The notes beneath the pieces are model-generated. The model was not told the DNA's origin. It saw nothing but the letters and a program-made list of their open reading frames with translations, and did not search any database. Made by a program: the position numbers and the translations under genes. A stretch of DNA of 64,000 nucleotides from Pseudomonas mosselii (GTDB lineage: Bacteria; Pseudomonadota; Gammaproteobacteria; Pseudomonadales; Pseudomonadaceae): NCBI RefSeq assembly GCF_019823065.1, contig NZ_CP081966.1:4929501-4993500 (forward strand). The letters are read 5' to 3'. Below, piece by piece: positions 1 to 64,000 of the stretch; within the stretch, counting starts at the first letter, position 1; every line of letters starts with the position of its first letter.

Positions 1-1029
1 TGCCTCGATCAGCACCTGCACGAACTCGCCGACCCCGGCCTTCACCGCCGCCGGCTGGTCGGACACCTTGCGCAGCTCCATGCCCGCCGGCAGGCTCTGC
101 GCCAGGCGGGCGAACTCGGCTTCCAGGGCCTTGCCGAGCACCAGGATGTCACCGCCGTTCTTCATCGACACCGCCAGGCCGATGGCATCCTCGCCCATGA
201 AGCGCATGCGCGGCGCGGGTGGGTCGTTGAAACCGCGCTGCACGTCGGCGACATCGCTGATGCGGAAGGTGCGGTCACCGACGCGGATGGGGAACTGGCG
301 AATCTGCTCGACGCTGTCGAAGCGCCCGCTGACCCGCAGTTGCAGGCGCTCGCTTGCGGTTTCGAAGAAGCCCGCTGTACTTACCGCGTTCTGCTCGCGC
401 AGCGCCTGCTGCACGGCGGCCAACGGCACGCCCAGGGTGGCCAGCTTGACGTTGGACAGTTCGATCCAGACCTTCTCGTCCTGCAGGCCGATCAACTCGA
501 CCTTGCCCACGTCCTTGACCCGCTGCAATTGGATCTGGATACGGTCGGCGTAGTCCTTGAGCACGGCATAGTCGAAGCCGGCGCCGGTCAGGGCATAGAT
601 GTTGCCGAAGGTGGTGCCGAACTCGTCGTTGAAGAACGGCCCCTGCGCCTCGGGCGGCAGGGTGTGCTTGATGTCCGCGACTTTCTTGCGGATCTGGTAC
701 CACAGCTCGGGAATATCCGCGGAATGCATCGAGTCACGGGCCATGAAGGTGACCTGGGACTCACCGGGCCGCGAGAACGAGACGATCCGCTCGTACTCGC
801 CGGTCTCCATCAGCTTCTTCTCGATGCGCTCGGTGACCTGGCGCGACACTTCCTCGGCGGTCGCCCCGGGCCACAGGGTGCGGATGACCATGGCCTTGAA
901 GGTGAAGGGTGGATCTTCGCTCTGCCCCAGCTTGGTGTAAGACATGGCGCCGATCGCCGCCAGCAGGATCATCAGGAACAACACGATCTGGCGATTGCGC
1001 AGCGCCCAGGCGGAAAGGTTGAAACCCAT
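1..1029 (-). CDS. mexK: RND efflux permease, N-terminal part (MexK-like), cut by window edge
   Basis: The frame is open from the ATG at 1029 to the window edge, giving the first 343 residues of a protein that is normally about 1000 residues long. It starts MGFNLSAWALRNRQ, followed by a hydrophobic first membrane helix (about residues 12-32) and then periplasmic porter-domain sequence of the AcrB type (for example QSEDPPFTFKAMVI and PGATAEEVSRQV). RND permeases are proton-driven inner-membrane drug exporters that work with an adaptor and an outer-membrane channel. The adaptor gene lies 6 bp upstream, so the two form an operon. No outer-membrane channel gene is visible. The mexK name rests on operon structure, the neighbouring mexL-like repressor and remembered synteny with adk/ppc; membership of the RND family is much surer than the name. 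Confidence 0.85.
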   Translation of the reverse strand, partial: MGFNLSAWALRNRQIVLFLMILLAAIGAMSYTKLGQSEDPPFTFKAMVIRTLWPGATAEEVSRQVTERIEKKLMETGEYERIVSFSRPGESQVTFMARDSMHSADIPELWYQIRKKVADIKHTLPPEAQGPFFNDEFGTTFGNIYALTGAGFDYAVLKDYADRIQIQLQRVKDVGKVELIGLQDEKVWIELSNVKLATLGVPLAAVQQALREQNAVSTAGFFETASERLQLRVSGRFDSVEQIRQFPIRVGDRTFRISDVADVQRGFNDPPAPRMRFMGEDAIGLAVSMKNGGDILVLGKALEAEFARLAQSLPAGMELRKVSDQPAAVKAGVGEFVQVLIEA

Positions 1030-1035
1030 CGGGAC

Positions 1036-2136
1036 TTACTCCTTGGCCGCCAGGTTCACTTCACGATTGCTGCGGTCCACAGGCCGCACCTGTTGCCCTT
1101 CGCGCAGAACATGACCGCCCGCGGCGACCACCCAGTCGCCGGGCTGCAGTCCTTCGAGCACCGGCACGCTGTCGGCGCCATAGGCGCCCAGGCGCACCTG
1201 CGCACGCTCCAGGCGATTATCCTTGCCGACCCGCCAGACATAGGCCTGCCCGGCCTCTGCGGTCACCGCCGAGAGCGGCACCGCCAGTGGCGAGCGTTCG
1301 GCATGATCGATGAACACCCGGGCGCTCTGGCCGAGCTCGGCCGGCGTGGCATTGGAGGTGAAGGCGATGCGTGCGGCAAAGGTCCGCGAACGTGGGTCCG
1401 CCGCCGGAGAGAGCTCGCGAATCAGTCCCTCGAAACGCCGGTCAGGATGCGACCACAGTTCCACGCTCACCGCCTGGCCGACGGCAAAGCGGGCGAACTG
1501 CTGCTCGGGCAAGCCGATGGCCACTTCGCGCTCACCGTCGGCGGCGAGGGTGAACACGGTCTGCCCGGCGGCCACTACCTGGCCCACCTCGACCTGGCGC
1601 TTGGCAATCACCCCGGCCTGGGGCGCGCGCAGCACCGCGTACTCGGCCTGGTTGCCGGCCACTTCGAACTCGGCCTTGGCCTGCTTCAGCCGCGCCTGGC
1701 CGGCACGGTAGAGGTTCTCGGCGTTGTCGAACTGGGAGCGGCTGACCATCTGCCGGCCCAGTAGCTTCTGGTAGCGGTCGCGCTCGGCGCGCACCAGCGC
1801 CAGGTTGGCCTCGGCCGCCGCCAGCTGGGCGCGGTTGGCCTCCAGTTGCAGGCGCACGTCCTGGGGATCGAGTTCGGCCAGCGGCTGCTCGGCCTTGACC
1901 CGCTGCCCCTCTTCCACCAAGCGCTTGCTGACCTTGCCGCCAATGCGAAACGCCAGTTCGGGTTCAAAGCGCGCGCGCACCTCGCCTGGATAGCTGTCGG
2001 CCGAGGCCTGCGCGGGGTGCGGCTGGACCACCAGCGCCGGGCGCGGCGCGACAGGTGAAGCGGCCTCCTGGCCGCAAGCGGAGAGCAGAAGCACGGCGGC
2101 TGCCGGCAGGGCGAGGAACAACGCACGACGCAACAT
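1036..2136 (-). CDS. mexJ: RND efflux periplasmic adaptor lipoprotein (MexJ-like)
   Basis: The protein has 366 residues, typical of HlyD/AcrA-type membrane fusion proteins. The N-terminus is a lipoprotein signal with lipobox LLSAC and lipidation Cys21. It is followed by a beta-barrel/lipoyl half (GEVRARFEPELAFRIGGKV), an alpha-helical hairpin rich in Ala, Glu and Arg (about residues 95-165), the second lipoyl half (LRAPQAGVIAKRQVEVGQVV) and a C-terminal barrel domain. Its role is to bridge the inner-membrane permease encoded 6 bp downstream with an outer-membrane channel. It is transcribed away from the TetR gene at 2320, with a palindromic operator in the shared intergenic region. Other adaptors of this family look alike, so the mexJ name is a synteny-based inference. 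Confidence 0.85.
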   Translation of the reverse strand: MLRRALFLALPAAAVLLLSACGQEAASPVAPRPALVVQPHPAQASADSYPGEVRARFEPELAFRIGGKVSKRLVEEGQRVKAEQPLAELDPQDVRLQLEANRAQLAAAEANLALVRAERDRYQKLLGRQMVSRSQFDNAENLYRAGQARLKQAKAEFEVAGNQAEYAVLRAPQAGVIAKRQVEVGQVVAAGQTVFTLAADGEREVAIGLPEQQFARFAVGQAVSVELWSHPDRRFEGLIRELSPAADPRSRTFAARIAFTSNATPAELGQSARVFIDHAERSPLAVPLSAVTAEAGQAYVWRVGKDNRLERAQVRLGAYGADSVPVLEGLQPGDWVVAAGGHVLREGQQVRPVDRSNREVNLAAKE

Positions 2137-2167
2137 GATGAATGACCTTTGGCAGAGGGCGCATCGA

Positions 2168-2203
2168 ATATTTATACTGGCGAGTATATTAAGTCAGCGA
2201 ACC
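2168..2203 (-). promoter_or_regulatory. mexJK promoter with overlapping palindromic operator
   Basis: The 171-bp gap between the divergent adaptor and repressor genes contains TATACT-GGCG-AGTATA at 2173-2188, a perfect 6+4+6 palindrome. Read toward mexJ on the minus strand, it occupies the spacer and -10 of a plausible sigma70 promoter: a GCTGAC -35-like hexamer near 2192-2197 and TATAAA near 2171-2176. A repressor bound there would block RNA polymerase. TetR-family repressors of efflux operons normally bind such palindromes, so MexL-like repression is the natural inference. Confidence 0.55.
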
Positions 2204-2319
2204 TGGCCGGGGAAGCGGGCGCGTTAGAGAAAATCCATAATAGTGTTGCGACGGATGCTGCAGCCGACACCTTCTCGACCCGGTAAGATGTGCCTCTTTC
2301 ACATTGAATGCGGTCCCTC

Positions 2320-2949
2320 ATGTCCAACGACGCACCCATCGGCCCAGGCCGGCCCAAGGACCTGGCCAAGCGCGAGGCCATTCTCGAAGCCGCCAAGCAC
2401 CTGTTCCTCAGCCTTGGCTATGCCAACACCAGCATGGATGCGGTCGCGGCGGCGGCAGGTGTTTCCAAACTCACCGTCTACAGCCATTTCACCGACAAGC
2501 AGACGCTGTTCGGCGCGGCGGTCATGGCCACCTGCCAGAACCAGTTGCCTGACTTGATGTTCGAGTATCCGGAAGGGGTGGCGGTGGAGGATGTGCTGCT
2601 GAACATTGCCCGGGGGTTCCAGGCGCTCATCAGCAGTGACGAGGCGGTCAAGCTGAGTCGCCTGATCTTTGCCCTCGGCAGCCAGGATCCGGGGTTTGGG
2701 CAGTATTTCTACGAGGCGGGGCCGAAGCGGGTGATGGCCGGGATGGCGGCGCTGCTGCACTGTGTCGACCAGCAGGGGTTGCTGCGGATCGACAACCCGT
2801 TGCGGGCGGCGGAGCATTTCTTCTGCCTGGTGAAGGGGGCGCCGGATTATCGGTTGTTGCTGGGGTGCGCGCAGGCGCTGAGTGGGGATGAGGCTGAGGC
2901 GCATGTGCGGGAGGCTGTTGGGGTTTTTGTTCGGGCTTTTCGGGGGTAG
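2320..2949 (+). CDS. mexL: TetR-family repressor of the adjacent RND operon (MexL-like)
   Basis: The protein has 209 residues from the ATG at 2320. An ATG at 2308 would add MRSL; neither has a clear Shine-Dalgarno sequence, and 2320 is chosen because MSNDAP leads directly into the conserved GRPKDLAKREAILEAA start. The N-terminal TetR DNA-binding domain is clear, with helix-turn-helix GVSKLTVYSHFTDKQTLF at about residues 50-67, followed by a helical ligand/dimer domain. It diverges from the RND adaptor gene, the usual arrangement of a local efflux repressor. Its stop codon lies 49 bp before the IS256-type insertion, so the coding sequence is intact. Confidence 0.8.
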   Translation: MSNDAPIGPGRPKDLAKREAILEAAKHLFLSLGYANTSMDAVAAAAGVSKLTVYSHFTDKQTLFGAAVMATCQNQLPDLMFEYPEGVAVEDVLLNIARGFQALISSDEAVKLSRLIFALGSQDPGFGQYFYEAGPKRVMAGMAALLHCVDQQGLLRIDNPLRAAEHFFCLVKGAPDYRLLLGCAQALSGDEAEAHVREAVGVFVRAFRG

Positions 2950-2986
2950 TTCGGGTTCGGGTTCGGGGTGATTGTTTTGATTTTTT

Positions 2987-2998
2987 TATGCGCATTCG
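2987..2998. repeat. Outer left end of the disrupted palindromic element
   Basis: The 11-mer TATGCGCATTC at 2987-2997 reappears in inverted orientation at 6456-6466. In both places it lies just outside sequence that leads into the conserved block CACCTTTCCGCCC (4390 onward at left; reverse complement ending at 6433 at right). The IS256-type element has inserted at 2998/2999, inside this end. Confidence 0.55.
2991..2998. repeat. IS256-type target site duplication, left copy
   Basis: The octamer CGCATTCG directly abuts the left inverted repeat of the IS and is repeated exactly at 4361-4368 beside the right inverted repeat. Eight base pairs is a usual duplication length for the IS256 family. Confidence 0.9.
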
Positions 2999-4360
2999 GG
3001 AAGTGTCAGATTTTTTGTGTGCGGGCCGGTAACGGCCTGCCGTCAGGCAGGCCCTGACTTTCACCAGGTCGGCCTGATGAACCGATCTCCGTACAAAATC
3101 GCGAATTGATTCATCGCACTTTTCCAATCATGCGCCGCTGAGCCCCAGTTCGCCGTGATGTTTCGCAGCCCCAGCCAGATCAGCTTGGTAGCTGCGTCAT
3201 CGTTCGGGAAATGGCCTCGGGTCTTGATGATCTTGCGCAGCTGGGCATTGATACTCTCGATGGCGTTGGTGGTGTAGATCACTTTCCGGATGGCTGGTGG
3301 GAAGACAAAGAAGGGAATCACTCGATCCCAGGCGCGTCTCCAGGCCGCAACGACCGTTGGATACTGCTTGCCCCAGGGCCCGTTTTCAAACTCATCGAGT
3401 GCCTGCTCAGCCGCTTCGGCGTTGATGGCCTGGTAGATCGGCTTGAGCGCCTTGGCCAGTGCCCGCCGCTTGTCCCAGGCTGCAAAGTCCAGGCTGTTGC
3501 GGATCAGGTGCACGATGCACGTCTGCAGCGTCGTCTCTGGAAACACGGCGCTGAGAGCCTCTGGCATGCCTTTGAGGCCATCGGTCACGGCAATCAGCAC
3601 ATCCTCGACACCACGTGTCTTGAGATCGTTAAAGACCTTCATCCAGAACTTCGCACCCTCGGTGTTCTCGATCCAGATGCCCAAGATATCGCGCGTCCCG
3701 TCGGGTAGAACGCCCAGCGCCAAGTAAATGGCCTTGTTGCGCACCAAGCCTTCTTCGCGGATCTTCACCCGCAGTGCATCGAAGAAAATGACCGGGTACA
3801 TGGGCTCCAGTGGCCGCTGCTGCCACGCGCCAATTTCTTCCATGACCTCGTCTGTCACAGAGCTGATGAAGTCGGGTGAGACCTCTGTTCCATACTGCTC
3901 GGACAGAAAGGCTCGGATCTCTCTGACCGTCATGCCACGGGCGTACATGGCGATGATCTTGTCATCGAAACCGGTGTACCGCCGCTCATGCTTGGGGATG
4001 AGAATGGGCGCAAAACTGCCGTCTCGGTCACGAGGAATTTCCAGCCGCAGCGGGCCATCGCCGGTCAAAACCGTCTTGCCACTCTTGCCGTTACGCTGGT
4101 TGGTTTCATCCTCTGGGCGCTGCGCGCCCGGCGGATAACCCAGGTGGTGGCCAAGTTCGGCGTGCAGAGCGCGTTCGATCAAGGCCTTCTTGAACGCCGC
4201 AGAGGCATCCTCGATAGCCTCTGCGGTCATCAGGCCCTCACCGAACTGCTCCAGCAGCTCTTTGGGGATTTTGGGCAGGTCACGCAAGGGTTTCTTTTTG
4301 GTTGGCATACATGCACCTCTTACTCATGTTATGCCCGAACACAAAATTTCTGACACCCTC
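2999..4360 (-). mobile_element. IS256-family insertion sequence, complete, 1362 bp
   Basis: The element is bounded by imperfect inverted repeats: GGAAGTGTCAGATTTTTTGT at the left, and GAGGGTGTCAGAAATTTTGT read inward from the right end at 4360. It is flanked by an exact 8-bp duplication (CGCATTCG at 2991-2998 and 4361-4368). It carries one full-length transposase gene on the minus strand. Intact ends, an intact gene and an undecayed target duplication suggest a recent, possibly active insertion. It lies between mexL and the long inverted repeat and interrupts no gene. Confidence 0.92.
3061..4308 (-). CDS. IS256-family (mutator-type) transposase
   Basis: This is a full-length 415-residue DDE transposase. 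The catalytic triad fits Asp177 (VIFFDALR), Asp243 (AVTDGLKG) and Glu351 (TNAIESINAQLR), with the family signature CxxH at 264-267 (LQTCIVHLIRNS) between the second Asp and the Glu. The N-terminal part (about 1-150) is the DNA-binding and oligomerisation region. The gene fills nearly all of the 1362-bp element and has no frameshift, so the enzyme could be functional. Confidence 0.95.
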   Translation of the reverse strand: MPTKKKPLRDLPKIPKELLEQFGEGLMTAEAIEDASAAFKKALIERALHAELGHHLGYPPGAQRPEDETNQRNGKSGKTVLTGDGPLRLEIPRDRDGSFAPILIPKHERRYTGFDDKIIAMYARGMTVREIRAFLSEQYGTEVSPDFISSVTDEVMEEIGAWQQRPLEPMYPVIFFDALRVKIREEGLVRNKAIYLALGVLPDGTRDILGIWIENTEGAKFWMKVFNDLKTRGVEDVLIAVTDGLKGMPEALSAVFPETTLQTCIVHLIRNSLDFAAWDKRRALAKALKPIYQAINAEAAEQALDEFENGPWGKQYPTVVAAWRRAWDRVIPFFVFPPAIRKVIYTTNAIESINAQLRKIIKTRGHFPNDDAATKLIWLGLRNITANWGSAAHDWKSAMNQFAILYGDRFIRPTW

Positions 4361-4368
4361 CGCATTCG
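4361..4368. repeat. IS256-type target site duplication, right copy
   Basis: Exact copy of CGCATTCG at 2991-2998, placed immediately outside the right inverted repeat. Confidence 0.9.
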
Positions 4369-4389
4369 TAGAAGATAACGACATTTAGT

Positions 4390-4628
4390 CACCTTTCCGC
4401 CCTTACGGCGGCCTACTTTTGTCTTGGCAAAAGTAGGCAAAACCGTTCCGCTCCGTTCATCCGGCCCCTACGCTTCGCTTCGGGGTTCCCTCGCTCCGTT
4501 CTTGCTCCCGGGAGGACCGCGCTGAACGCCCCATCCTGGGGCGCAGCGCTTGACGGCCATCCATGGCCGTCACCTCCCTCCGCAAGAACTCCGCTCGGCC
4601 TCCTGAAGTCGCAATTGGCGGCGCCTGG
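4390..4628. repeat. Left arm of a long imperfect inverted repeat; no gene
   Basis: This arm pairs with 4839-5050 plus 6405-6433 read in reverse. Matching blocks in order are CACCTTTCCGCCCTTACGGC, a TACTTTTG...CAAAAGTA hairpin, a Lys/Arg-codon-poor GC-rich stretch with GGGAGGACCGCGC, GGGGCGCAGCGCTTGACGG, CACCTCCCTCCGCAAGA, CGGCCTCCTGAAGTCGC and GGCGGCGCCTGG. A small perfect hairpin sits at 4412-4437 (CCTACTTTTG, TCTTGG loop, CAAAAGTAGG). Short frames through here have no start signals or family features and are mirrored in the other arm, so they are not called as genes. It looks like a dispersed P. putida-type intergenic repeat. Confidence 0.75.
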
Positions 4629-4710
4629 ACTATCGCGCGCTTAGAAGCAAGAGCAAGAGCAAGAAATGCGAAGTTAGTTGTTTTACAGTTCATTATGCAT
4701 TGGCTATTCC

Positions 4711-4795
4711 AGCCCTTCCGCGGGGCGAGCCCGCTCCTACAGGATTATATATAACGTCGACTGTTGGGTGGGAGCGGGCTTGCCCCGCGATGCGA
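4711..4795. repeat. Divergent REP pair in the centre of the inverted repeat
   Basis: Two REP units in opposite orientation (core GCGGGGCGAGCCCGCTCCTA near 4720-4740, and GGGAGCGGGCTTGCCCCGCG near 4770-4789) lie in the 210-bp spacer (4629-4838) between the arms. They match the P. putida REP consensus seen elsewhere in this window. The rest of the spacer holds nothing recognisable. Confidence 0.7.
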
Positions 4796-4838
4796 TCGAA
4801 AGATTAATTAAGCTGCAACTAGCGACAGCTGCGCCAAC

Positions 4839-5050
4839 CCAGGCGCCGCCCGTAACTTCGCGACTTCAGGAGGCCGAACGGAGGTCTTGCGGAGGGAGGT
4901 GACGGGCATGGATGCCCGTCAAGCGCTGGGGCCCAGGATGGGCCCTGCAGCGCGGCCCTCCCGGGAGCAAGGCCGGAGTGAGGGAACCCGGAGCGAAGCG
5001 CAGGGCCGGATGAATGGAGCGCAACGGCTTTGGTTACTTTGGCCAAGACC
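4839..5050. repeat. Right arm of the long inverted repeat, interrupted by an IS110-type element; no gene
   Basis: This is the reverse-complement partner of 4390-4628, with mismatches and small indels: CCAGGCGCCGCC, GACTTCAGGAGGCCG, TCTTGCGGAGGGAGGTGACG, GGGCCCAGGATGGGCCCTGC and CCCTCCCGGGAGCAAG. It ends GGTTACTTTGGCCAAGACC at 5032-5050. The expected completion, AAGTAACCCGCCGTAAGGGC, is found only at 6405 onward, on the far side of the IS110-type element. Confidence 0.75.
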
Positions 5051-5305
5051 AATCTATGGTCACCCCATTTTTTGCAATACTGTTCATCAGATGGAATGGA
5101 TGGCTTGCTTCAATCTATCCGGCGTCTATTGGGCTCGCATCCCGCGCCACGATGAGCATTCGCACCTGGCGATCCTAACAAAGTAGGCGGCTTCCAAGAG
5201 CCAATTGGTCGTTCAGGATCATCGCCAGGCCGATCGGCCGTTTATTTCATCTGTTGTTCAGCTATCGCAAAACCTGATGGTGAAACTCGGTGCAGCACAA
5301 CGGGG
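5051..5305 (-). ncRNA. Candidate bridge RNA region of the IS110-type element
   Basis: This 255-bp non-coding end lies 3' of the recombinase, where IS1111-subgroup elements encode the bridge RNA that selects target and donor DNA. Within it, ACAAAGTAGG (5178-5187) and CCAAGAG (5194-5200) closely resemble the two sides of the insertion target, AAAAGTA-R and CCAAGAC. This is what target-guide loops might look like. RNA folding and transcription could not be tested, so the exact RNA ends are unknown. The small frames on either strand here lack start signals. Confidence 0.4.
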
Positions 5306-6331
5306 TCAGGCGTTTATCGCGTCTGGCTCCGTTTTATATTGCGTGTGCCGAGTGGCAATGGCCCACGCAATGCGTGCCAGTTTGTTGGCCAACGCGCAGG
5401 CCACCACATTGGAGTGACGTCGCGCGAGCAATGAACGCACCCAATCGGCCAATGGGCCTTTCTGATACTTCAGGCGAAGCATGTAGACCCGTGCGCACAG
5501 CACCAGCAAATGCCGAAGGTTCTTGTCGCCACGCTTGCTGATCCCCAGCAAAGCTGGCCTACCACCAGTGCTGTACTGGCGGGGCACCAGACCTACAGAG
5601 GCCGCAAAGTCCCGGCTACTGCCGTACTGCCGAGCATCTCCCATTTCTACAGCCAGCAGGCTGGCGGTGATCGGCCCAACACACGGCATGCTCAGCAAAC
5701 GACTGCCTAGATCATCGTCAGCCAGTTGGCTCTCCAGCTCTTTGTCCAACACCTTGATCTGCTCGCTCAAGTAGACGAAATGATCATGCAGGCGCTGCTG
5801 TAATGCGACGAGCCGTATTGGCAGGTCGTGCTCTTCAAGCACCGAAGCAAGGCGTTTGACCACTGCCAATCCGGTCGGCAGGCTGACACCGAATTCGAGC
5901 AGGAACCCATGCATCTGGTTCACCGTCTTGGTTCGGTCGCGGATCAATGATTCACGCATCCGATGAGAAACAGAGAGCGTTTGCTGCTCAGGCGATTTTG
6001 GCGTCACAAAGCGCATGGAGGGTCGGGAAGCGGCTTCGCAGATGGCTTGCGCATCGACGAAGTCATTCTTGTTGCTCTTGACGAAAGGTTTAACGAACTG
6101 CGGCGAGATCAGCTTGGCCTCATGATCCATCGCTTTGATTTCTCGCGCCAGGCAGTGTGAACCGGCACAGGCCTCCATCACTACCGTGCAAGGGGGATGA
6201 TTGGCCAGAAACCGCATCATCTGCTGCCTTGAGCACTTCTTGCGCATTACCTCTTTGCCGAACTTGTCCTGGGCGTGCAGGTGGAAGGTATGTTTACCAA
6301 TGTCGATGCCGATCAGGGTCACGCTGCTCAT
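5306..6331 (-). CDS. IS110-family transposase (DEDD recombinase)
   Basis: The protein has 341 residues from the ATG at 6331 (MSSVTLIGIDIGKHTF), preceded by GGAG on the coding strand. The frame stays open upstream for 50 codons, but that stretch crosses the IS end. The N-terminal RuvC-like DEDD domain shows Asp10 (GIDIGK), Glu53 (VVMEACAGSH), Asp90 and Asp93 (NKNDFVDAQAI). The C-terminal Tnp_20 domain (about 205-295) has the helix-hairpin CVGPITA and RQYSTGG with the expected catalytic Ser254. The gene is full length and undamaged, so the element may be mobile. Confidence 0.95.
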   Translation of the reverse strand: MSSVTLIGIDIGKHTFHLHAQDKFGKEVMRKKCSRQQMMRFLANHPPCTVVMEACAGSHCLAREIKAMDHEAKLISPQFVKPFVKSNKNDFVDAQAICEAASRPSMRFVTPKSPEQQTLSVSHRMRESLIRDRTKTVNQMHGFLLEFGVSLPTGLAVVKRLASVLEEHDLPIRLVALQQRLHDHFVYLSEQIKVLDKELESQLADDDLGSRLLSMPCVGPITASLLAVEMGDARQYGSSRDFAASVGLVPRQYSTGGRPALLGISKRGDKNLRHLLVLCARVYMLRLKYQKGPLADWVRSLLARRHSNVVACALANKLARIAWAIATRHTQYKTEPDAINA

Positions 6332-6404
6332 GATGACGGTCTCCGAAGTAAAAGCACCCTGCGAAAGCGTACGCCTCGCAGGGTGCCGGGGTGACCATCT
6401 CATT

Positions 6405-6466
6405 AAGTAACCCGCCGTAAGGGCGGAAAGGTGAATAAGCGTCGACATCACAAATGAATGCGCATA
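6405..6466. repeat. Outer end of the interrupted right arm
   Basis: CCGCCGTAAGGGCGGAAAGGTG (6412-6433) is the exact reverse complement of 4390-4411, and the inverted TATGCGCATTC copy is at 6456-6466. Together with 2987-2998, 4369-4628 and 4839-5050 this rebuilds a palindromic element of about 756 bp. Confidence 0.65.
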
Positions 6467-6492
6467 CAACTTCAAAAACAAACACTACCCGA

Positions 6493-6540
6493 AACTAACG
6501 AACTAACGAACTAACGAACTAACGAACTAACGAACTAACC
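6493..6540. repeat. Tandem octamer repeat, AACTAACG, six copies
   Basis: There are five perfect copies and one final copy ending in C instead of G, in direct array. The array ends 5 bp past the rsmJ stop codon (6546-6548) and outside the palindromic element. No coding or promoter role is visible. Such octamers can vary in number by replication slippage. Confidence 0.9.
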
Positions 6541-6545
6541 AACAG

Positions 6546-7328
6546 TCAAGCCTTCAAAGCCTTCTTGGGATATATATCGTACCGACTCGACTTCCCCTCC
6601 AGACTATGACTCGGCTTGGCCCCCTCGATAATAGGCGCCTTGCGCGGCCGCTTGACCACCACCCGATGCGTGGCCAACGCCAAAGCCGCCTCGAGCAAAG
6701 CCGGTGCATCCAGGTCATCACCGACCAAAGGCCGAAACACCCGCATTTCCTTCTTCACCAACGCGCTCTTGTCCCGATGCGGAAACATCGGATCCAGGTA
6801 GATCACCTGTGGCGCCTCCCCCTCCCAAGCCCGCATCCGCTCGATCGCATTACCAGTCAACAACCGCATGCGCGCAACGATCGGAGCAATCTCCTCATCG
6901 CCACGCGCCCGCACCAGACCATCCTCCAGCAGCGCGGCAATCAACGGCTGACGCTCGATCAGGGTCATCTGGCAACCCAGGCTGGCCAGTACGAACGCAT
7001 CCTTGCCCAACCCCGCCGTAGCATCGAGCACCTGCGGCCGCACGCCCTGGGCGATGCCCACGGCCTTGGCGATCATCTGCCCGTTGCCACCGCCGTACAA
7101 CCGCCGGTGCGCCGCCTGCCCCTCGACGAAATCCACCCGCACCGGCCCCGGCGCCTGCGGCCCGAGCTGCTGGATCTGCAGCCCTTCGTCCCCCAGCTGC
7201 ACGGCGAATTCCGCGGCTTCATCGACCAACGGCAAGCCCAGCCGCTCGGCCCATGCCTCGGCCTGCGCCTGGAACTGCGGGGCCAGTGCCTCGACCCTGA
7301 TACCTGCGCCTTGCTGCTGCTCTACCAT
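6546..7328 (-). CDS. rsmJ: 16S rRNA (guanine1516-N2)-methyltransferase RsmJ
   Basis: This is a 260-residue SAM-dependent methyltransferase that modifies G1516 of 16S rRNA. The SAM-binding motif is [19 protein letters not shown] and the catalytic-type motif is YLDPMFPHR. RsmJ-specific stretches [18 protein letters not shown] and [17 protein letters not shown] are present. The start is placed at the ATG at 7328 (MVEQQQG), with GGGAACGG just upstream. An in-frame GTG at 7340 would add four residues. The gene stands alone, with the IS-rich island downstream and an unknown protein gene divergent upstream. Confidence 0.9.
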
Positions 7329-7424
7329 CCGTTCCCGCACTCGAAAAAAATTAATGAAACCCCGGCCAGAGCCGATACAGGCAATATCCCGCTATTCTGC
7401 CAGAGCTCAACGTCCGCGACTGCC

Positions 7425-8045
7425 ATGTCAGACACTCTTCCCATCGGCTTGACCTATTTGTCGCCCGTCGGCAACTACGGTCGACAGAATACCCAGGCAC
7501 TGGGTGGCGTCAGCCATCTGTGGCAGGATTTCTTCGCCCGGGCCATGGCAGAGCAGCCGCAAGGCGAAGTCGACTCCTTCAGCCAGGCGCTGATGCAGTG
7601 CGACCAGGACAGCGGCGAACCAGTCGGCGGCGCCCGTGCCCTGGCGCTGATCGACGCCCAGCGCGCCCTGCCGGTTCACGACACCGAAGTAACCCCGCCC
7701 GAGCCCCTGTTCCTGCCCAAGGCGGAACTGGAAGCCAAGCTGCTGCCGCCCGCCCCCGAGCCCTTCGACACCGTCGAACTGATCGAGCAACAGCGCCAAC
7801 TCGACATCAGCAACAGCTGGCTGCGCCCGGTGGTCATGAGCCAAGGCCACCCCATCGCTGAGCCCGGCCCCGGCCCATCGCCACGGCCGCTGTTCCTGCC
7901 GATCGCCGAGTTCGAGACCCATCTGCTCGATCCTGCGCCCGAACCCTTCGACGAGCAGACCCTGGCCAAGCAGCAGAACGACCTGGAATTCGATATCCAC
8001 TGGGCGCGCCCGGTGGTGCTGAACAACGTGCGCGTGCACGCCTGA
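7425..8045 (+). CDS. Unknown protein with two 49-residue repeats
   Basis: The protein has 206 residues, with no signal peptide or membrane helix. Residues 92-140 and 153-201 are near-duplicate repeats with the pattern P-x-PLFLP-x-AE-x-E then LL-x-PAPEPFD, x-L-x2-QQ and W-x-RPVV. The N-terminal 90 residues are unrelated and include HLWQDFFARAM. The family is not one I can name; a homologue seems to occupy the same place beside rsmJ in P. aeruginosa. It diverges from rsmJ and converges on the extensin-like gene, 2 bp away. Strong conservation between repeats argues for a real protein. Confidence 0.75.
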   Translation: MSDTLPIGLTYLSPVGNYGRQNTQALGGVSHLWQDFFARAMAEQPQGEVDSFSQALMQCDQDSGEPVGGARALALIDAQRALPVHDTEVTPPEPLFLPKAELEAKLLPPAPEPFDTVELIEQQRQLDISNSWLRPVVMSQGHPIAEPGPGPSPRPLFLPIAEFETHLLDPAPEPFDEQTLAKQQNDLEFDIHWARPVVLNNVRVHA

Positions 8046-8047
8046 GT

Positions 8048-8737
8048 TCAACGGCAGATCTGCCAGAACCCCATGTCCAGGTGAAAGTGGTTGTGGTGCG
8101 CGGCATTGTAGTCCGGCCCCAGTGCCGTGCTGAAGCTTTCGCAGGCCGCCGCCTGCACTTGCCGCAGGAAGTCAGCCTTGGGGCCCTCTCCCCGCCAGTC
8201 CTGGGCCAGCACGATGCGCTGCCCATCCTTCAGACGAAAACCACTGATATCAAGCGCATTGGCCGTGGCATGCTGGCTGAGCCGGCCTTGCTTGCGGTGG
8301 TAGACATTGCGGCAGGCGAAACTGCCCAGATGATCGACCTGGGCCACCGACTGACCGAACACCCGCTGCGCTGCCGGCTGCAATCCATGCATTTCGAACA
8401 GTGCATAGGCCACCGCCAACGGACAACTGGCGAGGAAACTGCTGCTCAAGCGCGCCTGCCCACCCTCCACACGCCAGACGTTGCGCAGCGGGCAAGCGGC
8501 CTGCGGCGGGCTGTCACTCTGCGGTCGGTAACGCAGCGTGGTGGTCTGCAACGCCTGGCGGCATAGCTCGGGATCGTCGCGCAGGCGCGACAGCTTGTAA
8601 GGCGTCAGCAGATTCGGGGGCTGCCGAACATCCAGAGCGGCCCAGGGGTTCCAGGCAGCTGGCGGGCGCCAGCCCATCAACCAGGCGAGCAGCACAACCA
8701 ACAGCAGGCTGAGCAACGCAATTAACGCTCTACCCAT
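8048..8737 (-). CDS. Extensin-like C-terminal domain protein, membrane-anchored
   Basis: The protein has 229 residues. Residues 5-22 form a hydrophobic N-terminal anchor, and the rest is a periplasmic extensin-like (ExtensinC) domain. Conserved features include CPLRNVWRVEGG, FACRNVYHRK, LSQHATANALDISGF and the C-terminal HHNHFHLD. The last two resemble the metal-binding His/Asp pattern of D-Ala-D-Ala peptidases of the VanY/M15 type, so a cell-wall role is plausible but unproven. It is the last gene of a likely four-gene operon running from 10760 and begins 6 bp after the preceding stop. Confidence 0.85.
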   Translation of the reverse strand: MGRALIALLSLLLVVLLAWLMGWRPPAAWNPWAALDVRQPPNLLTPYKLSRLRDDPELCRQALQTTTLRYRPQSDSPPQAACPLRNVWRVEGGQARLSSSFLASCPLAVAYALFEMHGLQPAAQRVFGQSVAQVDHLGSFACRNVYHRKQGRLSQHATANALDISGFRLKDGQRIVLAQDWRGEGPKADFLRQVQAAACESFSTALGPDYNAAHHNHFHLDMGFWQICR

Positions 8738-8743
8738 GGGCCC

Positions 8744-9574
8744 TCAACGGCGGAACAGGTCGTTGAGCTGGGCAAATGGCAGGGCCTGCTCGCCATAGCC
8801 GAAGGTGCCCTGCTCGCGGATCTCCAGCGCGGCCCGCTGGAAGGCGCCCAACGCCGCACGCGCCAGCGACGAGCCGACACTGATGCGCTTCACACCAAGG
8901 TCCTGCAGCTGATTCACGCTCAACGGTACCCCCGGCATGCCCATCAGCACATTCACAGGCCTGGGCGCTACAGCCTGCACCACTGCCCGGATCTCGTCGA
9001 CGCTGCGCAGGCCGGGCGCGTACAACACGTCCGCTCCGGCCTCGGCATAGGCCTGCAGGCGGCGAATGGTGTCATCCAGGTCGAGGCGCCCGTGCAGCAG
9101 GTTCTCGGCGCGGGCACAGAGGGTGAAGGGGAAGGACAGGCTGCGGGCGGCCGCGACGGCGGCACGCACCCGTGCCACGGAAAGCTCGAAATCGTAGATC
9201 GGCGCATCGCTACGCCCGCTGGCATCTTCGATCGAACCACCCACCAGCCCCGCTTCGCCAGCGCGCTGGATGGTCCGGGCGCAGTCTTCCGGCAGGTCGC
9301 CGAAGCCGTTTTCCAGATCGGCCGCCACCGGCAACGGCGTGGCATCGACAATGGCACGGGCATTGTCGAGGGTCTCCTCGGGCGTCAGCGCGCCTTCGGC
9401 ATCCGGCCGCCCGAGGCTGAACGCCAACCCGGCACTGGTGGTGGCCAGCGCCTCGAAACCCAGGCTGGCCAGCAACCGTGCGGAGCCGGCATCCCACGGG
9501 TTGGGAATGACGAACGCGCCATCACGCTCATGCAGTGCCTTGAAGGCTTCGGCTCGCAGGGTTTGCACATCCAT
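8744..9574 (-). CDS. Isocitrate lyase/PEP mutase superfamily protein
   Basis: The 276-residue TIM-barrel enzyme belongs to the methylisocitrate lyase/PEP phosphonomutase superfamily. The metal-binding segments ADLENGFGD and GGSIEDASG, the FTLCARAENLLHG strand and the late VNVLMGMPG and KRISVGSS motifs are present. The canonical KKCGH lyase loop is not seen; the corresponding region is non-catalytic-looking for isocitrate cleavage. The substrate is therefore unknown, perhaps an oxaloacetate or 2-methylisocitrate-like acid. It sits 22 bp after the DUF72 gene in the same operon. Confidence 0.85.
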   Translation of the reverse strand: MDVQTLRAEAFKALHERDGAFVIPNPWDAGSARLLASLGFEALATTSAGLAFSLGRPDAEGALTPEETLDNARAIVDATPLPVAADLENGFGDLPEDCARTIQRAGEAGLVGGSIEDASGRSDAPIYDFELSVARVRAAVAAARSLSFPFTLCARAENLLHGRLDLDDTIRRLQAYAEAGADVLYAPGLRSVDEIRAVVQAVAPRPVNVLMGMPGVPLSVNQLQDLGVKRISVGSSLARAALGAFQRAALEIREQGTFGYGEQALPFAQLNDLFRR

Positions 9575-9596
9575 GGTTCAACCTCCGACAGTCAGA

Positions 9597-10466
9597 TCAC
9601 AGTAACCCCAGTTGTTCGACCTCAGGGGCACGCGGCAATTCAGGCAGCGCCGCCAAGCCTGGCAACAGGCACATCAGGCGCTGGTGAAAACGCTGGGCCA
9701 GTGCCGCGGCCAGACGGTTGTCCGAGGTATGCAGGAAGACGTACGGGCGGCGCCCCTCCTCGATCCAGGCGGCGACCTTGTCGACCCAGGGCGTGAGAAA
9801 GCGCTCGTTGGCCTCGAGCTCGGGATGGCCGATGAACCGCACCTGCGGGTGCCGGGTAAAGGCCGCCGGGCGCGGCGGCACCTTGGGCTTCTTGGCCTGG
9901 GCATGGAGCACGGCGGGCTCGCGCGAAGCGCAGCTGAACAACGCACGCGGATCCAGGCAGATGCGCTCGACACCGCGTTCATGCAACAGGCGATTGAGTT
10001 GGCGCTCCTCCTCGCCACGGGCAAAGAACGCGTCGTTGCGCACCTCCACCGCCACCGGCACGCCGATCTCGTCGAGAAAGTGCGCTAGCTCTGCGAGCCG
10101 CGTCGGCCCGAACATCGCCGGCAACTGCAGCCAGTAAGGCGACACGCGTTCGCCCAAGGGCGCCATCAGCCGGGTGAAGTCCAGCGCCGAATCGAGCTGT
10201 TCGCGCAGGTCGCCCGCGTGGCTGACATCCCCTGGGAACTTGGCGGTGAACCGGAACCCAGCCGGCATGATCTGCGCCCAACGCTCTACCGTGGTTGGCG
10301 CGGGGCGGGCATAGAACGTGGTGTTGCCCTCGACGGCGTTGAATACCTGGCTGTACAGCCCGAGGAACTCGCTGGTACGGGCGTCGGCGGGGTACAGGTA
10401 CTCGCGCCAGGCGTTTTCAGCCCAGGACGGGCAACCGAGAAAGTAAGGGAGGGGTGATGGCGTCAT
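9597..10466 (-). CDS. DUF72 (YecE-like) TIM-barrel protein
   Basis: The 289-residue protein begins FLGCPSWAENAWREYLYP and has the family hallmarks NAVEGNTTFYARP, FRFTAKFPGDVSH and VAVEVRNDAFF, ending with an RRPYVFLHTSDNR-type motif. DUF72 proteins adopt a TIM-barrel fold; their biochemical role is not settled. The gene begins 3 bp after the small upstream gene, so translation is probably coupled. Confidence 0.88.
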   Translation of the reverse strand: MTPSPLPYFLGCPSWAENAWREYLYPADARTSEFLGLYSQVFNAVEGNTTFYARPAPTTVERWAQIMPAGFRFTAKFPGDVSHAGDLREQLDSALDFTRLMAPLGERVSPYWLQLPAMFGPTRLAELAHFLDEIGVPVAVEVRNDAFFARGEEERQLNRLLHERGVERICLDPRALFSCASREPAVLHAQAKKPKVPPRPAAFTRHPQVRFIGHPELEANERFLTPWVDKVAAWIEEGRRPYVFLHTSDNRLAAALAQRFHQRLMCLLPGLAALPELPRAPEVEQLGLL

Positions 10467-10469
10467 CCA

Positions 10470-10760
10470 TCAAATGTACAGGTCCAGCCCCAGCACTTCC
10501 ATCTCCCAGTCGGTGAAGCCGGCAGTGGTCAGGTAGCTGGCGAGCGCCGTTGAGGTCCGCCGGTCGCGGGCACGGGGGAAGATCAGGTCCTGCTGACGGG
10601 CCGGCAGGTTCTCGCCGCGACGGCTGGCGCGGCTGACCTGCGCGTCGATGTCCTCGATGATCTCGGCGTCGGCTTCGTCGATGGCTTCGTCACGCGCCGG
10701 CGCCTTGCGAGGCGCGCGCTTGATGGGGTAGCTCTGTGAGGAGAAGCCGTCGATACGCAT
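10470..10760 (-). CDS. Small conserved protein, unknown function
   Basis: The protein has 96 residues from the ATG at 10758-10760 (MRIDGFSSQSYPIKR). The open frame extends 10 codons further to 10790, but the MRIDGFSSQ start looks like the conserved one. The middle is acidic (EADAEIIEDIDAQV) and then Arg-rich (RRGENLPARQQDLIFPRARDRR). No domain is recognised. It is the first gene of the operon with DUF72, the PEP-mutase-like protein and the extensin-like protein. The 132-bp gap upstream, to tsaB, shows no clear structure. Confidence 0.7.
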   Translation of the reverse strand: MRIDGFSSQSYPIKRAPRKAPARDEAIDEADAEIIEDIDAQVSRASRRGENLPARQQDLIFPRARDRRTSTALASYLTTAGFTDWEMEVLGLDLYI

Positions 10761-10892
10761 GAAAGGGGCACTCAGGATCAATGATGGCAATTTAGCAGCA
10801 TCAGGAATCCTTCGCTAATGCCCGAACTGATAACTGGACCACAGAACGCGCAAAAGGTTTTATCGTGAACGGCGATAGCCGACGAACTGCGT

Positions 10893-11567
10893 TCAACGCG
10901 CCTTGGGCGTAGCCACATTATCGCGCAGGTAAACCGGTTGCGCCTGCTCGGCGACGACCGCCTCCCCCCGCGCCCAGGCGAAACCGGCCAGAGTGAGGAT
11001 GTCCAGTGCGCTGGGCAGGGCCACGGCATCGCTGGCCGCGACCTGCACGGCCAGCCGCTCGGCATAGCCCCAGCCGGTGCCGGCGCCGAACCAATCGCCC
11101 TCCAAGTCTTGCGGCAGCGCAACCCGATCGGGCGGCAGCACCGTTTCCTGGCCGATCAGACGCATCTCGCCCTGCTCGGCGCAGTAGCAGCCCCAGTACA
11201 CCTCGTCCATGCGCGCATCGATGGCCGCGGCCACCTGCTGCACGCCTCGCTCACGCAGCGCGCCCTGGGCCAGCGCCGCCAGATTGGACACCGGCAGCAC
11301 CGGACGCTCAAGAGCGAAAGCCAGCCCCTGGACCACGCCGATGGCGATACGCACGCCGGTGAAGGCGCCCGGGCCACGGCCAAAGGCGATGGCGTCCAGC
11401 GCGCTCAGCGCCACACCCGAGTCGGCCAGCAGTTGCTTGATCATCGGCAGCAGTTTCTGCGCGTGCAGGCGTGGGGCCACCTCGTAGTGACTGGTCACCT
11501 TGCCGTCGTACAGCAGGGCGACGGAACAGGCTTCGGTGGCGGTATCCAGGGCCAACAAGGTGGTCAT
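10893..11567 (-). CDS. tsaB: tRNA threonylcarbamoyladenosine biosynthesis protein TsaB
   Basis: The 224-residue protein has the ASKHA fold. LLALDTATEACSVAL is the first phosphate-binding-like loop, and FGRGPGAFTGVRIAIGVVQG is the family signature. TsaB partners TsaD and TsaE to make the t6A37 modification of ANN-reading tRNAs. The start at the ATG at 11567 (MTTLLALD) was chosen over the longer open frame because the 27 upstream codons overlap the adk terminator and have no conserved sequence. Confidence 0.93.
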   Translation of the reverse strand: MTTLLALDTATEACSVALLYDGKVTSHYEVAPRLHAQKLLPMIKQLLADSGVALSALDAIAFGRGPGAFTGVRIAIGVVQGLAFALERPVLPVSNLAALAQGALRERGVQQVAAAIDARMDEVYWGCYCAEQGEMRLIGQETVLPPDRVALPQDLEGDWFGAGTGWGYAERLAVQVAASDAVALPSALDILTLAGFAWARGEAVVAEQAQPVYLRDNVATPKAR

Positions 11568-11618
11568 CGAACGAGGTATCCAGGCGACAGGGGAAAAAGA
11601 GCGGCAGTATAAACGACA

Positions 11619-11638
11619 ACGGCCCGCAAGCGGGCCGT
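11619..11638 (-). terminator. Rho-independent-like terminator after adk
   Basis: A stem of ACGGCCCGC/GCGGGCCGT with a 2-base loop lies between the adk stop and the tsaB start. On the minus strand it is followed by TGTCGTTTAT, a weak U-rich tail, so termination may be partial. Confidence 0.55.
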
Positions 11639-11657
11639 CGTGACGCACGGTGATGGA

Positions 11658-12395
<738 letters not shown>

Positions 12396-12566
12396 TCAAA
12401 AGGCTGCTCAAGATACACAGCGCCCGCCCCCCCGACAAGCGTCCAAAAGTGCCAGGAACGGGCCGCCCGCGGCTGGCCGGGGCACGGGTTGCGCCCGGCG
12501 CAACCGGCCGTCACGGGTTGGCGCAAGGCCAACCCGGCCCATCACCGAGACCGGTTTCGAACGACC

Positions 12567-15194
12567 TCAGCCGGTATTGCGCAAACCAGCCGCGATCCCC
12601 GCCACGGTCACCAGCAAGGCCTGCTCCAACGGGCTGTCCAGAGCGGCTTCACGGCTGCGCGAGCGCGCCAGCAGCTCGGCCTGCAGGCGGTGCAACGGGT
12701 CCAGGTAGGTGTTGCGCAGGCGGATGAATTCCAGGGTTTCCGGGCTGTGCGCCAGTAGCACCGGCTGCCCGGTCAGCCCCAGCACCACCTGGCACGACTG
12801 CGACAATAGGTCGCGCAGGTGCGCACCCAGCGGCAGCAGTTCGGGTTGCACCAGACGTTCGTCGTAGGCCTCGGCGATTTGTGCATCGGCCTTGGCCAGG
12901 ACCATCTCCAGCATGTCGATGCGGGTACGGAAGAACGGCCATTGCTCGCGCATCTGCGCCAGCAGCGTCCCCTGTCCGCGTGCCAGGGCATTGTTCAGCG
13001 CCGTTTCCCAGCCCAGCCAGGCCGGCAGCATCAGCCTTGTCTGGGTCCAGCCGAATATCCACGGGATCGCCCGCAGGCTCTCGATGCCGCCGGCGCGGCG
13101 CTTGGCCGGGCGGCTTCCCAGCGGCAGGCGGCCGAGTTCCTGCTCGGGGGTGGACTGGCGGAAGTACTCGACGAAGTCCGGGTTTTCGCGCACCACGTCG
13201 CGGTAGGCCTTGACGCCATCGGCGGCCAACTGGTCCATCAACGCGCGCCAGGCCGGCTCCGGCGGTGGCGGCGGAAGCAGGGTCGCCTCCAGCACGGCGG
13301 CCAGGTAGAGGTTGAGGTTCTGCTCGGCAATGCCCGGCAAGCCGAACTTGAAGCGGATCATCTCGCCCTGCTCGGTGGTGCGGAAACGCCCGCCCACCGA
13401 GCCCGGCGGTTGCGACAGGATCGCCGCATGGGCCGGTCCGCCGCCGCGCCCGACCGTGCCGCCCCGGCCATGGAACAGCAGCAGCTCGACCTGGTGCTCG
13501 CGACAGATGCGCACCAGGTTCTCCTGGGCGCGGTACTGGGCCCAGGCCGCCGCGGTGGTGCCGGCGTCCTTGGCCGAGTCGGAATAGCCGATCATCACCT
13601 CCTGCGGCCCTTGCAAACCAGCGCGGTAGCCCGGCAAACCGAGCAGGCGTTCCATCACCGGGCCCGCGTTGTCCAGGTCGGCCAGGGTCTCGAACAACGG
13701 CACCACGCGCATCGACCGGGTCAGCCCGGCCTCCTTAAGCAACAATTGCACCGCCAGCACATCGGAGGCCGCGCCGGCCATGGAGATCACGTACGACCCC
13801 AGCGACGCCGCAGGCGCGGCGGCAATCTCGCGGCAGGTGGCGAGCACCTCGGCCGTCTCGGCCTGGGGCTGGAAATGCGCCGGCAACAGCGGGCGACGGT
13901 TGTTCAGTTCGGCCTGAAGGAACGTGATGCGTCGCTCCTCGTCCCACTCGGCATAGCGACCGAGGCCGAGGTAGTCGGTGATTTCCGACAGTGCATCGCG
14001 GTGGCGGGCGGCATCTTGGCGCACGTCCAGGCGCACCAGGAACAGGCCGAAGGTCACCGCGCGGCGAAGGCAGTCAAGCAACGGGCCGTCGGCGATCACA
14101 CCCATGCCGCATTCATGCAGCGACTGATAGGCCAGTTCCAGCGGCGCGATCAGCTCGCGATTGTCCACCAGTACCGCAGCACTGGCAGGTTGTGTGCTCG
14201 TCAGCGAGGCATGGGCCCAGGCACGGGTGGCGCGCAGGCGATCGCGCAGTTGCTTGAGCAGGGCGCGATAGGGTTCGGCGCTGTCGCCGACCTTGTCTTT
14301 CAGCGCGGCGTTGGCCTGCTGCATGGAAAGCTCGGCGGCCAGGCCGTCGATATCGCGCAGGAACAGGTCGGCGGCCATCCAGCGCGCCAGCAGCAGGACT
14401 TCGCGGGTGACCGCCGCCGTAACGTTGGGGTTGCCGTCGCGGTCACCGCCCATCCAGGAGGCGAAGCGCACCGGCGCCGACTCCAGCGGCAGGCGCAGCC
14501 CGGTGGCCTCGAACAAGGCCGCGTCGACCTTGCGCAGGTGGTTGGGGATCGCCTGCCACAACGAGTGTTCGATGACCGCAAAGCCCCACTTGGCTTCATC
14601 CACCGGGGTCGGCCGGGTGCGACGGATCTCCTCGGTGTGCCAGGCCTCGGCGATCAGGCGGCGCAAGCGTTCACGCACCTGCTGGCGCTCGCCGGGAACG
14701 AGGTCGCGGTGGTCCTGCGCGGCCAGTTGCGCGGCAATGGCGTCGTACTTCTGGATCAGGGTGCGGCGGGCCACCTCGGTGGGATGGGCGGTAAGCACCA
14801 GCTCGATGTTCAGCCTGGCCAGTTGCCGGGCCAGCTCATCGTTGCCGTGGCCCGCCGCCTTCAGCCGCGCCAGCAGTTCCGGCAGCACCCGCGCCTCGAA
14901 CGGCTCGGGCTGGTCGGCGTCGCGGCGCCGGATAAGCTGATACTGCTCGGCGATGTTGGCCAGGTTGAGAAACTGGTTGAATGCCCGCGCCACCGGCAGC
15001 AGGTCCTCCTCGGCCAGGTCGCCCAGGGTCGAGCTCAGTCGCTCGCCCTGCCCGCGCCGGTCGGCCTTGGCGCTGTGGCGGATGTCCTCGATCTTCTGCA
15101 GGAACGCCTCGCCATGCTGCTGGCGGATGGTCTCGCCCAGCAGTTCTCCCAAAAGGTGCACATCCTCGCGCAAGCGCAGATCGATATCACTCAT
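12567..15194 (-). CDS. ppc: Phosphoenolpyruvate carboxylase
   Basis: The 875-residue enzyme makes oxaloacetate from PEP and bicarbonate, an anaplerotic step. Catalytic-region signatures are visible: [13 protein letters not shown] (active-site His), [13 protein letters not shown] (Lys), [19 protein letters not shown] (Arg/Gly loop) and the C-terminal LRNTG, the version of the family's QNTG end. The start is [11 protein letters not shown] at 15194; the frame is open 40 codons further but those are not conserved. It has its own transcription unit, divergent from the gene at 15341. The 258 bp between ppc and adk contains a GGGTTGGC/GCCAACCC hairpin (12515-12535) without a T-tract and no gene. Confidence 0.97.
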
Positions 15195-15340
15195 CAGCCT
15201 TCTCCACTCCAGGAAACCGCATGCGCCCAAGAGTGCCCACTCGCGCCCGCGCCTGGCAAGCCAGAAGCGGCCAGAGCAACTAAAGTGAACACAGGACATC
15301 CGAAGCAATGCCACTACCAGGCTTTGACAGAGAGGTCATC

Positions 15341-15685
15341 ATGAAAATTCGCCAACTCGCCGAGCACTGGGAACAGAACGCCGCCGGCCTCCTGAGTCCC
15401 ACCGGCCATGTCCTGCACCTGGACATGGAAGCCGAAGCGCGCCTGGCCGCGCTGATCGACATGTACCCCAAGCGCAGCCCCGAGGAACTGCTGGGCGAAT
15501 TGGTGGCGGCGGCGCTCGAGGAACTGGAAGCCAGCTTCCCCTACATCAAGGGCCAGCAGGTGATCGCCACCGACGAAGAAGGCGACCCGCTGTACGAGGA
15601 TATCGGCCCCACACCACGCTTCCTGGCCCTCTCCCGACGCCACCTGCAAGCCCTCGGCAGGGTGCGCAAGGAGCCGTCGCACTGA
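15341..15685 (+). CDS. Small conserved Pseudomonas protein, unknown function
   Basis: The 114-residue protein starts at the ATG at 15341 (MKIRQLAEHWEQNAAG), preceded by AGAGGT. It is predicted mostly helical and acidic, with SPEELLGELVAAALEELEASFPYIKG in two pieces around residues 48-75, and DEEGDPLYEDIGPTPRFL as a conserved-looking C-terminal block. Homologues are sometimes labelled as a pilus component, but nothing in the sequence (no signal peptide, no pilin motif) supports that. A short hairpin TGCCGGGC-GAA-GCCCGGCA follows at 15697-15715. Confidence 0.75.
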   Translation: MKIRQLAEHWEQNAAGLLSPTGHVLHLDMEAEARLAALIDMYPKRSPEELLGELVAAALEELEASFPYIKGQQVIATDEEGDPLYEDIGPTPRFLALSRRHLQALGRVRKEPSH

Positions 15686-15752
15686 ACCTTTCCGGGTGCC
15701 GGGCGAAGCCCGGCATACCGTCATCCACGGCGGAAGTTCCAGGAAAAATCCG

Positions 15753-15768
15753 CTGACTGATTAGTCAG
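15753..15768. promoter_or_regulatory. CTGACT-GATT-AGTCAG palindrome upstream of the OmpA-lipoprotein operon
   Basis: A perfect 6+4+6 palindrome lies in a conspicuously A/T-rich part of the 255-bp gap between 15685 and 15941. A-tracts follow it. It looks like a dimeric regulator site rather than a terminator, because no U-tract follows in either transcript direction that would make sense. The binding protein is unknown. Confidence 0.4.
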
Positions 15769-15940
15769 AAAAAAATACCTTTAGCGTGCAAATTTTTCTG
15801 AACTATTCAAAAAATGCCTGGGTCACAGCCAATAGCCATCACGGCAAAACCCTGTAAACACGGGCCTTTGCGCCCGACGCTGGCCACAGGGGAACAGCGA
15901 TAGCCACCGCGTGGCATCGTCGTTTAACAGGAGTGACCCA

Positions 15941-16354
15941 ATGGAGTTGACCACCATGAAGACCCGCATCGCACAACCTTCCTCCACTCACCTGCGCGGG
16001 CTCAAGCTGGCCGCGCTGGCCCTGGGCAGCAGCCTGGTGCTGGCCGGCTGCGCGGGCAAGCCGCCGACCGAGCAATACGCCGTGACCCAATCGGCGGTCA
16101 ACTCGGCGGTCAGTGCAGGTGGCACCGAATTCGCCGCGGTGGAGATGAAGGCTGCCCAGGACAAGTTCAAGAAGGCCGAGATCGCCATGCACGACAAGCA
16201 GTACGACCAGGCCAAGCTGCTGGCCGAACAAGCCGAATGGGACGCCCGCGTCGCCGAGCGCAAGGCCCAGGCAGCCAAGGCCCAGAAAGCCGTACAGGAT
16301 GCCCGCCAGGGTATCAACGACGTACGCGAGGAAGGCCTGCGCAGCGCCGAATGA
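15941..16354 (+). CDS. DUF4398-type outer-envelope lipoprotein
   Basis: The 137-residue protein starts at MELTTMKTR (15941), with AGGAGTGACCCA before it. A long signal peptide ends in lipobox VLAGC with lipidation Cys37. The mature part is helical and Ala/Lys-rich (EMKAAQDKFKKAEIA, AKLLAEQAEWDARVAE), matching DUF4398. It probably forms a coiled-coil periplasmic rod. It precedes the OmpA-type lipoprotein by 49 bp, and the two share the DUF4398-like region, so they likely act together in the envelope. Confidence 0.88.
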   Translation: MELTTMKTRIAQPSSTHLRGLKLAALALGSSLVLAGCAGKPPTEQYAVTQSAVNSAVSAGGTEFAAVEMKAAQDKFKKAEIAMHDKQYDQAKLLAEQAEWDARVAERKAQAAKAQKAVQDARQGINDVREEGLRSAE

Positions 16355-16403
16355 GCCCTGCCCAGCCTCATGAGCCTTCGTTAACGATCAAAGGATGAAC
16401 ACT

Positions 16404-17192
16404 ATGCGCAACTACGTCATGATTCCCGCCCTGCTGGCCTTGAGCGTGGGCCTTGCCGCCTGCTCCCACGACCCGAACGCCAACCTGGAGTCGGCCCGCA
16501 CCAACTTCTCCGCCCTGCAGAGCGACCCACAGTCGAGCAAAGTGGCCGCGCTCGAGACCAAGGACGCTCAGGACTGGCTGAACAAGGCCGACAAAGCCTA
16601 CATGGATCGCGAGGACTCGAAAAAAGTCGACCAGCTCGCCTACCTGACCAACCAGCGTGTCGAAGTGGCCAAGCAGACCATCGCCCTGCGTAGCGCCGAG
16701 GCCGAACTCAAGAACGCCGCCGCCCAGCGCGCCCAGGCCAAGCTGGACGCCCGCGACGCGCAGATCAAGAAGCTGCAGGACAGCCTGAACGCCAAGCAGA
16801 CCGACCGTGGCACCCTGGTGACCTTCGGTGACGTGCTGTTCGACTTCAACAAGGCCGTGCTCAAGAGCAGCGCCTACCCCAACGTCACCAAGCTGGCCCA
16901 GTTCCTCCAGGAGAACCCTGAGCGCAAGGTGATCGTCGAGGGCTATACCGACAGCGTTGGTTCGGCCAACTACAACCAGACCCTGTCCGAGCGTCGCGCC
17001 GGTGCGGTGCGCATGGCACTGGTACGTGCCGGCGTCGATCCAGCACGCATCGTCGCCCAGGGCTACGGCAAGGAGTACCCGGTGGCCGACAACAGCAGCA
17101 ACTCGGGCCGCGCGCAGAACCGTCGGGTGGAGGTGACCATCTCCAACGACAACCAGCCGGTGGCACCGCGCTCGGTGAGCCAGATCCAGTAA
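16404..17192 (+). CDS. OmpA-family lipoprotein with DUF4398-like stalk
   Basis: The 262-residue protein has a lipoprotein signal (lipobox GLAAC, Cys20 from the ATG at 16404). Residues about 25-125 are a helical DUF4398-like stalk, and residues about 135-245 are an OmpA C-terminal peptidoglycan-binding domain. The latter shows DVLFDFNKAVL, VIVEGYTDSVGSANYNQTLSERRA and GYGKEYPVADN. The start at 16404 gives AAAGGA with good spacing; the ATG at 16395 lies inside that Shine-Dalgarno region. The role is to tether the outer membrane to peptidoglycan. Confidence 0.92.
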   Translation: MRNYVMIPALLALSVGLAACSHDPNANLESARTNFSALQSDPQSSKVAALETKDAQDWLNKADKAYMDREDSKKVDQLAYLTNQRVEVAKQTIALRSAEAELKNAAAQRAQAKLDARDAQIKKLQDSLNAKQTDRGTLVTFGDVLFDFNKAVLKSSAYPNVTKLAQFLQENPERKVIVEGYTDSVGSANYNQTLSERRAGAVRMALVRAGVDPARIVAQGYGKEYPVADNSSNSGRAQNRRVEVTISNDNQPVAPRSVSQIQ

Positions 17193-17212
17193 TCGCTAGT
17201 GCTTGAGTGAAG

Positions 17213-17237
17213 AACCCCGCCTGATGGCGGGGTTTTT
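17213..17237 (+). terminator. Rho-independent terminator of the OmpA-lipoprotein operon
   Basis: AACCCCGCC-TGAT-GGCGGGGTT is followed by TTT, 20 bp after the stop codon. It is a strong GC stem with a T-tract on the plus strand. Confidence 0.9.
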
Positions 17238-17270
17238 CATGGCTTGGGATTGAACATCGTGAAGGTGACG

Positions 17271-17297
17271 CCTCGCGGGGCAAGCCCGTTCCCACGC
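17271..17297. repeat. Single REP element
   Basis: CCTCGCGGGGCAAGCCCG followed by TTCCCACGC matches the P. putida REP consensus, with one substitution. It lies in the 120-bp gap between the OmpA terminator and the small membrane-protein gene. Confidence 0.7.
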
Positions 17298-17356
17298 AAA
17301 AAACATCTTCTTGAAACCTGGTCTGGCACCGACCCCATCTGAAGGTCAGGACACGC

Positions 17357-17683
17357 TCACTGCACCTGCTGCGGCGTCTCCTGCCCCATGCAACGCACCG
17401 CGCGCTTGCGGTTGTCTACCAGCACCCCGGTCAGGCCCTTCTGCTCGGTGTCGAACAGCACCAGCACGCCATCGATGCACTGCGCCACCTGTGGCGCCGG
17501 CGTCAGCGAGACCTTGTAGTCTTCCCCCGGAATGGTCTTGAGCATGGTGAAATCCTGCAGCAACAGCGCATCCTCGGGCTTGGCGAAATGCAGGTAGCCG
17601 TAGTACCAGAGGGCTCCCACCGTCACGATGATGCTGCCGACACCGGTCAGGATCAGCGGGATGGCGTTGCGTTCTTCACTCAT
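17357..17683 (-). CDS. Small membrane-anchored protein, unknown function
   Basis: The 108-residue protein has one hydrophobic helix at about residues 9-30 (IPLILTGVGSIIVTVGALWYYGYL). A predicted periplasmic tail of about 75 residues contains two cysteines (VAQCIDGVLVLF and AVRCMGQET), possibly a disulfide. No family is recognised. It starts 2 bp after the stop of the hydrolase gene and so belongs to the DUF1704-hydrolase operon. Confidence 0.75.
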   Translation of the reverse strand: MSEERNAIPLILTGVGSIIVTVGALWYYGYLHFAKPEDALLLQDFTMLKTIPGEDYKVSLTPAPQVAQCIDGVLVLFDTEQKGLTGVLVDNRKRAVRCMGQETPQQVQ

Positions 17684-17685
17684 TG

Positions 17686-18603
17686 CTAGTTCTTCTCGTC
17701 AGGGTAGTTGGGTACTTCGGCCAGGCGGCGCAGGCCGTTGAAATGGGTAGGGTCTTCCAGGAAACGCAGCATCACCTGACGCCAGGTCGGATCGGCGAAG
17801 GTCTGCACATGGCCGCCCCGGGTCAATTGCAGCACCCGGGGCGGCGGCGCCTGGCGGTACAGGCGCAGGCCGTTGTCCAATGGTACGAGGTTGTCGTCGA
17901 TGCTGTGGAAGAACAGCTTCGGCGGGCTGTCCAGGCGGGCGATCGAGTTGACCGCGCTGTCGCCGTCCGGCACCAACCACGACAGCGGCACCTGCAGCGG
18001 CCAGGTCATCCACGAAGTGCTCAGGGCATATCGCCCCACCGCCCGGTAGCTGGCGGGCACGCCATCGAACACCAGGGCGCTGAAGCGTCGGCGCTGCTCG
18101 GGGTGCTGGGCCAGGTAGTGGATGGCCATGGCCCCTCCGAGGCTCTGGCCGAGCAGCACCAGCGGCCGGCCCTGGGCCTGGGGCGCCTTGTCGAGCCAGT
18201 CCAGCGCCGCGCCGATGTCGCCGTACACTTCAGGCAATGTCGGCTTGCCCTGGGACAGCCCATAACCGCGATAGTCGATCATCAACACCTGGTAGCCTGC
18301 TTTCGGCAGCCAGTAGCTGCCGCCCAGGTGCCAGGCCAGGTTGCCGCCATTGCCATGCAGGTGCAGCACCGTGCCCTTGACCTCGACACCCTGCGGCACG
18401 GGCAGCCACCAGCCATGCAGGCGCGTGCCGTCGGCGGCGCTGAGGGTCAGGTCCTGATACTGCAGATGGGCCCTTTGCGGGGTGAACGGCTGACCGGGCT
18501 CGGGATAGAACAGCAGGCTGCTGCAACCGCCCAACAGCAGCAGCCCGAGGCCGAAGGCGAGGTGACGGCAGGCGTCAGAGAATGTTCGCGTAGTCGGCTT
18601 CAA
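17686..18603 (-). CDS. Alpha/beta hydrolase lipoprotein
   Basis: The 305-residue protein has lipobox LLGGC (Cys27), so it is probably anchored in the envelope. The alpha/beta hydrolase core is clear: oxyanion motif LHLHGNGGN, nucleophile elbow GQSLGG (Ser154), acid strand FFHSIDDNLVPLDNG and catalytic His in RGGHVQTF. It resembles the YfhR/BEM46-type serine hydrolases; the substrate is unknown. Its first 29 bases overlap the end of the DUF1704 gene, which implies translational coupling. Confidence 0.88.
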   Translation of the reverse strand: MKPTTRTFSDACRHLAFGLGLLLLGGCSSLLFYPEPGQPFTPQRAHLQYQDLTLSAADGTRLHGWWLPVPQGVEVKGTVLHLHGNGGNLAWHLGGSYWLPKAGYQVLMIDYRGYGLSQGKPTLPEVYGDIGAALDWLDKAPQAQGRPLVLLGQSLGGAMAIHYLAQHPEQRRRFSALVFDGVPASYRAVGRYALSTSWMTWPLQVPLSWLVPDGDSAVNSIARLDSPPKLFFHSIDDNLVPLDNGLRLYRQAPPPRVLQLTRGGHVQTFADPTWRQVMLRFLEDPTHFNGLRRLAEVPNYPDEKN

Positions 18604-19852
18604 TACGGTCCAGGCTCAGGTGGTTGAGGAAGTTGGAGAAGCACATCCAGGCCGACAGCGCGTTGAGGTCGCGGAACTGCTCGGGCAGGTACTTGGGCGG
18701 TTCGACCAGCCCTTCCTCGACCAGCTGGCGCAGCGTGCGCATGTCTTCCAGGGTGGTCTTGCCGCAGAACAGCAAAGGGATCTGCTCGAGCTTGCCCTTC
18801 TTCACGGCCAACTGAATGTAGTTGTAAACCATGATGAAGCCCTTGAGGTAGGACAAGTCCTTGGTGAATGGCAGGCCGTTGGGCACCGAGCCACGGAACA
18901 CCCGGCTGGCGTTGCTGTAGCTCTGCCCCATCTCGAAGCCCTGGCCGCGGAAGAACTCGAAGACCTGCAGGAAGTCGGCGCCCTCCTCCACCATGTGGAT
19001 GGCACGGGTACGGTTGGTGAGCTTGCGCAGACGGCTGGGGTAGGAGGCAAAGGCGATCACCTCCATGAGGATCGCCAGGCCCTCCTGGGTCACCGTCGAC
19101 GAGGGCGGGCCCTTGGCCAGGAAAGTACAGATCGGCTGGTTCAGCCCGTTGAGGGTAGTGCCGACGTGCACCAGGCCTTCATGCACTTCCAGGGCGCGCA
19201 CGTCGCGGCTGTTGAACATGGCGTCGGCGCGCACCTTGATGTAGTCGGCCCCGGCCGCGGCGTCGGCAACGATGCCGTCGGACTCGAACACGCGGATGGT
19301 CTCCTCGGCCTCGCCGAACACCTTGTTCAAGCGACGCTGGAGGATCTCCACCGCTTCCTTGGCCGTGAGGTTCTTCGGCTCGTCCTTCAGGTCGCCGCGA
19401 CCGTCGATGTTGTTCAGGTAATCCGAGAGCATCAGGCCCAGGTCGGCCAGGGTCGGGTCGCCGGCGTGGAAGGCGTCGGAGGCGGCGCCATAGAGCTCCT
19501 GAGAGATCAGCCCGAAGTCCTCGGTGCCGCGTGCCTCGAGCATGCGCACCACCATGCGGTATTCCTTGCACATGCGCCGCATGATCTGCCCGACCGGATT
19601 GAACTGGCCCAACTGCCGGGTGATGTCGCGCTCGATACTCTGGAACTCGGCCTTCACCGCGCTGGAGTCGAACGACAGCGGGCGGTTCTGGTAGTAGGCA
19701 CGGTCCACCGCTGGTGGCTCCTTGCCCTTGGCCTTGAGAAAGCCCTGGCGGATGCCATCGTCCCATTTCACCGCGTCAAGCACGCGGATCGGGGTCTGCG
19801 TGGCGACGATGCGGTCGGACAGCGTGCGTATGGTCTGCTGGTACTCGTCCAC
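18575..19852 (-). CDS. DUF1704 / QEGLA-motif protein, MATCAP-like metallopeptidase fold
   Basis: The 425-residue protein belongs to the 'flavohemoglobin expression-modulating QEGLA motif' family (DUF1704). A zinc-peptidase-like HExxxH is seen at 224-229 (EVHEGLVHVGT), and the name-giving TQEGLA is at 255-260, where Glu257 could be the third metal ligand. The eukaryotic relatives MATCAP1/2 are tubulin tyrosine carboxypeptidases with the same HExxxH arrangement, so peptidase activity is a reasonable inference. The bacterial substrate is unknown. It leads an operon with the hydrolase lipoprotein and the small membrane protein. Confidence 0.85.
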   Translation of the reverse strand: MDEYQQTIRTLSDRIVATQTPIRVLDAVKWDDGIRQGFLKAKGKEPPAVDRAYYQNRPLSFDSSAVKAEFQSIERDITRQLGQFNPVGQIMRRMCKEYRMVVRMLEARGTEDFGLISQELYGAASDAFHAGDPTLADLGLMLSDYLNNIDGRGDLKDEPKNLTAKEAVEILQRRLNKVFGEAEETIRVFESDGIVADAAAGADYIKVRADAMFNSRDVRALEVHEGLVHVGTTLNGLNQPICTFLAKGPPSSTVTQEGLAILMEVIAFASYPSRLRKLTNRTRAIHMVEEGADFLQVFEFFRGQGFEMGQSYSNASRVFRGSVPNGLPFTKDLSYLKGFIMVYNYIQLAVKKGKLEQIPLLFCGKTTLEDMRTLRQLVEEGLVEPPKYLPEQFRDLNALSAWMCFSNFLNHLSLDRIEADYANIL

Positions 19853-19870
19853 GCGGGACTCCTTCTTGAA

Positions 19871-19930
19871 GCCTCATCGCGGGGCAAGCCCGCTCCCACA
19901 ACCAGGAGCGGGCTTGCCCCGCGACGAGGC
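19871..19930. repeat. Inverted REP pair
   Basis: Two REP units face each other (CGCGGGGCAAGCCCGCTCC, then GGAGCGGGCTTGCCCCGCG) with a short spacer, forming a near-perfect long hairpin. It lies between the upstream lipoprotein gene and the DUF1704 gene, where it may limit read-through or stabilise mRNA ends. Confidence 0.85.
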
Positions 19931-19944
19931 CGGTATGCTCACGG

Positions 19945-20493
19945 CTATTTACCGGAACGCTGGAAGCGCGCCACCTCGACGAACAGATCGGAGTTGGCGG
20001 GATCTTCCAGATACGCCAGCACCCGCTCGGTCGGGCTGTCGATCAGCACGCCCTCGCCGTTATCTTCCGGCACTTCGGTGTTGCGTCCGCTCAGTTCTTT
20101 CTTGGCGACAGCCTGCTGCACCTGCTCGACATCGAGGTTGTAGACCACCAGCTGCTTGCCGTCGATCACCTCGAAGCCACCGATCAGGAAATTGCCACCC
20201 AGGCGCTTGGGCACCCCGGCCGACAGGTACCAGCGGTTGCCGTGCCGGGCCACGGTGAAGGCGTATTCCTCGGGGGCCTTGCCCTGGGCACGGGCCACCG
20301 CTTTGTAGGTATTGCCACCCGCGCGGCTGATGCTCAGTTTCAGCGGCTGGCCCCAGGCATCCTTGCTGCTCCACTGCCCGAGCAGGGCCTTGGGCGCCGG
20401 CTGGTTGGCCGGCAGTGGCTCGTCGAACGTCACCAGACAACCGCCCAGCAGGAGGAATGACAAGGTCAACAACACCACACGCCAGGCTTTCAT
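19945..20493 (-). CDS. Lipoprotein, unknown function
   Basis: The 182-residue protein has lipobox LLGGC (Cys19) and a mature domain of beta-rich appearance (LLGQWSSKDAWGQPLKLSISR, YAFTVARHGNRWYLSAGV). No family is recognised by eye. It resembles small lipocalin-like or META-like lipoproteins only in general pattern. The gene is preceded by AGGAG (GAACCTGATG start region) and follows the TetR gene by 29 bp on the same strand, so the two may be co-transcribed. Confidence 0.75.
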   Translation of the reverse strand: MKAWRVVLLTLSFLLLGGCLVTFDEPLPANQPAPKALLGQWSSKDAWGQPLKLSISRAGGNTYKAVARAQGKAPEEYAFTVARHGNRWYLSAGVPKRLGGNFLIGGFEVIDGKQLVVYNLDVEQVQQAVAKKELSGRNTEVPEDNGEGVLIDSPTERVLAYLEDPANSDLFVEVARFQRSGK

Positions 20494-20522
20494 CAGGTTC
20501 TCCTTGAAAAGTCGTTCGCCAC

Positions 20523-21227
20523 TCAGGCCGAAGCCAGCACCATCTGCAGGTATCGGACAAGGATAGCGAGCATCTGCTCATCGGCCTGCGCATTCGCATC
20601 CTTGAGCAGGCCCTGATATTCCATCTGCTCGATTATCGCCGTCAACATCTGGGCATCCTGCTCGGGCTGGCGCGAGCCGACAACCTGCAGGATCTGCCGT
20701 GCGCCATGCAGCAGGATCTGCTCGTGGGCCTGCACCAGCTCGGCCAGGCGCGGGCACAGCAGCGCCTCCTGGCGGAAGGCCTGCTCGGCCATGAGGAAGT
20801 CGCGGCGGTTGTTCAGCTGGCGCAGGACGTAGTCGGCCAGCATGCGCGCCACTTCATCGGCCAGGTGCGCCCGGGCCTCGGGGGTGCCGTCGCCCTGGGC
20901 CAGCAACTGGCGCAGCACACCTTCGGTGTTGGTCCACAGCTTGGCCATGTAAGCCGCGCTGCGTTCGACGTACTGGGCGAAGGTATCGGCCAGCAGGTCC
21001 TGGATATCCTTGAAGTAGTAGGTGGTGGCCGACAACGGCACGCCGGCCTCGGCAGCCACGGCACGGTGGCGCACGCCGCGCACGCCATCGCGCACGACGA
21101 TGCGCATGGCGGCGTCGAGGATCTGCTGGCGGCGCTGCTCGCTGCCCTGGCGGACGGTCTTGCGGCCCTGATACTGCACGCTCTCGGCGACGGCGGTGGC
21201 GATACCGGCGGCACCCTGGTGGGGCAT
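20523..21227 (-). CDS. TetR-family transcriptional regulator
   Basis: The protein has 234 residues from the ATG at 21227 (MPHQGAAG); a GTG at 21239 would add four. After a 25-residue N-terminal extension comes the TetR DNA-binding domain, QQILDAAMRIVVRDGVRGV with helix-turn-helix GVPLSATTYYFKDIQDLL (about residues 60-77). The remainder is the helical ligand-binding domain. Its target is not evident; the only close same-strand gene is the downstream lipoprotein. A homologue occupies the same site next to lysS in P. aeruginosa, as far as I recall. Confidence 0.88.
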   Translation of the reverse strand: MPHQGAAGIATAVAESVQYQGRKTVRQGSEQRRQQILDAAMRIVVRDGVRGVRHRAVAAEAGVPLSATTYYFKDIQDLLADTFAQYVERSAAYMAKLWTNTEGVLRQLLAQGDGTPEARAHLADEVARMLADYVLRQLNNRRDFLMAEQAFRQEALLCPRLAELVQAHEQILLHGARQILQVVGSRQPEQDAQMLTAIIEQMEYQGLLKDANAQADEQMLAILVRYLQMVLASA

Positions 21228-21313
21228 TGCGGGGGTCACTCTGGTTTACCTCACGAACAGTGGGTTGCCTGCCCGGCAATGAGGCCGGCACTGACAACAT
21301 AAAGCTTCAGGCA

Positions 21314-21340
21314 TGAAAAAGCCGCCTCGAAAGGCGGCTT
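21314..21340 (-). terminator. Rho-independent terminator of lysS
   Basis: Read on the minus strand: AAGCCGCCT-TTCG-AGGCGGCTT followed by TTTC, 12 bp after the lysS stop codon. The stem is GC-rich with a T-run. Confidence 0.9.
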
Positions 21341-21351
21341 GTTCAGATCGC

Positions 21352-22854
21352 TCAGGCCTGTGGACGCATGTGCGGGAACAGGATCACGTCGCGGATCGAC
21401 GGCGAGTTGGTCAGCAGCATCACCAGGCGGTCGATGCCGATGCCTTCACCGGCGGTCGGCGGCATGCCGTATTCCAGGGCGCGGACGAAGTCGGCATCGT
21501 AGTGCATGGCCTCGTCGTCACCGGCGTCCTTTTCGGCCACCTGGGCCAGGAAGCGCTCGGCCTGGTCTTCGGCATCGTTGAGCTCGGAGTAGGCGTTGGC
21601 AATCTCGCGGCCACCGATGAACAGCTCGAAGCGGTCGGTCACGGCCGGGTTGTCGTCGTTGCGACGGGCCAGCGGCGACACTTCGAACGGGTACTCGGTG
21701 ATGAAGTGCGGCTGTTCCAGCTTGTGCTCGACCAACTCTTCGAAAATCATCACCTGCAGCTTGCCCAGGCCTTCGTGGCCGAGCACCTTGGCGCCGGCTT
21801 TCTTGGCGATCTCGCGGGCACGGTCGACGTCCTGCAGGTCGGCGGCGGTGAGCTCCGGGTTGTACTTGAGGATCGAGTCGAACACCGACAGGCGCACGAA
21901 CGGCTCGCCGAAGTGGAACACCTTGTCGCCATACGGCACGTCGGTGCTGCCCAGTACCAGCTGCGCCAGCTCGCGGAACAGTTCCTCGGTGAGGTCCATG
22001 TTGTCGCGGTAGTCGGCGTAGGCCTGGTAGAACTCGAGCATGGTGAATTCAGGGTTGTGACGAGTCGAAACGCCTTCGTTACGGAAGTTGCGGTTGATCT
22101 CGAACACCTTCTCGAAACCACCGACCACCAGGCGCTTGAGGTACAGCTCCGGCGCGATGCGCAGGAACATGGCCATGTCCAGGGCGTTGTGGTGGGTTTC
22201 GAACGGCTTGGCCGCGGCGCCGCCGGGGATGGTCTGCAGCATCGGGGTTTCGACTTCGAGGAAGTCGCGCTCGATGAGGAACTTGCGGATGTGCGAGATC
22301 ACCTGCGAACGCACACGGAAGGTGTGGCGGGTTTCCTCGTTGACCATCAGGTCGACGTAGCGCTGGCGGTAGCGCTGCTCGGTGTCGGTCAGGCCGTGGT
22401 GCTTGTCCGGCAGTGGGCGCAGCGACTTGGTCAGCAGGCGCACGCGGGTCATCTCGACGTACAGGTCACCCTTGCCGGAGCGGGCCAGGGTGCCCTCGGC
22501 GCTGATGATGTCACCCAGGTCCCAGGTCTTGACCGCGGCCAGGGTCTCTTCCGGCAGGGTCTTGCGATTGACGTAGACCTGGATGCGGCCGGTCATGTCC
22601 TGGATGACCATGAACGAGCCACGGTTGAGCATGATGCGACCGGCGACCTTGACCGGGATGGCGGCTGCTTCCAGCTCTTCCTTGGTCTTGTCCGCGTACT
22701 GTTTCTGCAGGTCGTTGCAGTAGCTGTCGCGGCGGAAGTCGTTGGGGAAGGCATTGCCCTTGGCGCGCTCGGCGGCAAGTTTTTCCTTGCGCAGGGCGAT
22801 CAGGGCGTTTTCTTCCTGTTGCAGGTCTTGCGCTTCGGTCTTGAGGTCGCTCAT
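21352..22854 (-). CDS. lysS: Lysyl-tRNA synthetase, class II
   Basis: The 500-residue enzyme charges tRNA-Lys. The N-terminal OB-fold anticodon-binding domain (about 60-170, [19 protein letters not shown]) is followed by the class II catalytic core. Motif 2 is [11 protein letters not shown] with [15 protein letters not shown], and motif 3 is [13 protein letters not shown] near the C-terminus. It follows prfB by 93 bp on the same strand, the conserved prfB-lysS arrangement. Confidence 0.97.
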
Positions 22855-22902
22855 GTCGTCATTCTTTCCATCAGGTGTTCGTTGCCCCTGTCGGGCAGGG
22901 CA

Positions 22903-22932
22903 CGCGATACGGGCCCTGGGCCTCGTATCGCG
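22903..22932. other. Hairpin between prfB and lysS
   Basis: A perfect 9-bp stem, CGCGATACG/CGTATCGCG, encloses a GC-rich 12-base loop in the 93-bp prfB-lysS spacer. No T-tract follows, so it is more likely an mRNA processing or stability structure than a terminator. Confidence 0.4.
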
Positions 22933-22947
22933 GCGGTGGTGTGCGGT

Positions 22948-24043
22948 TTACAGCCCCTGCTTGAGGCTCGCTTCCAGGTACTGGTCGAGGTCGCCGTCCA
23001 GGACCTTCTGACAGTCGCTGCGCTCCACGCCGGTACGCAGGTCCTTGATGCGCGAGTCGTCGAGCACGTAGGAGCGGATCTGGTGGCCCCAGCCGATGTC
23101 CGACTTACTGTCCTCCAAGGCCTGGGAGGCGGCGTTGCGCTTCTGCATTTCCAGCTCGTACAACTTGGCCCGCAGCATTTTCATGGCGGTGTCCTTGTTG
23201 GCGTGCTGGGAGCGTTCGTTCTGGCAGGCCACCACGGTGTTGGTCGGCACGTGGGTGATACGCACCGCCGAGTCGGTGGTGTTGACGTGCTGACCACCGG
23301 CACCGGAGGAGCGGTAGGTGTCGATGCGCAGGTCGGACGGGTTGATCTCGATCTCGACCTTGTCGTCGATCTCGGGCGAGACGAACACCGCCGAGAACGA
23401 GGTGTGGCGACGGGCGCCGGAGTCGAACGGGCTCTTGCGCACCAGGCGGTGCACGCCGATCTCGGTGCGCAGCCAGCCGAAGGCGTACTCGCCCTTGATG
23501 TGCACGGTGGCGCCCTTGATGCCGGCGACTTCACCTTCGGACAGTTCGATGATGGTGGCGTCGAAGCCGCGCTTGTCGGCCCAGCGCAGGTACATGCGCA
23601 GCAGGATGTTGGCCCAGTCCTGGGCCTCGGTGCCGCCGGAGCCGGCCTGGATGTCCAGGTAGGCGTTGTTCGGGTCCATCTCGCCGCTGAACATGCGACG
23701 GAACTCAAGCTGGGCGAGGGATTCCTCAAGCCCTTGCAGCTCGGTCTCGACATCGCTGACAGCGCCTTCATCGCCCTCCTCGACAGCCATGTCGAGCAGG
23801 TCCTTGCAGTCGGTCAGGCCGTTGGACAGTTTATCGAGGGTCTCGACCACCTGCGCCAGCATGGCGCGCTCGCGGCCCAGGGCCTGGGCGTACTCGGGTT
23901 TGTTCCAGACAGCGGCGTCTTCCAGCTCGCGGTTTACTTCGACCAGACGATCATGTTTGTGATCGTAGTCAAAGATACCCCCGAATGGACTGGGAACGCT
24001 CGGTGAGGTCCTTGATGGTGTTCAGGATCGGTTGGATTTCCAT
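22948..24043 (-). CDS. prfB: Peptide chain release factor 2, with programmed +1 frameshift
   Basis: Frame 0 starts at the ATG at 24043 ([24 protein letters not shown]) and stops at an in-frame TGA at 23969-23971 after 24 codons. Translation resumes in the +1 frame at GAC (23970-23968) and runs to 22948, giving 364 residues, the normal RF2 length. The shift site is the classic GGGGGTATCTTTGAC: an internal Shine-Dalgarno-like run, CTT slippery codon and UGA. The protein shows the anticodon-mimic SPF (RKSPFDSG) and catalytic GGQ ([15 protein letters not shown]). RF2 ends translation at UGA and UAA; low RF2 raises the frameshift, so the gene regulates itself. Confidence 0.97.
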
Positions 24044-24171
24044 GGGCGGGCTGCTCTCGTGCGAATTCGGTGAAAAGCCCGCGAGTATAACCGAGTCTGG
24101 GGCCTGGCGGCAGACCCGCCGGGCGGTATGCGCTAATCCCTGTGCGTCCCAATCGACCCACTACGCCAGGA

Positions 24172-25881
24172 TCAGCGTGCCTCCATGTGGGCAATCATCA
24201 ACTGCACGCTCTCGTTCCCGCGAAACTCATTGACATCCAGCTTGTAGGCCAGCTCTACCCAGCGCACCGTAGGGTTCGGCCAGACCTCGCGATCGATGCC
24301 GAAGGCAATTCCGTCCAGACGCACCGCTCCGCACTCGCTCTTGAGTACCACCTTCAGGTGGCGCTCCCCCACGACGCGTTGTTCGACCAGCTGAAACACC
24401 CCATGAAACAACGGCTCTGGAAAGTGCTGTCCCCAAGGCCCGGCATTGCGCAATGCCCGCGCCAGGTCCAGGTGAAACTCTTCGACCGCCAGGGTGCCGT
24501 CCGACAACAGCCGACCAGTCAGGTCATCCTCACGCAACTGACGCCGCACCTCTTCATCGAACGCCTCGGCAAACGAAGGAAAGTTTTCGGCCGGCAACGA
24601 CAGACCAGCTGCCATCGCGTGCCCGCCAAACTTGCTGATCAAGGCCGGATGACGCGCCGCCACGGCATCCAGCGCGTCGCGGATATGGAACCCCGGCACC
24701 GAGCGCGCCGAGCCCTTGAGCATCCCCTCCCCCGCATCGGCGAAGGCGATGGTCGGACGGTGGTAACGCTCCTTCAACCGCGAGGCAAGAATGCCGATCA
24801 CCCCCTGGTGCCAGTCGGCGTCGAACAGGCACAGGCCATAGGGCATGGACTCGACTGGCAGGTCCTTGAGCTGGGCCAGCGCCTCGCGCTGCATGCCCTG
24901 CTCGATGGACTTGCGGTCCTGGTTCAGGCCATCGAGCTGCTGGGCCATGTCCAGCGCCAACGCCGCGTCCTCGCACAGCAGGCACTCGATGCCCAGGCTC
25001 ATGTCGTCCAGGCGCCCGGCGGCGTTGAGCCGAGGGCCGAGGATGAAGCCCAGGTCGGTGGAAGTGATGCGTCGATGATCTCGCCGCGCCACCTCGAGAA
25101 TAGCCTTGAGCCCGGGGCGGGCGCGGCCGGCGCGGATTCGCTCCAGCCCCTGGTGCACCAGGATGCGGTTGTTGGCGTCCAGCGGCACCACGTCGGCGAC
25201 GCTGCCCAGCGCCACCAGATCGAGCAACTCACCGATGTTCGGCTGCGGCTGAGCCTCGTAGCGCCCCAGGATGCGCAGGCGCGCGCGCAGGGCCATCAGC
25301 ACGTAGAAGATTACCCCCACGCCGGCCAGGGACTTGCTCGGGAACCCGCATCCCGGCTGGTTCGGATTGACGATGGCATCGGCGGCGGGCAACTGTTCGC
25401 CCGGCAGGTGGTGGTCGGTAACCAGCACCTTGAGCCCGGCGGCCTTGGCGGCCGCTACACCCTCGACGCTGGAGATGCCGTTGTCCACGGTGATCAGCAA
25501 CTGCGGCTGGCGCTGCAGGGCGACCTCGACGATCTCCGGGGTCAAGCCGTATCCGTATTCGAAACGATTGGGCACCAGGTAATCGACATGCGCCGCGCCC
25601 AGCAGGCGCAGGCCAAGCACACCGACGGTACTGGCGGTGGCGCCGTCGGCGTCGAAGTCGCCGACAATGAGAATGCGCTGGCGCTGGTCGAGTGCCTCGA
25701 CCAGCAGGTCCACCGCCGCATCGATACCCTTGAGCTGCTGGAATGGCAGCAGGCGCGCCAGGCTCTTGTCCAGTTCAGCCTCGGTCTGAACGCCACGGGC
25801 GGCGTACAGGCGTGTCAGCAGGGGTGGCAGGTTGCCCAACAATGGCAGGGGCGACGGCAGGGGACGGGGTTCGATACGCAT
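24172..25881 (-). CDS. recJ: Single-stranded-DNA-specific exonuclease RecJ
   Basis: This 569-residue 5'-3' ssDNA exonuclease acts in recombination and mismatch repair. DHH-family metal motifs appear in order: GDFDADGATA, TVDNGIS, TDHHLPG, ALGSVADVVPL and GPRLNAAGR. The DHHA1-type GGHAMAAGLSL and the C-terminal OB fold follow. The length is as expected. It precedes prfB on the same strand with a 128-bp gap. Confidence 0.96.
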   Translation of the reverse strand: MRIEPRPLPSPLPLLGNLPPLLTRLYAARGVQTEAELDKSLARLLPFQQLKGIDAAVDLLVEALDQRQRILIVGDFDADGATASTVGVLGLRLLGAAHVDYLVPNRFEYGYGLTPEIVEVALQRQPQLLITVDNGISSVEGVAAAKAAGLKVLVTDHHLPGEQLPAADAIVNPNQPGCGFPSKSLAGVGVIFYVLMALRARLRILGRYEAQPQPNIGELLDLVALGSVADVVPLDANNRILVHQGLERIRAGRARPGLKAILEVARRDHRRITSTDLGFILGPRLNAAGRLDDMSLGIECLLCEDAALALDMAQQLDGLNQDRKSIEQGMQREALAQLKDLPVESMPYGLCLFDADWHQGVIGILASRLKERYHRPTIAFADAGEGMLKGSARSVPGFHIRDALDAVAARHPALISKFGGHAMAAGLSLPAENFPSFAEAFDEEVRRQLREDDLTGRLLSDGTLAVEEFHLDLARALRNAGPWGQHFPEPLFHGVFQLVEQRVVGERHLKVVLKSECGAVRLDGIAFGIDREVWPNPTVRWVELAYKLDVNEFRGNESVQLMIAHMEAR

Positions 25882-25911
25882 GGGGTCTTCGATAATCTGG
25901 TGTGAATCAGG

Positions 25912-26454
25912 TCAGCCGCGCTCGCCGAGCAGCCACTGCAGCTGCACTTCGTGCTGGCCACGGTCGTCGGTGACGAACACCGTGCCTTCGCTGATCATCA
26001 CATCCCACTTGATGGTGCGCGGCATGTCGGTGGCGAGGATCTCCAGCACGTCTTGCGGCACGGCGGCGATGCTCAGGTTCTTCAGGCCCTTGACTGCGCC
26101 AAGCACCTTGTTCTCCCAAACGCGCAAGCTGCCATAGGCCAACAGACTGGTGCGCTCGGTCCGCCGCGAGCACCAGGTCAGGCGGTCGGCGTCGGGCTGG
26201 CCAACCTCGATCCAGTGCAGGATGCGATCGTCCAGGCTTTTTTCCCACAGGGCCGCCTCATCGACGTCCGACAGGCCGCGACCGAAGGACAGCTGCTCGT
26301 TGTACCAGAGGGCATAGGCCAGCAGGCGCACGGCCATGCGTTCTTCGGTTTCCGAGGGATGACGGGCGATGGTCTGGCGAACGTTCTCGTACACGCCGCG
26401 ATCGAGGTCGGTCAGATTCAGTTCGAACTTGTAGGTGGTGGACGGCTGGGCCAT
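25912..26454 (-). CDS. yaeQ: YaeQ-family protein
   Basis: The 180-residue protein starts MAQPSTTYKFELNLTDLDRGVYE at 26454; 11 further upstream codons are open but not conserved. The YaeQ family has a PD-(D/E)XK nuclease-like fold, and the conserved segments HPSETEERMAVRLLAYALWY, FGRGLSDVDEAALW and WIEVGQPDADRL are visible. The function is unsettled. It lies 30 bp upstream of recJ on the same strand, so the two may be co-transcribed. Confidence 0.9.
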   Translation of the reverse strand: MAQPSTTYKFELNLTDLDRGVYENVRQTIARHPSETEERMAVRLLAYALWYNEQLSFGRGLSDVDEAALWEKSLDDRILHWIEVGQPDADRLTWCSRRTERTSLLAYGSLRVWENKVLGAVKGLKNLSIAAVPQDVLEILATDMPRTIKWDVMISEGTVFVTDDRGQHEVQLQWLLGERG

Positions 26455-26595
26455 GGGCAATGGGCTTCTTGCGGGAGAAAGTCGCACAGTCTAACTGATC
26501 CGGGGCGCCAGCGCCGGATCAGACAACGCCGATATACCTGCCATCGCCGAGCTGTGATACAACCTGCCCTCACGCCCAGCCGCCACGGATGCCCC

Positions 26596-27795
26596 ATGCC
26601 TACGCCCAGCAAACCCCTCGCCGGCCTGAAAGTCATCGAGCTCGGCACCCTGATCGCCGGCCCCTTCGCCTCGCGGATCTGCGCCGAATTCGGCGCCGAG
26701 GTGATCAAGGTCGAATCCCCCGATGGCGGCGACCCGCTGCGCAAGTGGCGCAAGCTCTATGAGGGTACCTCGCTGTGGTGGTTCGTCCAGGCGCGCAACA
26801 AGCAGTCACTGACCCTAAACCTCAAGCACCCGGAAGGCCGTGACGTGCTCAAGCGCCTGCTGGCCGACGCTGACATCCTGATCGAGAACTTCCGCCCTGG
26901 CGTGCTGGAAAAGCTGGGGTTGGGCTGGGACGTGCTCCATGCCCTCAACCCACGCCTGGTCATGGTGCGCCTGTCGGGCTTCGGCCAGACCGGGCCGATG
27001 AAAGACCAGCCGGGCTTCGGCGCGGTCGGCGAGTCCATGGGCGGGCTACGCTACATCACCGGTTTCGAGGACCGCCCACCGGTGCGTACCGGGATCTCCA
27101 TCGGCGACTCCATTGCCGCGCTGTGGGGCGTGATCGGCGCGCTGATGGCCCTGCGTCATCGCGAGGTCAACGGTGGCGCGGGCCAGGTGGTGGACGTGGC
27201 GCTGTACGAGGCGATCTTCGCCATGATGGAGAGCATGGTCCCGGAGTTCGATGTGTTCGGTTTCATCCGCGAACGCACCGGCAACATCATGCCGGGCATC
27301 ACCCCCTCCTGCATCCACACCACCGCCGATGGCCGTCACGTGCAGATCGGCGCCAACGGCGACGCGATCTTCAAGCGTTTCATGCAGGCCATCGGCCGCG
27401 ACGACCTGGCCAACGATGCGGCCTTGACCACCAACGACGGCCGTGATGCCCGCCGCGACGAGCTGTACGGCGTCATCGACCGCTGGGTCAACAGCCTGCC
27501 ACTCACCGAAGTAATGCAAACGCTGAACGAGGCTGAAGTACCGGCCAGCCGCATCTACTCCGCCGAGGACATGCTCGGTGACCCGCAATTCCTCGCCCGC
27601 GAAATGTTCCTCCAGGCTCGGCTGCCGGACGGCAAGCCCTTCAAGATGCCGGGCATCGTACCCAAGCTGTCCGACACCCCCGGGTCCGCCGAGTGGGTCG
27701 GCCCGGCACTGGGCGAACATACGGCCACGGTACTGGCCGGCCTGGGCTACGACGCTGCCGCCATTGCCCGCCTGCGCGCGGCCGGTACGGTGTGA
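26596..27795 (+). CDS. CaiB/BaiF family CoA-transferase (class III)
   Basis: The 399-residue protein has the full class III CoA-transferase pattern: LKVIELGTLIAGPFASRICAEFGAEVIKVE at the N-terminus, DADILIENFRPGVLEKLGLGWD, LSGFGQTGPMKDQPGFG and a C-terminal DPQFLAREMF and PGSAEWVGPALGEHT. Such enzymes move CoA between acyl groups such as carnitine, succinate, formate or citramalate; the substrate cannot be read from the sequence. The downstream solute-binding protein gene begins 10 bp after the stop. Confidence 0.92.
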   Translation: MPTPSKPLAGLKVIELGTLIAGPFASRICAEFGAEVIKVESPDGGDPLRKWRKLYEGTSLWWFVQARNKQSLTLNLKHPEGRDVLKRLLADADILIENFRPGVLEKLGLGWDVLHALNPRLVMVRLSGFGQTGPMKDQPGFGAVGESMGGLRYITGFEDRPPVRTGISIGDSIAALWGVIGALMALRHREVNGGAGQVVDVALYEAIFAMMESMVPEFDVFGFIRERTGNIMPGITPSCIHTTADGRHVQIGANGDAIFKRFMQAIGRDDLANDAALTTNDGRDARRDELYGVIDRWVNSLPLTEVMQTLNEAEVPASRIYSAEDMLGDPQFLAREMFLQARLPDGKPFKMPGIVPKLSDTPGSAEWVGPALGEHTATVLAGLGYDAAAIARLRAAGTV

Positions 27796-27805
27796 CCCAC
27801 GCCCC

Positions 27806-28684
27806 ATGGGTATCCGCCATCTGCCCATCGTACTCTGCCTGTTGCTGACCGCACTCGTGGGTCAGGTGGCCGAGGCCAGAGAACGCCTTTTGTGGCTGGT
27901 ACGCGACCTGCCGCCATTCACCATCTTCGAAGGGCCGTCCAAGGGCCAGGGAGTGATCGACCAACTGTTGCCGATGCTGATCGCCCGGATGCCCGAGTAC
28001 GACCACAGCATCGTCCGGGTCAACCGAGCCCGGGGCCTGCAGATGCTCCAGGAGCCCAGTTTCACCTGCGACCCGACCCTGCTGTGGACCCCCGAGCGCG
28101 CCAGATACGTGCATTTTTCCCAGCCATCGCTGGGCGTGCTCAGCACGGGTCTGATCGTGCGCAAGCAGGATCAGGCGCTGCTGGCGCCCTACCTCGAAGG
28201 CCAACAGGTCGACCTGCAGCGCTTGCTGACCGAGACCCGACTCAAACTGGGCATCGTCGCGGAGCGCAGCTACAGCACGCAGGTCGACGAGGTCCTGCGG
28301 CAACTGCCCGATACCGCCTTCAGCCGTCACTACGGCAACGATGCCACAGCCAGTCTGCTGCAGATGCAGCAATTGGGGCGCCTGCAACTGGTGCTCGGCT
28401 ATTGGCCCGAGATGCGTTACCTGATCCAGCAGCACAATGGCTCGCTGGACGACTATAGTTTCCACCCCATCCTTGGCGTGAACCACTACCAATTCCTGCA
28501 TATTGGCTGCTCGGACACCCCTCTGGGGCGTGAGGCGATTGCTCACATCGACCAGATGCTGCCGACCTTGCGTCGGGATACCTTGCCCGAACTTTATGCC
28601 CACTGGTTGGACCCAGGGCTGCGCGAGGGCTATTTGGAGCAGGCCAGGCATTTCTTCGAGCAGAGCGAACAGCCGCTACGCTGA
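27806..28684 (+). CDS. Periplasmic solute-binding protein, family 3-like
   Basis: The 292-residue protein has a signal peptide ending about residue 24 (LVGQVAEA) and a type II periplasmic binding fold (WLVRDLPPFTIFEGPSKGQGVIDQLLPML, and NRARGLQMLQEPSFTCDPTLLWTPERARYVHFSQP). It resembles the small ABC-type binding proteins that occur without a permease. No transporter genes are nearby, so its role could be sensing or scavenging. Its coupling to the CoA-transferase may be positional only. Confidence 0.82.
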   Translation: MGIRHLPIVLCLLLTALVGQVAEARERLLWLVRDLPPFTIFEGPSKGQGVIDQLLPMLIARMPEYDHSIVRVNRARGLQMLQEPSFTCDPTLLWTPERARYVHFSQPSLGVLSTGLIVRKQDQALLAPYLEGQQVDLQRLLTETRLKLGIVAERSYSTQVDEVLRQLPDTAFSRHYGNDATASLLQMQQLGRLQLVLGYWPEMRYLIQQHNGSLDDYSFHPILGVNHYQFLHIGCSDTPLGREAIAHIDQMLPTLRRDTLPELYAHWLDPGLREGYLEQARHFFEQSEQPLR

Positions 28685-28712
28685 CGCTCCAGGAAACCTG
28701 CAGACTCGAGGC

Positions 28713-28750
28713 AAAAAGAAACCCCGGCCGCTGGGGAGGACGACCGGGGT
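28713..28750 (-). terminator. Terminator of the receiver-gene operon
   Basis: On the minus strand ACCCCGG, a 16-base loop and CCGGGGT are followed by TTCTTTTTG. It lies about 90 bp after the stop of the gene at 28842 and between two convergent units. Confidence 0.7.
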
Positions 28751-28841
28751 CAAGCGAAAGCCCTCGGGGCTTCCAGTGACAGTCTTGACGGTACCGGAGC
28801 AAAGCACCATCGGACAGCCCTTGCTGATTCTGATGGGCGTA

Positions 28842-29222
28842 TCAGGCAAAGGTTCCCTGCATCTGTCGTTGATGTTGCAGGGCGGCGATCACACAAGGCT
28901 GCAGGCGGCCTTCGGCGATCTGCAGGTCACGGTGCAGGCCATCGACCAGGTCGATCAGCAACTGCTGCTCCACCAACTGACGTGCGCAGACTCCGCGCTG
29001 GAGGATCAGCATCCCGTGCTCGTCATAGAGGGTCAACTGACGGCAGCCACGGCTATCGGCCGTGCCGAGCTGGGCCTGGTAAGGGGTGAGGGCTTCGTTG
29101 AGCAGTCTGCAGACTCTTTCCATCCGGATCACTCGCTGGCTAAGGTAAGGAAACTGACCTCCAGGCCCGACGGAAAGTTCGCCCTGGCCCGTTACCCTGA
29201 GCATGCGCAGCCAACGTGACAA
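28842..29222 (-). CDS. Unknown protein encoded with a degenerate receiver
   Basis: This is a 126-residue frame if it starts at the TTG at 29222, which has GGGGG about 8 bases upstream; an ATG at 29204 would give 120 residues with a weak Shine-Dalgarno. The sequence is helical and Leu/Gln-rich (RVCRLLNEALTPYQAQLG, RQLVEQQLLIDLVDGLHRDL) with a short beta-like RQLTLYDEHGMLILQRGVC. No domain is recognised. It starts 26 bp after the receiver gene and is followed by a good terminator, so it belongs to a two-gene operon. Confidence 0.6.
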   Translation of the reverse strand: MSRWLRMLRVTGQGELSVGPGGQFPYLSQRVIRMERVCRLLNEALTPYQAQLGTADSRGCRQLTLYDEHGMLILQRGVCARQLVEQQLLIDLVDGLHRDLQIAEGRLQPCVIAALQHQRQMQGTFA

Positions 29223-29248
29223 TTTCGATGCCCCCAATCGGCGGCCGA

Positions 29249-29614
29249 CTAGAGGCGCTCCAAGGCCTGCTCCAGCCCTACCATCGACATCGGCCAGGAC
29301 AGCTCCGCCAGCACGTTCAAGCCATGCTGGCGAGCTTCGAGCGCCAGGTCGATATCCCCTGCGCCGGCACACCCGACAAACAACAACCCACCCGCGCAGG
29401 AGGCCTGCACCAGGTACTTGAACAGACGCAGGGCGTGACGCCTGGGCATGCCCTGATCGAGCACCAGCACATCCACCGGCCGCTGCAGCCTCGTCGCGGC
29501 CGCTACGTCATCGGTAAGCCGGACGTTGTAGACACCCTGGGCATTGAAGGCCTGGTGCAACACCATCTGATAGTAGGGCCTGGCCTGGTGAATAAGGACA
29601 TTGAGCTGATGCAT
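29249..29614 (-). CDS. Stand-alone degenerate response-regulator receiver domain
   Basis: The 121-residue protein starts at the ATG at 29614 (MHQLNVLIHQARP), with AAGGGGGG upstream. It is a single receiver-like alpha/beta domain. A phospho-acceptor-position Asp53 is present (VDVLVLDQGMPRR). The acidic pair after the first beta strand is replaced by IHQARP, and the usual C-terminal Lys-Pro is LAELSWP with no Lys. It therefore may not be conventionally phosphorylated and could act as a binding module with the protein encoded downstream. No histidine kinase is nearby. Confidence 0.75.
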   Translation of the reverse strand: MHQLNVLIHQARPYYQMVLHQAFNAQGVYNVRLTDDVAAATRLQRPVDVLVLDQGMPRRHALRLFKYLVQASCAGGLLFVGCAGAGDIDLALEARQHGLNVLAELSWPMSMVGLEQALERL

Positions 29615-29724
29615 GTGCCCCCCTTGGAGCATTGAGGCTTATAGGTGGAAGCATCCACTTTAGTAGGGAGAGGTATCTAACTACATGGGAAAAATCTGAA
29701 ATCTCGAGCCTGTGGATGACAGGC

Positions 29725-29752
29725 ACAAAAAAGCCCGTTCAGGACGGGCTTT
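29725..29752 (-). terminator. Rho-independent terminator of thrC
   Basis: On the minus strand AAAGCCCGT-CCTGA-ACGGGCTTT runs into TTTGTGCC, 18 bp after the thrC stop codon. Confidence 0.9.
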
Positions 29753-29769
29753 CTCGTATCGGTTTGCTC

Positions 29770-31179
29770 TTAGAGTGGCTTGCCGCGATTGCCATGCTGG
29801 CTAACAAAGGCCTGCACCGTCTTCAGGTCGTTGGCCAGCACCGTGCAGCGCTCCTCACGGCTGAACAGGTCGCTCAGGTGCGCCGGCAGCTCCAGGGCCT
29901 TGGCGACACCAGCCTTCTCCACCGCCTCGGGGAACTTGACCGGGTGCGCGGTACCCAGCACCACCATCGGCGTATCCAGGCTGCGGCGGCACTCGCGGGC
30001 GGCCTTGACGCCGATCGCGGTGTGCGGATCGAGAACTTCACCAGTGGCCTTGAACACCTCGGCGATGGTCTCGCAGGTCTGCTCGTCGGTGACGGCCAGC
30101 GAGTCGAACAGCTTGCGCGCCTCGGTCCAGCGATCCTGCTCGACGCTGAAGCCGCCGCCTTGCTTGAAGGTGTCCATCAGTTGGGCAACTGCGGCGCCAT
30201 TGCGACCGTGCAGGTCGAACAGCAGGCGTTCGAAGTTGGACGAGACCATGATGTCCATCGACGGCGACAGGGTCGGGTGCAAGGAATCCTTGACGTACTG
30301 GTTGCCGCTCATGAAGCGGTGCAGGATGTCGTTGCGGTTGGTCGCCACTACCAGCTGGCTGATCGGCAGGCCCATGTTGCGCGCCAGGTAGCCGGCGAAG
30401 ATATCGCCGAAGTTGCCGGTCGGCACCGAGAACGCCACCGAACGTGCCGGGCCGCCGAGCTGCAGGGCTGCGTGGAAGTAGTAGACGATCTGGGCCATGA
30501 TCCGCGCCCAGTTGATCGAGTTGACCGCCACCAGGCGGGTGCCCTTGAGGAACGACTGGTCGGCGAAGCTGGCCTTGACCATCTCCTGGCAGTCGTCGAA
30601 GTTGCCCTCGATGGCGATGTTGTGGATGTTGTCGCCGAGGATGGTGGTCATCTGCCGGCGCTGCACCTCCGACACGCGCTGGTGCGGGTGCAGGATAAAG
30701 ATGTCGACGTTGTCGCAGCGGCGGCAGCCTTCGATAGCGGCCGAACCTGTGTCACCGCTGGTGGCGCCGACAATCACCACGCGCTCGCCGCGCTTGACCA
30801 GTACATGGTCGAGCAGGCGGCCGAGCAGCTGCAGGGCAAAATCCTTGAATGCCAGGGTCGGGCCGTGGAACAGCTCCATGACCCACTCGTTGCCGTTGAG
30901 CTGGCGCAGCGGCGCGACCGCGGCGTGGGCGAAGTTGCCGTAGGTCTCTTCGAGGATCTTCTTGAAGTCGGCGTCGGCGATGCTGCCTTCGACGAACGGA
31001 CGCATCACCCTGAAGGCCAGTTCGTGGTAAGGCAGGCCCGCCCAGGAGGCGATTTCTTCCTGGGTGAAGCGCGGCAGGTTCTCGGGCACGTACAGGCCGC
31101 CGTCGCTGGCGAGGCCCGCCAGCAGGACGTCTTCGAAGTTCAGGGCCGGAGCCTGGCCGCGGGTACTGATATAGCGCAT
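29770..31179 (-). CDS. thrC: Threonine synthase
   Basis: The 469-residue PLP enzyme converts O-phosphohomoserine to threonine. The PLP lysine motif is FHGPTLAFKDFALQLLG, the phosphate loop is VGATSGDTGSAA, and the N-terminal MRYISTRGQAPALNFEDVLLAGLASDGGLYVP is typical of the long class. It follows hom by 54 bp in the conserved hom-thrC operon. Confidence 0.97.
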   Translation of the reverse strand: MRYISTRGQAPALNFEDVLLAGLASDGGLYVPENLPRFTQEEIASWAGLPYHELAFRVMRPFVEGSIADADFKKILEETYGNFAHAAVAPLRQLNGNEWVMELFHGPTLAFKDFALQLLGRLLDHVLVKRGERVVIVGATSGDTGSAAIEGCRRCDNVDIFILHPHQRVSEVQRRQMTTILGDNIHNIAIEGNFDDCQEMVKASFADQSFLKGTRLVAVNSINWARIMAQIVYYFHAALQLGGPARSVAFSVPTGNFGDIFAGYLARNMGLPISQLVVATNRNDILHRFMSGNQYVKDSLHPTLSPSMDIMVSSNFERLLFDLHGRNGAAVAQLMDTFKQGGGFSVEQDRWTEARKLFDSLAVTDEQTCETIAEVFKATGEVLDPHTAIGVKAARECRRSLDTPMVVLGTAHPVKFPEAVEKAGVAKALELPAHLSDLFSREERCTVLANDLKTVQAFVSQHGNRGKPL

Positions 31180-31233
31180 GGGTGCAAACCTTCGATGCTG
31201 GGCGCGGGCCGCCGTCGCGGCCCGCCGCCGGAA

Positions 31234-32538
31234 TTAATTGAGCTGTTCGACGCGGATGCGCACGACCTTGCCGACCACGTCCTGGAGCGCTTCCAGGGCG
31301 ACGATGGCGTCGTCGATGCGTTGCTCGACCACACGGTGGGTGAGCAGGATCATCGGTACCAGGCCGTCCTGCTCCTCGGCTTCCTTCTGCATGATCGACT
31401 CGATGTTGATGCCGCGCTCCGAAAGGATGCTGGCGACCTGGGCCAGCACGCCCGGGTGGTCCTTGGCCTGGATACGCAGGTAGTAGGCACTTTCACAGGC
31501 ATCGATCGGCAGGATCGGATGAGCCGACAGCGCGTCCGGCTGGAACGCCAGGTGCGGCACGCGGTTCTCCGGGTCGGAAGTCATTGCACGGACCACGTCC
31601 ACCAAGTCGGCGACTACCGACGACGCGGTCGGCTCCATGCCGGCACCTGCGCCGTAGTACAGGGTGGAACCAGCGGCGTCGCCGTTGACCATCACCGCGT
31701 TCATCACGCCGTTGACGTTGGCGATCAGGCGATCGTTGGGGATCAGCGTCGGGTGCACGCGCAGCTCGATGCCGTCGGCGGTGCGACGGGCCACGCCCAG
31801 GTGCTTGATGCGGTAGCCCAGGGCCTCGGCGTAGTTGACGTCGGCGGTGGTCAACTGGGTGATGCCCTCGGTGTAGGCCTTGTCGAACTGCAGCGGGATA
31901 CCGAAGGCGATGGACGCCAGGATGGTCAGCTTGTGCGCGGCGTCGATGCCTTCGACGTCAAAGGTCGGGTCGGCCTCGGCATAACCCAGTGCCTGGGCTT
32001 CGGCCAGCACGTCGGGGAAAGCGCGGCCCTTGTCACGCATCTCGGTAAGGATGAAGTTGCCGGTGCCGTTGATGATGCCGGCCAGCCAGTTGATGCGGTT
32101 GGCCGACAGGCCCTCGCGGATCGCCTTGATCACCGGGATGCCACCGGCCACGGCGGCTTCGAAGGCGACGATGACGCCCTTCTCGCGGGCCTTGGCGAAG
32201 ATCTCGTTGCCGTGCACGGCGATCAGCGCCTTGTTGGCGGTGACCACGTGCTTGCCGTTTTCGATGGCCTTGAGCACCAGGTCGCGGGCGATGGTGTAGC
32301 CGCCAATCAATTCGATGACGATATCGATCTCAGGGTTGCTCGCGACTTCGAACACATCAGCGGTAATGGGGGTACCGGTAATCTGGCAGTTCGGGTTCTG
32401 CGAGCGCATGGCAATCTGTGCCACTTCAATACCGCGCCCGGCACGGCGGGCGATCTCCTCGGCGTTGCGCTGAAGTACATTGAAGGTTCCGCCACCGACG
32501 GTCCCCAACCCACAGATGCCTACTTTGACCGGTTTCAC
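31234..32538 (-). CDS. hom: Homoserine dehydrogenase
   Basis: The 434-residue enzyme reduces aspartate semialdehyde to homoserine. The NAD(P)-binding motif GLGTVGGGT is near residue 9, the catalytic region shows NGTGNFILTEM and GYAEADPTFDVEGIDAAHKL, and a C-terminal ACT domain (about 350-430, YYLRIQAKDHPGVLAQVASIL) suggests feedback control. The start is a GTG at 32538 with GGGGAG upstream; the longer frame to 32586 runs toward dsbC and is not conserved. Confidence 0.96.
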   Translation of the reverse strand: MKPVKVGICGLGTVGGGTFNVLQRNAEEIARRAGRGIEVAQIAMRSQNPNCQITGTPITADVFEVASNPEIDIVIELIGGYTIARDLVLKAIENGKHVVTANKALIAVHGNEIFAKAREKGVIVAFEAAVAGGIPVIKAIREGLSANRINWLAGIINGTGNFILTEMRDKGRAFPDVLAEAQALGYAEADPTFDVEGIDAAHKLTILASIAFGIPLQFDKAYTEGITQLTTADVNYAEALGYRIKHLGVARRTADGIELRVHPTLIPNDRLIANVNGVMNAVMVNGDAAGSTLYYGAGAGMEPTASSVVADLVDVVRAMTSDPENRVPHLAFQPDALSAHPILPIDACESAYYLRIQAKDHPGVLAQVASILSERGINIESIMQKEAEEQDGLVPMILLTHRVVEQRIDDAIVALEALQDVVGKVVRIRVEQLN

Positions 32539-32620
32539 TGTGAACTCCCCATAGAACGGCCGGCACCTGCGCCGACCGTGAAACATGCCGTCACCCCATG
32601 ACGACGGCGTACTGAATTGA

Positions 32621-33370
32621 TTACTTGCTCTCTGCCAGGGCCAGCTTGGCCACTTGCGGCGCCGGCTGGTAACCCGGAATCACCTGGCCATTCTGTAGAA
32701 CGATCGCCGGCGTGCCATTTACACCAATCGACTGGCCCAGCTGGAACTGCTTGCTGACCGGGTTGGCGCACTTGGCGGCCTTGATCTCCTTGCCGTCGAC
32801 CATCTTGTCCAGCGCCGCGCGGCGATCGCTGGAGCACCATACCGCCTGCAACTGCTCATCACCCGGCGAACCCAGCCCCTGGCGCGGGAAGGCGACATAG
32901 CGCACTTCGATACCACGACGGTTGAGCTCCGGCACTTCGGCGTGCAGCTTGTGGCAATACGGGCAGGTGGTGTCGGTGAACACGGTGATATGCGACTTGG
33001 TTTCACCCTTGGCCGGGTAGACCACCATCTCGCCGACCGGAATGCCGTTGATCAGCTTGGCAATGCCCTGGCGCTCGGTCTTCTCGGTGAGGTTGACCGG
33101 CTTGCCGTCCTGGATCTGGAACAGGTAGCCCTGCATGACGAACTGGCCGTCGGCGCTGGCGTACAGCACGCGACCGCCCTGCAGTTTGACTTCGTACAGG
33201 CCGTTGAGCGGGCTGCTGCTGACGCTCTCGACAGGCACTTCCAGCTCGAGGTTCTGCAAGGACTTGCGGATCGCCTGCTCGGCACCGGCATTGGCATCGG
33301 TGGCCGCGGCGACGGCAAAGGTACTGGCCAGCGCCAGGGCGGCGGCGGCGAAAATCTGGGTCACGCGCAT
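32621..33370 (-). CDS. dsbC: Periplasmic disulfide isomerase DsbC
   Basis: The 249-residue protein starts at the ATG at 33370, with AGGAG upstream. The signal peptide ends near residue 22 (STFAVAAA), an N-terminal dimerisation domain follows (about 30-90), then a thioredoxin fold with active site CPYC in FTDTTCPYCHKLHAEV. A second cysteine pair (VWCSS, AAKCANP) matches the structural disulfide of the family. It shuffles wrong disulfides in the periplasm. It lies between xerD and hom in the conserved order. Confidence 0.95.
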   Translation of the reverse strand: MRVTQIFAAAALALASTFAVAAATDANAGAEQAIRKSLQNLELEVPVESVSSSPLNGLYEVKLQGGRVLYASADGQFVMQGYLFQIQDGKPVNLTEKTERQGIAKLINGIPVGEMVVYPAKGETKSHITVFTDTTCPYCHKLHAEVPELNRRGIEVRYVAFPRQGLGSPGDEQLQAVWCSSDRRAALDKMVDGKEIKAAKCANPVSKQFQLGQSIGVNGTPAIVLQNGQVIPGYQPAPQVAKLALAESK

Positions 33371-33524
33371 GGGGTACTCCTGAAGGCGGACGGGGCCGTG
33401 GGGGCGTTGCTTGACCCTGGCGGGTGGCGAACATTCGGCCCTTGCAACAAACCGTCCAAGCCTACCACAACAAACTGGCGCAGTAGGGGTACTCAGGCAC
33501 CGGTCGGCGGAACATGAAAAGCAT

Positions 33525-34421
33525 TCATCCACGTGGATGGTGTTCGGCGTGCAACTGCTGCAGCCGGGCCTTGGCCACATGGGTGTAGATCTGCGTGGTG
33601 GACAGGTCGCTGTGGCCCAGCAGCATCTGCACCACGCGCAGGTCGGCGCCATGGTTGAGCAGGTGCGTGGCAAAGGCGTGGCGCAGCGTGTGCGGCGACA
33701 GCGGCTTGTCGATGCCGGCCACCCGCGCCTGGTGCTTGATACGGTGCCAGAAAGTCTGGCGGGTCATCTGCTCGCCGCGCTGGCTGGGGAACAGCACGTC
33801 GCTGGGGCGCCCATTGAGCAGCTCGGCGCGGCCATCGCGCAGGTAGCGTTCGAGCCACACCACCGCCTCCTCGCCCATCGGCACCAGGCGCTCCTTGCTG
33901 CCCTTGCCCATCACCCGCAGCACGCCCTGGCGCAGGTTGACCTGGTCCAGGGTCAGGCTGACCAGCTCGGTCACCCGCAGGCCACAGGCATAAAGCACCT
34001 CGAGCATGGCGCGGTCGCGCTGGCCGATAGCCTCGCCGAGATCCGGCGCCTGCAACAGGGCCTCGACATCGGCCTCCGACAGCGACTTGGGCAGGGGCCG
34101 GCCCAGTTGCGGCATGTCCACCTGCAACGTCGGGTCGACAGCGACCAGCCGCTCGCGCAGCAGGTAACGGAAGAACCCGCGTACCCCGGAAAGAAAGCGC
34201 GCGGTCGAGCGCGGCTTGTAGCCCTGGTCGAAACGCCAGGCCAGGTGGTCGAGGATCAGCTCGCGCCCGGCATCAGGCAGTGCCACGCCGTGCTCCTGCA
34301 GCCAGCCATTGAACAGCGCCAGGTCGCTGCGATACGAAGCGCGGGTGTTGTCGGACAGCCCCTTCTCCAGCCAGAGGGCATCGAGGAACTGGTCGATCAG
34401 GGGGTGGTCCAGTGCAGGCAT
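33525..34421 (-). CDS. xerD: Site-specific tyrosine recombinase XerD
   Basis: The 298-residue recombinase works with XerC at dif to resolve chromosome dimers. The SAM-like N-terminal DNA-binding domain (about 5-90) and C-terminal catalytic domain show the active residues in order: Arg in YACGLRVTELVSL, Lys in GKGSKERLVP, and HTLRH, LLGH and the nucleophile Tyr in TTQIYTHV. The length and the xerD-dsbC-hom order fit the family. Confidence 0.97.
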   Translation of the reverse strand: MPALDHPLIDQFLDALWLEKGLSDNTRASYRSDLALFNGWLQEHGVALPDAGRELILDHLAWRFDQGYKPRSTARFLSGVRGFFRYLLRERLVAVDPTLQVDMPQLGRPLPKSLSEADVEALLQAPDLGEAIGQRDRAMLEVLYACGLRVTELVSLTLDQVNLRQGVLRVMGKGSKERLVPMGEEAVVWLERYLRDGRAELLNGRPSDVLFPSQRGEQMTRQTFWHRIKHQARVAGIDKPLSPHTLRHAFATHLLNHGADLRVVQMLLGHSDLSTTQIYTHVAKARLQQLHAEHHPRG

Positions 34422-34489
34422 GAAGACTCGGTGGCAAACGACGAAATGACGCTTAGTCTTTCATAACACGGCATGCAGAGGGAGCCCGC

Positions 34490-36310
34490 GTGAACGAACA
34501 GCAAATTCTTTTGAGTGTCGGCGGCATCGGCGCCGCCGCCCTGCTCTGCCAGTGGCTGGCCTGGCGCCTGAAACTGCCGGCGATCCTGTTCCTGTTGCTG
34601 TGCGGCATCCTCGCCGGGCCGGTGCTGGGCTGGCTGCAGCCGCAGGCGCTGTTCGGCCCGCTGCTGATGCCGCTTGTGTCGCTGGCGGTGGCGCTGATCC
34701 TGTTCGAAGGCAGCCTCACCCTGCACCTGTCGCAATGGCGCGAGATCGGCAGCGTGGTGCACCGCCTGGTCACCGTCGGCGCGCTGAGCACCTGGCTGGT
34801 GATCGCCCTGGCCACCCATTGGCTGCTGGGCTTCGACTGGCCCCTGGCGATCCTGTTCGGCACCCTGACCCTGGTCACCGGCCCCACGGTGATCGTGCCC
34901 ATGCTACGGGTGGTGCGGCCGAAGGCGGCGATCGCCAACATCCTGCGCTGGGAAGGCATTGTCATCGACCCGATCGGCGCGCTGCTGGCGGTGGTGGTCT
35001 ACAGCTTCATCATCGCCAGCGCCGCCGGCGAAGGCCTCAGCCACAGCCTGGCGACCTTCGCCGGGGTGATCTTCTGCGGCAGTGCGCTGGGGGTTGCCGG
35101 TGGCTGGCTGCTCGGGCAGGTCATGCGCGAACAGTGGTTGCCGGAATACCTGCACAACCTGGCCTCGCTGGCGGCGGTGCTGGGCATCTTCATCGCCGCC
35201 AACCAGATCGTCCACGAATCGGGGCTGCTGGCGGTCACGGTCATGGGCATGTGGCTGGCCAACATGCCCGGCGTGGACGTGCGGCAGATCCTGCATTTCA
35301 AGGAAAACCTCAGCGTGCTGCTGATCTCCGGCCTGTTCATCCTCCTGGCCGCGCGGCTCGACCTGCACGCGTTGCTGGCCCTGGGGCCGGCGGTACTGGG
35401 ACTGCTGCTGGTGATCCAGTTGCTGGCGCGACCGCTTAACGTGCTGCTGTCGACCCTGGGCTCGCCACTGAGCTGGCGGGAACGGGCATTGCTGGCCTGG
35501 ATCGCGCCACGAGGCATCGTGGCGGCGGCCGTATCGGCGATTTTCGCCATTCGCCTCGACCAGGCCGGGCACGAAGGCGCGCTGCTGCTGGTGCCACTGA
35601 CCTTCGCCGTGATCATCGGCACCGTGGTGCTGCAAAGCGCCACCGCCAGGCCCCTGGCGCGCCTGCTGAAGGTGGCGGAACCGGCGCCGAGCGGGTTTCT
35701 CGTGGTCGGCGCCAACCCGCCTGCGCGGGTCATCGCCAAGGCCCTGCAGCAACTGGGTTGCCGGGTGCTGCTGACCGACTCGAGCTGGGAGAACATCCGC
35801 GCCGCGCGCATGGACAACCTGCCGACCTACTTCGGCAACCCCGCCTCGCAGCACGCCGACGCCCACCTCGACCTGGTCGGCCTGGGCCATCTGCTGGGGC
35901 TGTCACCGGCGGGCGAGCTCAACGCCCTGGCCTGCGCGCGCTTTCGCCATGACTTTGGCCAGGCCCGATTGTTCGTGCTGGCCAGCGGTCTTGAAAAAAA
36001 GCGCAGTGACAAGCATCGGGCCAGCGAGGAACATCGCGGACAATTACTCGGGTCGAGCCCGATGACCTATGGGCAACTGGCCAAGCTGTTGCACCAGGGT
36101 GCCGAGCTGTACAGCACCACGTTGACCGAGGCCTTCGGCTGGGACGACTACCAGCACCTGCATGGCCCGCGGGCCACGCTGCTGTTCGCCCGGGACGGGC
36201 AAGGCTGGGTGCATGTGGCCAGCCCGGACAACCCTCTCAAGCCGCAGCCTGGGTGGACACTGGTGGCGCTGGTGGAGCCGGAACTGACCGAGCAGCCCGT
36301 AGCGCATTGA
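34490..36310 (+). CDS. CPA1-type sodium/proton antiporter
   Basis: The 606-residue protein has an N-terminal domain of about 12 membrane helices (residues about 5-400) of the NhaP/CPA1 class, including LTLVTGPTVIVPMLR and EGIVIDPIGALLAVVVYSF. A cytosolic C-terminal region of about 200 residues follows and begins with a TrkA-N-like Rossmann strand (GFLVVGANPPARVIAKALQQLG). It exchanges sodium or potassium for protons. The gene diverges from xerD. Confidence 0.9.
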   Translation: MNEQQILLSVGGIGAAALLCQWLAWRLKLPAILFLLLCGILAGPVLGWLQPQALFGPLLMPLVSLAVALILFEGSLTLHLSQWREIGSVVHRLVTVGALSTWLVIALATHWLLGFDWPLAILFGTLTLVTGPTVIVPMLRVVRPKAAIANILRWEGIVIDPIGALLAVVVYSFIIASAAGEGLSHSLATFAGVIFCGSALGVAGGWLLGQVMREQWLPEYLHNLASLAAVLGIFIAANQIVHESGLLAVTVMGMWLANMPGVDVRQILHFKENLSVLLISGLFILLAARLDLHALLALGPAVLGLLLVIQLLARPLNVLLSTLGSPLSWRERALLAWIAPRGIVAAAVSAIFAIRLDQAGHEGALLLVPLTFAVIIGTVVLQSATARPLARLLKVAEPAPSGFLVVGANPPARVIAKALQQLGCRVLLTDSSWENIRAARMDNLPTYFGNPASQHADAHLDLVGLGHLLGLSPAGELNALACARFRHDFGQARLFVLASGLEKKRSDKHRASEEHRGQLLGSSPMTYGQLAKLLHQGAELYSTTLTEAFGWDDYQHLHGPRATLLFARDGQGWVHVASPDNPLKPQPGWTLVALVEPELTEQPVAH

Positions 36311-36329
36311 CTTACGAATGGCCCGGCAA

Positions 36330-36737
36330 TCAGGCCAACGGCAGCACCGGCACCGGGCGCTTGTCCTCGTCGATGGCGACGAAGCTGAACACGCCATGGA
36401 TCGCCCGCTCCCGCCCGTCGAGGTACATGTTCTCGACGAACACATCCACCTGCACCTGCAGGCTGGTGTTGCCGACCTTGATCACCGTGCCCACCAGCTC
36501 AACGATCGAACCGGCCGGGATCGGGTGCTTGAAGTCGATACGATCGGTGGACACGGTCACCAGTGGCAGCCGGCAGAATCGGGTGGCGGCAATGAACGAC
36601 ACTTCGTCCATCCACGCCAGGGCGGTACCGCCGAACAAGGTGTTGTGGTGGTTGGTGGTGTTGGGGAACACCGCTTTGGTCACGCGGGTCACCGAAAACT
36701 CGGTGCGGCGCTGGATTTCCTGGTCTCGGGTGGTCAT
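36330..36737 (-). CDS. Acyl-CoA thioesterase, YciA-type hotdog fold
   Basis: The 135-residue hotdog protein has the YciA/BACH pattern: NHHNTLFGGTALAWMDEVSFIAATRF, VTVSTDRIDFKHPIPAGSIVEL and AIHGVFSFVAIDED. It hydrolyses acyl-CoAs. The gene is convergent with the antiporter gene and lies downstream of rplS on the same strand, separated from it by a strong terminator hairpin. Confidence 0.9.
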   Translation of the reverse strand: MTTRDQEIQRRTEFSVTRVTKAVFPNTTNHHNTLFGGTALAWMDEVSFIAATRFCRLPLVTVSTDRIDFKHPIPAGSIVELVGTVIKVGNTSLQVQVDVFVENMYLDGRERAIHGVFSFVAIDEDKRPVPVLPLA

Positions 36738-36772
36738 TTTCGGTCACATCGCAAGGGCGGGTTTCAGAAAAC

Positions 36773-36800
36773 AAAAAAGCAGCCCGAAGGCTGCTTTTTT
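36773..36800 (-). terminator. Terminator of the rpsP-rplS operon
   Basis: AAAAAAGCAGCC-CGAA-GGCTGCTTTTTT is a perfect stem with A and T runs on both sides, so it can end transcription in either direction. It lies about 37 bp after rplS. Confidence 0.93.
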
Positions 36801-36836
36801 CTCGCAAGGCGGCCTAGGCCGCCAGGCAAACTGTAC

Positions 36837-37187
36837 TCAGGACAGTTTTTCCTTGATGCGAGCGGCTTTGCCGGACAGGTCGCGCAGGTAGTACAGCTTG
36901 GCTTTACGCACGTCACCACGACGTTTCACGGCCAGGCTGTCGATCTGCGGGCTGTAGGTCTGGAAGGTACGCTCTACGCCAACGCCGCTGGAGATCTTGC
37001 GCACGGTGAAGGCGCTGTTCAGACCGCGGTTACGCTTGGCGATAACGACGCCTTCGAACGCTTGCAGACGCGAGCGGTCGCCTTCCTTCACTTTAACCTG
37101 GACGACAACGGTGTCGCCTGGTGCGAAGGTCGGGATCTCTTTGCTCATCTGCTCGGCTTCGAGCTGCTGGATGATCTTGTTGGTCAT
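36837..37187 (-). CDS. rplS: 50S ribosomal protein L19
   Basis: The 116-residue protein has the L19 signatures [35 protein letters not shown] and [27 protein letters not shown] across the C-terminal half. It is the last gene of the rpsP-rimM-trmD-rplS operon. Confidence 0.98.
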
Positions 37188-37229
37188 GCTGTGCTCCTAA
37201 GATGGATACTTGATCCACCATCGATACGT

Positions 37230-37982
37230 TTAACTATCGTCCCGCTCGCGGATGTATTCCTCGAGCAGCTTCTTCTCTTCTCCAGAAAGCGAGCGACTTT
37301 CCAGAAGATCGGCGCGTCGTTCGAAGGTCCTACCAAGGGACTGCTTCATCCGCCAACGCCGGATATGTGCATGGTTGCCACTTAGCAACACGTCGGGAAC
37401 ACGCTGATCCGCATACACCTCGGGTCGGGTGTAGTGCGGGCAATCCAGCAGACCGTCGGTGAAAGAGTCTTCCTCCGCCGAGTCCACATGCCCTAAAGCT
37501 CCGGGCAGCAGCCGTGTAACCGCATCGATCAGTACCATGGCCGGCAGCTCGCCACCGGAAAGCACATAGTCGCCAATCGACCACTCCTCATCGACATGAG
37601 CCTCGATAAAGCGCTCGTCGATGCCTTCATAACGACCGGCGATCAGGATCAACGATTCCTGTTCGGCCAGGCCTTTGACCGCTTGCTGGGTCAGCTTGCG
37701 GCCTTGTGGCGAAAGGTAGATCACCTTTGCCGATGCTCCGGTCGCCTGCCTGGCGCTAACCAGGGCGTCTTCCAGAGGCTTGATCTTCATCACCATGCCC
37801 GGACCACCGCCAAACGGCCGATCGTCCACGGTGTGGTGGCGATCTGTGGTGTAGTCCCGCGGATTCCAGCAGGTCACTTGCAGCAACCCCTGTTTCACCG
37901 CGCGGCTGGTAATGCCGTACTCCGTGATGGCCGAGAACATCTCGGGGAACAACGTGATGACGTCTACGCGAAGGTTACCCAT
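37230..37982 (-). CDS. trmD: tRNA (guanine37-N1)-methyltransferase TrmD
   Basis: The 250-residue SPOUT methyltransferase forms m1G37 in tRNAs. Knot motifs are clear: [28 protein letters not shown] and [22 protein letters not shown]. It starts 3 bp after the rimM stop codon. Confidence 0.98.
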
Positions 37983-37985
37983 CGT

Positions 37986-38522
37986 CTAGAAGTCCGCGTC
38001 CCACTCAACCCGCATTACGCCTGCTTCCAGGTCGATTGCCAGCACGCATTGCCCGGTATAGGGCAACAGACGCTCGCGATCATCCAGGCTGCCTGCGCAG
38101 GGTTTGACCACCATTACATCGTTCGCGCCGGTCTCCAACAGGTGATCGATCTTGCCGAACAGCTGTTCGTCCTGATTGATGACCTTCAGGCCCACCAACT
38201 GGTACCAGTAGTACTCGTCGGCTGCCAGGTTGGGTAAAAGGCTCCGCGGTATGCAGATTTCGTAACCGCTCAGAAGACGGGCTTCATCACGATCATCGAG
38301 GCCTTTGAGTTTTACGACCAGGCCCTTCTGGGAGCCACGACCGCTGACCAGCTCGACCTGTTTTACCTTGCCTTCGTGCTTGAGCGTCCAGCGCGGATAA
38401 TCCAACAGGTTTTCAATCGGATCGGTAAAGGAATACACCTTCACCTCGCCGCGAACGCCGTGAACCGAAAAAATCTTGCCAACGACGATGAGGTCGTCAG
38501 CCTTTTCTGGCGTCGCGTTCAT
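37986..38522 (-). CDS. rimM: 16S rRNA processing protein RimM
   Basis: The 178-residue 30S maturation factor that binds S19 has an N-terminal RimM domain (VVGKIFSVHGVRGEVKVYSFTD) and a C-terminal PRC-barrel domain (YYWYQLVGLKVINQD). It starts 5 bp after rpsP ends. Confidence 0.97.
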   Translation of the reverse strand: MNATPEKADDLIVVGKIFSVHGVRGEVKVYSFTDPIENLLDYPRWTLKHEGKVKQVELVSGRGSQKGLVVKLKGLDDRDEARLLSGYEICIPRSLLPNLAADEYYWYQLVGLKVINQDEQLFGKIDHLLETGANDVMVVKPCAGSLDDRERLLPYTGQCVLAIDLEAGVMRVEWDADF

Positions 38523-38527
38523 ACTGC

Positions 38528-38779
38528 TCAGGCTGCAGCCTTGGCAGCTTCCTTCAGCAGCTGAGCAACACGCTCAGACGGCTGTGCGCCCTGGCTCAGC
38601 CAGTAGGTGACGCGCTCTTGGTTGACCGACAGCTTGACTTCGGCGCCCGATGCGATCGGGTTGAAGAAGCCAACGCGCTCAACGAAACGGCCGTCACGGG
38701 CGTTACGCGAGTTGGTCACGGTCAGGTGGTAGAATGGGCGCTTTTTCGAGCCGCCACGGGCCAGACGAATGGTTACCAT
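38528..38779 (-). CDS. rpsP: 30S ribosomal protein S16
   Basis: The 83-residue protein begins [19 protein letters not shown] at 38779, the family start; the open frame extends 18 codons into the leader. It has [14 protein letters not shown] and a short Ala-rich tail. It is the first gene of the operon. Confidence 0.98.
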
Positions 38780-38824
38780 GTGAACATCGTTCCTATAGTC
38801 GGTGCTGCAAAACTGAATGCCCAA

Positions 38825-38882
38825 TGGGCACACGGGTGCCCAAAAGGCCGCATATTCTCGGGGAATACACGGACATTTGCAA
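38825..38882 (-). promoter_or_regulatory. Candidate rpsP operon promoter and leader hairpin
   Basis: On the minus strand a TTGCAA hexamer (38877-38882) and an AGAATATG -10-like box (38851-38858) could form a sigma70 promoter, although the spacing is 18 bp and the match modest. A leader hairpin, TGGGCAC-CCGT-GTGCCCA at 38825-38842, follows before the S16 start. Ribosomal-protein operons are often controlled through such leaders. Confidence 0.35.
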
Positions 38883-39011
38883 ATGCCTTTTTCGGCAATG
38901 CCGGGGCCTGCCGATCAGTTCTGCCGGTTTGGGCCACCTCGCGGCGGCCATGATCCCGCCATAGCGGGGGTCTGGCAGACTTCCTCATATAAGGAAGCCC
39001 GCCGGATTCTT

Positions 39012-40388
39012 TTACAGTTTCGGCATGCCGCCACCCGGCAGCATCCCGCCAAGGCCACGCATCATCTTGGCCATGCCGCCCTTGGCGGAGAATTTCTTCA
39101 TCATCTTCTGCATCTGCTTGTGCTGCTTGATCAAGCGACCGATGTCCTGCACCTGGGTGCCGGAACCGAGGGCGATGCGGCGCTTGCGCGAACCGCTGAT
39201 CAGGTCGGGGTCGCGACGCTCGGCCGGCGTCATGGAGTTGATGATCGCCTCCATCTGCTTGAACTGCTTCTCGGCCGCGCCCTGGGCATTGCCCATCTGC
39301 GACAGGTTCACGCCACCGATGCTCGGCAGCTTGTCCATCAGGCCGCCGAGACCGCCCATGTTCTTCATCTGCTGCAGTTGGTCGCGGAAGTCCTCGAGAT
39401 CGAAGCCCTTGCCCTTCTTCAGCTTCTTGGCCAGCTTGTCGGCCTTGGCCTTGTCGATGTTCTGCTCGGCCTGCTCGATCAGGCTGAGCACATCGCCCAT
39501 GCCAAGGATGCGCGAGGCAATGCGATCAGGGTGGAACGGCTCCAGGGCCTCGGTTTTCTCGCCCATGCCGATGAACTTGATCGGCTTGCCGGTGATGGCG
39601 CGCACCGACAGCGCGGCACCGCCACGGGCGTCGCCGTCGACCTTGGTCAGCACCACGCCGGTCAGCGGCAGGGCGTCGCCGAAGGCCTTGGCGGTGTTGG
39701 CCGCGTCCTGGCCGGTCATGGCGTCGACCACGAACAGGGTCTCGATCGGCTTGACCGCAGCATGCAGGGCCTTGATCTCGTCCATCATGTCGGCGTCGAC
39801 ATGCAGGCGACCGGCGGTATCGACGATCACCACGTCGATGAACTTGAGCTTGGCCTCGCGGATCGCCGCCTCGGCGATGGCCACTGGCTTCTGGCTGATA
39901 TCGGACGGGAAGAAGGTCACCCCGATATCGTTAGCCAGGGTTTCGAGCTGCTTGATCGCCGCCGGACGGTAGACGTCGGCCGACACCACCATCACGCTCT
40001 TCTTCTTGCGCTCTTTCAGGTGACGCGCCAGCTTGCCGGCGGTGGTGGTCTTACCGGCACCTTGCAGACCGGCCATCAGCACCACGGCAGGCGGCGCGGC
40101 GTTGAGCGTCAGCTCTTCGTTGGCCGCGCCCATCAGGCTTTCCAGCTCGGCCTGGACGATCTTCACGAAGGCCTGGCCTGGCGTCAGGCTGCGCGACACC
40201 TCAGTGCCGACCGCGCGCTCCTTGACGCTGTTGACGAAATCCTTGACCACCGGCAGGGCGACGTCGGCCTCGAGCAGGGCCATGCGCACTTCGCGCAGCG
40301 TGTCCTTGATGTTGTCTTCGGTCAGCTTGGCCTTGCCGGTGACATGGCGTAGCGTCTGTGACAGGCGGTCGGTCAGGTTTTCGAACAT
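39012..40388 (-). CDS. ffh: Signal recognition particle protein Ffh
   Basis: The 458-residue SRP54 homologue starts at the ATG at 40388 (MFENLTDRLSQTL) with AAAGGAT upstream. It has an N domain, a GTPase G domain (GLQGAGKTTTAGKLA, VIVDTAGRLH, TKVDGDARGG) and a C-terminal Met-rich M domain (about 300-458, MMKKFSAKGGMAKMM and a GGGMPKL end) that binds signal peptides and 4.5S RNA. It is a single-gene unit after rpsP in the reverse orientation order. Confidence 0.98.
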   Translation of the reverse strand: MFENLTDRLSQTLRHVTGKAKLTEDNIKDTLREVRMALLEADVALPVVKDFVNSVKERAVGTEVSRSLTPGQAFVKIVQAELESLMGAANEELTLNAAPPAVVLMAGLQGAGKTTTAGKLARHLKERKKKSVMVVSADVYRPAAIKQLETLANDIGVTFFPSDISQKPVAIAEAAIREAKLKFIDVVIVDTAGRLHVDADMMDEIKALHAAVKPIETLFVVDAMTGQDAANTAKAFGDALPLTGVVLTKVDGDARGGAALSVRAITGKPIKFIGMGEKTEALEPFHPDRIASRILGMGDVLSLIEQAEQNIDKAKADKLAKKLKKGKGFDLEDFRDQLQQMKNMGGLGGLMDKLPSIGGVNLSQMGNAQGAAEKQFKQMEAIINSMTPAERRDPDLISGSRKRRIALGSGTQVQDIGRLIKQHKQMQKMMKKFSAKGGMAKMMRGLGGMLPGGGMPKL

Positions 40389-40606
40389 GGTGATCCTTTC
40401 AGGCCCAGTGAAGCCGAGGTTTTTCAGATGCCCAGGTGAACATGTACACGCGCCGGGCAGAGCAAGGCGGCGATTATAGCGGAGACTGCTTCCTACGCAC
40501 ACCTCGCTCGGGACCACCGGCTAGCCCCACGATTGACACGCAGTCTTCCTTGCCCACCGCGATCTATGCCAAACTCCGTCCCTTTAGGGCTTGCCTGCCA
40601 GGACTT

Positions 40607-41416
40607 ATGTTCTCTTCACCCAGCCTCATCCCCAATCTGCTCGCTGCCTTCCTCTATCTGGCCGCGTCCGTCTACCAGGCCACCGGGCTGGCCCGTGGCG
40701 CCCGCGCCGACAAACGGCTGCTGGGCCTGCTCGGCACGTTGGCGGTGGTCGCCCAGGGCGGCGCCCTGTTCTTCCAGCTGATCACGCCCCTGGGCCTGAG
40801 CCTGGACTTCTTCAGCGCCGCCAGCCTGATCGCCGTGGCGGTGATCGGCCTGACCCTGCTCGCCTGCCTGAGCATCCCAGTGGAGAACCTGCTGGTGCTG
40901 CTGTTCCCGCTTGGCGCGGTGACCGCGCTGCTGGCCCAGTTCGCCCCGCCCGGCACGGTGCCGCTGATCAACGAAGAGCCCGGCATTCTCGCGCACATCC
41001 TGCTGTCGATCCTGGCCTACGGTCTGTTCACCATCGCCGTGTTCCAGGCCCTGCTGCTGTTGCTGCAGGACCACCAGCTCAAACACAAGCATCCGTCCGG
41101 GCTGATCCGCAACTTCCCGCCGCTGCAGACCATGGAAAGCCTGCTGTTCGGCTTCCTCTGGGCCGGCTGGGTGCTGCTGTCGCTGTCGCTGATCTCCGGC
41201 TGGCTGTTCCTCGACAACCTGTTCGCCCAGCATCTGGTGCACAAGACCCTGCTGGCCTGCGTGGCCTGGATCGTGTTCAGCGTGCTGCTGTGGGGCCGTA
41301 CCCGCCTCGGCTGGCGCGGGCACAAGGCTATCCGCTGGACCCTGGCCGGCTTCTGCCTGCTGATGCTGGCCTATTTCGGCAGCAAGCTGGTCCGCGAATT
41401 CATCCTGCATATCTGA
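40607..41416 (+). CDS. ypjD: YpjD/CcsA-like cytochrome c assembly membrane protein
   Basis: The 269-residue protein has about eight membrane helices. The tryptophan-containing region (GFLWAGWVLLSLSLISGWLF) and AHILLSILAYGLFTIAVFQALLL resemble CcsA/CcmC-type haem handling proteins. The start is the ATG at 40607 (MFSSPSLIPNLL), preceded by CAGGA. Its true role in Pseudomonas is not established by the sequence. It is 9 bp upstream of the CNNM/CorC gene, forming an operon diverging from ffh. Confidence 0.88.
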   Translation: MFSSPSLIPNLLAAFLYLAASVYQATGLARGARADKRLLGLLGTLAVVAQGGALFFQLITPLGLSLDFFSAASLIAVAVIGLTLLACLSIPVENLLVLLFPLGAVTALLAQFAPPGTVPLINEEPGILAHILLSILAYGLFTIAVFQALLLLLQDHQLKHKHPSGLIRNFPPLQTMESLLFGFLWAGWVLLSLSLISGWLFLDNLFAQHLVHKTLLACVAWIVFSVLLWGRTRLGWRGHKAIRWTLAGFCLLMLAYFGSKLVREFILHI

Positions 41417-41425
41417 CGGTCGCCC

Positions 41426-42613
41426 ATGGACACCCTGCCGTACGCCCCGCTGCTCGGCATCATCGCACTGGCGCTGCTGTGGTCGGCGTTGTTCACCGCG
41501 GTCGACAGCGCCCGCCAGCAAGCCACTGGCCAGGGCGACGCCACTCTCCCCGCGCAGGGCCTGGTGCTCGGCGCCAGCCTCGGCAAGTTGCTGGTGCTGG
41601 GCCTGGCCTGCCTGATCGGCCAGCGCTACGACGGTGAGCACGGTTTCTGGCTGGCGGGCCTCGGGGCCGCCTTCACCCTGCTGGTGCTCGCCGACTACCT
41701 GCCACGCCGCCTGGCCCGCCGCGACCCGCAAGCCTTCCTGAGTCTGGGCGATAACCTGCTTAAATGGCCGCTGGCGCTGCTGCAGCCGCTGGGCTGCCTG
41801 CTCGACGGCTGCGCCAAGCAGATCCTGCGCCCGTTCCGCGCGCAACCCACGGCGGTGGCCCTGCATCCGCAAGCAGACGACGACTTCGACGAGGACGGCC
41901 CGACTGACAGCACCCGCCACGGCCTGCTCGAAGGCCTGCAGGCACTGGACAAGATCACCGTCAACGACATCCTCGTGCCACGAAACGAAGTCGACGGCAT
42001 CAACCTCGACGACCCCATCGAACGCATCATCGAGCAACTGATCGTCAGCCGTCACACCCGCCTGCCGGTCTACCACAACGACATCAACCAGGTCGAAGCG
42101 GTACTCAACACCAAGCTGATCAGCCACCTGCTGCCGCGAGCCGAGCTGACCCCTGAGAAACTCCAGGCGGCCTGTTACGAACCCTACTTCGTCCCCGAAA
42201 GCACCCCGCTGCAGATGCAGTTGCTGAACTTCCACAAGCAGCAGCGGCGCATGGGCGTGGTGGTGGACGAGTACGGCGAGGTGCTGGGCATCGTCACCCT
42301 GGAGGATATCCTCGAGGAGATCGTCGGCGAGTTCGAGGACGAGCAGAGCCTGGACAACCCTCACGTCCACCCCCAACCCGATGGCCGCTTCGTCATCGAG
42401 GGGACGGCCTCGCTGCGCGAGATCAACCGCACCCTTGGCTGGCACCTGCCCTGCGACGGCGGGCCGAAAACCCTCAACGGGCTGGTCACCGAGGCATTGG
42501 AAAGCATCCCGGCAAGCGCGGTATGTCTCAAAATTGGCAGATATCGGCTGGAAATCCTCGAAACCGAGGATAATTGCGCGAGCAAGGTACTGGTCTGGAC
42601 ACTGACTCGCTAG
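41426..42613 (+). CDS. CNNM/CorC-family transporter with CBS domains
   Basis: The 395-residue protein has an N-terminal membrane domain of the DUF21 type (about 5-125), a CBS pair (about 170-300, DILVPRNEVDGINL, TRLPVYHNDINQVEAVL, RRMGVVVDEYGEVLGIVTLEDILEEIVGEF) and a C-terminal CorC_HlyC domain (about 325-390). The family moves or regulates Mg2+ and related divalent cations. Confidence 0.92.
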   Translation: MDTLPYAPLLGIIALALLWSALFTAVDSARQQATGQGDATLPAQGLVLGASLGKLLVLGLACLIGQRYDGEHGFWLAGLGAAFTLLVLADYLPRRLARRDPQAFLSLGDNLLKWPLALLQPLGCLLDGCAKQILRPFRAQPTAVALHPQADDDFDEDGPTDSTRHGLLEGLQALDKITVNDILVPRNEVDGINLDDPIERIIEQLIVSRHTRLPVYHNDINQVEAVLNTKLISHLLPRAELTPEKLQAACYEPYFVPESTPLQMQLLNFHKQQRRMGVVVDEYGEVLGIVTLEDILEEIVGEFEDEQSLDNPHVHPQPDGRFVIEGTASLREINRTLGWHLPCDGGPKTLNGLVTEALESIPASAVCLKIGRYRLEILETEDNCASKVLVWTLTR

Positions 42614-42855
42614 CTATACTCGAAACACGCTTACCCAGCCCTGCCGTCCCGCCCGCTATCCGCACCCAGCGCCCGACGGCCAGTCCGCACCACTGACACG
42701 CCCCGCGGTCCTGCTTCAGCACCCCGAACAGCAACCGCTCACCGCCTATCCCCTGGGCTATCGTCAGTCGCGCGACCAACAACAATACGCTCCGGCTCCC
42801 GTGTGCCCGTCACATGGGCCGTGCCCCATGGAGCATGACTGTCAGGGACCTTCGC

Positions 42856-44160
42856 ATGACTACCAGCAGCACCTACGCCGAACCTGCCTCGGCAACACCG
42901 GTCAATTCGCCGGCCCGGGTGGCCACCGCCAGTTTCATCGGCACCGCCATCGAATTCTACGATTTCTACGTCTACGCCACCGCTGCCGCGCTGGTGATCG
43001 GGCCGGTATTCTTCCCGTCAGGCTCCGGCACCGCGCAGATGCTCGCTGCCTTTCTCACCTTTGGTATCGCCTTCCTCGCCCGCCCGCTCGGCTCGGCGCT
43101 GTTCGGCCACTTTGGCGACCGCATCGGGCGCAAGTCGACGCTGGTCGCCTCGCTGCTGCTGATGGGCGTGTCCACCACGCTGATCGGCGTGCTGCCCGGC
43201 TATGACAGCATCGGCGTCTGGGCGCCGATCATCCTTTGCCTGCTGCGCTTCGGCCAAGGCCTGGGGCTGGGCGGCGAATGGGGCGGCGCGGCGCTGCTGG
43301 CCACCGAGAACGCGCCACAGGGCAAGCGCGCCTGGTTCGGCATGTTCCCGCAGCTGGGCCCGTCGATCGGCTTTCTCGCCGCCAACGGCCTGTTCCTCAC
43401 CCTGGCCCTGGTGCTCAGCGACGAGCAGTTCCGCGAATGGGGCTGGCGCATTCCGTTCCTGCTCAGCGCGGCGCTGGTGCTGGTCGGCCTGTACGTGCGC
43501 CTGAAGCTGGAGGAAAGCCCAGTGTTCGCCAAAGCGGTCGCCCGTCACGAACGGGTGAAGATGCCGGTGGTCGACCTGTTCGCCCGCTACTGGCTGCCGA
43601 CCCTGCTGGGCGCGGCGGCCATGGTGGTGTGCTATGCGCTGTTCTACATCTCCACGGTATTCTCGCTCAGCTATGGCGTGACCACCCTCGGCTACAGTCG
43701 CGAGACCTTCCTCGGCCTGCTGTGCTTCGCGGTGGTGTTCATGGCCCTGGCCACGCCGCTGTCGGCCTGGCTCAGCGACCGTTACGGGCGCAAGCCGGTG
43801 CTGGTGGTCGGCGGCCTGCTGGCGATCGCCTCGGGTTTCACCATGGAACCGCTGCTGACCTCGGGCTCTACCACGGGCGTGGCGCTGTTCCTGGCCATCG
43901 AGCTGTTCCTGATGGGGGTGACCTTCGCGCCGATGGGCGCGCTGCTGCCCGAGCTGTTCCCGACCCATGTGCGCTACACCGGCGCCTCGGCGGCCTACAA
44001 CCTGGGCGGTATCGTCGGCGCCTCGGCGGCACCGTTCTTTGCCCAGAAGCTGGTGAGCATAGGGGGATTGAGCTGGGTGGGAGGGTATGTGTCAGTGGCG
44101 GCGGTGATCAGCCTGATTGCCGTGTTGTGCCTGAAAGAGACGCGCAATACCGAGCTTTGA
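42856..44160 (+). CDS. MFS metabolite:H+ symporter (MHS subfamily)
   Basis: The 434-residue transporter starts at the ATG at 42856 (MTTSSTYAEP) with AGGGA upstream; an ATG at 42814 is in frame but poorly placed. It has 12 membrane helices, the MFS motif FGHFGDRIGRKSTL and WLSDRYGRKPVLVVGG, and GLGLGGEWGGAALLATE and FPTHVRYTGASAAYN typical of the ShiA/ProP/YhjE group. The substrate is unknown. The 242-bp gap before it shows no gene. Confidence 0.92.
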   Translation: MTTSSTYAEPASATPVNSPARVATASFIGTAIEFYDFYVYATAAALVIGPVFFPSGSGTAQMLAAFLTFGIAFLARPLGSALFGHFGDRIGRKSTLVASLLLMGVSTTLIGVLPGYDSIGVWAPIILCLLRFGQGLGLGGEWGGAALLATENAPQGKRAWFGMFPQLGPSIGFLAANGLFLTLALVLSDEQFREWGWRIPFLLSAALVLVGLYVRLKLEESPVFAKAVARHERVKMPVVDLFARYWLPTLLGAAAMVVCYALFYISTVFSLSYGVTTLGYSRETFLGLLCFAVVFMALATPLSAWLSDRYGRKPVLVVGGLLAIASGFTMEPLLTSGSTTGVALFLAIELFLMGVTFAPMGALLPELFPTHVRYTGASAAYNLGGIVGASAAPFFAQKLVSIGGLSWVGGYVSVAAVISLIAVLCLKETRNTEL

Positions 44161-44164
44161 AGCA

Positions 44165-44230
44165 ATCGCGGAGCAAGCCCGCTCCCACGCCAGGCTGATA
44201 CTGGCGTGGGAGCGGGCTTGCCCCGCGATC
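44165..44230. repeat. Inverted REP pair
   Basis: AATCGCGGAGCAAGCCCGCT pairs with AGCGGGCTTGCCCCGCGATC around a CGCCAGGCTGATACTGGCG centre, giving a long near-perfect hairpin between the convergent MFS and purT genes. It probably serves as the mRNA end for both. Confidence 0.88.
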
Positions 44231-44238
44231 GTTTCAGG

Positions 44239-45420
44239 TCAGAACTCGACTTTCACGGCTTGCGAAGCACGGGTCGCCTTGGCCCGGGCGGCCTCGACCG
44301 ACTCGTCGCGAGCCAGGCACACGCCCATGCGGCGGGTGCCGTTGATCTCAGGCTTGCCGAACAGGCGAATGGCGGTATCCGGCTCGCTCAGGGCGGCGCC
44401 GAGGTTGGCGAAGCTGGTCTGCTGCGACTGGCCTTCCGGCAGGATCACCGCCGAGGCCGATGGACCGAACTGGCGCACCACCGGGATCGGCAGGCCGAGA
44501 ATGGCCCGGGCATGCAGGGCGAACTGCGACAGATCCTGGGAGATCAGGGTCACAAGGCCGGTGTCGTGCGGACGCGGCGAGACCTCGCTGAACCACACCT
44601 GGTCGCCCTTGACGAACAGCTCCACGCCGAACAGACCACGCCCGCCCAACGCATCGGTGACCGCCTGGGCCACCCGCTGCGACTCGGCCAAGGCCTTCGG
44701 GCTCATGGCCTGGGGTTGCCAGGACTCCTGATAGTCGCCCTTCTCCTGACGGTGACCGACCGGCGCGAGGAAAGTGGTGCCGCCCACATGGCGCACGGTC
44801 AGCAGGGTGATCTCGTACTCAAAGTCGATGAAGCCCTCGATGATCACCCGGCCCTTGCCGGCGCGGCCACCTTCCTGGGCGTAGTCCCAGGCTTTTCGCA
44901 GGTCTTCGTCCCCGCGCAGCAGGCTCTGGCCCTTGCCCGAGGAGCTCATCACCGGCTTGACCACGCACGGGTAGCCCAGGTCGGCCACGGCCTTGGCGTA
45001 GTCCTCGTAGGTGTCGGCGAAGTGATACGGCGAAGTCGGCAGGTCGAGCTCTTCGGCCGCCAGGCGGCGGATGCCTTCGCGGTTCATGGTCAGCTGGGTG
45101 GCGCGGGCGGTGGGCACCACGTTGAAGCCTTCGTTTTCCAGCTCGACCAAGGTGGCGGTGGCGATGGCCTCGATCTCGGGCACGATGTAGTGCGGTTTCT
45201 CAGCCTCGATCACCGCGCGCAGGGCGACGCCGTCGAGCATGTTGATCACATGGCTGCGGTGCGCGACCTGCATGGCCGGCGCGTTGGCGTAACGGTCCAC
45301 GGCAATCACCTCGACACCCAGGCGCTGCAGCTCGATCACCACTTCCTTGCCCAGTTCGCCGCAGCCGCACAGCAGTACACGGGTCGCGGTGGGCGACAAT
45401 GGGGTTCCGATACGGGTCAT
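44239..45420 (-). CDS. purT: Formate-dependent phosphoribosylglycinamide formyltransferase PurT
   Basis: The 393-residue ATP-grasp enzyme of purine synthesis uses formate instead of formyl-THF. It has [21 protein letters not shown] at the start, ATP-grasp [16 protein letters not shown] and [19 protein letters not shown], and the Mg2+-binding [14 protein letters not shown]. The family normally supplies redundancy with PurN. Confidence 0.97.
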
Positions 45421-45494
45421 TTCAGGTCCTCGAAGGCGTCCGGGGCCGCGCCACGCTGGCTGCCGCCCGCTGAAAAATGGACCGGTATTCTACA

Positions 45495-45962
45495 TCAGGA
45501 TGTGGCCACCGCGCGCCGTGCCCGCCAGGCCATGATCAACCAGACCGCCGTTACCCCGGCGAACTTCGAGGCCAGCGCCGTGCCGATCACCGCCGGGGTC
45601 AGCGCGCCGATCATGCCGAAGAAGATGAAGGTGTCGACCGGGATGCTCAGCGCCGAACTCAGCCACAGGCGGTCACGCAAAGGCCGTCGGGTGACGCTGA
45701 ACACCAGCCAGTCGATCAGCTCGGAGACGAAGAACGCGGTGGCGCTGGCCAGGGCGATGGCCGGCTCCGACGTCGCGTAGGACAGCACCAGCGCCGCCAG
45801 CATGGCCAGCAACGCGCCGTGGCCGTAGCGGGTCTGCACCATGTCGCGCAGGATGAACACCAATCCGCCCCAGGCGGACCAGATCACGTCCAGGTGCGGC
45901 GCGCTGGAAAAGGCGTAGTTGATCAGCACCACGCTGCTGATGTAGGCGATGAGATAGAACAT
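45495..45962 (-). CDS. VUT-family membrane transporter
   Basis: The 155-residue protein starts at the ATG at 45962 (MFYLIAYISSVVLINYAF) and has about five to six membrane helices. VUT-family motifs include WGGLVFILRDMVQTRYGH, ASATAFFVSELIDWLVFSV and the DTFIFF segment. Relatives transport queuosine precursors (QueT/YhhQ group). No queuosine genes are visible nearby, so this is a family-level call. Confidence 0.88.
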   Translation of the reverse strand: MFYLIAYISSVVLINYAFSSAPHLDVIWSAWGGLVFILRDMVQTRYGHGALLAMLAALVLSYATSEPAIALASATAFFVSELIDWLVFSVTRRPLRDRLWLSSALSIPVDTFIFFGMIGALTPAVIGTALASKFAGVTAVWLIMAWRARRAVATS

Positions 45963-46004
45963 GGTCTTTGCGTTCGGTGGGCCAGCCGCACAGATTAGCG
46001 CCGG

Positions 46005-46036
46005 CCCCATCGTGGGACAAGCCCGCTCCCACGCCA
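46005..46036. repeat. Single REP element
   Basis: GTGGGACAAGCCCGCTCCCA matches the REP consensus apart from changes in the first stem. It lies in the 87-bp gap between the VUT gene and the DUF1289 gene. Confidence 0.6.
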
Positions 46037-46049
46037 CCGGCGTCCCGTG

Positions 46050-46247
46050 TTACAGGCCAATCACCAGCCCCGCCGCCAGCGCCCGCTCATGGCATTTCTT
46101 GAGCACCTCCCGGCGCTGCTCGTTGTCCATCCGCCCCCAGCGGGTGATCTCGTCCACCGTGCGCTGGCACCCGGTGCAGATATCCTGCTCGTCCAGCGCG
46201 CAGATGCTGACGCAGGGCGAGGCCACGGGCCGTTCGTCAGTCTTCAT
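46050..46247 (-). CDS. DUF1289 protein
   Basis: The 65-residue protein has the family's cysteine pattern, [20 protein letters not shown], which could bind a metal or an Fe-S cluster. The C-terminal part is helical ([20 protein letters not shown]). Its first 11 bases overlap the end of the carbonic-anhydrase gene, so they are co-translated. Confidence 0.9.
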
Positions 46248-46761
46248 CGATCACCAGCTCACGCGCATAGCGCTGGGCGTTGTGCACGTAGTGCGCGGCG
46301 CTGGCCTCGAGCATGCGCTTCTGCTGCTCGGTAAGCTCGCGCACCACTTTGCCCGGCGAGCCCATCACCAGCGAACCGTCGGGAATTTCCTTGCCTTCGG
46401 GGATCAGCGCATTGGCGCCGATGATGCAATGCTTGCCGATCCGCGCCCCGTTGAGAATCACCGCGTTGATGCCGATCAGGCTGTAGTCCCCGACCGTGCA
46501 GCCGTGCAGCATGGCGTTGTGGCCGATGGTCACGCCACGGCCGATGGTCAGCGGCGCCCCCATGTCGGTGTGCATCACCGTGCCGTCCTGGACGTTGCTG
46601 TCCTCGCCGATGTCGATCAGCTCGTTGTCGCCGCGCAGCACCGCGCCGAACCAGACGCTGGCACGCGCCTGCAGGCGCACCTTGCCGATCAGCGCGGCGT
46701 TGGGCGCGGTCCAGCTCTCGGGATGGGTCTCGACCCGCAGGTCGCCCAGGCGGTATTTCAT
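46237..46761 (-). CDS. Gamma-carbonic anhydrase family protein (YrdA-like)
   Basis: The 174-residue left-handed beta-helix protein has hexapeptide repeats throughout residues 20-130. Metal-ligand His residues are visible in [12 protein letters not shown] and [11 protein letters not shown], in the expected spacing of CamH/YrdA proteins. Whether it has carbonic anhydrase activity is unknown. It forms an operon with the Nudix gene upstream and DUF1289 downstream. Confidence 0.9.
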
Positions 46762-46805
46762 GTATCGCTCCTCACGGTTGAACGCGGTGGCGGGGTGTAC
46801 CCCGC

Positions 46806-47405
46806 TCAGTTCTTGATGAAACGCTCGGGTGGCTGGTGCAGGCTGATGCCGGCATCGAACAGCAGGTTGACCAGTTCGACGATCATGATCGCCGACAAGC
46901 CCCAGATCTTGTAGTCGCCGTAACGGTAGCTGGGCACGTACCAGCTGCGCCCCTGGTAGTCGATGCGATGGGTGTGATCACGGGGATCCTGACGGAAGAA
47001 CGCCAGCGGCACGGTGAACACTGCGGCAATTTCGGCGTCATTGGCGCGGTACTCGACATAGTCGGGGATCAAACCGACGAACGGTGTCACCTTCAGGCCG
47101 TGCAACGAGATCACCGGGCTCAGCGGCCCGATCACCTCGACCAGCCCGGGCGGCAGGCCGATTTCTTCCTCGGCCTCGCGCAGGGCGGTGAACACCAGGT
47201 CGGGGTCTTCCGGATCGCGCCGACCGCCAGGAAAGGCAACTTCGCCGCCGTGGGTCGACAGGCCCTGGGCGCGCAGGGTCAGCACCAGCTCCGGCTCTTC
47301 GCTACGGGTAATGGGCAACAACACCGCCGCTTCTGGGAAACGGCGGTCCGTCTCCAGTGACGCGGGGGTATGGTTGCTCATTCGGCGAAGAAGCTCATCC
47401 AGCAT
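46806..47405 (-). CDS. Nudix CoA pyrophosphatase
   Basis: The 199-residue protein starts at MLDELLRRM (47405). A full Nudix box is present, [25 protein letters not shown], preceded by the UPF0035 pattern [20 protein letters not shown] that characterises CoA pyrophosphatases (NudL/YeaB type). It likely cleaves CoA and CoA derivatives to 3',5'-ADP and acyl phosphopantetheine. It starts 138 bp from the divergent second Nudix gene. Confidence 0.93.
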
Positions 47406-47542
47406 TACGCACTCTCGTGTCCAAGGCCTGCCTTGCATGATGCACCAAAGCCGCGAGGCACCCAAGCCCCGCCCGCAGGCCGCTTGCGGTGGGCGGGCCG
47501 GGCGCGCCAAGATAGTCCGACCCCATTGGAATGAATGTAAGC

Positions 47543-48097
47543 ATGAAATTCTGCAGCGCGTGCGGCCAACCGGTCACCCAGCGGATCCCCGAAGGCGACA
47601 GCCGCCTGCGGTATGTCTGCGACCATTGCCAGACCATCCACTACCAGAACCCCAACATCGTCGCCGGGGTGCTGCCCACCTGGCGTTCCCAGGTGCTGCT
47701 GTGCCGCCGCGCCATCGAGCCGCGCCGGGGCTTCTGGACCTTGCCCGCCGGGTTCATGGAGAACGGCGAGACCCTGGATGCCGCCGCCCGTCGCGAAACC
47801 GTCGAGGAGGCCTGCGCCCGGGTCGCCGAGATGAGCCTGTACCAGCTGTTCGACCTGCCGCACATCAACCAGGTACACGTGTTCTTCCGTGCCGAGCTGG
47901 CCGACCTGGACTTCGCCGTGGGCATCGAGAGCCTGGAGGTGCGCCTGTTCGAGGAACACGAGATCCCCTGGGGCGAGCTGGCTTTCCGCACCGTCACACG
48001 CACACTAGAATGCTATTATCGCGACCGCATCAGGCAGCACTACCCCATAGGCCATGAATACCTGCCGCCGATGAACGTTTCGTCGCCCACCATTTAA
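47543..48097 (+). CDS. Nudix hydrolase with N-terminal zinc ribbon
   Basis: The 184-residue protein begins MKFCSACGQPV (47543); a further ATG at 47531 (MNVS) is in frame with GGAA closer to it. The N-terminal zinc ribbon has two CxxC pairs (CSAC, CDHC). The Nudix box is GFMENGETLDAAARRETVEEACAR, with Ala for the last Gly of the consensus. The domain layout is like NudC-type NAD pyrophosphatases but shorter. The substrate is unproven. Confidence 0.88.
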   Translation: MKFCSACGQPVTQRIPEGDSRLRYVCDHCQTIHYQNPNIVAGVLPTWRSQVLLCRRAIEPRRGFWTLPAGFMENGETLDAAARRETVEEACARVAEMSLYQLFDLPHINQVHVFFRAELADLDFAVGIESLEVRLFEEHEIPWGELAFRTVTRTLECYYRDRIRQHYPIGHEYLPPMNVSSPTI

Positions 48098-48117
48098 GTC
48101 TTCAGGGATACGGTTTC

Positions 48118-48681
48118 ATGCGCTGGCTGCTTGCCCTCTTCTGCCTCAGTGTCGCCTCGGTGTCGCAAGCCGCCTTCACCGAGACCATCATCCGCAAGAC
48201 ACCGTCGGCCGTGCAGTCGCCGGCCCAGCCCGCCACTGGCGGCGCCCAGCAGGAACGGCTGATCGACAAGGTGCTGGTGATCAAGTCCGAACGCCGCCTG
48301 CAGTTGATCAGCCGCGGCGAGCCGCTCAAGACCTACCGCATCTCCCTGGGCAAGCAGCCCAAGGGCGCCAAGCAGCGCGAGGGCGACAAGAAGACCCCCG
48401 AAGGGCTGTACTGGCTTGACTGGCGCAAGGTCAGCGACCGCTACAACCTGGCCATGCACATCTCCTACCCGAACATCACCGACGCCGCCAAGGCCCGCAG
48501 CGAAGGCGTGCCCGCCGGCAGCATGATCATGATCCACGGCACGCCGATCAACGAGGAGTACCCCGAGTGGTACTTCCACACCCTCGACTGGACCGAGGGC
48601 TGCATCGCCATGCGCAATGACGACATGCGCGAGGTGTGGAGCATGGTCAAGGACGGCACGCTGATCGAAATCCGGCCCTGA
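48118..48681 (+). CDS. L,D-transpeptidase (YkuD domain)
   Basis: The 187-residue periplasmic enzyme has a signal peptide ending about residue 18 (SVASVSQA). The YkuD domain spans about 50-187 and contains the catalytic motif HGTPIN followed by EGCIAMRNDDM with the nucleophile Cys. It makes 3-3 peptidoglycan cross-links or attaches lipoproteins. It ends with a strong terminator and its own upstream gap of 20 bp from the Nudix gene. Confidence 0.93.
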   Translation: MRWLLALFCLSVASVSQAAFTETIIRKTPSAVQSPAQPATGGAQQERLIDKVLVIKSERRLQLISRGEPLKTYRISLGKQPKGAKQREGDKKTPEGLYWLDWRKVSDRYNLAMHISYPNITDAAKARSEGVPAGSMIMIHGTPINEEYPEWYFHTLDWTEGCIAMRNDDMREVWSMVKDGTLIEIRP

Positions 48682-48707
48682 TCCTCTCGACACATCCGAT
48701 TACGACG

Positions 48708-48745
48708 AAGGCCTGCCCTGCTCACGCAGGGCAGGCCTTTCTCTT
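48708..48745 (+). terminator. Rho-independent terminator of the Nudix-L,D-transpeptidase unit
   Basis: A 13-bp perfect stem AAGGCCTGCCCTG/CAGGGCAGGCCTT with a 6-base loop is followed by TCTCTTTC, 26 bp after the stop. Confidence 0.93.
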
Positions 48746-48911
48746 TCGCCGTCAAACTCCGTTTCTGTAGATATCTGCTCACTTTTCCTACGCGACAAAG
48801 AGCATTCCTTCCCACAAAGTGATGGCATTGAGCCACATAAACGCCATCAACAGTCTTCTTAAAATTCCCGCAAATGATTACTCGATTTCGTACATCACTT
48901 GCGAGGTTCTC

Positions 48912-51900
48912 ATGCAAAATCCTGCTCCCAAAACCAGTCCCGACACTTTACGCTGGGCTGTCTTTCTCGCCCTGCTGGGCACCACCCAGGTCCAAGCGCA
49001 AGGCGCCCTGACCCCGGCGCCGGGCCCTGGAGGTACCCCGATCATCGACAATGGCCACGGCGTTCCGGTGATCGACATCGTCGCACCCAATGCCAGCGGC
49101 CTGTCGCACAATCAGTTCCTCGACTACAACGTCGGCAGGCAAGGTCTGGTGTTGAACAACGCCCTGCAGGCCGGGCAATCGCAACTGGCCGGCCAGCTCG
49201 GCGCCAACCCGCAGTTCCAAGGCCAGGCCGCCTCGACCATCCTCAACGAGGTCATCAGCCAGAACGCCTCGAAAATCGAAGGCGCGCAGGAAATCTTCGG
49301 GCAGAAAGCCGATTACCTGCTTGCCAATCCCAACGGCATCACGGTCAACGGTGGCAGCTTCATCAATACGACCCGCGCGGGCTTCGTGGTGGGTAATGCG
49401 CACGTCCAGGATGGGCAGGTCAAACATCTCGACAGCCGTGATGCCCGCGGCGCCCTCAATGTGCTGGGGCGTGGCCTGAGCAATGGCGAAGGCGCCTTGG
49501 CGCTTATCGCGCCACGTATCGATGCCAAAGGCTTGCTGTTGGCCAAGGACGACCTGAACCTCACCGTCGGACGTAATACTGTCGATGCCGAAAACCGCGC
49601 AGTGCTGCAGCATCTGCCAGGCGTATCCGGATCCATTGACGCCAGCCTGCTCGGCTCGATGCGCGCCGGTCAGATTCGCATCGTGAGCACTGCCGAGGGC
49701 GCGGGTGTGCAGATCGGTGGGATGAACCTGCACGCGGAACGTGGTGACCTGAGCATCCAGTCAGCCGGTAACCTGGTGGTGCAAGGCGACGAACTACTCC
49801 AGACCAACCTCACCAGCAGCAACGGCAAGCTGGCGCTGAGCGCTGCGCACGATTTGCAGTTCACTGCGGCCAATGGCAAGGGCCGGCAAGTCGAGCTCAA
49901 CGCTGGGAAGAACCTGACGCTCGATACCATTACCCGCGAAACCTTGCAGAAGGACCCTGTCGACTGGGTGAAGAAGAGTTGGTTCGTCACCACCGAAAGC
50001 CGCAAGGGCCTTACCGAGACCACCGATCGCAAGATTGTGAGCAGTCGCCTTGTGGCGCAGGACGATCTGGACCTGCTGGCAGGTAATGACCTGACGCTGA
50101 GCGCCGCACAGCTTGAAGCAGGAAGCACCCTGAACCTGCGCAGTGGCAACAAGATGACGATCGGCGCCGGCCTGGAAAGCCGCGATACCAAGGAACAGCA
50201 CAGCCACACCATTTACCTTGACCGCACAGACACTGACGGCACGTCGCACACAGAGCAGGTCAAAGCCAGCACGCTCAAGGGCAACAAACTCGTTGCGCAT
50301 GCCGGCAGCGACATGCAGGTCAGTGGCTCACACCTCAATGCCAAGCACCACCTCCAGCTGGACAGCAAGGGCGACTTGACCATTGAAAGCGCCGCGGAAA
50401 ACGACCAGGGTCATCGCATCACTGGTGTTCGCGACTTCGTTGCCAGCGCCGGGGAAACGGCAACGGATTCAGGCCAGTACTCCGCGAAAATCGGTTACGA
50501 GCATTTGCACAAGGATGAAAATACAGCCTTGACTCGCCAGGTGGCGAGTTCGGTCAGTGCCGGCACCGTTTCCTTGGCCAGTGCTCGCAAGCTGACGCTC
50601 AAGGGCTCCGAGGTTCAAGCGAATGCCGGCAGTCTCACCGCCAACGCCAACGACATCGAACTTGCAGCGGCCTACGATAACGAGAGCAGACACACCCTCG
50701 ACACCACCCGCGGCGCGGCGCTGAGCGCCACCATCGGGACCGAGCGTGTCGGCGTGAGCATCGACGGCTACCAGGGTCCGACCGTCGAGCTCCAAAGTCA
50801 GTCCACCGTTCAACGCAGCACGCTGAAATCAAGCGGTGACATGAAGATCGATGCCGCAAAGCTGGTTACCTCTGCCGCCCAGGTGCAGGCGCAAGGATCG
50901 CTGGAAATAAATGCTGACACGATCGACAACCAGGCGGCAGCCGACACCACGGTACGCGAGACCCTCCTGAGCAAGTGGGATGGAGGCCTGGGTGTCAGTG
51001 CCGACTATGCATACGTCACAGATCGCGCCAAGTACGCCTTCGACCATTTGCGCCAGTTGGCTACAGGCCAGAAAGCCGAATCGACGCTCAACGATTCGCA
51101 GAAGCCAAACCTGGAGGCAAAGCTGGCCCTGGAGCACCAGTCGCTCAAGCAGAGGGACACCACCAGCACGGCGCAGGTCAGCACATTCGAAGCAGGTCGA
51201 GTCATCGTTCAGGCCTATGACAGCATCAAGGACGAGGGCACCGACTACAACGCCAAGGCGGGTGATCTGCGGATCGTGGCGGGCGAACACCAGATGCTGG
51301 CCGCCAGTGATCGCACTACCCGTGAAACAAGCCGCATCAACGCAGGCGGTAACCTGCGCGTGGACAGCAAGACCTTGACGGATGTCAACGGCACGCTTGA
51401 AGGGCATGGGGGCTCCGAGGCGAGCCTGGGAGAAACCACGCTTGCCCGCGTTGGCAGTCTGCAGGGCAAGCATGGGGTTCAGGTCGCGCTCACGGGTAAC
51501 GGACACTACGAGGGTACCCGCATCGACGGCGGCGAGGGTGCGGTGCGCCTGGATAGCCAAGGTGACCTGACACTGGCGGCTGTTCATGACCGCACCGTGG
51601 AGAAAACCACGACACTGGACGCAGGCCTGGCGCTGAAGGCGGGTGTCAACCTGATCGGAGCCAATGGCGGGGCGCAGGGTACTCTCAAACACCACACGCA
51701 CGAGGCTCAGAACAGCAAGGCGCGAGTCGCGCAAATCGACAGCAAGCATGAGGTTGGGCTCTCCAGCCATGGCGACCTGCGTCTGGAGGGAACGCGCATC
51801 GGTAGCGGCACCGTGGCCACCGGCGATATCACGCTGCACAGTGAGGGTCTGCTGACCGTGGCCGCAGCCGGCGATACCGAAACCAAGGTGGGCGGTACCT

Positions 51901-52949
51901 GGGGTGGCAAACTGGATGGCTCGGGGAGCGCTGTGGGTGGCGGTCTGGGCGCTGAAGGCACCTTTGGCCGGACCAGCCAGGAAAAGCGTACCGCCGTCGG
52001 CGCGACGTTCGACAGCAACGGGGCGGTGCAGCTCACGAGCCTGGCCAGCAATGATGCTGCCCTCAACGTGCAAGGGTTGCAGGCCAGTGCTCGGAAGATC
52101 GGCCTCGAGGCTCGCAATGGTGGCGTGTTGATCGAAGCCGCAGGCAACACCGAACAACACGACAACCTCGATATCACCCTCGGCGCCGGAGCCAAGCTTT
52201 CAGCAATAGGACTGGGAGGCGCGAACGCCCTGGTCCAGCTTGACCTGGACACAAGCAACAACACGACCTGGAGCGACAGCCGTCTGCGCGCCGACACAGT
52301 CGAGTTACAGAGTAAAGGCGATACCCGTATCGAAGGTGCCCAGGTCGAAGCCCATCATGTCGCAGGCGAAATCGGTGGCGATCTGCTGGTGGCAAGTCGC
52401 AAGAACCAGACTGACGCCAAGGCCCTCAATGCCGATATCAAAATGAACCAGAAAGACGCCGCAGACGCTTCCGGTGATGCCAAGCCATCACTGGCGGACG
52501 CCTTCGACAAAGGCGACATCGGCGAAATCGTCAGTGCGCTCTGGAGCACGGTCACCGACAAGGTCACGCCGGCAATCAAGGGAGGCCTCTCCAGGAAGCT
52601 TGACGATACCGTCACACAACAGACCACCCTCTCCGGCACACAGGGCATCGACCTGGGCGTCGGGGGCACAACCCATCTTGTCGGCGCCAAAGTACAGGCC
52701 AGCGATGGCAAGGTCGACGTCGGGAGCAGCATTACCCGACAGAACCTCAGCGGCCGCGACTATCAGGAGGATACCAAGGTCAACGTAGACCTGACGCCAG
52801 GGGGCCTGACAAAGAGTGCGGTCGGTTTCTTAACCAGCCTGTTCCATGGCAAGGGTGAAGGCAACAGCAACAACAAGCCGTACGAAAGCAGTGGCCACGA
52901 CACCACCACCGAGTACGTCTCGCAAATTGAGCAGGGCCGCAAGCGCTGA
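48912..52949 (+). CDS. Two-partner secretion exoprotein (TpsA), filamentous-haemagglutinin type
   Basis: The 1345-residue secreted protein starts at the ATG at 48912 (MQNPAPKTSPDTLRW) with GAGG upstream; 31 codons of open frame precede it but lack conservation. The signal peptide ends near residue 29 (TTQVQA). The TPS secretion domain (about 30-280) has GLSHNQFLDYNV at 63-74 and the hallmark NPNGI at 139-143. The rest is a beta-helix with haemagglutinin-type repeats rich in GNL, L-x-L and turn Asn/Gly. The C-terminal end (GHDTTTEYVSQIEQGRKR) shows no CDI toxin region such as VENN/DUF638, and no immunity gene follows. It is the likely counterpart of the P. putida HlpA adhesin by position, from memory. 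Confidence 0.92.
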   Translation: MQNPAPKTSPDTLRWAVFLALLGTTQVQAQGALTPAPGPGGTPIIDNGHGVPVIDIVAPNASGLSHNQFLDYNVGRQGLVLNNALQAGQSQLAGQLGANPQFQGQAASTILNEVISQNASKIEGAQEIFGQKADYLLANPNGITVNGGSFINTTRAGFVVGNAHVQDGQVKHLDSRDARGALNVLGRGLSNGEGALALIAPRIDAKGLLLAKDDLNLTVGRNTVDAENRAVLQHLPGVSGSIDASLLGSMRAGQIRIVSTAEGAGVQIGGMNLHAERGDLSIQSAGNLVVQGDELLQTNLTSSNGKLALSAAHDLQFTAANGKGRQVELNAGKNLTLDTITRETLQKDPVDWVKKSWFVTTESRKGLTETTDRKIVSSRLVAQDDLDLLAGNDLTLSAAQLEAGSTLNLRSGNKMTIGAGLESRDTKEQHSHTIYLDRTDTDGTSHTEQVKASTLKGNKLVAHAGSDMQVSGSHLNAKHHLQLDSKGDLTIESAAENDQGHRITGVRDFVASAGETATDSGQYSAKIGYEHLHKDENTALTRQVASSVSAGTVSLASARKLTLKGSEVQANAGSLTANANDIELAAAYDNESRHTLDTTRGAALSATIGTERVGVSIDGYQGPTVELQSQSTVQRSTLKSSGDMKIDAAKLVTSAAQVQAQGSLEINADTIDNQAAADTTVRETLLSKWDGGLGVSADYAYVTDRAKYAFDHLRQLATGQKAESTLNDSQKPNLEAKLALEHQSLKQRDTTSTAQVSTFEAGRVIVQAYDSIKDEGTDYNAKAGDLRIVAGEHQMLAASDRTTRETSRINAGGNLRVDSKTLTDVNGTLEGHGGSEASLGETTLARVGSLQGKHGVQVALTGNGHYEGTRIDGGEGAVRLDSQGDLTLAAVHDRTVEKTTTLDAGLALKAGVNLIGANGGAQGTLKHHTHEAQNSKARVAQIDSKHEVGLSSHGDLRLEGTRIGSGTVATGDITLHSEGLLTVAAAGDTETKVGGTWGGKLDGSGSAVGGGLGAEGTFGRTSQEKRTAVGATFDSNGAVQLTSLASNDAALNVQGLQASARKIGLEARNGGVLIEAAGNTEQHDNLDITLGAGAKLSAIGLGGANALVQLDLDTSNNTTWSDSRLRADTVELQSKGDTRIEGAQVEAHHVAGEIGGDLLVASRKNQTDAKALNADIKMNQKDAADASGDAKPSLADAFDKGDIGEIVSALWSTVTDKVTPAIKGGLSRKLDDTVTQQTTLSGTQGIDLGVGGTTHLVGAKVQASDGKVDVGSSITRQNLSGRDYQEDTKVNVDLTPGGLTKSAVGFLTSLFHGKGEGNSNNKPYESSGHDTTTEYVSQIEQGRKR

Positions 52950-52967
52950 GGCGCGAACACCTGGCAA

Positions 52968-52989
52968 GCAGCGGCCCACAGGCCGCTGC
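52968..52989 (+). other. Hairpin between the exoprotein and transporter genes
   Basis: GCAGCGGCC-CACA-GGCCGCTGC is a perfect 9-bp stem in the 99-bp tpsA-tpsB spacer, with no T-tract. It may reduce transporter expression relative to the exoprotein, or be an RNase-stable mRNA 3' end. Confidence 0.45.
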
Positions 52990-53048
52990 ACCTCCCCATC
53001 CAACCCTGAATCGCCGAGCTGGCGAGGACCGGTATCGGACCCAGACCC

Positions 53049-54755
53049 ATGAACACCCGCACTTTCAGCCGCGTCTCATACCGAGCCGCGAGCATCCTGC
53101 TCGCCAGTATCTTCCTGGCCTGCCCATCGGCGGTAGTAGCGGCTCCACGCTGGATCGATCCGGCCGGCCAGGACCTACGCGACCAACAGCAGTCACTGCG
53201 AAAACTGGAACAGGACCGACGACTCGAACGCTGGGAACATTCACGGCCCATCGACAGAGCACACCGAAGCGAAACACCGTCCACCGAACAGGGTCAACGC
53301 TGCTGGGCAGTGAGTGGCGTGCGACTGGCGGGCAACCGAACACTTCGGTCCCAGCACCTTGAACCCACCGTACGCGCCTTGTCGTCCTCATGCATGGGCG
53401 CAGCAGAAATCGACCGATTGCTCAAGGCAATCACCCAGCAGTACGTGCAGGCCGGCTATCCCACCAGCCGCCCCTACGTTGCACGCCCCCCTGAACATGG
53501 CGCCCCACTGGATATCGTGATTGTCGAGGGCTTCATAGAATCGATCGAAATCACTGACCAGGGCCTGCCCCTGTCACTGGGCAACGCGTTTCCAGGCACA
53601 CTCGGCCGCCCCCTGCATTTGCCGGATCTTGAGCAAGGCCTCGACCAACTTAATCGTCTGCGCGCCTACGACCTGGAAATGGCCCTGCTGCCTGGGGAGT
53701 TGCAAGGGGGGACCCGCGTCGTGATCAAACCTCGGCAGGTCTGCTCACGCGTGCACCTGGACGCCAGCATCGACAACCGTGGCGGTGAAACGACCGGCCG
53801 CCATCGTCTGAACCTGGGCCTGGGCCTGGACAGCCCGCTGGGTTTGAACGACGACCTGCGCCTGTCGTTCAACCGGACCGTTTTCGAAGCACCAGGACAA
53901 ACCGAAGGCTTGAGCCTCCATTACAGCCTGCCTCACGGTCCCTGGACCTTCAGCCTCAACGCCAGCCAGATGCGCTACAGTGCCCCGGTGCCCCGGACCC
54001 GCTACAGCAGCAATGGCGAGAACGAGTTTTTCGGCCTTGGCGCGGAGCGTGTGCTCTGGCGCAATCGCCAAGGCATGCTCAGTGCCAGCACACGCGTGGA
54101 CCGCAAGGCATTGACCAACCGCTTTGGCCCGGTGGTACTGGCGCTGCAGAGCCCGACCCTGAGTACCGTCGATGCCGGCCTCAATCTGCTGTGGCTGGAG
54201 AGCGGGCTATGGAACCTGTACCTGGGCGTGAGCAAGGGCGTGGACTGGTTCGGCGCCGACCAGCCCCACCACAACAAGCGTGCGCCCCGTCCGGACTTCA
54301 CAAAGTACCGCGCCAACCTCCTGCACCTGCGCCAAGGCCCTGCCGAGCACCCATGGCGTTGGCAGAGTGAACTGGCCCTGCAATTCAGCACCGATGTCCT
54401 GCCCGCGATCGAACAGCAGCAGCTCAGCGATCACTCGGCCGTGCGCGGTTTTCGTCAGCACAACGTGACCGGCGCCAGTGCCGCCGTCTGGCGCAACACC
54501 CTCAGTCAGCCGCTGCCCTCGGGTTGGACCTGGCCTGTGCAAGCACGCCCATCGATAGGCCTTGACCATGGCTGGGCCCGCTATATGCGCGAGAGTCCCT
54601 CCCAGCGCCTGACCGGTGCCTCGGTGGGTATTGAACTGAGCGTCCCACGCAGCAGCCTGCGCCTGGACTACCAGCGCGCCCTGCATGCCAGCGATCGACG
54701 GCGCAAGGCGTTGGAACACGGTTTCTGGATAGCCCAGTGGTCCCTGAGCATTTGA
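53049..54755 (+). CDS. Two-partner secretion transporter (TpsB), FhaC/ShlB family
   Basis: The 568-residue outer-membrane Omp85-family protein has a signal peptide ending near residue 32 (SAVVAAP). It has a helix-linker (QQQSLRKLEQDRRLERWE), POTRA1 (about 84-155, CWAVSGVRLAGNRTL), POTRA2 (about 156-230, LDIVIVEGFIESIEI) and a 16-strand barrel. The conserved L6 loop motif is AVRGFR near residue 470. The barrel exports the cognate TpsA. The two genes are in one operon, transporter second. Its stop is 1 bp from the gspN stop on the other strand. Confidence 0.95.
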   Translation: MNTRTFSRVSYRAASILLASIFLACPSAVVAAPRWIDPAGQDLRDQQQSLRKLEQDRRLERWEHSRPIDRAHRSETPSTEQGQRCWAVSGVRLAGNRTLRSQHLEPTVRALSSSCMGAAEIDRLLKAITQQYVQAGYPTSRPYVARPPEHGAPLDIVIVEGFIESIEITDQGLPLSLGNAFPGTLGRPLHLPDLEQGLDQLNRLRAYDLEMALLPGELQGGTRVVIKPRQVCSRVHLDASIDNRGGETTGRHRLNLGLGLDSPLGLNDDLRLSFNRTVFEAPGQTEGLSLHYSLPHGPWTFSLNASQMRYSAPVPRTRYSSNGENEFFGLGAERVLWRNRQGMLSASTRVDRKALTNRFGPVVLALQSPTLSTVDAGLNLLWLESGLWNLYLGVSKGVDWFGADQPHHNKRAPRPDFTKYRANLLHLRQGPAEHPWRWQSELALQFSTDVLPAIEQQQLSDHSAVRGFRQHNVTGASAAVWRNTLSQPLPSGWTWPVQARPSIGLDHGWARYMRESPSQRLTGASVGIELSVPRSSLRLDYQRALHASDRRRKALEHGFWIAQWSLSI

Positions 54756-54756
54756 G

Positions 54757-55416
54757 CTACCAGCTCAGCCCACGCTGCCCAATAGTGTCTTCCGGCCCCA
54801 GCCATTGCAGGCCGCGCAGCACCGGGGTCAGGCCGGCATCGGCCGACATTGCGAAATCGAGCTGCGCCCGCCGTGCCACCAGGTCGGCCTCCAGGCCGAG
54901 CTGGTGTTGGCCTTGGCGAACCAGCCCCGCGACCAGCCGCCAGCCCTGGCGACAGTCCATTTCCAGCGTCCCCTCCCCCAATCCCAGGGACCACGGGGCG
55001 CTCAAAGCCAGGTCGACCACCGTGATCCGCCCTTCGGCGGCCAGGCAACGCTGCCCCGAGCCTTGCAGGCTGATACCCCCTTGCCACTGCCCGGTCAGGC
55101 GGTATCCCAGGGCCGCGCTGGGCTGCGCGCCCACTGCCTGCAGCCCGGCCTGCCAACGCCACGGCCAGCCGCTCAGGCGCCCTTGCCAACCCTGACCTTG
55201 AAAAACCAACCGAACCTGCAGATCGCGCTGCCATGCTCGCCACGTCCATTGCACCGGTCCTGCCGCACCCAGCCGCTCGGCCTGCCCTTGCCACAGGCTG
55301 CCGCTCACGCCCTCGGCCGGTAGCCCGAACCCGGCGACCAACCAACGCGCTGGCAGCTCCACCAACAGCGTCAGGCAGAACACCAGGGCCATCCACAGGC
55401 CAGCCCGCCGCTTCAT
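54757..55416 (-). CDS. gspN: Type II secretion protein GspN
   Basis: The 219-residue inner-membrane protein starts at the ATG at 55416 (MKRRAGLWMALVFCL) with one N-terminal helix (about 6-24) and a periplasmic beta-rich part (LWQGQAERLGAAGPVQWTW), matching GspN. It is the last gene of the operon; its start overlaps the gspM stop by 4 bp. GspN is accessory, not universal in type II systems. Confidence 0.87.
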   Translation of the reverse strand: MKRRAGLWMALVFCLTLLVELPARWLVAGFGLPAEGVSGSLWQGQAERLGAAGPVQWTWRAWQRDLQVRLVFQGQGWQGRLSGWPWRWQAGLQAVGAQPSAALGYRLTGQWQGGISLQGSGQRCLAAEGRITVVDLALSAPWSLGLGEGTLEMDCRQGWRLVAGLVRQGQHQLGLEADLVARRAQLDFAMSADAGLTPVLRGLQWLGPEDTIGQRGLSW

Positions 55417-55799
55417 GGCCGCAGCCGCACGGTAAAGCGCAGCCCCTCGGTGTCCCGCTCCAATCCCCACCGCAAAGGCCGCGCGCCATCATCGCGCAGG
55501 GCCTGCAACCAGCCTTGCAGCGCCTGGGCATCGGCCACCTTGCCACGCGCCAGCCAGCCTTCGTCCTCGGGCTGCACCTCGGCGAGCTCGATGTGTCGCG
55601 CCTGGGCCGACTGGTGCAGCCCTTCCAGGGTCAATGCGGGTTGCTGCGCTTGCGCCGTCAACGATTCGGCCAGCGCCCGCCACTGCGCCTGCTCACGCCA
55701 ATAGGCGATGCCCTCGCGCAGCGCCAGCAGCGCAACCAACAGCGCGACGACACCCCAGGCCAGCGATAGCCGATGCTGCTGCAACCATTCACGGTTCAT
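55413..55799 (-). CDS. gspM: Type II secretion protein GspM
   Basis: The 128-residue protein has one membrane helix (about 12-29) then a periplasmic ferredoxin-like domain with ALREGIAYWREQ and a C-terminal GWLQALRDDGA. GspM partners GspL in the inner-membrane platform. It overlaps its neighbours by 4 bp at both ends. Confidence 0.85.
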   Translation of the reverse strand: MNREWLQQHRLSLAWGVVALLVALLALREGIAYWREQAQWRALAESLTAQAQQPALTLEGLHQSAQARHIELAEVQPEDEGWLARGKVADAQALQGWLQALRDDGARPLRWGLERDTEGLRFTVRLRP

Positions 55800-56857
55800 G
55801 CTGCGCTCCCCAAGTCGAACACCACGCGGCGTGCCTCGTCTTCCACCTGGACGTGCACGCCAATCGCCGTGGCCATGTCCTGCCAGGGCGCGCCTGTGCC
55901 CTCGCCTTCCAGCTCCAGGTGCCAGCGCTGGCCGTCGTACCGCACCGCCCGCACCTGCCAGCCAGGGTGATCGTTCAACCAGGCATGGACCTGCGCCTGC
56001 ACCGCGTCGAGCAGACGCAGGCGCACCTGGCTTTCACCGGCGTCGTCCCGCAGGCGCTTGAGCGCCAGCGCCGCCTGGCGTGGTGTCGCCTGGGGACCGG
56101 TCACCGCCAGCACCTGGGCGCGATAGACCTGGGCCTGTCGCCACTGTTGCGCACACCAGAGTCCGCCCCACGCCAGGGCTAACGCCAGGCAGGCGACGGC
56201 CAGGCGCGATTGCCCGCCCTGCAAGCGCGGGCGTGAGCGGGCCTGTCGCGCCTCGAACACCCCCGACAGGCCATCGAGCGGCACCAGCACTTCTGGCCAT
56301 GGGCCCTCGATGCAGTCAGCGTCGTCGGCCAGCCAGTCCAACGTAGGCGGCAAACCGAGCACCTGTGGCCAGGCCAACCAACGTGCCTGGGCCTTGTACA
56401 GGCTCACCGTCCCTCGCCGCCAATGCCAACCCGACGCGCCCACGCTGTCGGGCAGCAGCTGGAACTCAGCCCAGCAACGCTCAACCGGCAGCGCCCAGGC
56501 GGAGCACTGCGCACGCCATTCATCCAGCCTCGCCCGCGCCACCACCAGCAATTGCACCTGCCCCGCGTGACGCCCGATACAGGCACACAGCACATCATCG
56601 GCGCCTTGCAGCAAGCGGTCTTCGACCAACAACGGCCACTCTTCGCGCTTGAGCCCGGGCGGCGCGGCCAGCTGGAAGTGGCTGCACTGCTCGCCGGGAA
56701 CGATCAGGGCGACGCGCGCCTCGAGCCCTGGCGGTGGCTCCCCCAGTCCCTCGCGCACCGGACGGCCCTGGATCACCAGCAGCCACTCCCAGACCTCGCC
56801 TGGACGCAGCAACAACCAGGGTTGTGCCGGCGCCCGGCGGCGCCATTCAAGCTTCAT
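55796..56857 (-). CDS. gspL: Type II secretion protein GspL
   Basis: The 353-residue protein has a cytosolic actin-like domain (about 1-215), one membrane helix (about 228-247, LAVACLALALAWGGLWCAQQ) and a C-terminal periplasmic ferredoxin-like domain. It recruits the GspE ATPase to the inner-membrane platform. Its start overlaps the gspJ stop by 4 bp, so nothing separates it from gspJ. Confidence 0.9.
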   Translation of the reverse strand: MKLEWRRRAPAQPWLLLRPGEVWEWLLVIQGRPVREGLGEPPPGLEARVALIVPGEQCSHFQLAAPPGLKREEWPLLVEDRLLQGADDVLCACIGRHAGQVQLLVVARARLDEWRAQCSAWALPVERCWAEFQLLPDSVGASGWHWRRGTVSLYKAQARWLAWPQVLGLPPTLDWLADDADCIEGPWPEVLVPLDGLSGVFEARQARSRPRLQGGQSRLAVACLALALAWGGLWCAQQWRQAQVYRAQVLAVTGPQATPRQAALALKRLRDDAGESQVRLRLLDAVQAQVHAWLNDHPGWQVRAVRYDGQRWHLELEGEGTGAPWQDMATAIGVHVQVEDEARRVVFDLGSAA

Positions 56858-57444
56858 GAGCGCCCCCAGGGCAGAACGAAGGTGCAGGTAGACGGTGCTC
56901 CATCACGCACTAGCTCCACGCGCACACCCCGTCCGGGGTGCGCCGGTTGTTCGGAAGGCCAGGCCAGCCAGCGGCCGGACTGGTGGTAGAGGATGTTCAT
57001 CGCGCTGACCCGCTCCAACCGCTCGCGCATCACCCATTGCGGGGCTGCGGCGGCGTAGAGGTCGGCCGAGGTTTCCAGCAGCAGGCGCTGTTCGCGAGGC
57101 TCGAAACGCAAACGCTGGCGTTGCAGGCGCGAGCCGCCCTCGGCCTGGGGCCAGGCAGAGGCGGCCACCCACAGCAGTTGCTGGCGGTCGGGTTGCCAGT
57201 CGAGCCAGCGCGGCGCCAGCGGCAGGCGCTGTTCATACAGGCGGCGCAGCACCGGGCTATCGAAACGCCGCTCCAGGGCCAGGCAGAAATCCAGCACGCC
57301 GGTTTCGCGCACCTGTTCGTCAAGCCGCTCGCGCACCTTCAGCCAACCGTTGACCAGCGCCGACAGCAACACCCCGAGCAAGGCAGTGAGGGCCAGGGCC
57401 ACCAGCAGTTCGATCAGGGTCATGCCTGCCTGGCGCCGCTTCAT
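56854..57444 (-). CDS. gspJ: Type II secretion minor pseudopilin GspJ
   Basis: The 196-residue protein starts at the ATG at 57444 (MKRRQAGMTLIELLVALALTALL). The prepilin site is G|MTLIE with Glu at +5, and a hydrophobic helix of about 20 residues follows. The body (TGVLDFCLALERRFDSPVL) fits GspJ. It joins GspI and GspH at the pseudopilus tip. There is no gspK between this gene and gspL. Confidence 0.9.
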   Translation of the reverse strand: MKRRQAGMTLIELLVALALTALLGVLLSALVNGWLKVRERLDEQVRETGVLDFCLALERRFDSPVLRRLYEQRLPLAPRWLDWQPDRQQLLWVAASAWPQAEGGSRLQRQRLRFEPREQRLLLETSADLYAAAAPQWVMRERLERVSAMNILYHQSGRWLAWPSEQPAHPGRGVRVELVRDGAPSTCTFVLPWGRS

Positions 57445-57809
57445 GGCCGCTCCAGGAACACGGTGTACTGCCCCAGCGGCAGGCGCTGGTCGCGGTCGGC
57501 ATGCAGCAACAGTTCGCCACGACGCAGGTCGCGCACCCCGGTACGACGCAACTGCAGCTGCCAATGGCAGGCCTGCCCGCCCTCGACCAGCACGCCGCTG
57601 TCCTGGTTGGCCGCCGGCCAGTACTGCTCGACCGCGAAACGCGCCTGCAGCTCGCGGGCGCACAGCAGGCCCAGGCGATGCTGCTGCACGGTGTCCTGCA
57701 CGGCCAGGCGCTGGCGCAGGACCTGGCTGGTGATCACCGCCAGGACCGCGGCGATGCCCAGGGCCACACTCACTTCGAGCAAGGTGAAGCCCCGTTGCCC
57801 GCGTTTCAT
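57441..57809 (-). CDS. gspI: Type II secretion minor pseudopilin GspI
   Basis: The 122-residue protein starts at the ATG at 57809 (MKRGQRGFTLLEVSVALG), with prepilin site G|FTLLE. The short body (RLAVQDTVQQHRLGLLCARELQARF) is the GspI pattern. It overlaps gspH and gspJ by 4 bp. Confidence 0.9.
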   Translation of the reverse strand: MKRGQRGFTLLEVSVALGIAAVLAVITSQVLRQRLAVQDTVQQHRLGLLCARELQARFAVEQYWPAANQDSGVLVEGGQACHWQLQLRRTGVRDLRRGELLLHADRDQRLPLGQYTVFLERP

Positions 57810-58267
57810 GGCATCACGCTCACGCGCAACTGGCCGCTGCGGTCCCAGTCCCAACGCCGGCCGCCCTCGGCCCAGCGCCAGCGCACAGTGCCCGGGCGGG
57901 CCCAGCCATCGGGGGTGAACAGCAGCACGGGCGTCTGGCTGGCTGGCCAGTCCGGGCGCAGGCCCTTGGGCCAATCGCCCAATGCAACGGTTTCCACCTG
58001 CCATTGATCACCTTGACGGCGCACGAACTCAGGCCGCTGACCGTTCCAGCGTATCCCCCGCAGTTGCCCGGCATGGCGCGCCAGGTCGGCCTGGGCCACG
58101 GTGGCGGCGGCCAGGCGGTCGAGGGCCTGGTCGACGCTGCTCCTGCCGCTGTCGAGCCAGGCCACCGCCAGGCTGGTCATCAGCGCGGCGATGGCCAGCA
58201 CCACCAGCAGCTCGAGCAGGCTGAAGCCACACTGGTGGATCGGGGTAGCGTGGGAGCGGGCAGACAT
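57806..58267 (-). CDS. gspH: Type II secretion minor pseudopilin GspH
   Basis: The 153-residue protein starts at the ATG at 58267 (MSARSHATPIHQCGFSLLELLVV), with prepilin site G|FSLLE. GspH is the link between the pseudopilus shaft and tip. It starts 1 bp after the gspG stop. Confidence 0.88.
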   Translation of the reverse strand: MSARSHATPIHQCGFSLLELLVVLAIAALMTSLAVAWLDSGRSSVDQALDRLAAATVAQADLARHAGQLRGIRWNGQRPEFVRRQGDQWQVETVALGDWPKGLRPDWPASQTPVLLFTPDGWARPGTVRWRWAEGGRRWDWDRSGQLRVSVMP

Positions 58268-58268
58268 T

Positions 58269-58703
58269 TCAGAGCGCCCAGTTGCCCAGATCGGCATCGA
58301 GCCCTTCGCCGCCCGGCACACCATCGGCGCCCAGCGAATAGACATCGACCCGGCCATGCTCGCCGGGCATGCGGTACTGGTACGGCGTACCCCACGGATC
58401 CTCTGGCAGTCGACGGATATAGCCATCGCTGCGCCAACTGCGCGGCAGCGGTTCCTGGGTCGGTTTCTTCGCCAGCGCCGCCAGGCCCTGTTCGTTGCTG
58501 GGGAAGCGCAGGTTGTCCAGGCGGTACATGTCCAGCGCCTGCTCCAGGGTCGCAAGGTCGGCCATGACCTTCTGCTTCATGGCCTTGTCCTGGTTGCCCA
58601 GCACGCTGGGCGCGACCACGGCGATCAACAGGCCGATGATGAAGATCACCACCATGATCTCCATCAGCGTGAAGCCACCCTGGCGGTTGCGTCGTTGTTG
58701 CAT
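58269..58703 (-). CDS. gspG: Type II secretion major pseudopilin GspG
   Basis: The 144-residue protein starts at the ATG at 58703 (MQQRRNRQGGFTLMEIMVV), with prepilin site G|FTLMEIMVVIFIIGLL. The calcium-binding C-terminal signature DPWGTPYQYRMPGEHG and VYSLGADGVPGGEG is intact. It builds the pseudopilus shaft. Confidence 0.95.
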   Translation of the reverse strand: MQQRRNRQGGFTLMEIMVVIFIIGLLIAVVAPSVLGNQDKAMKQKVMADLATLEQALDMYRLDNLRFPSNEQGLAALAKKPTQEPLPRSWRSDGYIRRLPEDPWGTPYQYRMPGEHGRVDVYSLGADGVPGGEGLDADLGNWAL

Positions 58704-58717
58704 GAGAAGTCTCCTTG

Positions 58718-59914
58718 TCACAGTTGCAATCCCTGGTTGAGCTGCATGATTGGCAGCAGCACCGCCAGCACGATGAACAGCACCACCGCGCCCATCACCA
58801 GGATCATCAGCGGTTCGAACAGCGCCATGGCGGTGTCCACCTGGCGGGCGAAGCCGCGCTCCTGGTCATCGGCCACGCGTTCGAGCATGTCGGCCAGGGT
58901 GCCGCTGGCCTCGCCGCTGCCGACCATGTTCACCAGCAGCGGCGGAAACTGGCCGGCGCCGTCCAGCGCCCGGTGCAGGCTGGTGCCGCCCTGCACCTGC
59001 TGGCGTACCTGCGCCATGGCGGCATGGATACGCAGGTTGCCGACCGTCTCGGTGGCCACCTGCAGGGCTTCGAGCAGGGCCACGCCACTGCCGCAGAGAA
59101 TCGCCAGGCTGCGCGCCAGGCGCGCGCTCTCCAGCACCTGCAGCAGCGCCCCGACACGCGGCAGGCGCAGCAGCAGGTCGTCGCGGCGCAGGCGCCAGTG
59201 CGGCTTGCGCAGCAGCCAGCCACCGGCCACTGCCAGCCCGATCGCCAGCGCCAGCAAGTACGGCCCGGCCTGGACCAGCCCCTGGCTGATGCCGATCAGC
59301 AGCGAGGTAATCAACGGCAGGCTCTGCCCGGAATGGGCGAACTGCTCGGTGAGCTTGGGCACCACGAAGGTCATCAAGCCAATCACCACCGCCAGCGACA
59401 CGCCCATCAGCACCGCCGGGTAGATCAGCGCGGTACGGGCCTTGTGGCGCTGGCGCTGCACCTGCTCCAGGTGATCAGCCAGGCGCGCCAGCACCTGTCC
59501 CAGGCGCCCGGAGCGCTCGCCGGCCTCGACCAGCGCGCAGTACAGCCCGGTGAACGGCGCCCCTTGGCGTGCCAGGCTACGGGCCAGCCCCAGGCCTTCA
59601 GCGAGTGAACCACGCAGGGTCACCAGCACCGCATGCAGGGCTGGTTGGCGCAGTTGCCGCTCCAGCGTCGCAAGGGCATCGACCAGTGGGATGCCGGCAC
59701 CGATCAGGGTCGCCAACTGGCGGGTCAGCTCGCACAGCTGGGCGCGGGTCAGGCGCTGGCGACGGGGCTGCGCGCTATCGTTGCGCTGCAACTGCCGGGC
59801 GAACAGGCCCTGCTCGCGCAGCAACTGGCGCGCATGCCGCTCGCTGTCGGCCTGCACGCTGGCCTTGTGCGCCTTACCGTTCATGTCCACGGCCTGATAG
59901 CGATAGGTCGGCAT
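58718..59914 (-). CDS. gspF: Type II secretion inner-membrane protein GspF
   Basis: The 398-residue protein starts at MPTYRYQAVDMNGK (59914), with the tandem T2SSF domains (about 65-190 and 265-390), LATLIGAGIPLVDALATLERQ and LAILCGSGVALLEALQV. It has three membrane helices. GspF is the platform around which the pseudopilus is assembled. Confidence 0.95.
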   Translation of the reverse strand: MPTYRYQAVDMNGKAHKASVQADSERHARQLLREQGLFARQLQRNDSAQPRRQRLTRAQLCELTRQLATLIGAGIPLVDALATLERQLRQPALHAVLVTLRGSLAEGLGLARSLARQGAPFTGLYCALVEAGERSGRLGQVLARLADHLEQVQRQRHKARTALIYPAVLMGVSLAVVIGLMTFVVPKLTEQFAHSGQSLPLITSLLIGISQGLVQAGPYLLALAIGLAVAGGWLLRKPHWRLRRDDLLLRLPRVGALLQVLESARLARSLAILCGSGVALLEALQVATETVGNLRIHAAMAQVRQQVQGGTSLHRALDGAGQFPPLLVNMVGSGEASGTLADMLERVADDQERGFARQVDTAMALFEPLMILVMGAVVLFIVLAVLLPIMQLNQGLQL

Positions 59915-59916
59915 GC

Positions 59917-61365
59917 TCAGCCCTGCACCACGCGCAGCACTTCGGCCAGGCTGGTCTCGCCACGGGCCAGGCAATCGCTAGCCATGGCCACCAGGCTCTG
60001 CCGGCGGCCATCCAGGTAGGCCTGCATGGCCAGCTCGCTTTCGCCGTCGTAGAGCATCGCGACCAGCCCGGCATCCAGCTCGATGAATTCGTACAGCCCC
60101 AACCGGCCGACATAGCCGCTGTCCTGGCAATGCTCACAGCCGACCGGGTGATAGCTCTCGCGCAGGCTGCCCAGTTCCGGCCACAGCTCGCGCTCGGCGC
60201 TTTGCAATGGCCGAGCCACCGCGCAGCTGCACAGCCGCCGCACCAGGCGCTGGGCCAGCACGCCGCGCAGGCACGAGGCGATCAGAAACGGCTCGATGCC
60301 CATGTCACGCAGGCGGGTCACCGCGCCGACGGCGCTGTTGGTGTGCAGGGTCGACAGCACCAGGTGCCCGGTGAGGCTGGCCTGCACGGCGATCTGCGCG
60401 GTTTCCTGGTCGCGGATCTCGCCGAGCATGATCACGTCCGGGTCCTGGCGCAGGATCGCGCGCAGGCCGCTGGCGAAGGTCAGCCCGGCGCGGGGGTTGA
60501 TGGCGGTCTGGCCGATGCCAGCGATGGCGTACTCGACCGGATCCTCGACGGTGAGAATGTTGCGGCTGCCGTCGTTCAGGCTGTTGAGGCTGGCGTACAG
60601 CGTGGTGGTCTTGCCCGAGCCGGTGGGGCCGGTGGACAGCACGATGCCGTTGGGCCGCGCCAGGCAGCCGCGCAGGCCGCGCAGCACGGCGGCGGGCATG
60701 CCCAGGTTGTCCAGCGCCAGCAGGCTGGCCTGCTTGTCGAGCACCCGCATCACCACCCGCTCGCCATGGATGCCGGGCAGGGTCGAGACCCGCACATCCA
60801 CCTCGCGCCCGGCGGCGCGCAGGGTGATGCGGCCGTCCTGGGGCTGGCGCTTCTCGGCGATATCAAGCCGGGCCATGACCTTGATCCGCGACACCAGCAT
60901 CGCCGACAGCGCCCGCGGCGGGCGCAGCACCTCGCGCAGGTGGCCGTCGACGCGCAGGCGCACCACCAGGCTCTGCTCGAAGGTCTCGATATGGATATCC
61001 GAGGCACGCAGGCGCAAGGCCTGGCCAAACAGGCCGTTGATCAGGCGGATCACCGGGGCTTCGTCGTCGCTTTCCAGCAAGTCCTCGATGCGCGGCATCT
61101 CGCTCATCAAGCTGTCCAGGTCGACCTGCTCGCCGATGCCTTCGATCAAGGCCTCGTTCGCCGCCTCGCCGGCCTGGTAGAGCTGGCCGAGGCGCTCGTC
61201 GAACTGCGCGCCGTCAAGGCGCTCCAGGCTGACCGGCAGACCATGCACGCGCAACAGCTCCTGCAACTGGTCGCTGTCGGCATTGCTGCGCAACCACAAC
61301 TGCCAGCCGCCTTCGGTCGGTGCCATGGCCACGCCGCTCTGGCGCGCCAGGCGATAAGGCATCAT
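59917..61365 (-). CDS. gspE: Type II secretion ATPase GspE
   Basis: The 482-residue ATPase has N1/N2 domains, a C-terminal AAA-type core with Walker A GPTGSGKTTTLYASL, Walker B VIMLGEIRDQETAQIA, and His box VLSTLHTN. A metal-binding region near residue 405 has CSC and CEHC instead of two CxxC pairs. It powers pseudopilus assembly. ATG 61365, ATG 61362 and GTG 61368 are all possible starts; 61365 overlaps the gspD stop in TGATG. Confidence 0.95.
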   Translation of the reverse strand: MMPYRLARQSGVAMAPTEGGWQLWLRSNADSDQLQELLRVHGLPVSLERLDGAQFDERLGQLYQAGEAANEALIEGIGEQVDLDSLMSEMPRIEDLLESDDEAPVIRLINGLFGQALRLRASDIHIETFEQSLVVRLRVDGHLREVLRPPRALSAMLVSRIKVMARLDIAEKRQPQDGRITLRAAGREVDVRVSTLPGIHGERVVMRVLDKQASLLALDNLGMPAAVLRGLRGCLARPNGIVLSTGPTGSGKTTTLYASLNSLNDGSRNILTVEDPVEYAIAGIGQTAINPRAGLTFASGLRAILRQDPDVIMLGEIRDQETAQIAVQASLTGHLVLSTLHTNSAVGAVTRLRDMGIEPFLIASCLRGVLAQRLVRRLCSCAVARPLQSAERELWPELGSLRESYHPVGCEHCQDSGYVGRLGLYEFIELDAGLVAMLYDGESELAMQAYLDGRRQSLVAMASDCLARGETSLAEVLRVVQG

Positions 61366-63320
61366 CACCAGTCACCGCCTTCGAGGCGCGCCCGGCTGGA
61401 GGGGAACACCTGCAGCAACGGCAGGCCCTCGGCCAGGGACGGCAGCTTGAGCGGCGTGTTCTGTTGCAGGCTCTGGTACTTCTGCTGGCTCAGGCCGGCC
61501 AGGCTCTCGCCGTCACGCAGGATGCGCGGGCGGATGAACACCATCAGGTTCTGCTTGGTATTCTTGCTGGCGTCGGAGCGGAACAGCCGGCCCAGGTAGG
61601 GAATGTCGCCGAGCAGCGGCACGCGCTGGTTGCTGGTGGCAAGCTCGTCGCTGATCAGCCCGCCGAGGATCACCAGGCCGTTGTCCTCGACCATCACCTT
61701 GGTCTTGATCTCGCGCTTGTTGGTGATCACATCGCTGGCGGCGCTGGAGTCGGCGATCGACGACACCTCCTGGACGATGTCCAGGCGCACGCTGTTGTCG
61801 ACATTGACCTGCGGCTTGATGCGCAGCTTCACCCCCACTTCCTTGCGCTCGATGGTCTGGTAGGGGTTGGCATTGTTCTGCGTGACGGAGCCGGTGACGA
61901 ACGGCACCTCCTGGCCGACCAGGATCGACGCTTCGGCGTTGTCCAGGGTCAGCAGGGTCGGCGTGGACAGCAGGTTGAAGCCGCTCTTGCCCTTGAGCGC
62001 GTTGACCAGCATGGCGAAGTTGAAACCGCCGCCGATATGGCCGATGCCGGCGGTGGCGCCGGTGGTGGCCGACAGCAGCTTGCCGAGTTTTTCGTTGTCG
62101 CCGCTGCTGGCGGCACCGGCGATGCTGGCGATGTTCACCCCGTTGCCGCCGAAGTTGACGATGCCGGCGCCGAACTTCTCGTCGGCGAACAGCCACTGCA
62201 CGCCGAGCTCCTGGGCGCTGCTGTCGGACACCTCGGCGATGATCGCCTCGACCACCACCTGCGCCCGGCGGATGTCCAGCTGCTCGACGATGCTGCGGAA
62301 GGCAGCCAGCTCGCTGTCCGGGCCGACCATCACCACGGCGTTGGTGCCCTCCTCGTACTCCAGGCGGATCCCCGAATCGCTGGTCGCCGGCACCGGCGCT
62401 GCGTCCTTGCCCTCGCCTTCGGCGGCTGGCACCGCGCCGGCCTGGCTCAGGCCGCGCAGCACCTTAACCACCTCGGCGGCGTTGGCGTGGCGCAGGTACA
62501 TGACCTGGGTATTGCTGCTGCGCAGGTTGTCGCCGGGCCGGTCGAGCTGGGCCAGCAAGGCCCGCACACGCTCGCGGCTGTCGGCGCTGCCGCGTACCAG
62601 CAAGGCATTGCTGCGCGGGTCGGCGACCACCTGGGCGGCATCGCTGCCCTGCTCGCGGGCCAGCAGGCGGGTCACCAGGCCTGCGGTATCGGCGGCGCTG
62701 GCGTGCTTGAGCGGGATGACCTGCAACGGCTCGTCGCTGACCTGGTCGAGCTGGCGCAGCAGGCTGTCGATACGCTCCAGGTTGCTGCGCCAGTCGGTGA
62801 CCACCAGCAGGTTGGCGGCCGGGTACGGGGTGATCACGCCGACCCGTGGGTCGATCAGTGGCTTGAGGATGCCGAGCATCTGCTCGCTGGCGGCGTTGCG
62901 CACATTGAACACGCGGGTGGCCACGCCATCGCTGCCCTCGGATTTCTTGCCGGCGCTTTCCACCGGCACCGGCTCCAGGCGCGCGGCCTGGTCGGGAACG
63001 ATCTTCACGCTGCCATTGGGCAGGTCCACGGCGGCGAAACCCTGGGCCCGCAGTTGGGCCAGGAAGATATCGTAGATGGCGTCGGCGTCATGCCGATCGA
63101 CCGTGCGCACGGTGACCTTGCCCTGCACCCGCGGGTCGACGATGAAGGTGGTGCCGGTGATGCGCGACACGCTGTCGATGAACTCACTGAGCTCAGTGTC
63201 GACGAAATTGACCTCGTACAGCGGCGTGCCGTCGTCGGCGAACACTTCCGGTTCTTCGGCCCGGGCCAGGGACATGCCGAGCATCAGCAGCCCGGCCAGA
63301 CAGTACCTTGCGATCATCAT
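61365..63320 (-). CDS. gspD: Type II secretion secretin GspD
   Basis: The 651-residue outer-membrane secretin has a signal peptide ending near residue 21 (MSLARA), N0 (about 25-110), N1-N3 repeats (VIPLKHASAADTAGLV, VMYLRHANAAEVVKVL) and the secretin core with STPTLLTLDNAEASILVGQEVPF and VPLLGDIPYLGRLFR. No pilotin gene is recognised in the window. The stop of gspC directly precedes its start. Confidence 0.96.
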   Translation of the reverse strand: MMIARYCLAGLLMLGMSLARAEEPEVFADDGTPLYEVNFVDTELSEFIDSVSRITGTTFIVDPRVQGKVTVRTVDRHDADAIYDIFLAQLRAQGFAAVDLPNGSVKIVPDQAARLEPVPVESAGKKSEGSDGVATRVFNVRNAASEQMLGILKPLIDPRVGVITPYPAANLLVVTDWRSNLERIDSLLRQLDQVSDEPLQVIPLKHASAADTAGLVTRLLAREQGSDAAQVVADPRSNALLVRGSADSRERVRALLAQLDRPGDNLRSSNTQVMYLRHANAAEVVKVLRGLSQAGAVPAAEGEGKDAAPVPATSDSGIRLEYEEGTNAVVMVGPDSELAAFRSIVEQLDIRRAQVVVEAIIAEVSDSSAQELGVQWLFADEKFGAGIVNFGGNGVNIASIAGAASSGDNEKLGKLLSATTGATAGIGHIGGGFNFAMLVNALKGKSGFNLLSTPTLLTLDNAEASILVGQEVPFVTGSVTQNNANPYQTIERKEVGVKLRIKPQVNVDNSVRLDIVQEVSSIADSSAASDVITNKREIKTKVMVEDNGLVILGGLISDELATSNQRVPLLGDIPYLGRLFRSDASKNTKQNLMVFIRPRILRDGESLAGLSQQKYQSLQQNTPLKLPSLAEGLPLLQVFPSSRARLEGGDW

Positions 63321-63740
63321 TCATCCTTGGCGCTTGAAGCCGGTCACGGCGGGGCGTGGCGGCCAGGGCAGGCGCTCGCGCCGCCCGTTGTTGTCGAAAA
63401 TCAGGCCATCGGCGTCGATGTCCTGCAGCACGATGCCCGGCGCCAGGCGCTGGCCACGGCCAAGGGTGCGCACCTGCTGGCCATGGCGCAGCACCACCAC
63501 GCTGGCTGACAGCGGCTGGGCCTTGAGCCCGCCCAGGTAGGCCAGGGGCAGGCGGGTGATGGGGATACTTCCGTCATCGACGGGAGCCTGCCAGTGCTCC
63601 ACCAGCAGGCCCGGCAGCGCGACGTCCGTCTGAACGGGCGCAGTGGCCGGCAGCGGCTGGCGGCTGAGCAGCAGCACGCATTGCGCCGCCAGCCAGCCGG
63701 CCAGGGTCAGCAAGGCGAAGGTGACCAGGCGCGAGGTCAC
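63321..63740 (-). CDS. gspC: Type II secretion protein GspC, short form
   Basis: The 139-residue protein starts at the GTG at 63740 (VTSRLVTFALLTLAGW), whose first bases overlap the end of the upstream gene. It has one membrane helix (about 4-24) and a homology region (about 60-130, LAYLGGLKAQPLSASVVVLRHGQQVRTLGRGQRL) ending in ...DGLIFDNNGRRERL. It has no PDZ domain, unlike long GspC proteins, and ends soon after the HR domain. It links GspD to the inner-membrane platform. Confidence 0.85.
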   Translation of the reverse strand: MTSRLVTFALLTLAGWLAAQCVLLLSRQPLPATAPVQTDVALPGLLVEHWQAPVDDGSIPITRLPLAYLGGLKAQPLSASVVVLRHGQQVRTLGRGQRLAPGIVLQDIDADGLIFDNNGRRERLPWPPRPAVTGFKRQG

Positions 63741-64000
63741 GCCGCCACCTGGTGCGGGTGCCAGCCCGGATGGCCCTGGACGTAGCGCACCGCCGGCAAT
63801 TGCAGGGTGGCCAGCGCCCAGCCCGGCGTCTGCCGGGTCAGCCAGGCTTCCAGGGTCTGCCACAGCGGTACGCCGGCCTGGGCGTCGAAGTGCAGGCCGA
63901 AGGTGCGGCACAGGCCCTCCACCGGCTGCAGGCCGATGATGCGCTTGCCGTTGGGGCTGTAGCTCACCTGCCAGTCCTGGCTCTGCCAGCGCGGCAGGTC
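63737..64000 (-). CDS. Unknown protein upstream of gspC, 3' part only
   Basis: An open frame enters from the right window edge and ends at 63737, giving at least 87 residues with DLPRWQSQDWQVSYSPNGKR and EGLCRTFGLHFDAQAGVPLW. Its stop overlaps the gspC GTG by 4 bp, so it is translationally coupled to the secretion operon. No family was recognised from this fragment. It may be an accessory or substrate-specific gene of the system, but this is inference. Confidence 0.55.
   Translation of the reverse strand, partial: DLPRWQSQDWQVSYSPNGKRIIGLQPVEGLCRTFGLHFDAQAGVPLWQTLEAWLTRQTPGWALATLQLPAVRYVQGHPGWHPHQVAA

Follow-up and report, generated by a model that had tools for sequence, protein, structure and literature searches.

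Nearly all examined copies of a long palindromic repeat of Pseudomonas face one way relative to DNA replication. A palindrome is expected to lack direction, hence the interest of directional copies, and roughly 100 of them respecting the replication arms link repeat biology to chromosome replication and offer a testable object. The repeat was characterized in a 64,000-nt window of the chromosome (the whole stretch of DNA that was analysed), where it belongs to a non-coding repeat family that is old and resident in the chromosome.

Structure of the palindrome and its insertion sequences

The initial annotation had proposed a single palindrome of about 756 bp, broken by two different insertion sequences, with common, inverted ends and a REP pair in its centre, and each of these points was borne out. 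Without both insertion sequences, the remaining pieces (2987-2998, 4369-5050 and 6405-6466; 12 + 682 + 62 bp) form an imperfect palindrome of exactly 756 bp (Table 1). Most of the 20 genomic loci that were fetched have the same ends, L027 and L028 being without them, and the halves of the central REP pair are inverted at 91% identity. Further inverted repeats join 4480-4612 to 4860-4992 (133 nt, 89%), 4361-4418 to 6405-6462 (58 nt, 79%) and 4418-4467 to 5003-5052 (50 nt, 86%). Across the family each arm measures ~300 bp, with defined outer and inner tips, and arms A and B are ~86% complementary. An uninterrupted copy (L012, 3000-3850) has a fold energy of -553 kcal/mol, whereas 20 shuffled versions average -317 (z -34.7); since the same ends also recur across loci, the palindrome is far from chance. 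The methyltransferase gene on its right flank is one that we take to be rsmJ, and the TetR-type/methyltransferase gene pair was found in 26 of the 29 relatives whose locus was fetched, with one additional weak match.

Table 1. Features of the palindrome, its insertion sequences and its flanks (window coordinates).
Feature	Position	Strand	Basis
Left neighbour, TetR-type regulator gene, converging on methyltransferase gene	2308..2949	+	ORF, Pfam
Short GGTTCG-like tandem repeat, A-side outer boundary	2950..2968		read from sequence
Arm A outer end TATGCGCATTCG, first piece, severed by IS256-type element	2987..2998	+	sequence, ends common to copies
IS256-type element, transposase ORF 3061-4308	2999..4360	-	Transposase_mut, E 3.2e-123
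Arm A outer tip remainder, hairpin CCGCCCTTACGGCGG at its end	4369..4412	+	copy comparison
Arm A	4390..4655	+	inverted repeats, copy comparison
Arm A match to Rfam TwoAYGGAY, below threshold	4515..4574	-	40.3 bits, gathering 43
Arm A inner tip GGACTATCGCGCGCTTAGAAGC, mark of element direction	4623..4648	+	tip comparison between copies
Short AAGAGC hexamer repeats, inner end of arm A	4649..4666	+	read from sequence
Central inverted REP pair (4719-4740 / 4768-4789)	4719..4789		inverted-repeat search
Arm B inner tip	4808..4841	-	tip comparison between copies
Arm B inner part, broken by IS110-type element	4808..5050	-	inverted repeats, copy comparison
Arm B match to Rfam TwoAYGGAY, below threshold	4898..4957	+	39.6 bits
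IS110-family element, IS1111 layout, inside arm hairpin	about 5051..6404	-	DEDD_Tnp_IS110, Transposase_20
Arm B outer part: hairpin 6412-6433, end GAATGCGCATA 6456-6466	6405..6466	-	inverted repeats, copy comparison
8-bp tandem repeat AACTAACG, B-side outer boundary	6493..6540	+	sequence comparison
Right neighbour, SAM-dependent methyltransferase gene (SAM_MT)	6546..7340	-	Pfam

The IS256-type element is bounded by an 8-bp target duplication, CGCATTCG, at 2991-2998 and 4361-4368. In the IS110-type element, the transposase ORF (about 5306-6331) is followed downstream by ~255 nt of non-coding DNA (5051-5305), and the ends, ATGGTCACCCC and GGGGTGACCAT, are subterminal inverted repeats; a downstream non-coding region and subterminal inverted repeats are the features by which the IS1111 group is defined (PMC11187229, excerpt). 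The palindrome had also been suggested to be a preferred landing site, and this is upheld by three IS families inserted in its copies. All eight IS110-type copies occupy one identical arm position (seven intact, one split by an IS256), 7 of 16 IS256-type copies lie inside or against family members at differing positions (a count that leaves out one 45-base match), and in a relative an IS3-type element was seen in 9 of the 27 fetched copies. A long hairpin would attract insertion sequences, with a fixed target in the case of the IS1111-type element. Twelve nucleotides of the IS non-coding region (5180-5191) match the arm (4408-4419) at 92%; the match is suggestive only, and may represent a guide. 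In the palindromes, a member of the programmable IS110 family has a natural target that it has used repeatedly.

Distribution and direction of the copies

About 22 copies of this non-coding element are present in the chromosome, among the matches listed, and of the 199 genomes sampled from the genus, 83 contain the family and the other 116 gave no match at E<=1e-10. The initial annotation was to be given up if no other genome carried the palindrome with these ends; genomes with the same ends were found. Its suggestion that the palindrome is an element in its own right is supported by the discrete copies with common ends, an uninterrupted orthologous copy at the same site in one relative (L155), and the same site without the palindrome in another. 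A further site, in G024, is orthologous to G123 L152 and is without the element, yet shows no sharp empty site. No clean insertion boundary was obtained for the family, and many flanks are tandem repeats. Sites are shared across species, and a variant with the same tips around a different core was seen. Plasmid and phage collections, from which records of near relatives may be missing, gave no match.

Each copy has a direction because arms A and B differ slightly. In the complete chromosomes examined, the listed copies before dif are all in the minus direction and those after it all in the plus direction, the switch occurring at dif. Among the matches listed, this rule is obeyed by 95 of 95 copies in five complete chromosomes, including one in which dif is off-centre (G125), and by 99 of 99 in six. 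An apparent counterexample, G184, conformed in all four of its copies once dif and the origin, taken from GC skew, were used. When direction was read from the inner tips, 80 of 80 copies obeyed the rule (21/21 loci in the window's chromosome and 59/59 elsewhere with a tip); outside that chromosome 77 copies are listed, of which 60 were refetched, 17 copies of G131 being left out, and no inner tip was found at the G184 locus at 0.20 Mb. Whole-arm matching was mixed in 14 of the 60 refetched loci because A and B are alike, and there the tips alone decide. The single copy of G086 was kept out of the direction count because it has two A-type arms and therefore no direction.

The GC skew of short flanks agrees with copy direction for 33 of the 42 named stretches of Pseudomonas DNA that were used (p 0.0004; 3 of 45 were dropped for short flanks) and at 21 of 25 loci of the draft genome G123 (p 0.012; L158 and L168, having no A tip, were dropped). 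One G123 copy, L146, is turned against its neighbours; it lies in a block of ~0.3 Mb with reversed GC skew and matches the local skew. The copies without a strong trace among those fetched from G123 (L010, L013, L021, L024, L025 and L026) obey the rule already. In the window's chromosome, no copy lies within 0.5 Mb of dnaA, among the matches listed, and the IS256-type copies of the same genome follow no direction rule (5 plus and 6 minus left of dif, 4 plus and 1 minus right of it). Gene layout was rejected as the cause of direction. At 14 loci (the window and 13 others) with a Pfam-supported gene on both sides, ORFs being picked by a simple composition score and L013 excluded for its 2-kb gap, 7 layouts were convergent, 7 tandem and none divergent, and layout does not track direction. 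No association of copies with tRNA was seen at 20 loci.

Probable exchange between copies and proposed causes of direction

The copies mark rearrangements in which chromosome segments were rejoined at palindromes: when both flanks of type I copies were traced in the relative G123, five of nine had their flanks at two different G123 copies. The palindromes offer a concrete substrate for chromosome shuffling of the kind noted in P. fluorescens (PMC2718517, excerpt). The copies also evolve in concert, their sequences being homogenised, with an arm A identity of 0.902 within the window's chromosome and 0.967 within G025 (three arms), vs. 0.705 between the two. Co-variation of A and B within a locus was seen only in the type I set of the window's chromosome (10 of 5000 permutations) and was absent in the other three sets; an unstratified test looked stronger, but mixed two layouts. 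Since co-variation was found in one of four sets only, no claim of A/B co-evolution as a sign of structured RNA is made.

The likeliest cause of the direction, which we propose tentatively, is replication-coupled single-strand copying, with selection for a directional function as a close rival. An enzyme acting in trans would copy the element, or insert it, in single-stranded form on the lagging-strand template, in the manner of IS200/IS605-type and REP/REPIN elements, so that direction would be set at the moment of copy-making. This reading draws on the directional rule, which the copies without a strong trace in G123 already obey, on the lack of plasmid or phage matches in the collections, and on concerted evolution. 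IS200/IS605-type enzymes are described as using the lagging strand (PMC6006769, excerpt). Recombination between copies on opposite replication arms would yield inversions that keep the direction, and the same recombination would even out their sequences. Several observations count against single-strand copying, namely that no Y1/HUH transposase is among the Pfam matches of the 40 ORFs flanking 20 loci (6 ORFs had none), that an arm has about ten times the length of a REP and that no clean insertion boundary came to light. In addition, we know of no published single-strand element reported as exceptionless in direction.

Selection for a directional function is a less probable, though still plausible, reading, in which the copies would serve as a polar replication-fork or segregation signal, with the logic of Ter or FtsK-guiding sites, and wrong-facing copies would be selected away. 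It draws on the exceptionless rule of the six chromosomes (among the matches listed) with its switch at dif, the lack of plasmid or phage matches in the collections, the lack of listed copies around dnaA, and the A/B-distinct inner tips, which are still recognisable in G025 although the arms are only ~70% identical. Ter and Rtp sites likewise cannot be inverted (PMC5993296, excerpt). It is weakened by the 116 sampled genomes without a match and by the draft-genome copy L146, which may show, provided that the assembly is correct, that turning a copy is tolerated. Moreover, the KOPS octamer, GGGNAGGG, does not occur on either strand of 4390-5050, nor does a Chi or Chi-like octamer, and we know of no protein that binds the palindrome. 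A fuller version, to which we give slightly less weight, is that the palindromes form a directional chromosome-organising element of up to ~27 sites per chromosome, which would tell the replication or segregation machinery in which direction the terminus lies, be kept alike by exchange and also act as polarity-keeping inversion points.

Alternatively, recombination may be so frequent that only arrangements with inversions joining opposite replication arms survive, direction being a by-product. The split flanks in G123 and the exchange suggested by concerted evolution are consistent with this, as are the counter-selection of within-arm inversions (PMC5993296, excerpt) and the symmetric rearrangements described in P. 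syringae pv. actinidiae (PMC6053426, excerpt). However, the IS256-type copies are longer and nearly identical and are without direction, though they may be young, and right-facing copies are also left with direct partners on their own arm, by which reasoning the difference in cost would be modest; we consider this route rather unlikely. Lower still do we place the reading that the element is a miniature inverted-repeat transposon of the ordinary kind, which a double-strand cut-and-paste transposase would move and whose direction would be accidental or inherited. The outer tips of ~55 bp are inverted repeats common to copies, and the variant with another core would fit, but no target duplication was recognised, no autonomous partner was found among the 40 flanking ORFs scanned (20 loci), plasmids gave no match, and accident cannot give a directional rule.

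Comparison with known systems

Both arms match the Rfam family TwoAYGGAY (RF01731) in part, on opposite strands, and arm B of L023 reaches 43.7 bits vs. the cut-off of 43. This was the one above-threshold match in eight loci; it spans model positions 47-111 of 168 rather than the full length, and the middle of the arm differs in G025. Like the IS1111-group element ISPa11 and like ISPpu9/ISPpu10, the IS110-family element here occupies a single fixed position in a hairpin repeat and has the non-coding region downstream of its transposase, as in IS1111; ISPpu9/ISPpu10 sit in REPs, whereas the target here is the arm hairpin of a long palindrome and no REP (PMC1525189, PMC11187229 and PMC8450116, excerpts). 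With regard to MITEs, the copies have tips in common; tandem repeats form many of their boundaries, and the site in G024 lacks a sharp edge. Insertion direction follows replication, as in IS200/IS605-type elements (99/99 among the matches listed; 80/80 by tips).

AIMS/KOPS and Ter sites likewise have a direction that follows the replication arms, but an AIMS is an octamer and a Ter site a short stretch bound by protein (PMC5993296, excerpt), as opposed to a palindrome of 0.75 kb without KOPS. All listed palindromes of the six complete chromosomes face the terminus alike, as the sites of a Ter-type barrier do. The P. fluorescens repeats R200 (320 bp) and R26 (352 bp) resemble the palindrome in unit size and intergenic position, by description rather than by sequence; the available portion of that study describes no direction or two-arm palindrome for them (PMC2718517). 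It searched for repeats that could explain genome shuffling, which it noted to lack flanking rRNA, tRNA or known IS, and reported several families biased tail-to-tail (PMC2718517, excerpt). A literature search judged by titles and abstract openings, with most subscription papers and supplements outside its coverage, found no directional long palindromes in Pseudomonas.

REP/REPIN/BIME elements with RAYT are similarly intergenic, hairpin-forming, multicopy and IS targets in Pseudomonas. They consist of REPs of 20-40 nt, whereas the palindrome has two unlike arms of ~300 bp; two inverted REP hairpins of REPIN size do not make up the element, an ordinary REP pair being confined to its centre. The nearest precedent found for the direction is the REP tandem arrays of SBW25, whose orientation on one side of the chromosome is opposite to that on the other (PMC3116915, excerpt). 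The palindromes differ from REP/REPIN/BIME in that their direction is without exception in the complete chromosomes tested.

The palindromic family and its distribution

The initial annotation had described a single palindrome of about 756 bp broken by two different insertion sequences (Table), and this was confirmed; the three remaining pieces add up to 756 bp. The palindrome lies between converging genes encoding a TetR-type protein and a SAM-dependent methyltransferase, a pair present in 26 of the 29 relatives whose locus was fetched, with one additional weak match. An uninterrupted copy (L155) occupies the site in the draft Pseudomonas genome G123, and in a second draft, G025, the methyltransferase side likewise has a copy (L058, L177). 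In the sampled genome G024, these two genes are separated by 122 bp and the element is absent; at the site of another G123 copy, L152, this genome carries ~175 bp of other sequence. For L024, a copy from the window's own genome (G000), the flanks are separated by 11 kb in G123, and no family match is listed in between.

Searching G000 with window positions 4390-5050 gave 98 matches, which were grouped into 22 copies. Thirteen, some with deletions, are of type I and share the window layout: outer tip, arm A, inner tip, centre, inner tip, arm B, outer tip. Six are of type II, being inside-out with the inner tips on the outside, and three are shortened, retaining inner parts only; one of these three is known solely from this search. 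The copies have common outer ends, TTTTGA..TATGCGCATTC..TCACCTTTCCGCC, and many boundaries carry short tandem repeats of 3-10 bp with units that vary from locus to locus. At a further site near 4.203 Mb, L048/L193/L196 (Table), both outer tips enclose an unrelated short core. This core is palindromic and starts GGCCAGCCCTTTCAAGG; it also occurs inside outer tips at the right end of L016, as if tips and cores were exchangeable.

Across the genus, the family was found in 83 of 199 sampled genomes, including G000 (E<=1e-10). The exact 23-base inner tip occurred in 45 stretches, every one a Pseudomonas record, and none of the plasmid and phage records searched for the family matched. Four G025 contigs (C38, C67, C23, and C36; L171, L179-L181) terminate inside or just past the element. 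Draft assemblies thus seem to break at it, and draft copy numbers may therefore be too low. The arms also match part of the Rfam motif TwoAYGGAY, which has been reported from gamma-proteobacteria and other groups (PMC2864571); the motif may in part be derived from such repeats.

Locations of features of the family and of associated insertion sequences
Feature	Location	Remark
IS256-type element	window 2999-4360	interrupts the palindrome; duplication CGCATTCG
IS110-family element	window about 5051-6404	interrupts the palindrome
Arm target	window 4408-4419	
12-nt near copy of arm target	window 5180-5191	IS110-type non-coding region
TwoAYGGAY match	window 4515-4574 (-)	
TwoAYGGAY match	window 4898-4957 (+)	
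TwoAYGGAY match	L023:3581-3640 (-)	
Different core in outer tips	G000:C1 near 4203120-4204670	L048/L193/L196
G086 copy (E<=1e-30)	G086:C1:1251248-1252033	both arms A-type
IS256-type copy	L041	inside an IS110 within a copy
IS256-type copy	L048	in ends-only variant
IS256-type copy	L051	25 bp outside a tip

Insertion sequences landing in copies

All eight IS110-type copies (seven intact, one split by IS256) sit at one shared arm position. The near copy of the arm target within the IS110-type element is a candidate seekRNA-like guide. Of the 16 IS256-type copies, 14 are intact, one is partial, and one is split; seven (L038, L041, L045, L047, L048, L050, and L051) are located within a family member or immediately adjoining one, at differing points. 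With family DNA estimated at 28 kb, the binomial probability of this outcome is 4e-13 over the whole genome, or 8e-7 if only intergenic DNA, assumed to be 750 kb, was available. At L043 and L046, the target duplications of two further IS256-type copies adjoin REP-like sequences (GCGGGGCAAG). A third IS family using this palindromic structure is the IS3-type element (orfA/orfB), present in nine of 27 fetched G123 copies (L143, L144, L145, L147, L148, L157, L161, L162, and L165); at L161, whose junction was read, it sits in the tip hairpin loop GCCCTTAC.

Split flanks and concerted evolution

For REARRANGEMENTS at copies, G000 copy flanks were matched against 27 G123 loci, an approach that detects only junctions at copies. 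Both flanks were traced for nine of 13 type I loci: four are collinear (the window, L011, L012, and L017), and five have flanks split between two G123 copies (L014, L015, L016, L019, and L022). Two more, L018 and L009 (the latter with a very short left flank), had a single flank traced, and the other two had none. Four of the eight type II or shortened loci are collinear with G123, and four gave no or merely weak matches. L019 and L022 show reciprocal exchange relative to both G123 (L150/L151) and G025 (L182/L172), and the two flanks of the window copy are found at two separate copies in G025. L014 is joined to L016 in G123 (2.79/3.52 Mb) and L015 to L018 (2.75/3.56 Mb). Both pairs lie symmetrically around the midpoint of the chromosome (3.14 Mb) and less so around dif (3.04 Mb). 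The simplest reading of the split flanks is homologous recombination between copies.

For arm A, mean identity within G000 was 0.902, and comparing G000 with G123 likewise gave 0.902; comparing G000 with G025 gave 0.705, and the three G025 arms averaged 0.967 among themselves. The corresponding arm B values were 0.946, 0.953, 0.717, and 0.992 (four arms), with 49 A and 50 B arms compared in total. The closest relative was the orthologous copy in two of seven pairs for arm A and one of seven for arm B. This pattern is read as concerted evolution of the copies.

Direction relative to replication

The two arms are not identical, as is most evident at their inner tips, so each copy has a strand. 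The sole copy found in genome G086 (E<=1e-30) has two A-type arms and is thus a symmetric palindrome without direction. Among the matches listed for G000, the 10 copies before dif are all '-' and the 12 after it all '+'. The same rule holds among listed copies of the complete chromosomes G131 (27), G125 (20), G112 (19), and G211 (7), with direction switching at each genome's own dif; 95 of 95 listed copies on these five chromosomes obey it, counting copies that are partly inherited from common ancestors and hence are not independent trials across genomes. DnaA is encoded at the chromosome start in G000, G131, and G211, dnaN lies at ~20 kb in G112, and GC skew places the G125 origin at 0.45-0.6 Mb. 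In genome G184, three copies are '-' (0.20, 0.63, and 5.22 Mb) and one is '+' (2.72 Mb); given its dif at 1.50 Mb and skew origin at 4.3-4.5 Mb, all four fit. When inner tips were scored by script in the 60 refetched of 77 copies outside G000, 59 agreed and none disagreed, the one unscored being the G184 copy at 0.20 Mb, which is without an inner tip. Tips agreed in 21 of 21 G000 loci. Whole-arm matching was mixed in 14 of the 60 because A and B cross-match.

In G123, copies on contigs C2, C3, C4, and C5 are uniform in direction within each contig, and C1 carries nine '-' copies and one '+' (L146). L146, the sole copy found at odds with its neighbours, is consistent with its own local skew and lies in a block with reversed GC skew at ~1.6-1.85 Mb (L300-L308, about 0.3 Mb), so that either a recent within-arm inversion or an assembly or scaffold error carried it along. 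Direction agreed with local skew at 33 of the 42 named stretches and, in G123, at 21 of 25 loci. IS256-type copies follow no such rule (five '+' and six '-' left of dif, four '+' and one '-' right of it).

Together, these observations suggest that the element is a chromosome-bound repeat that moves slowly, recombines, and has its strand coupled to replication. A mechanism using lagging-strand single-stranded DNA would fix direction when a copy is born; selection for a directional function, acting through the purging of copies, is nearly as good an explanation and the more interesting of the two. We lean to the lagging-strand mechanism because copies without a traced orthologue already follow the rule, and because there are precedents among REP-type and IS200/IS605-type elements (PMC6006769, PMC3116915).
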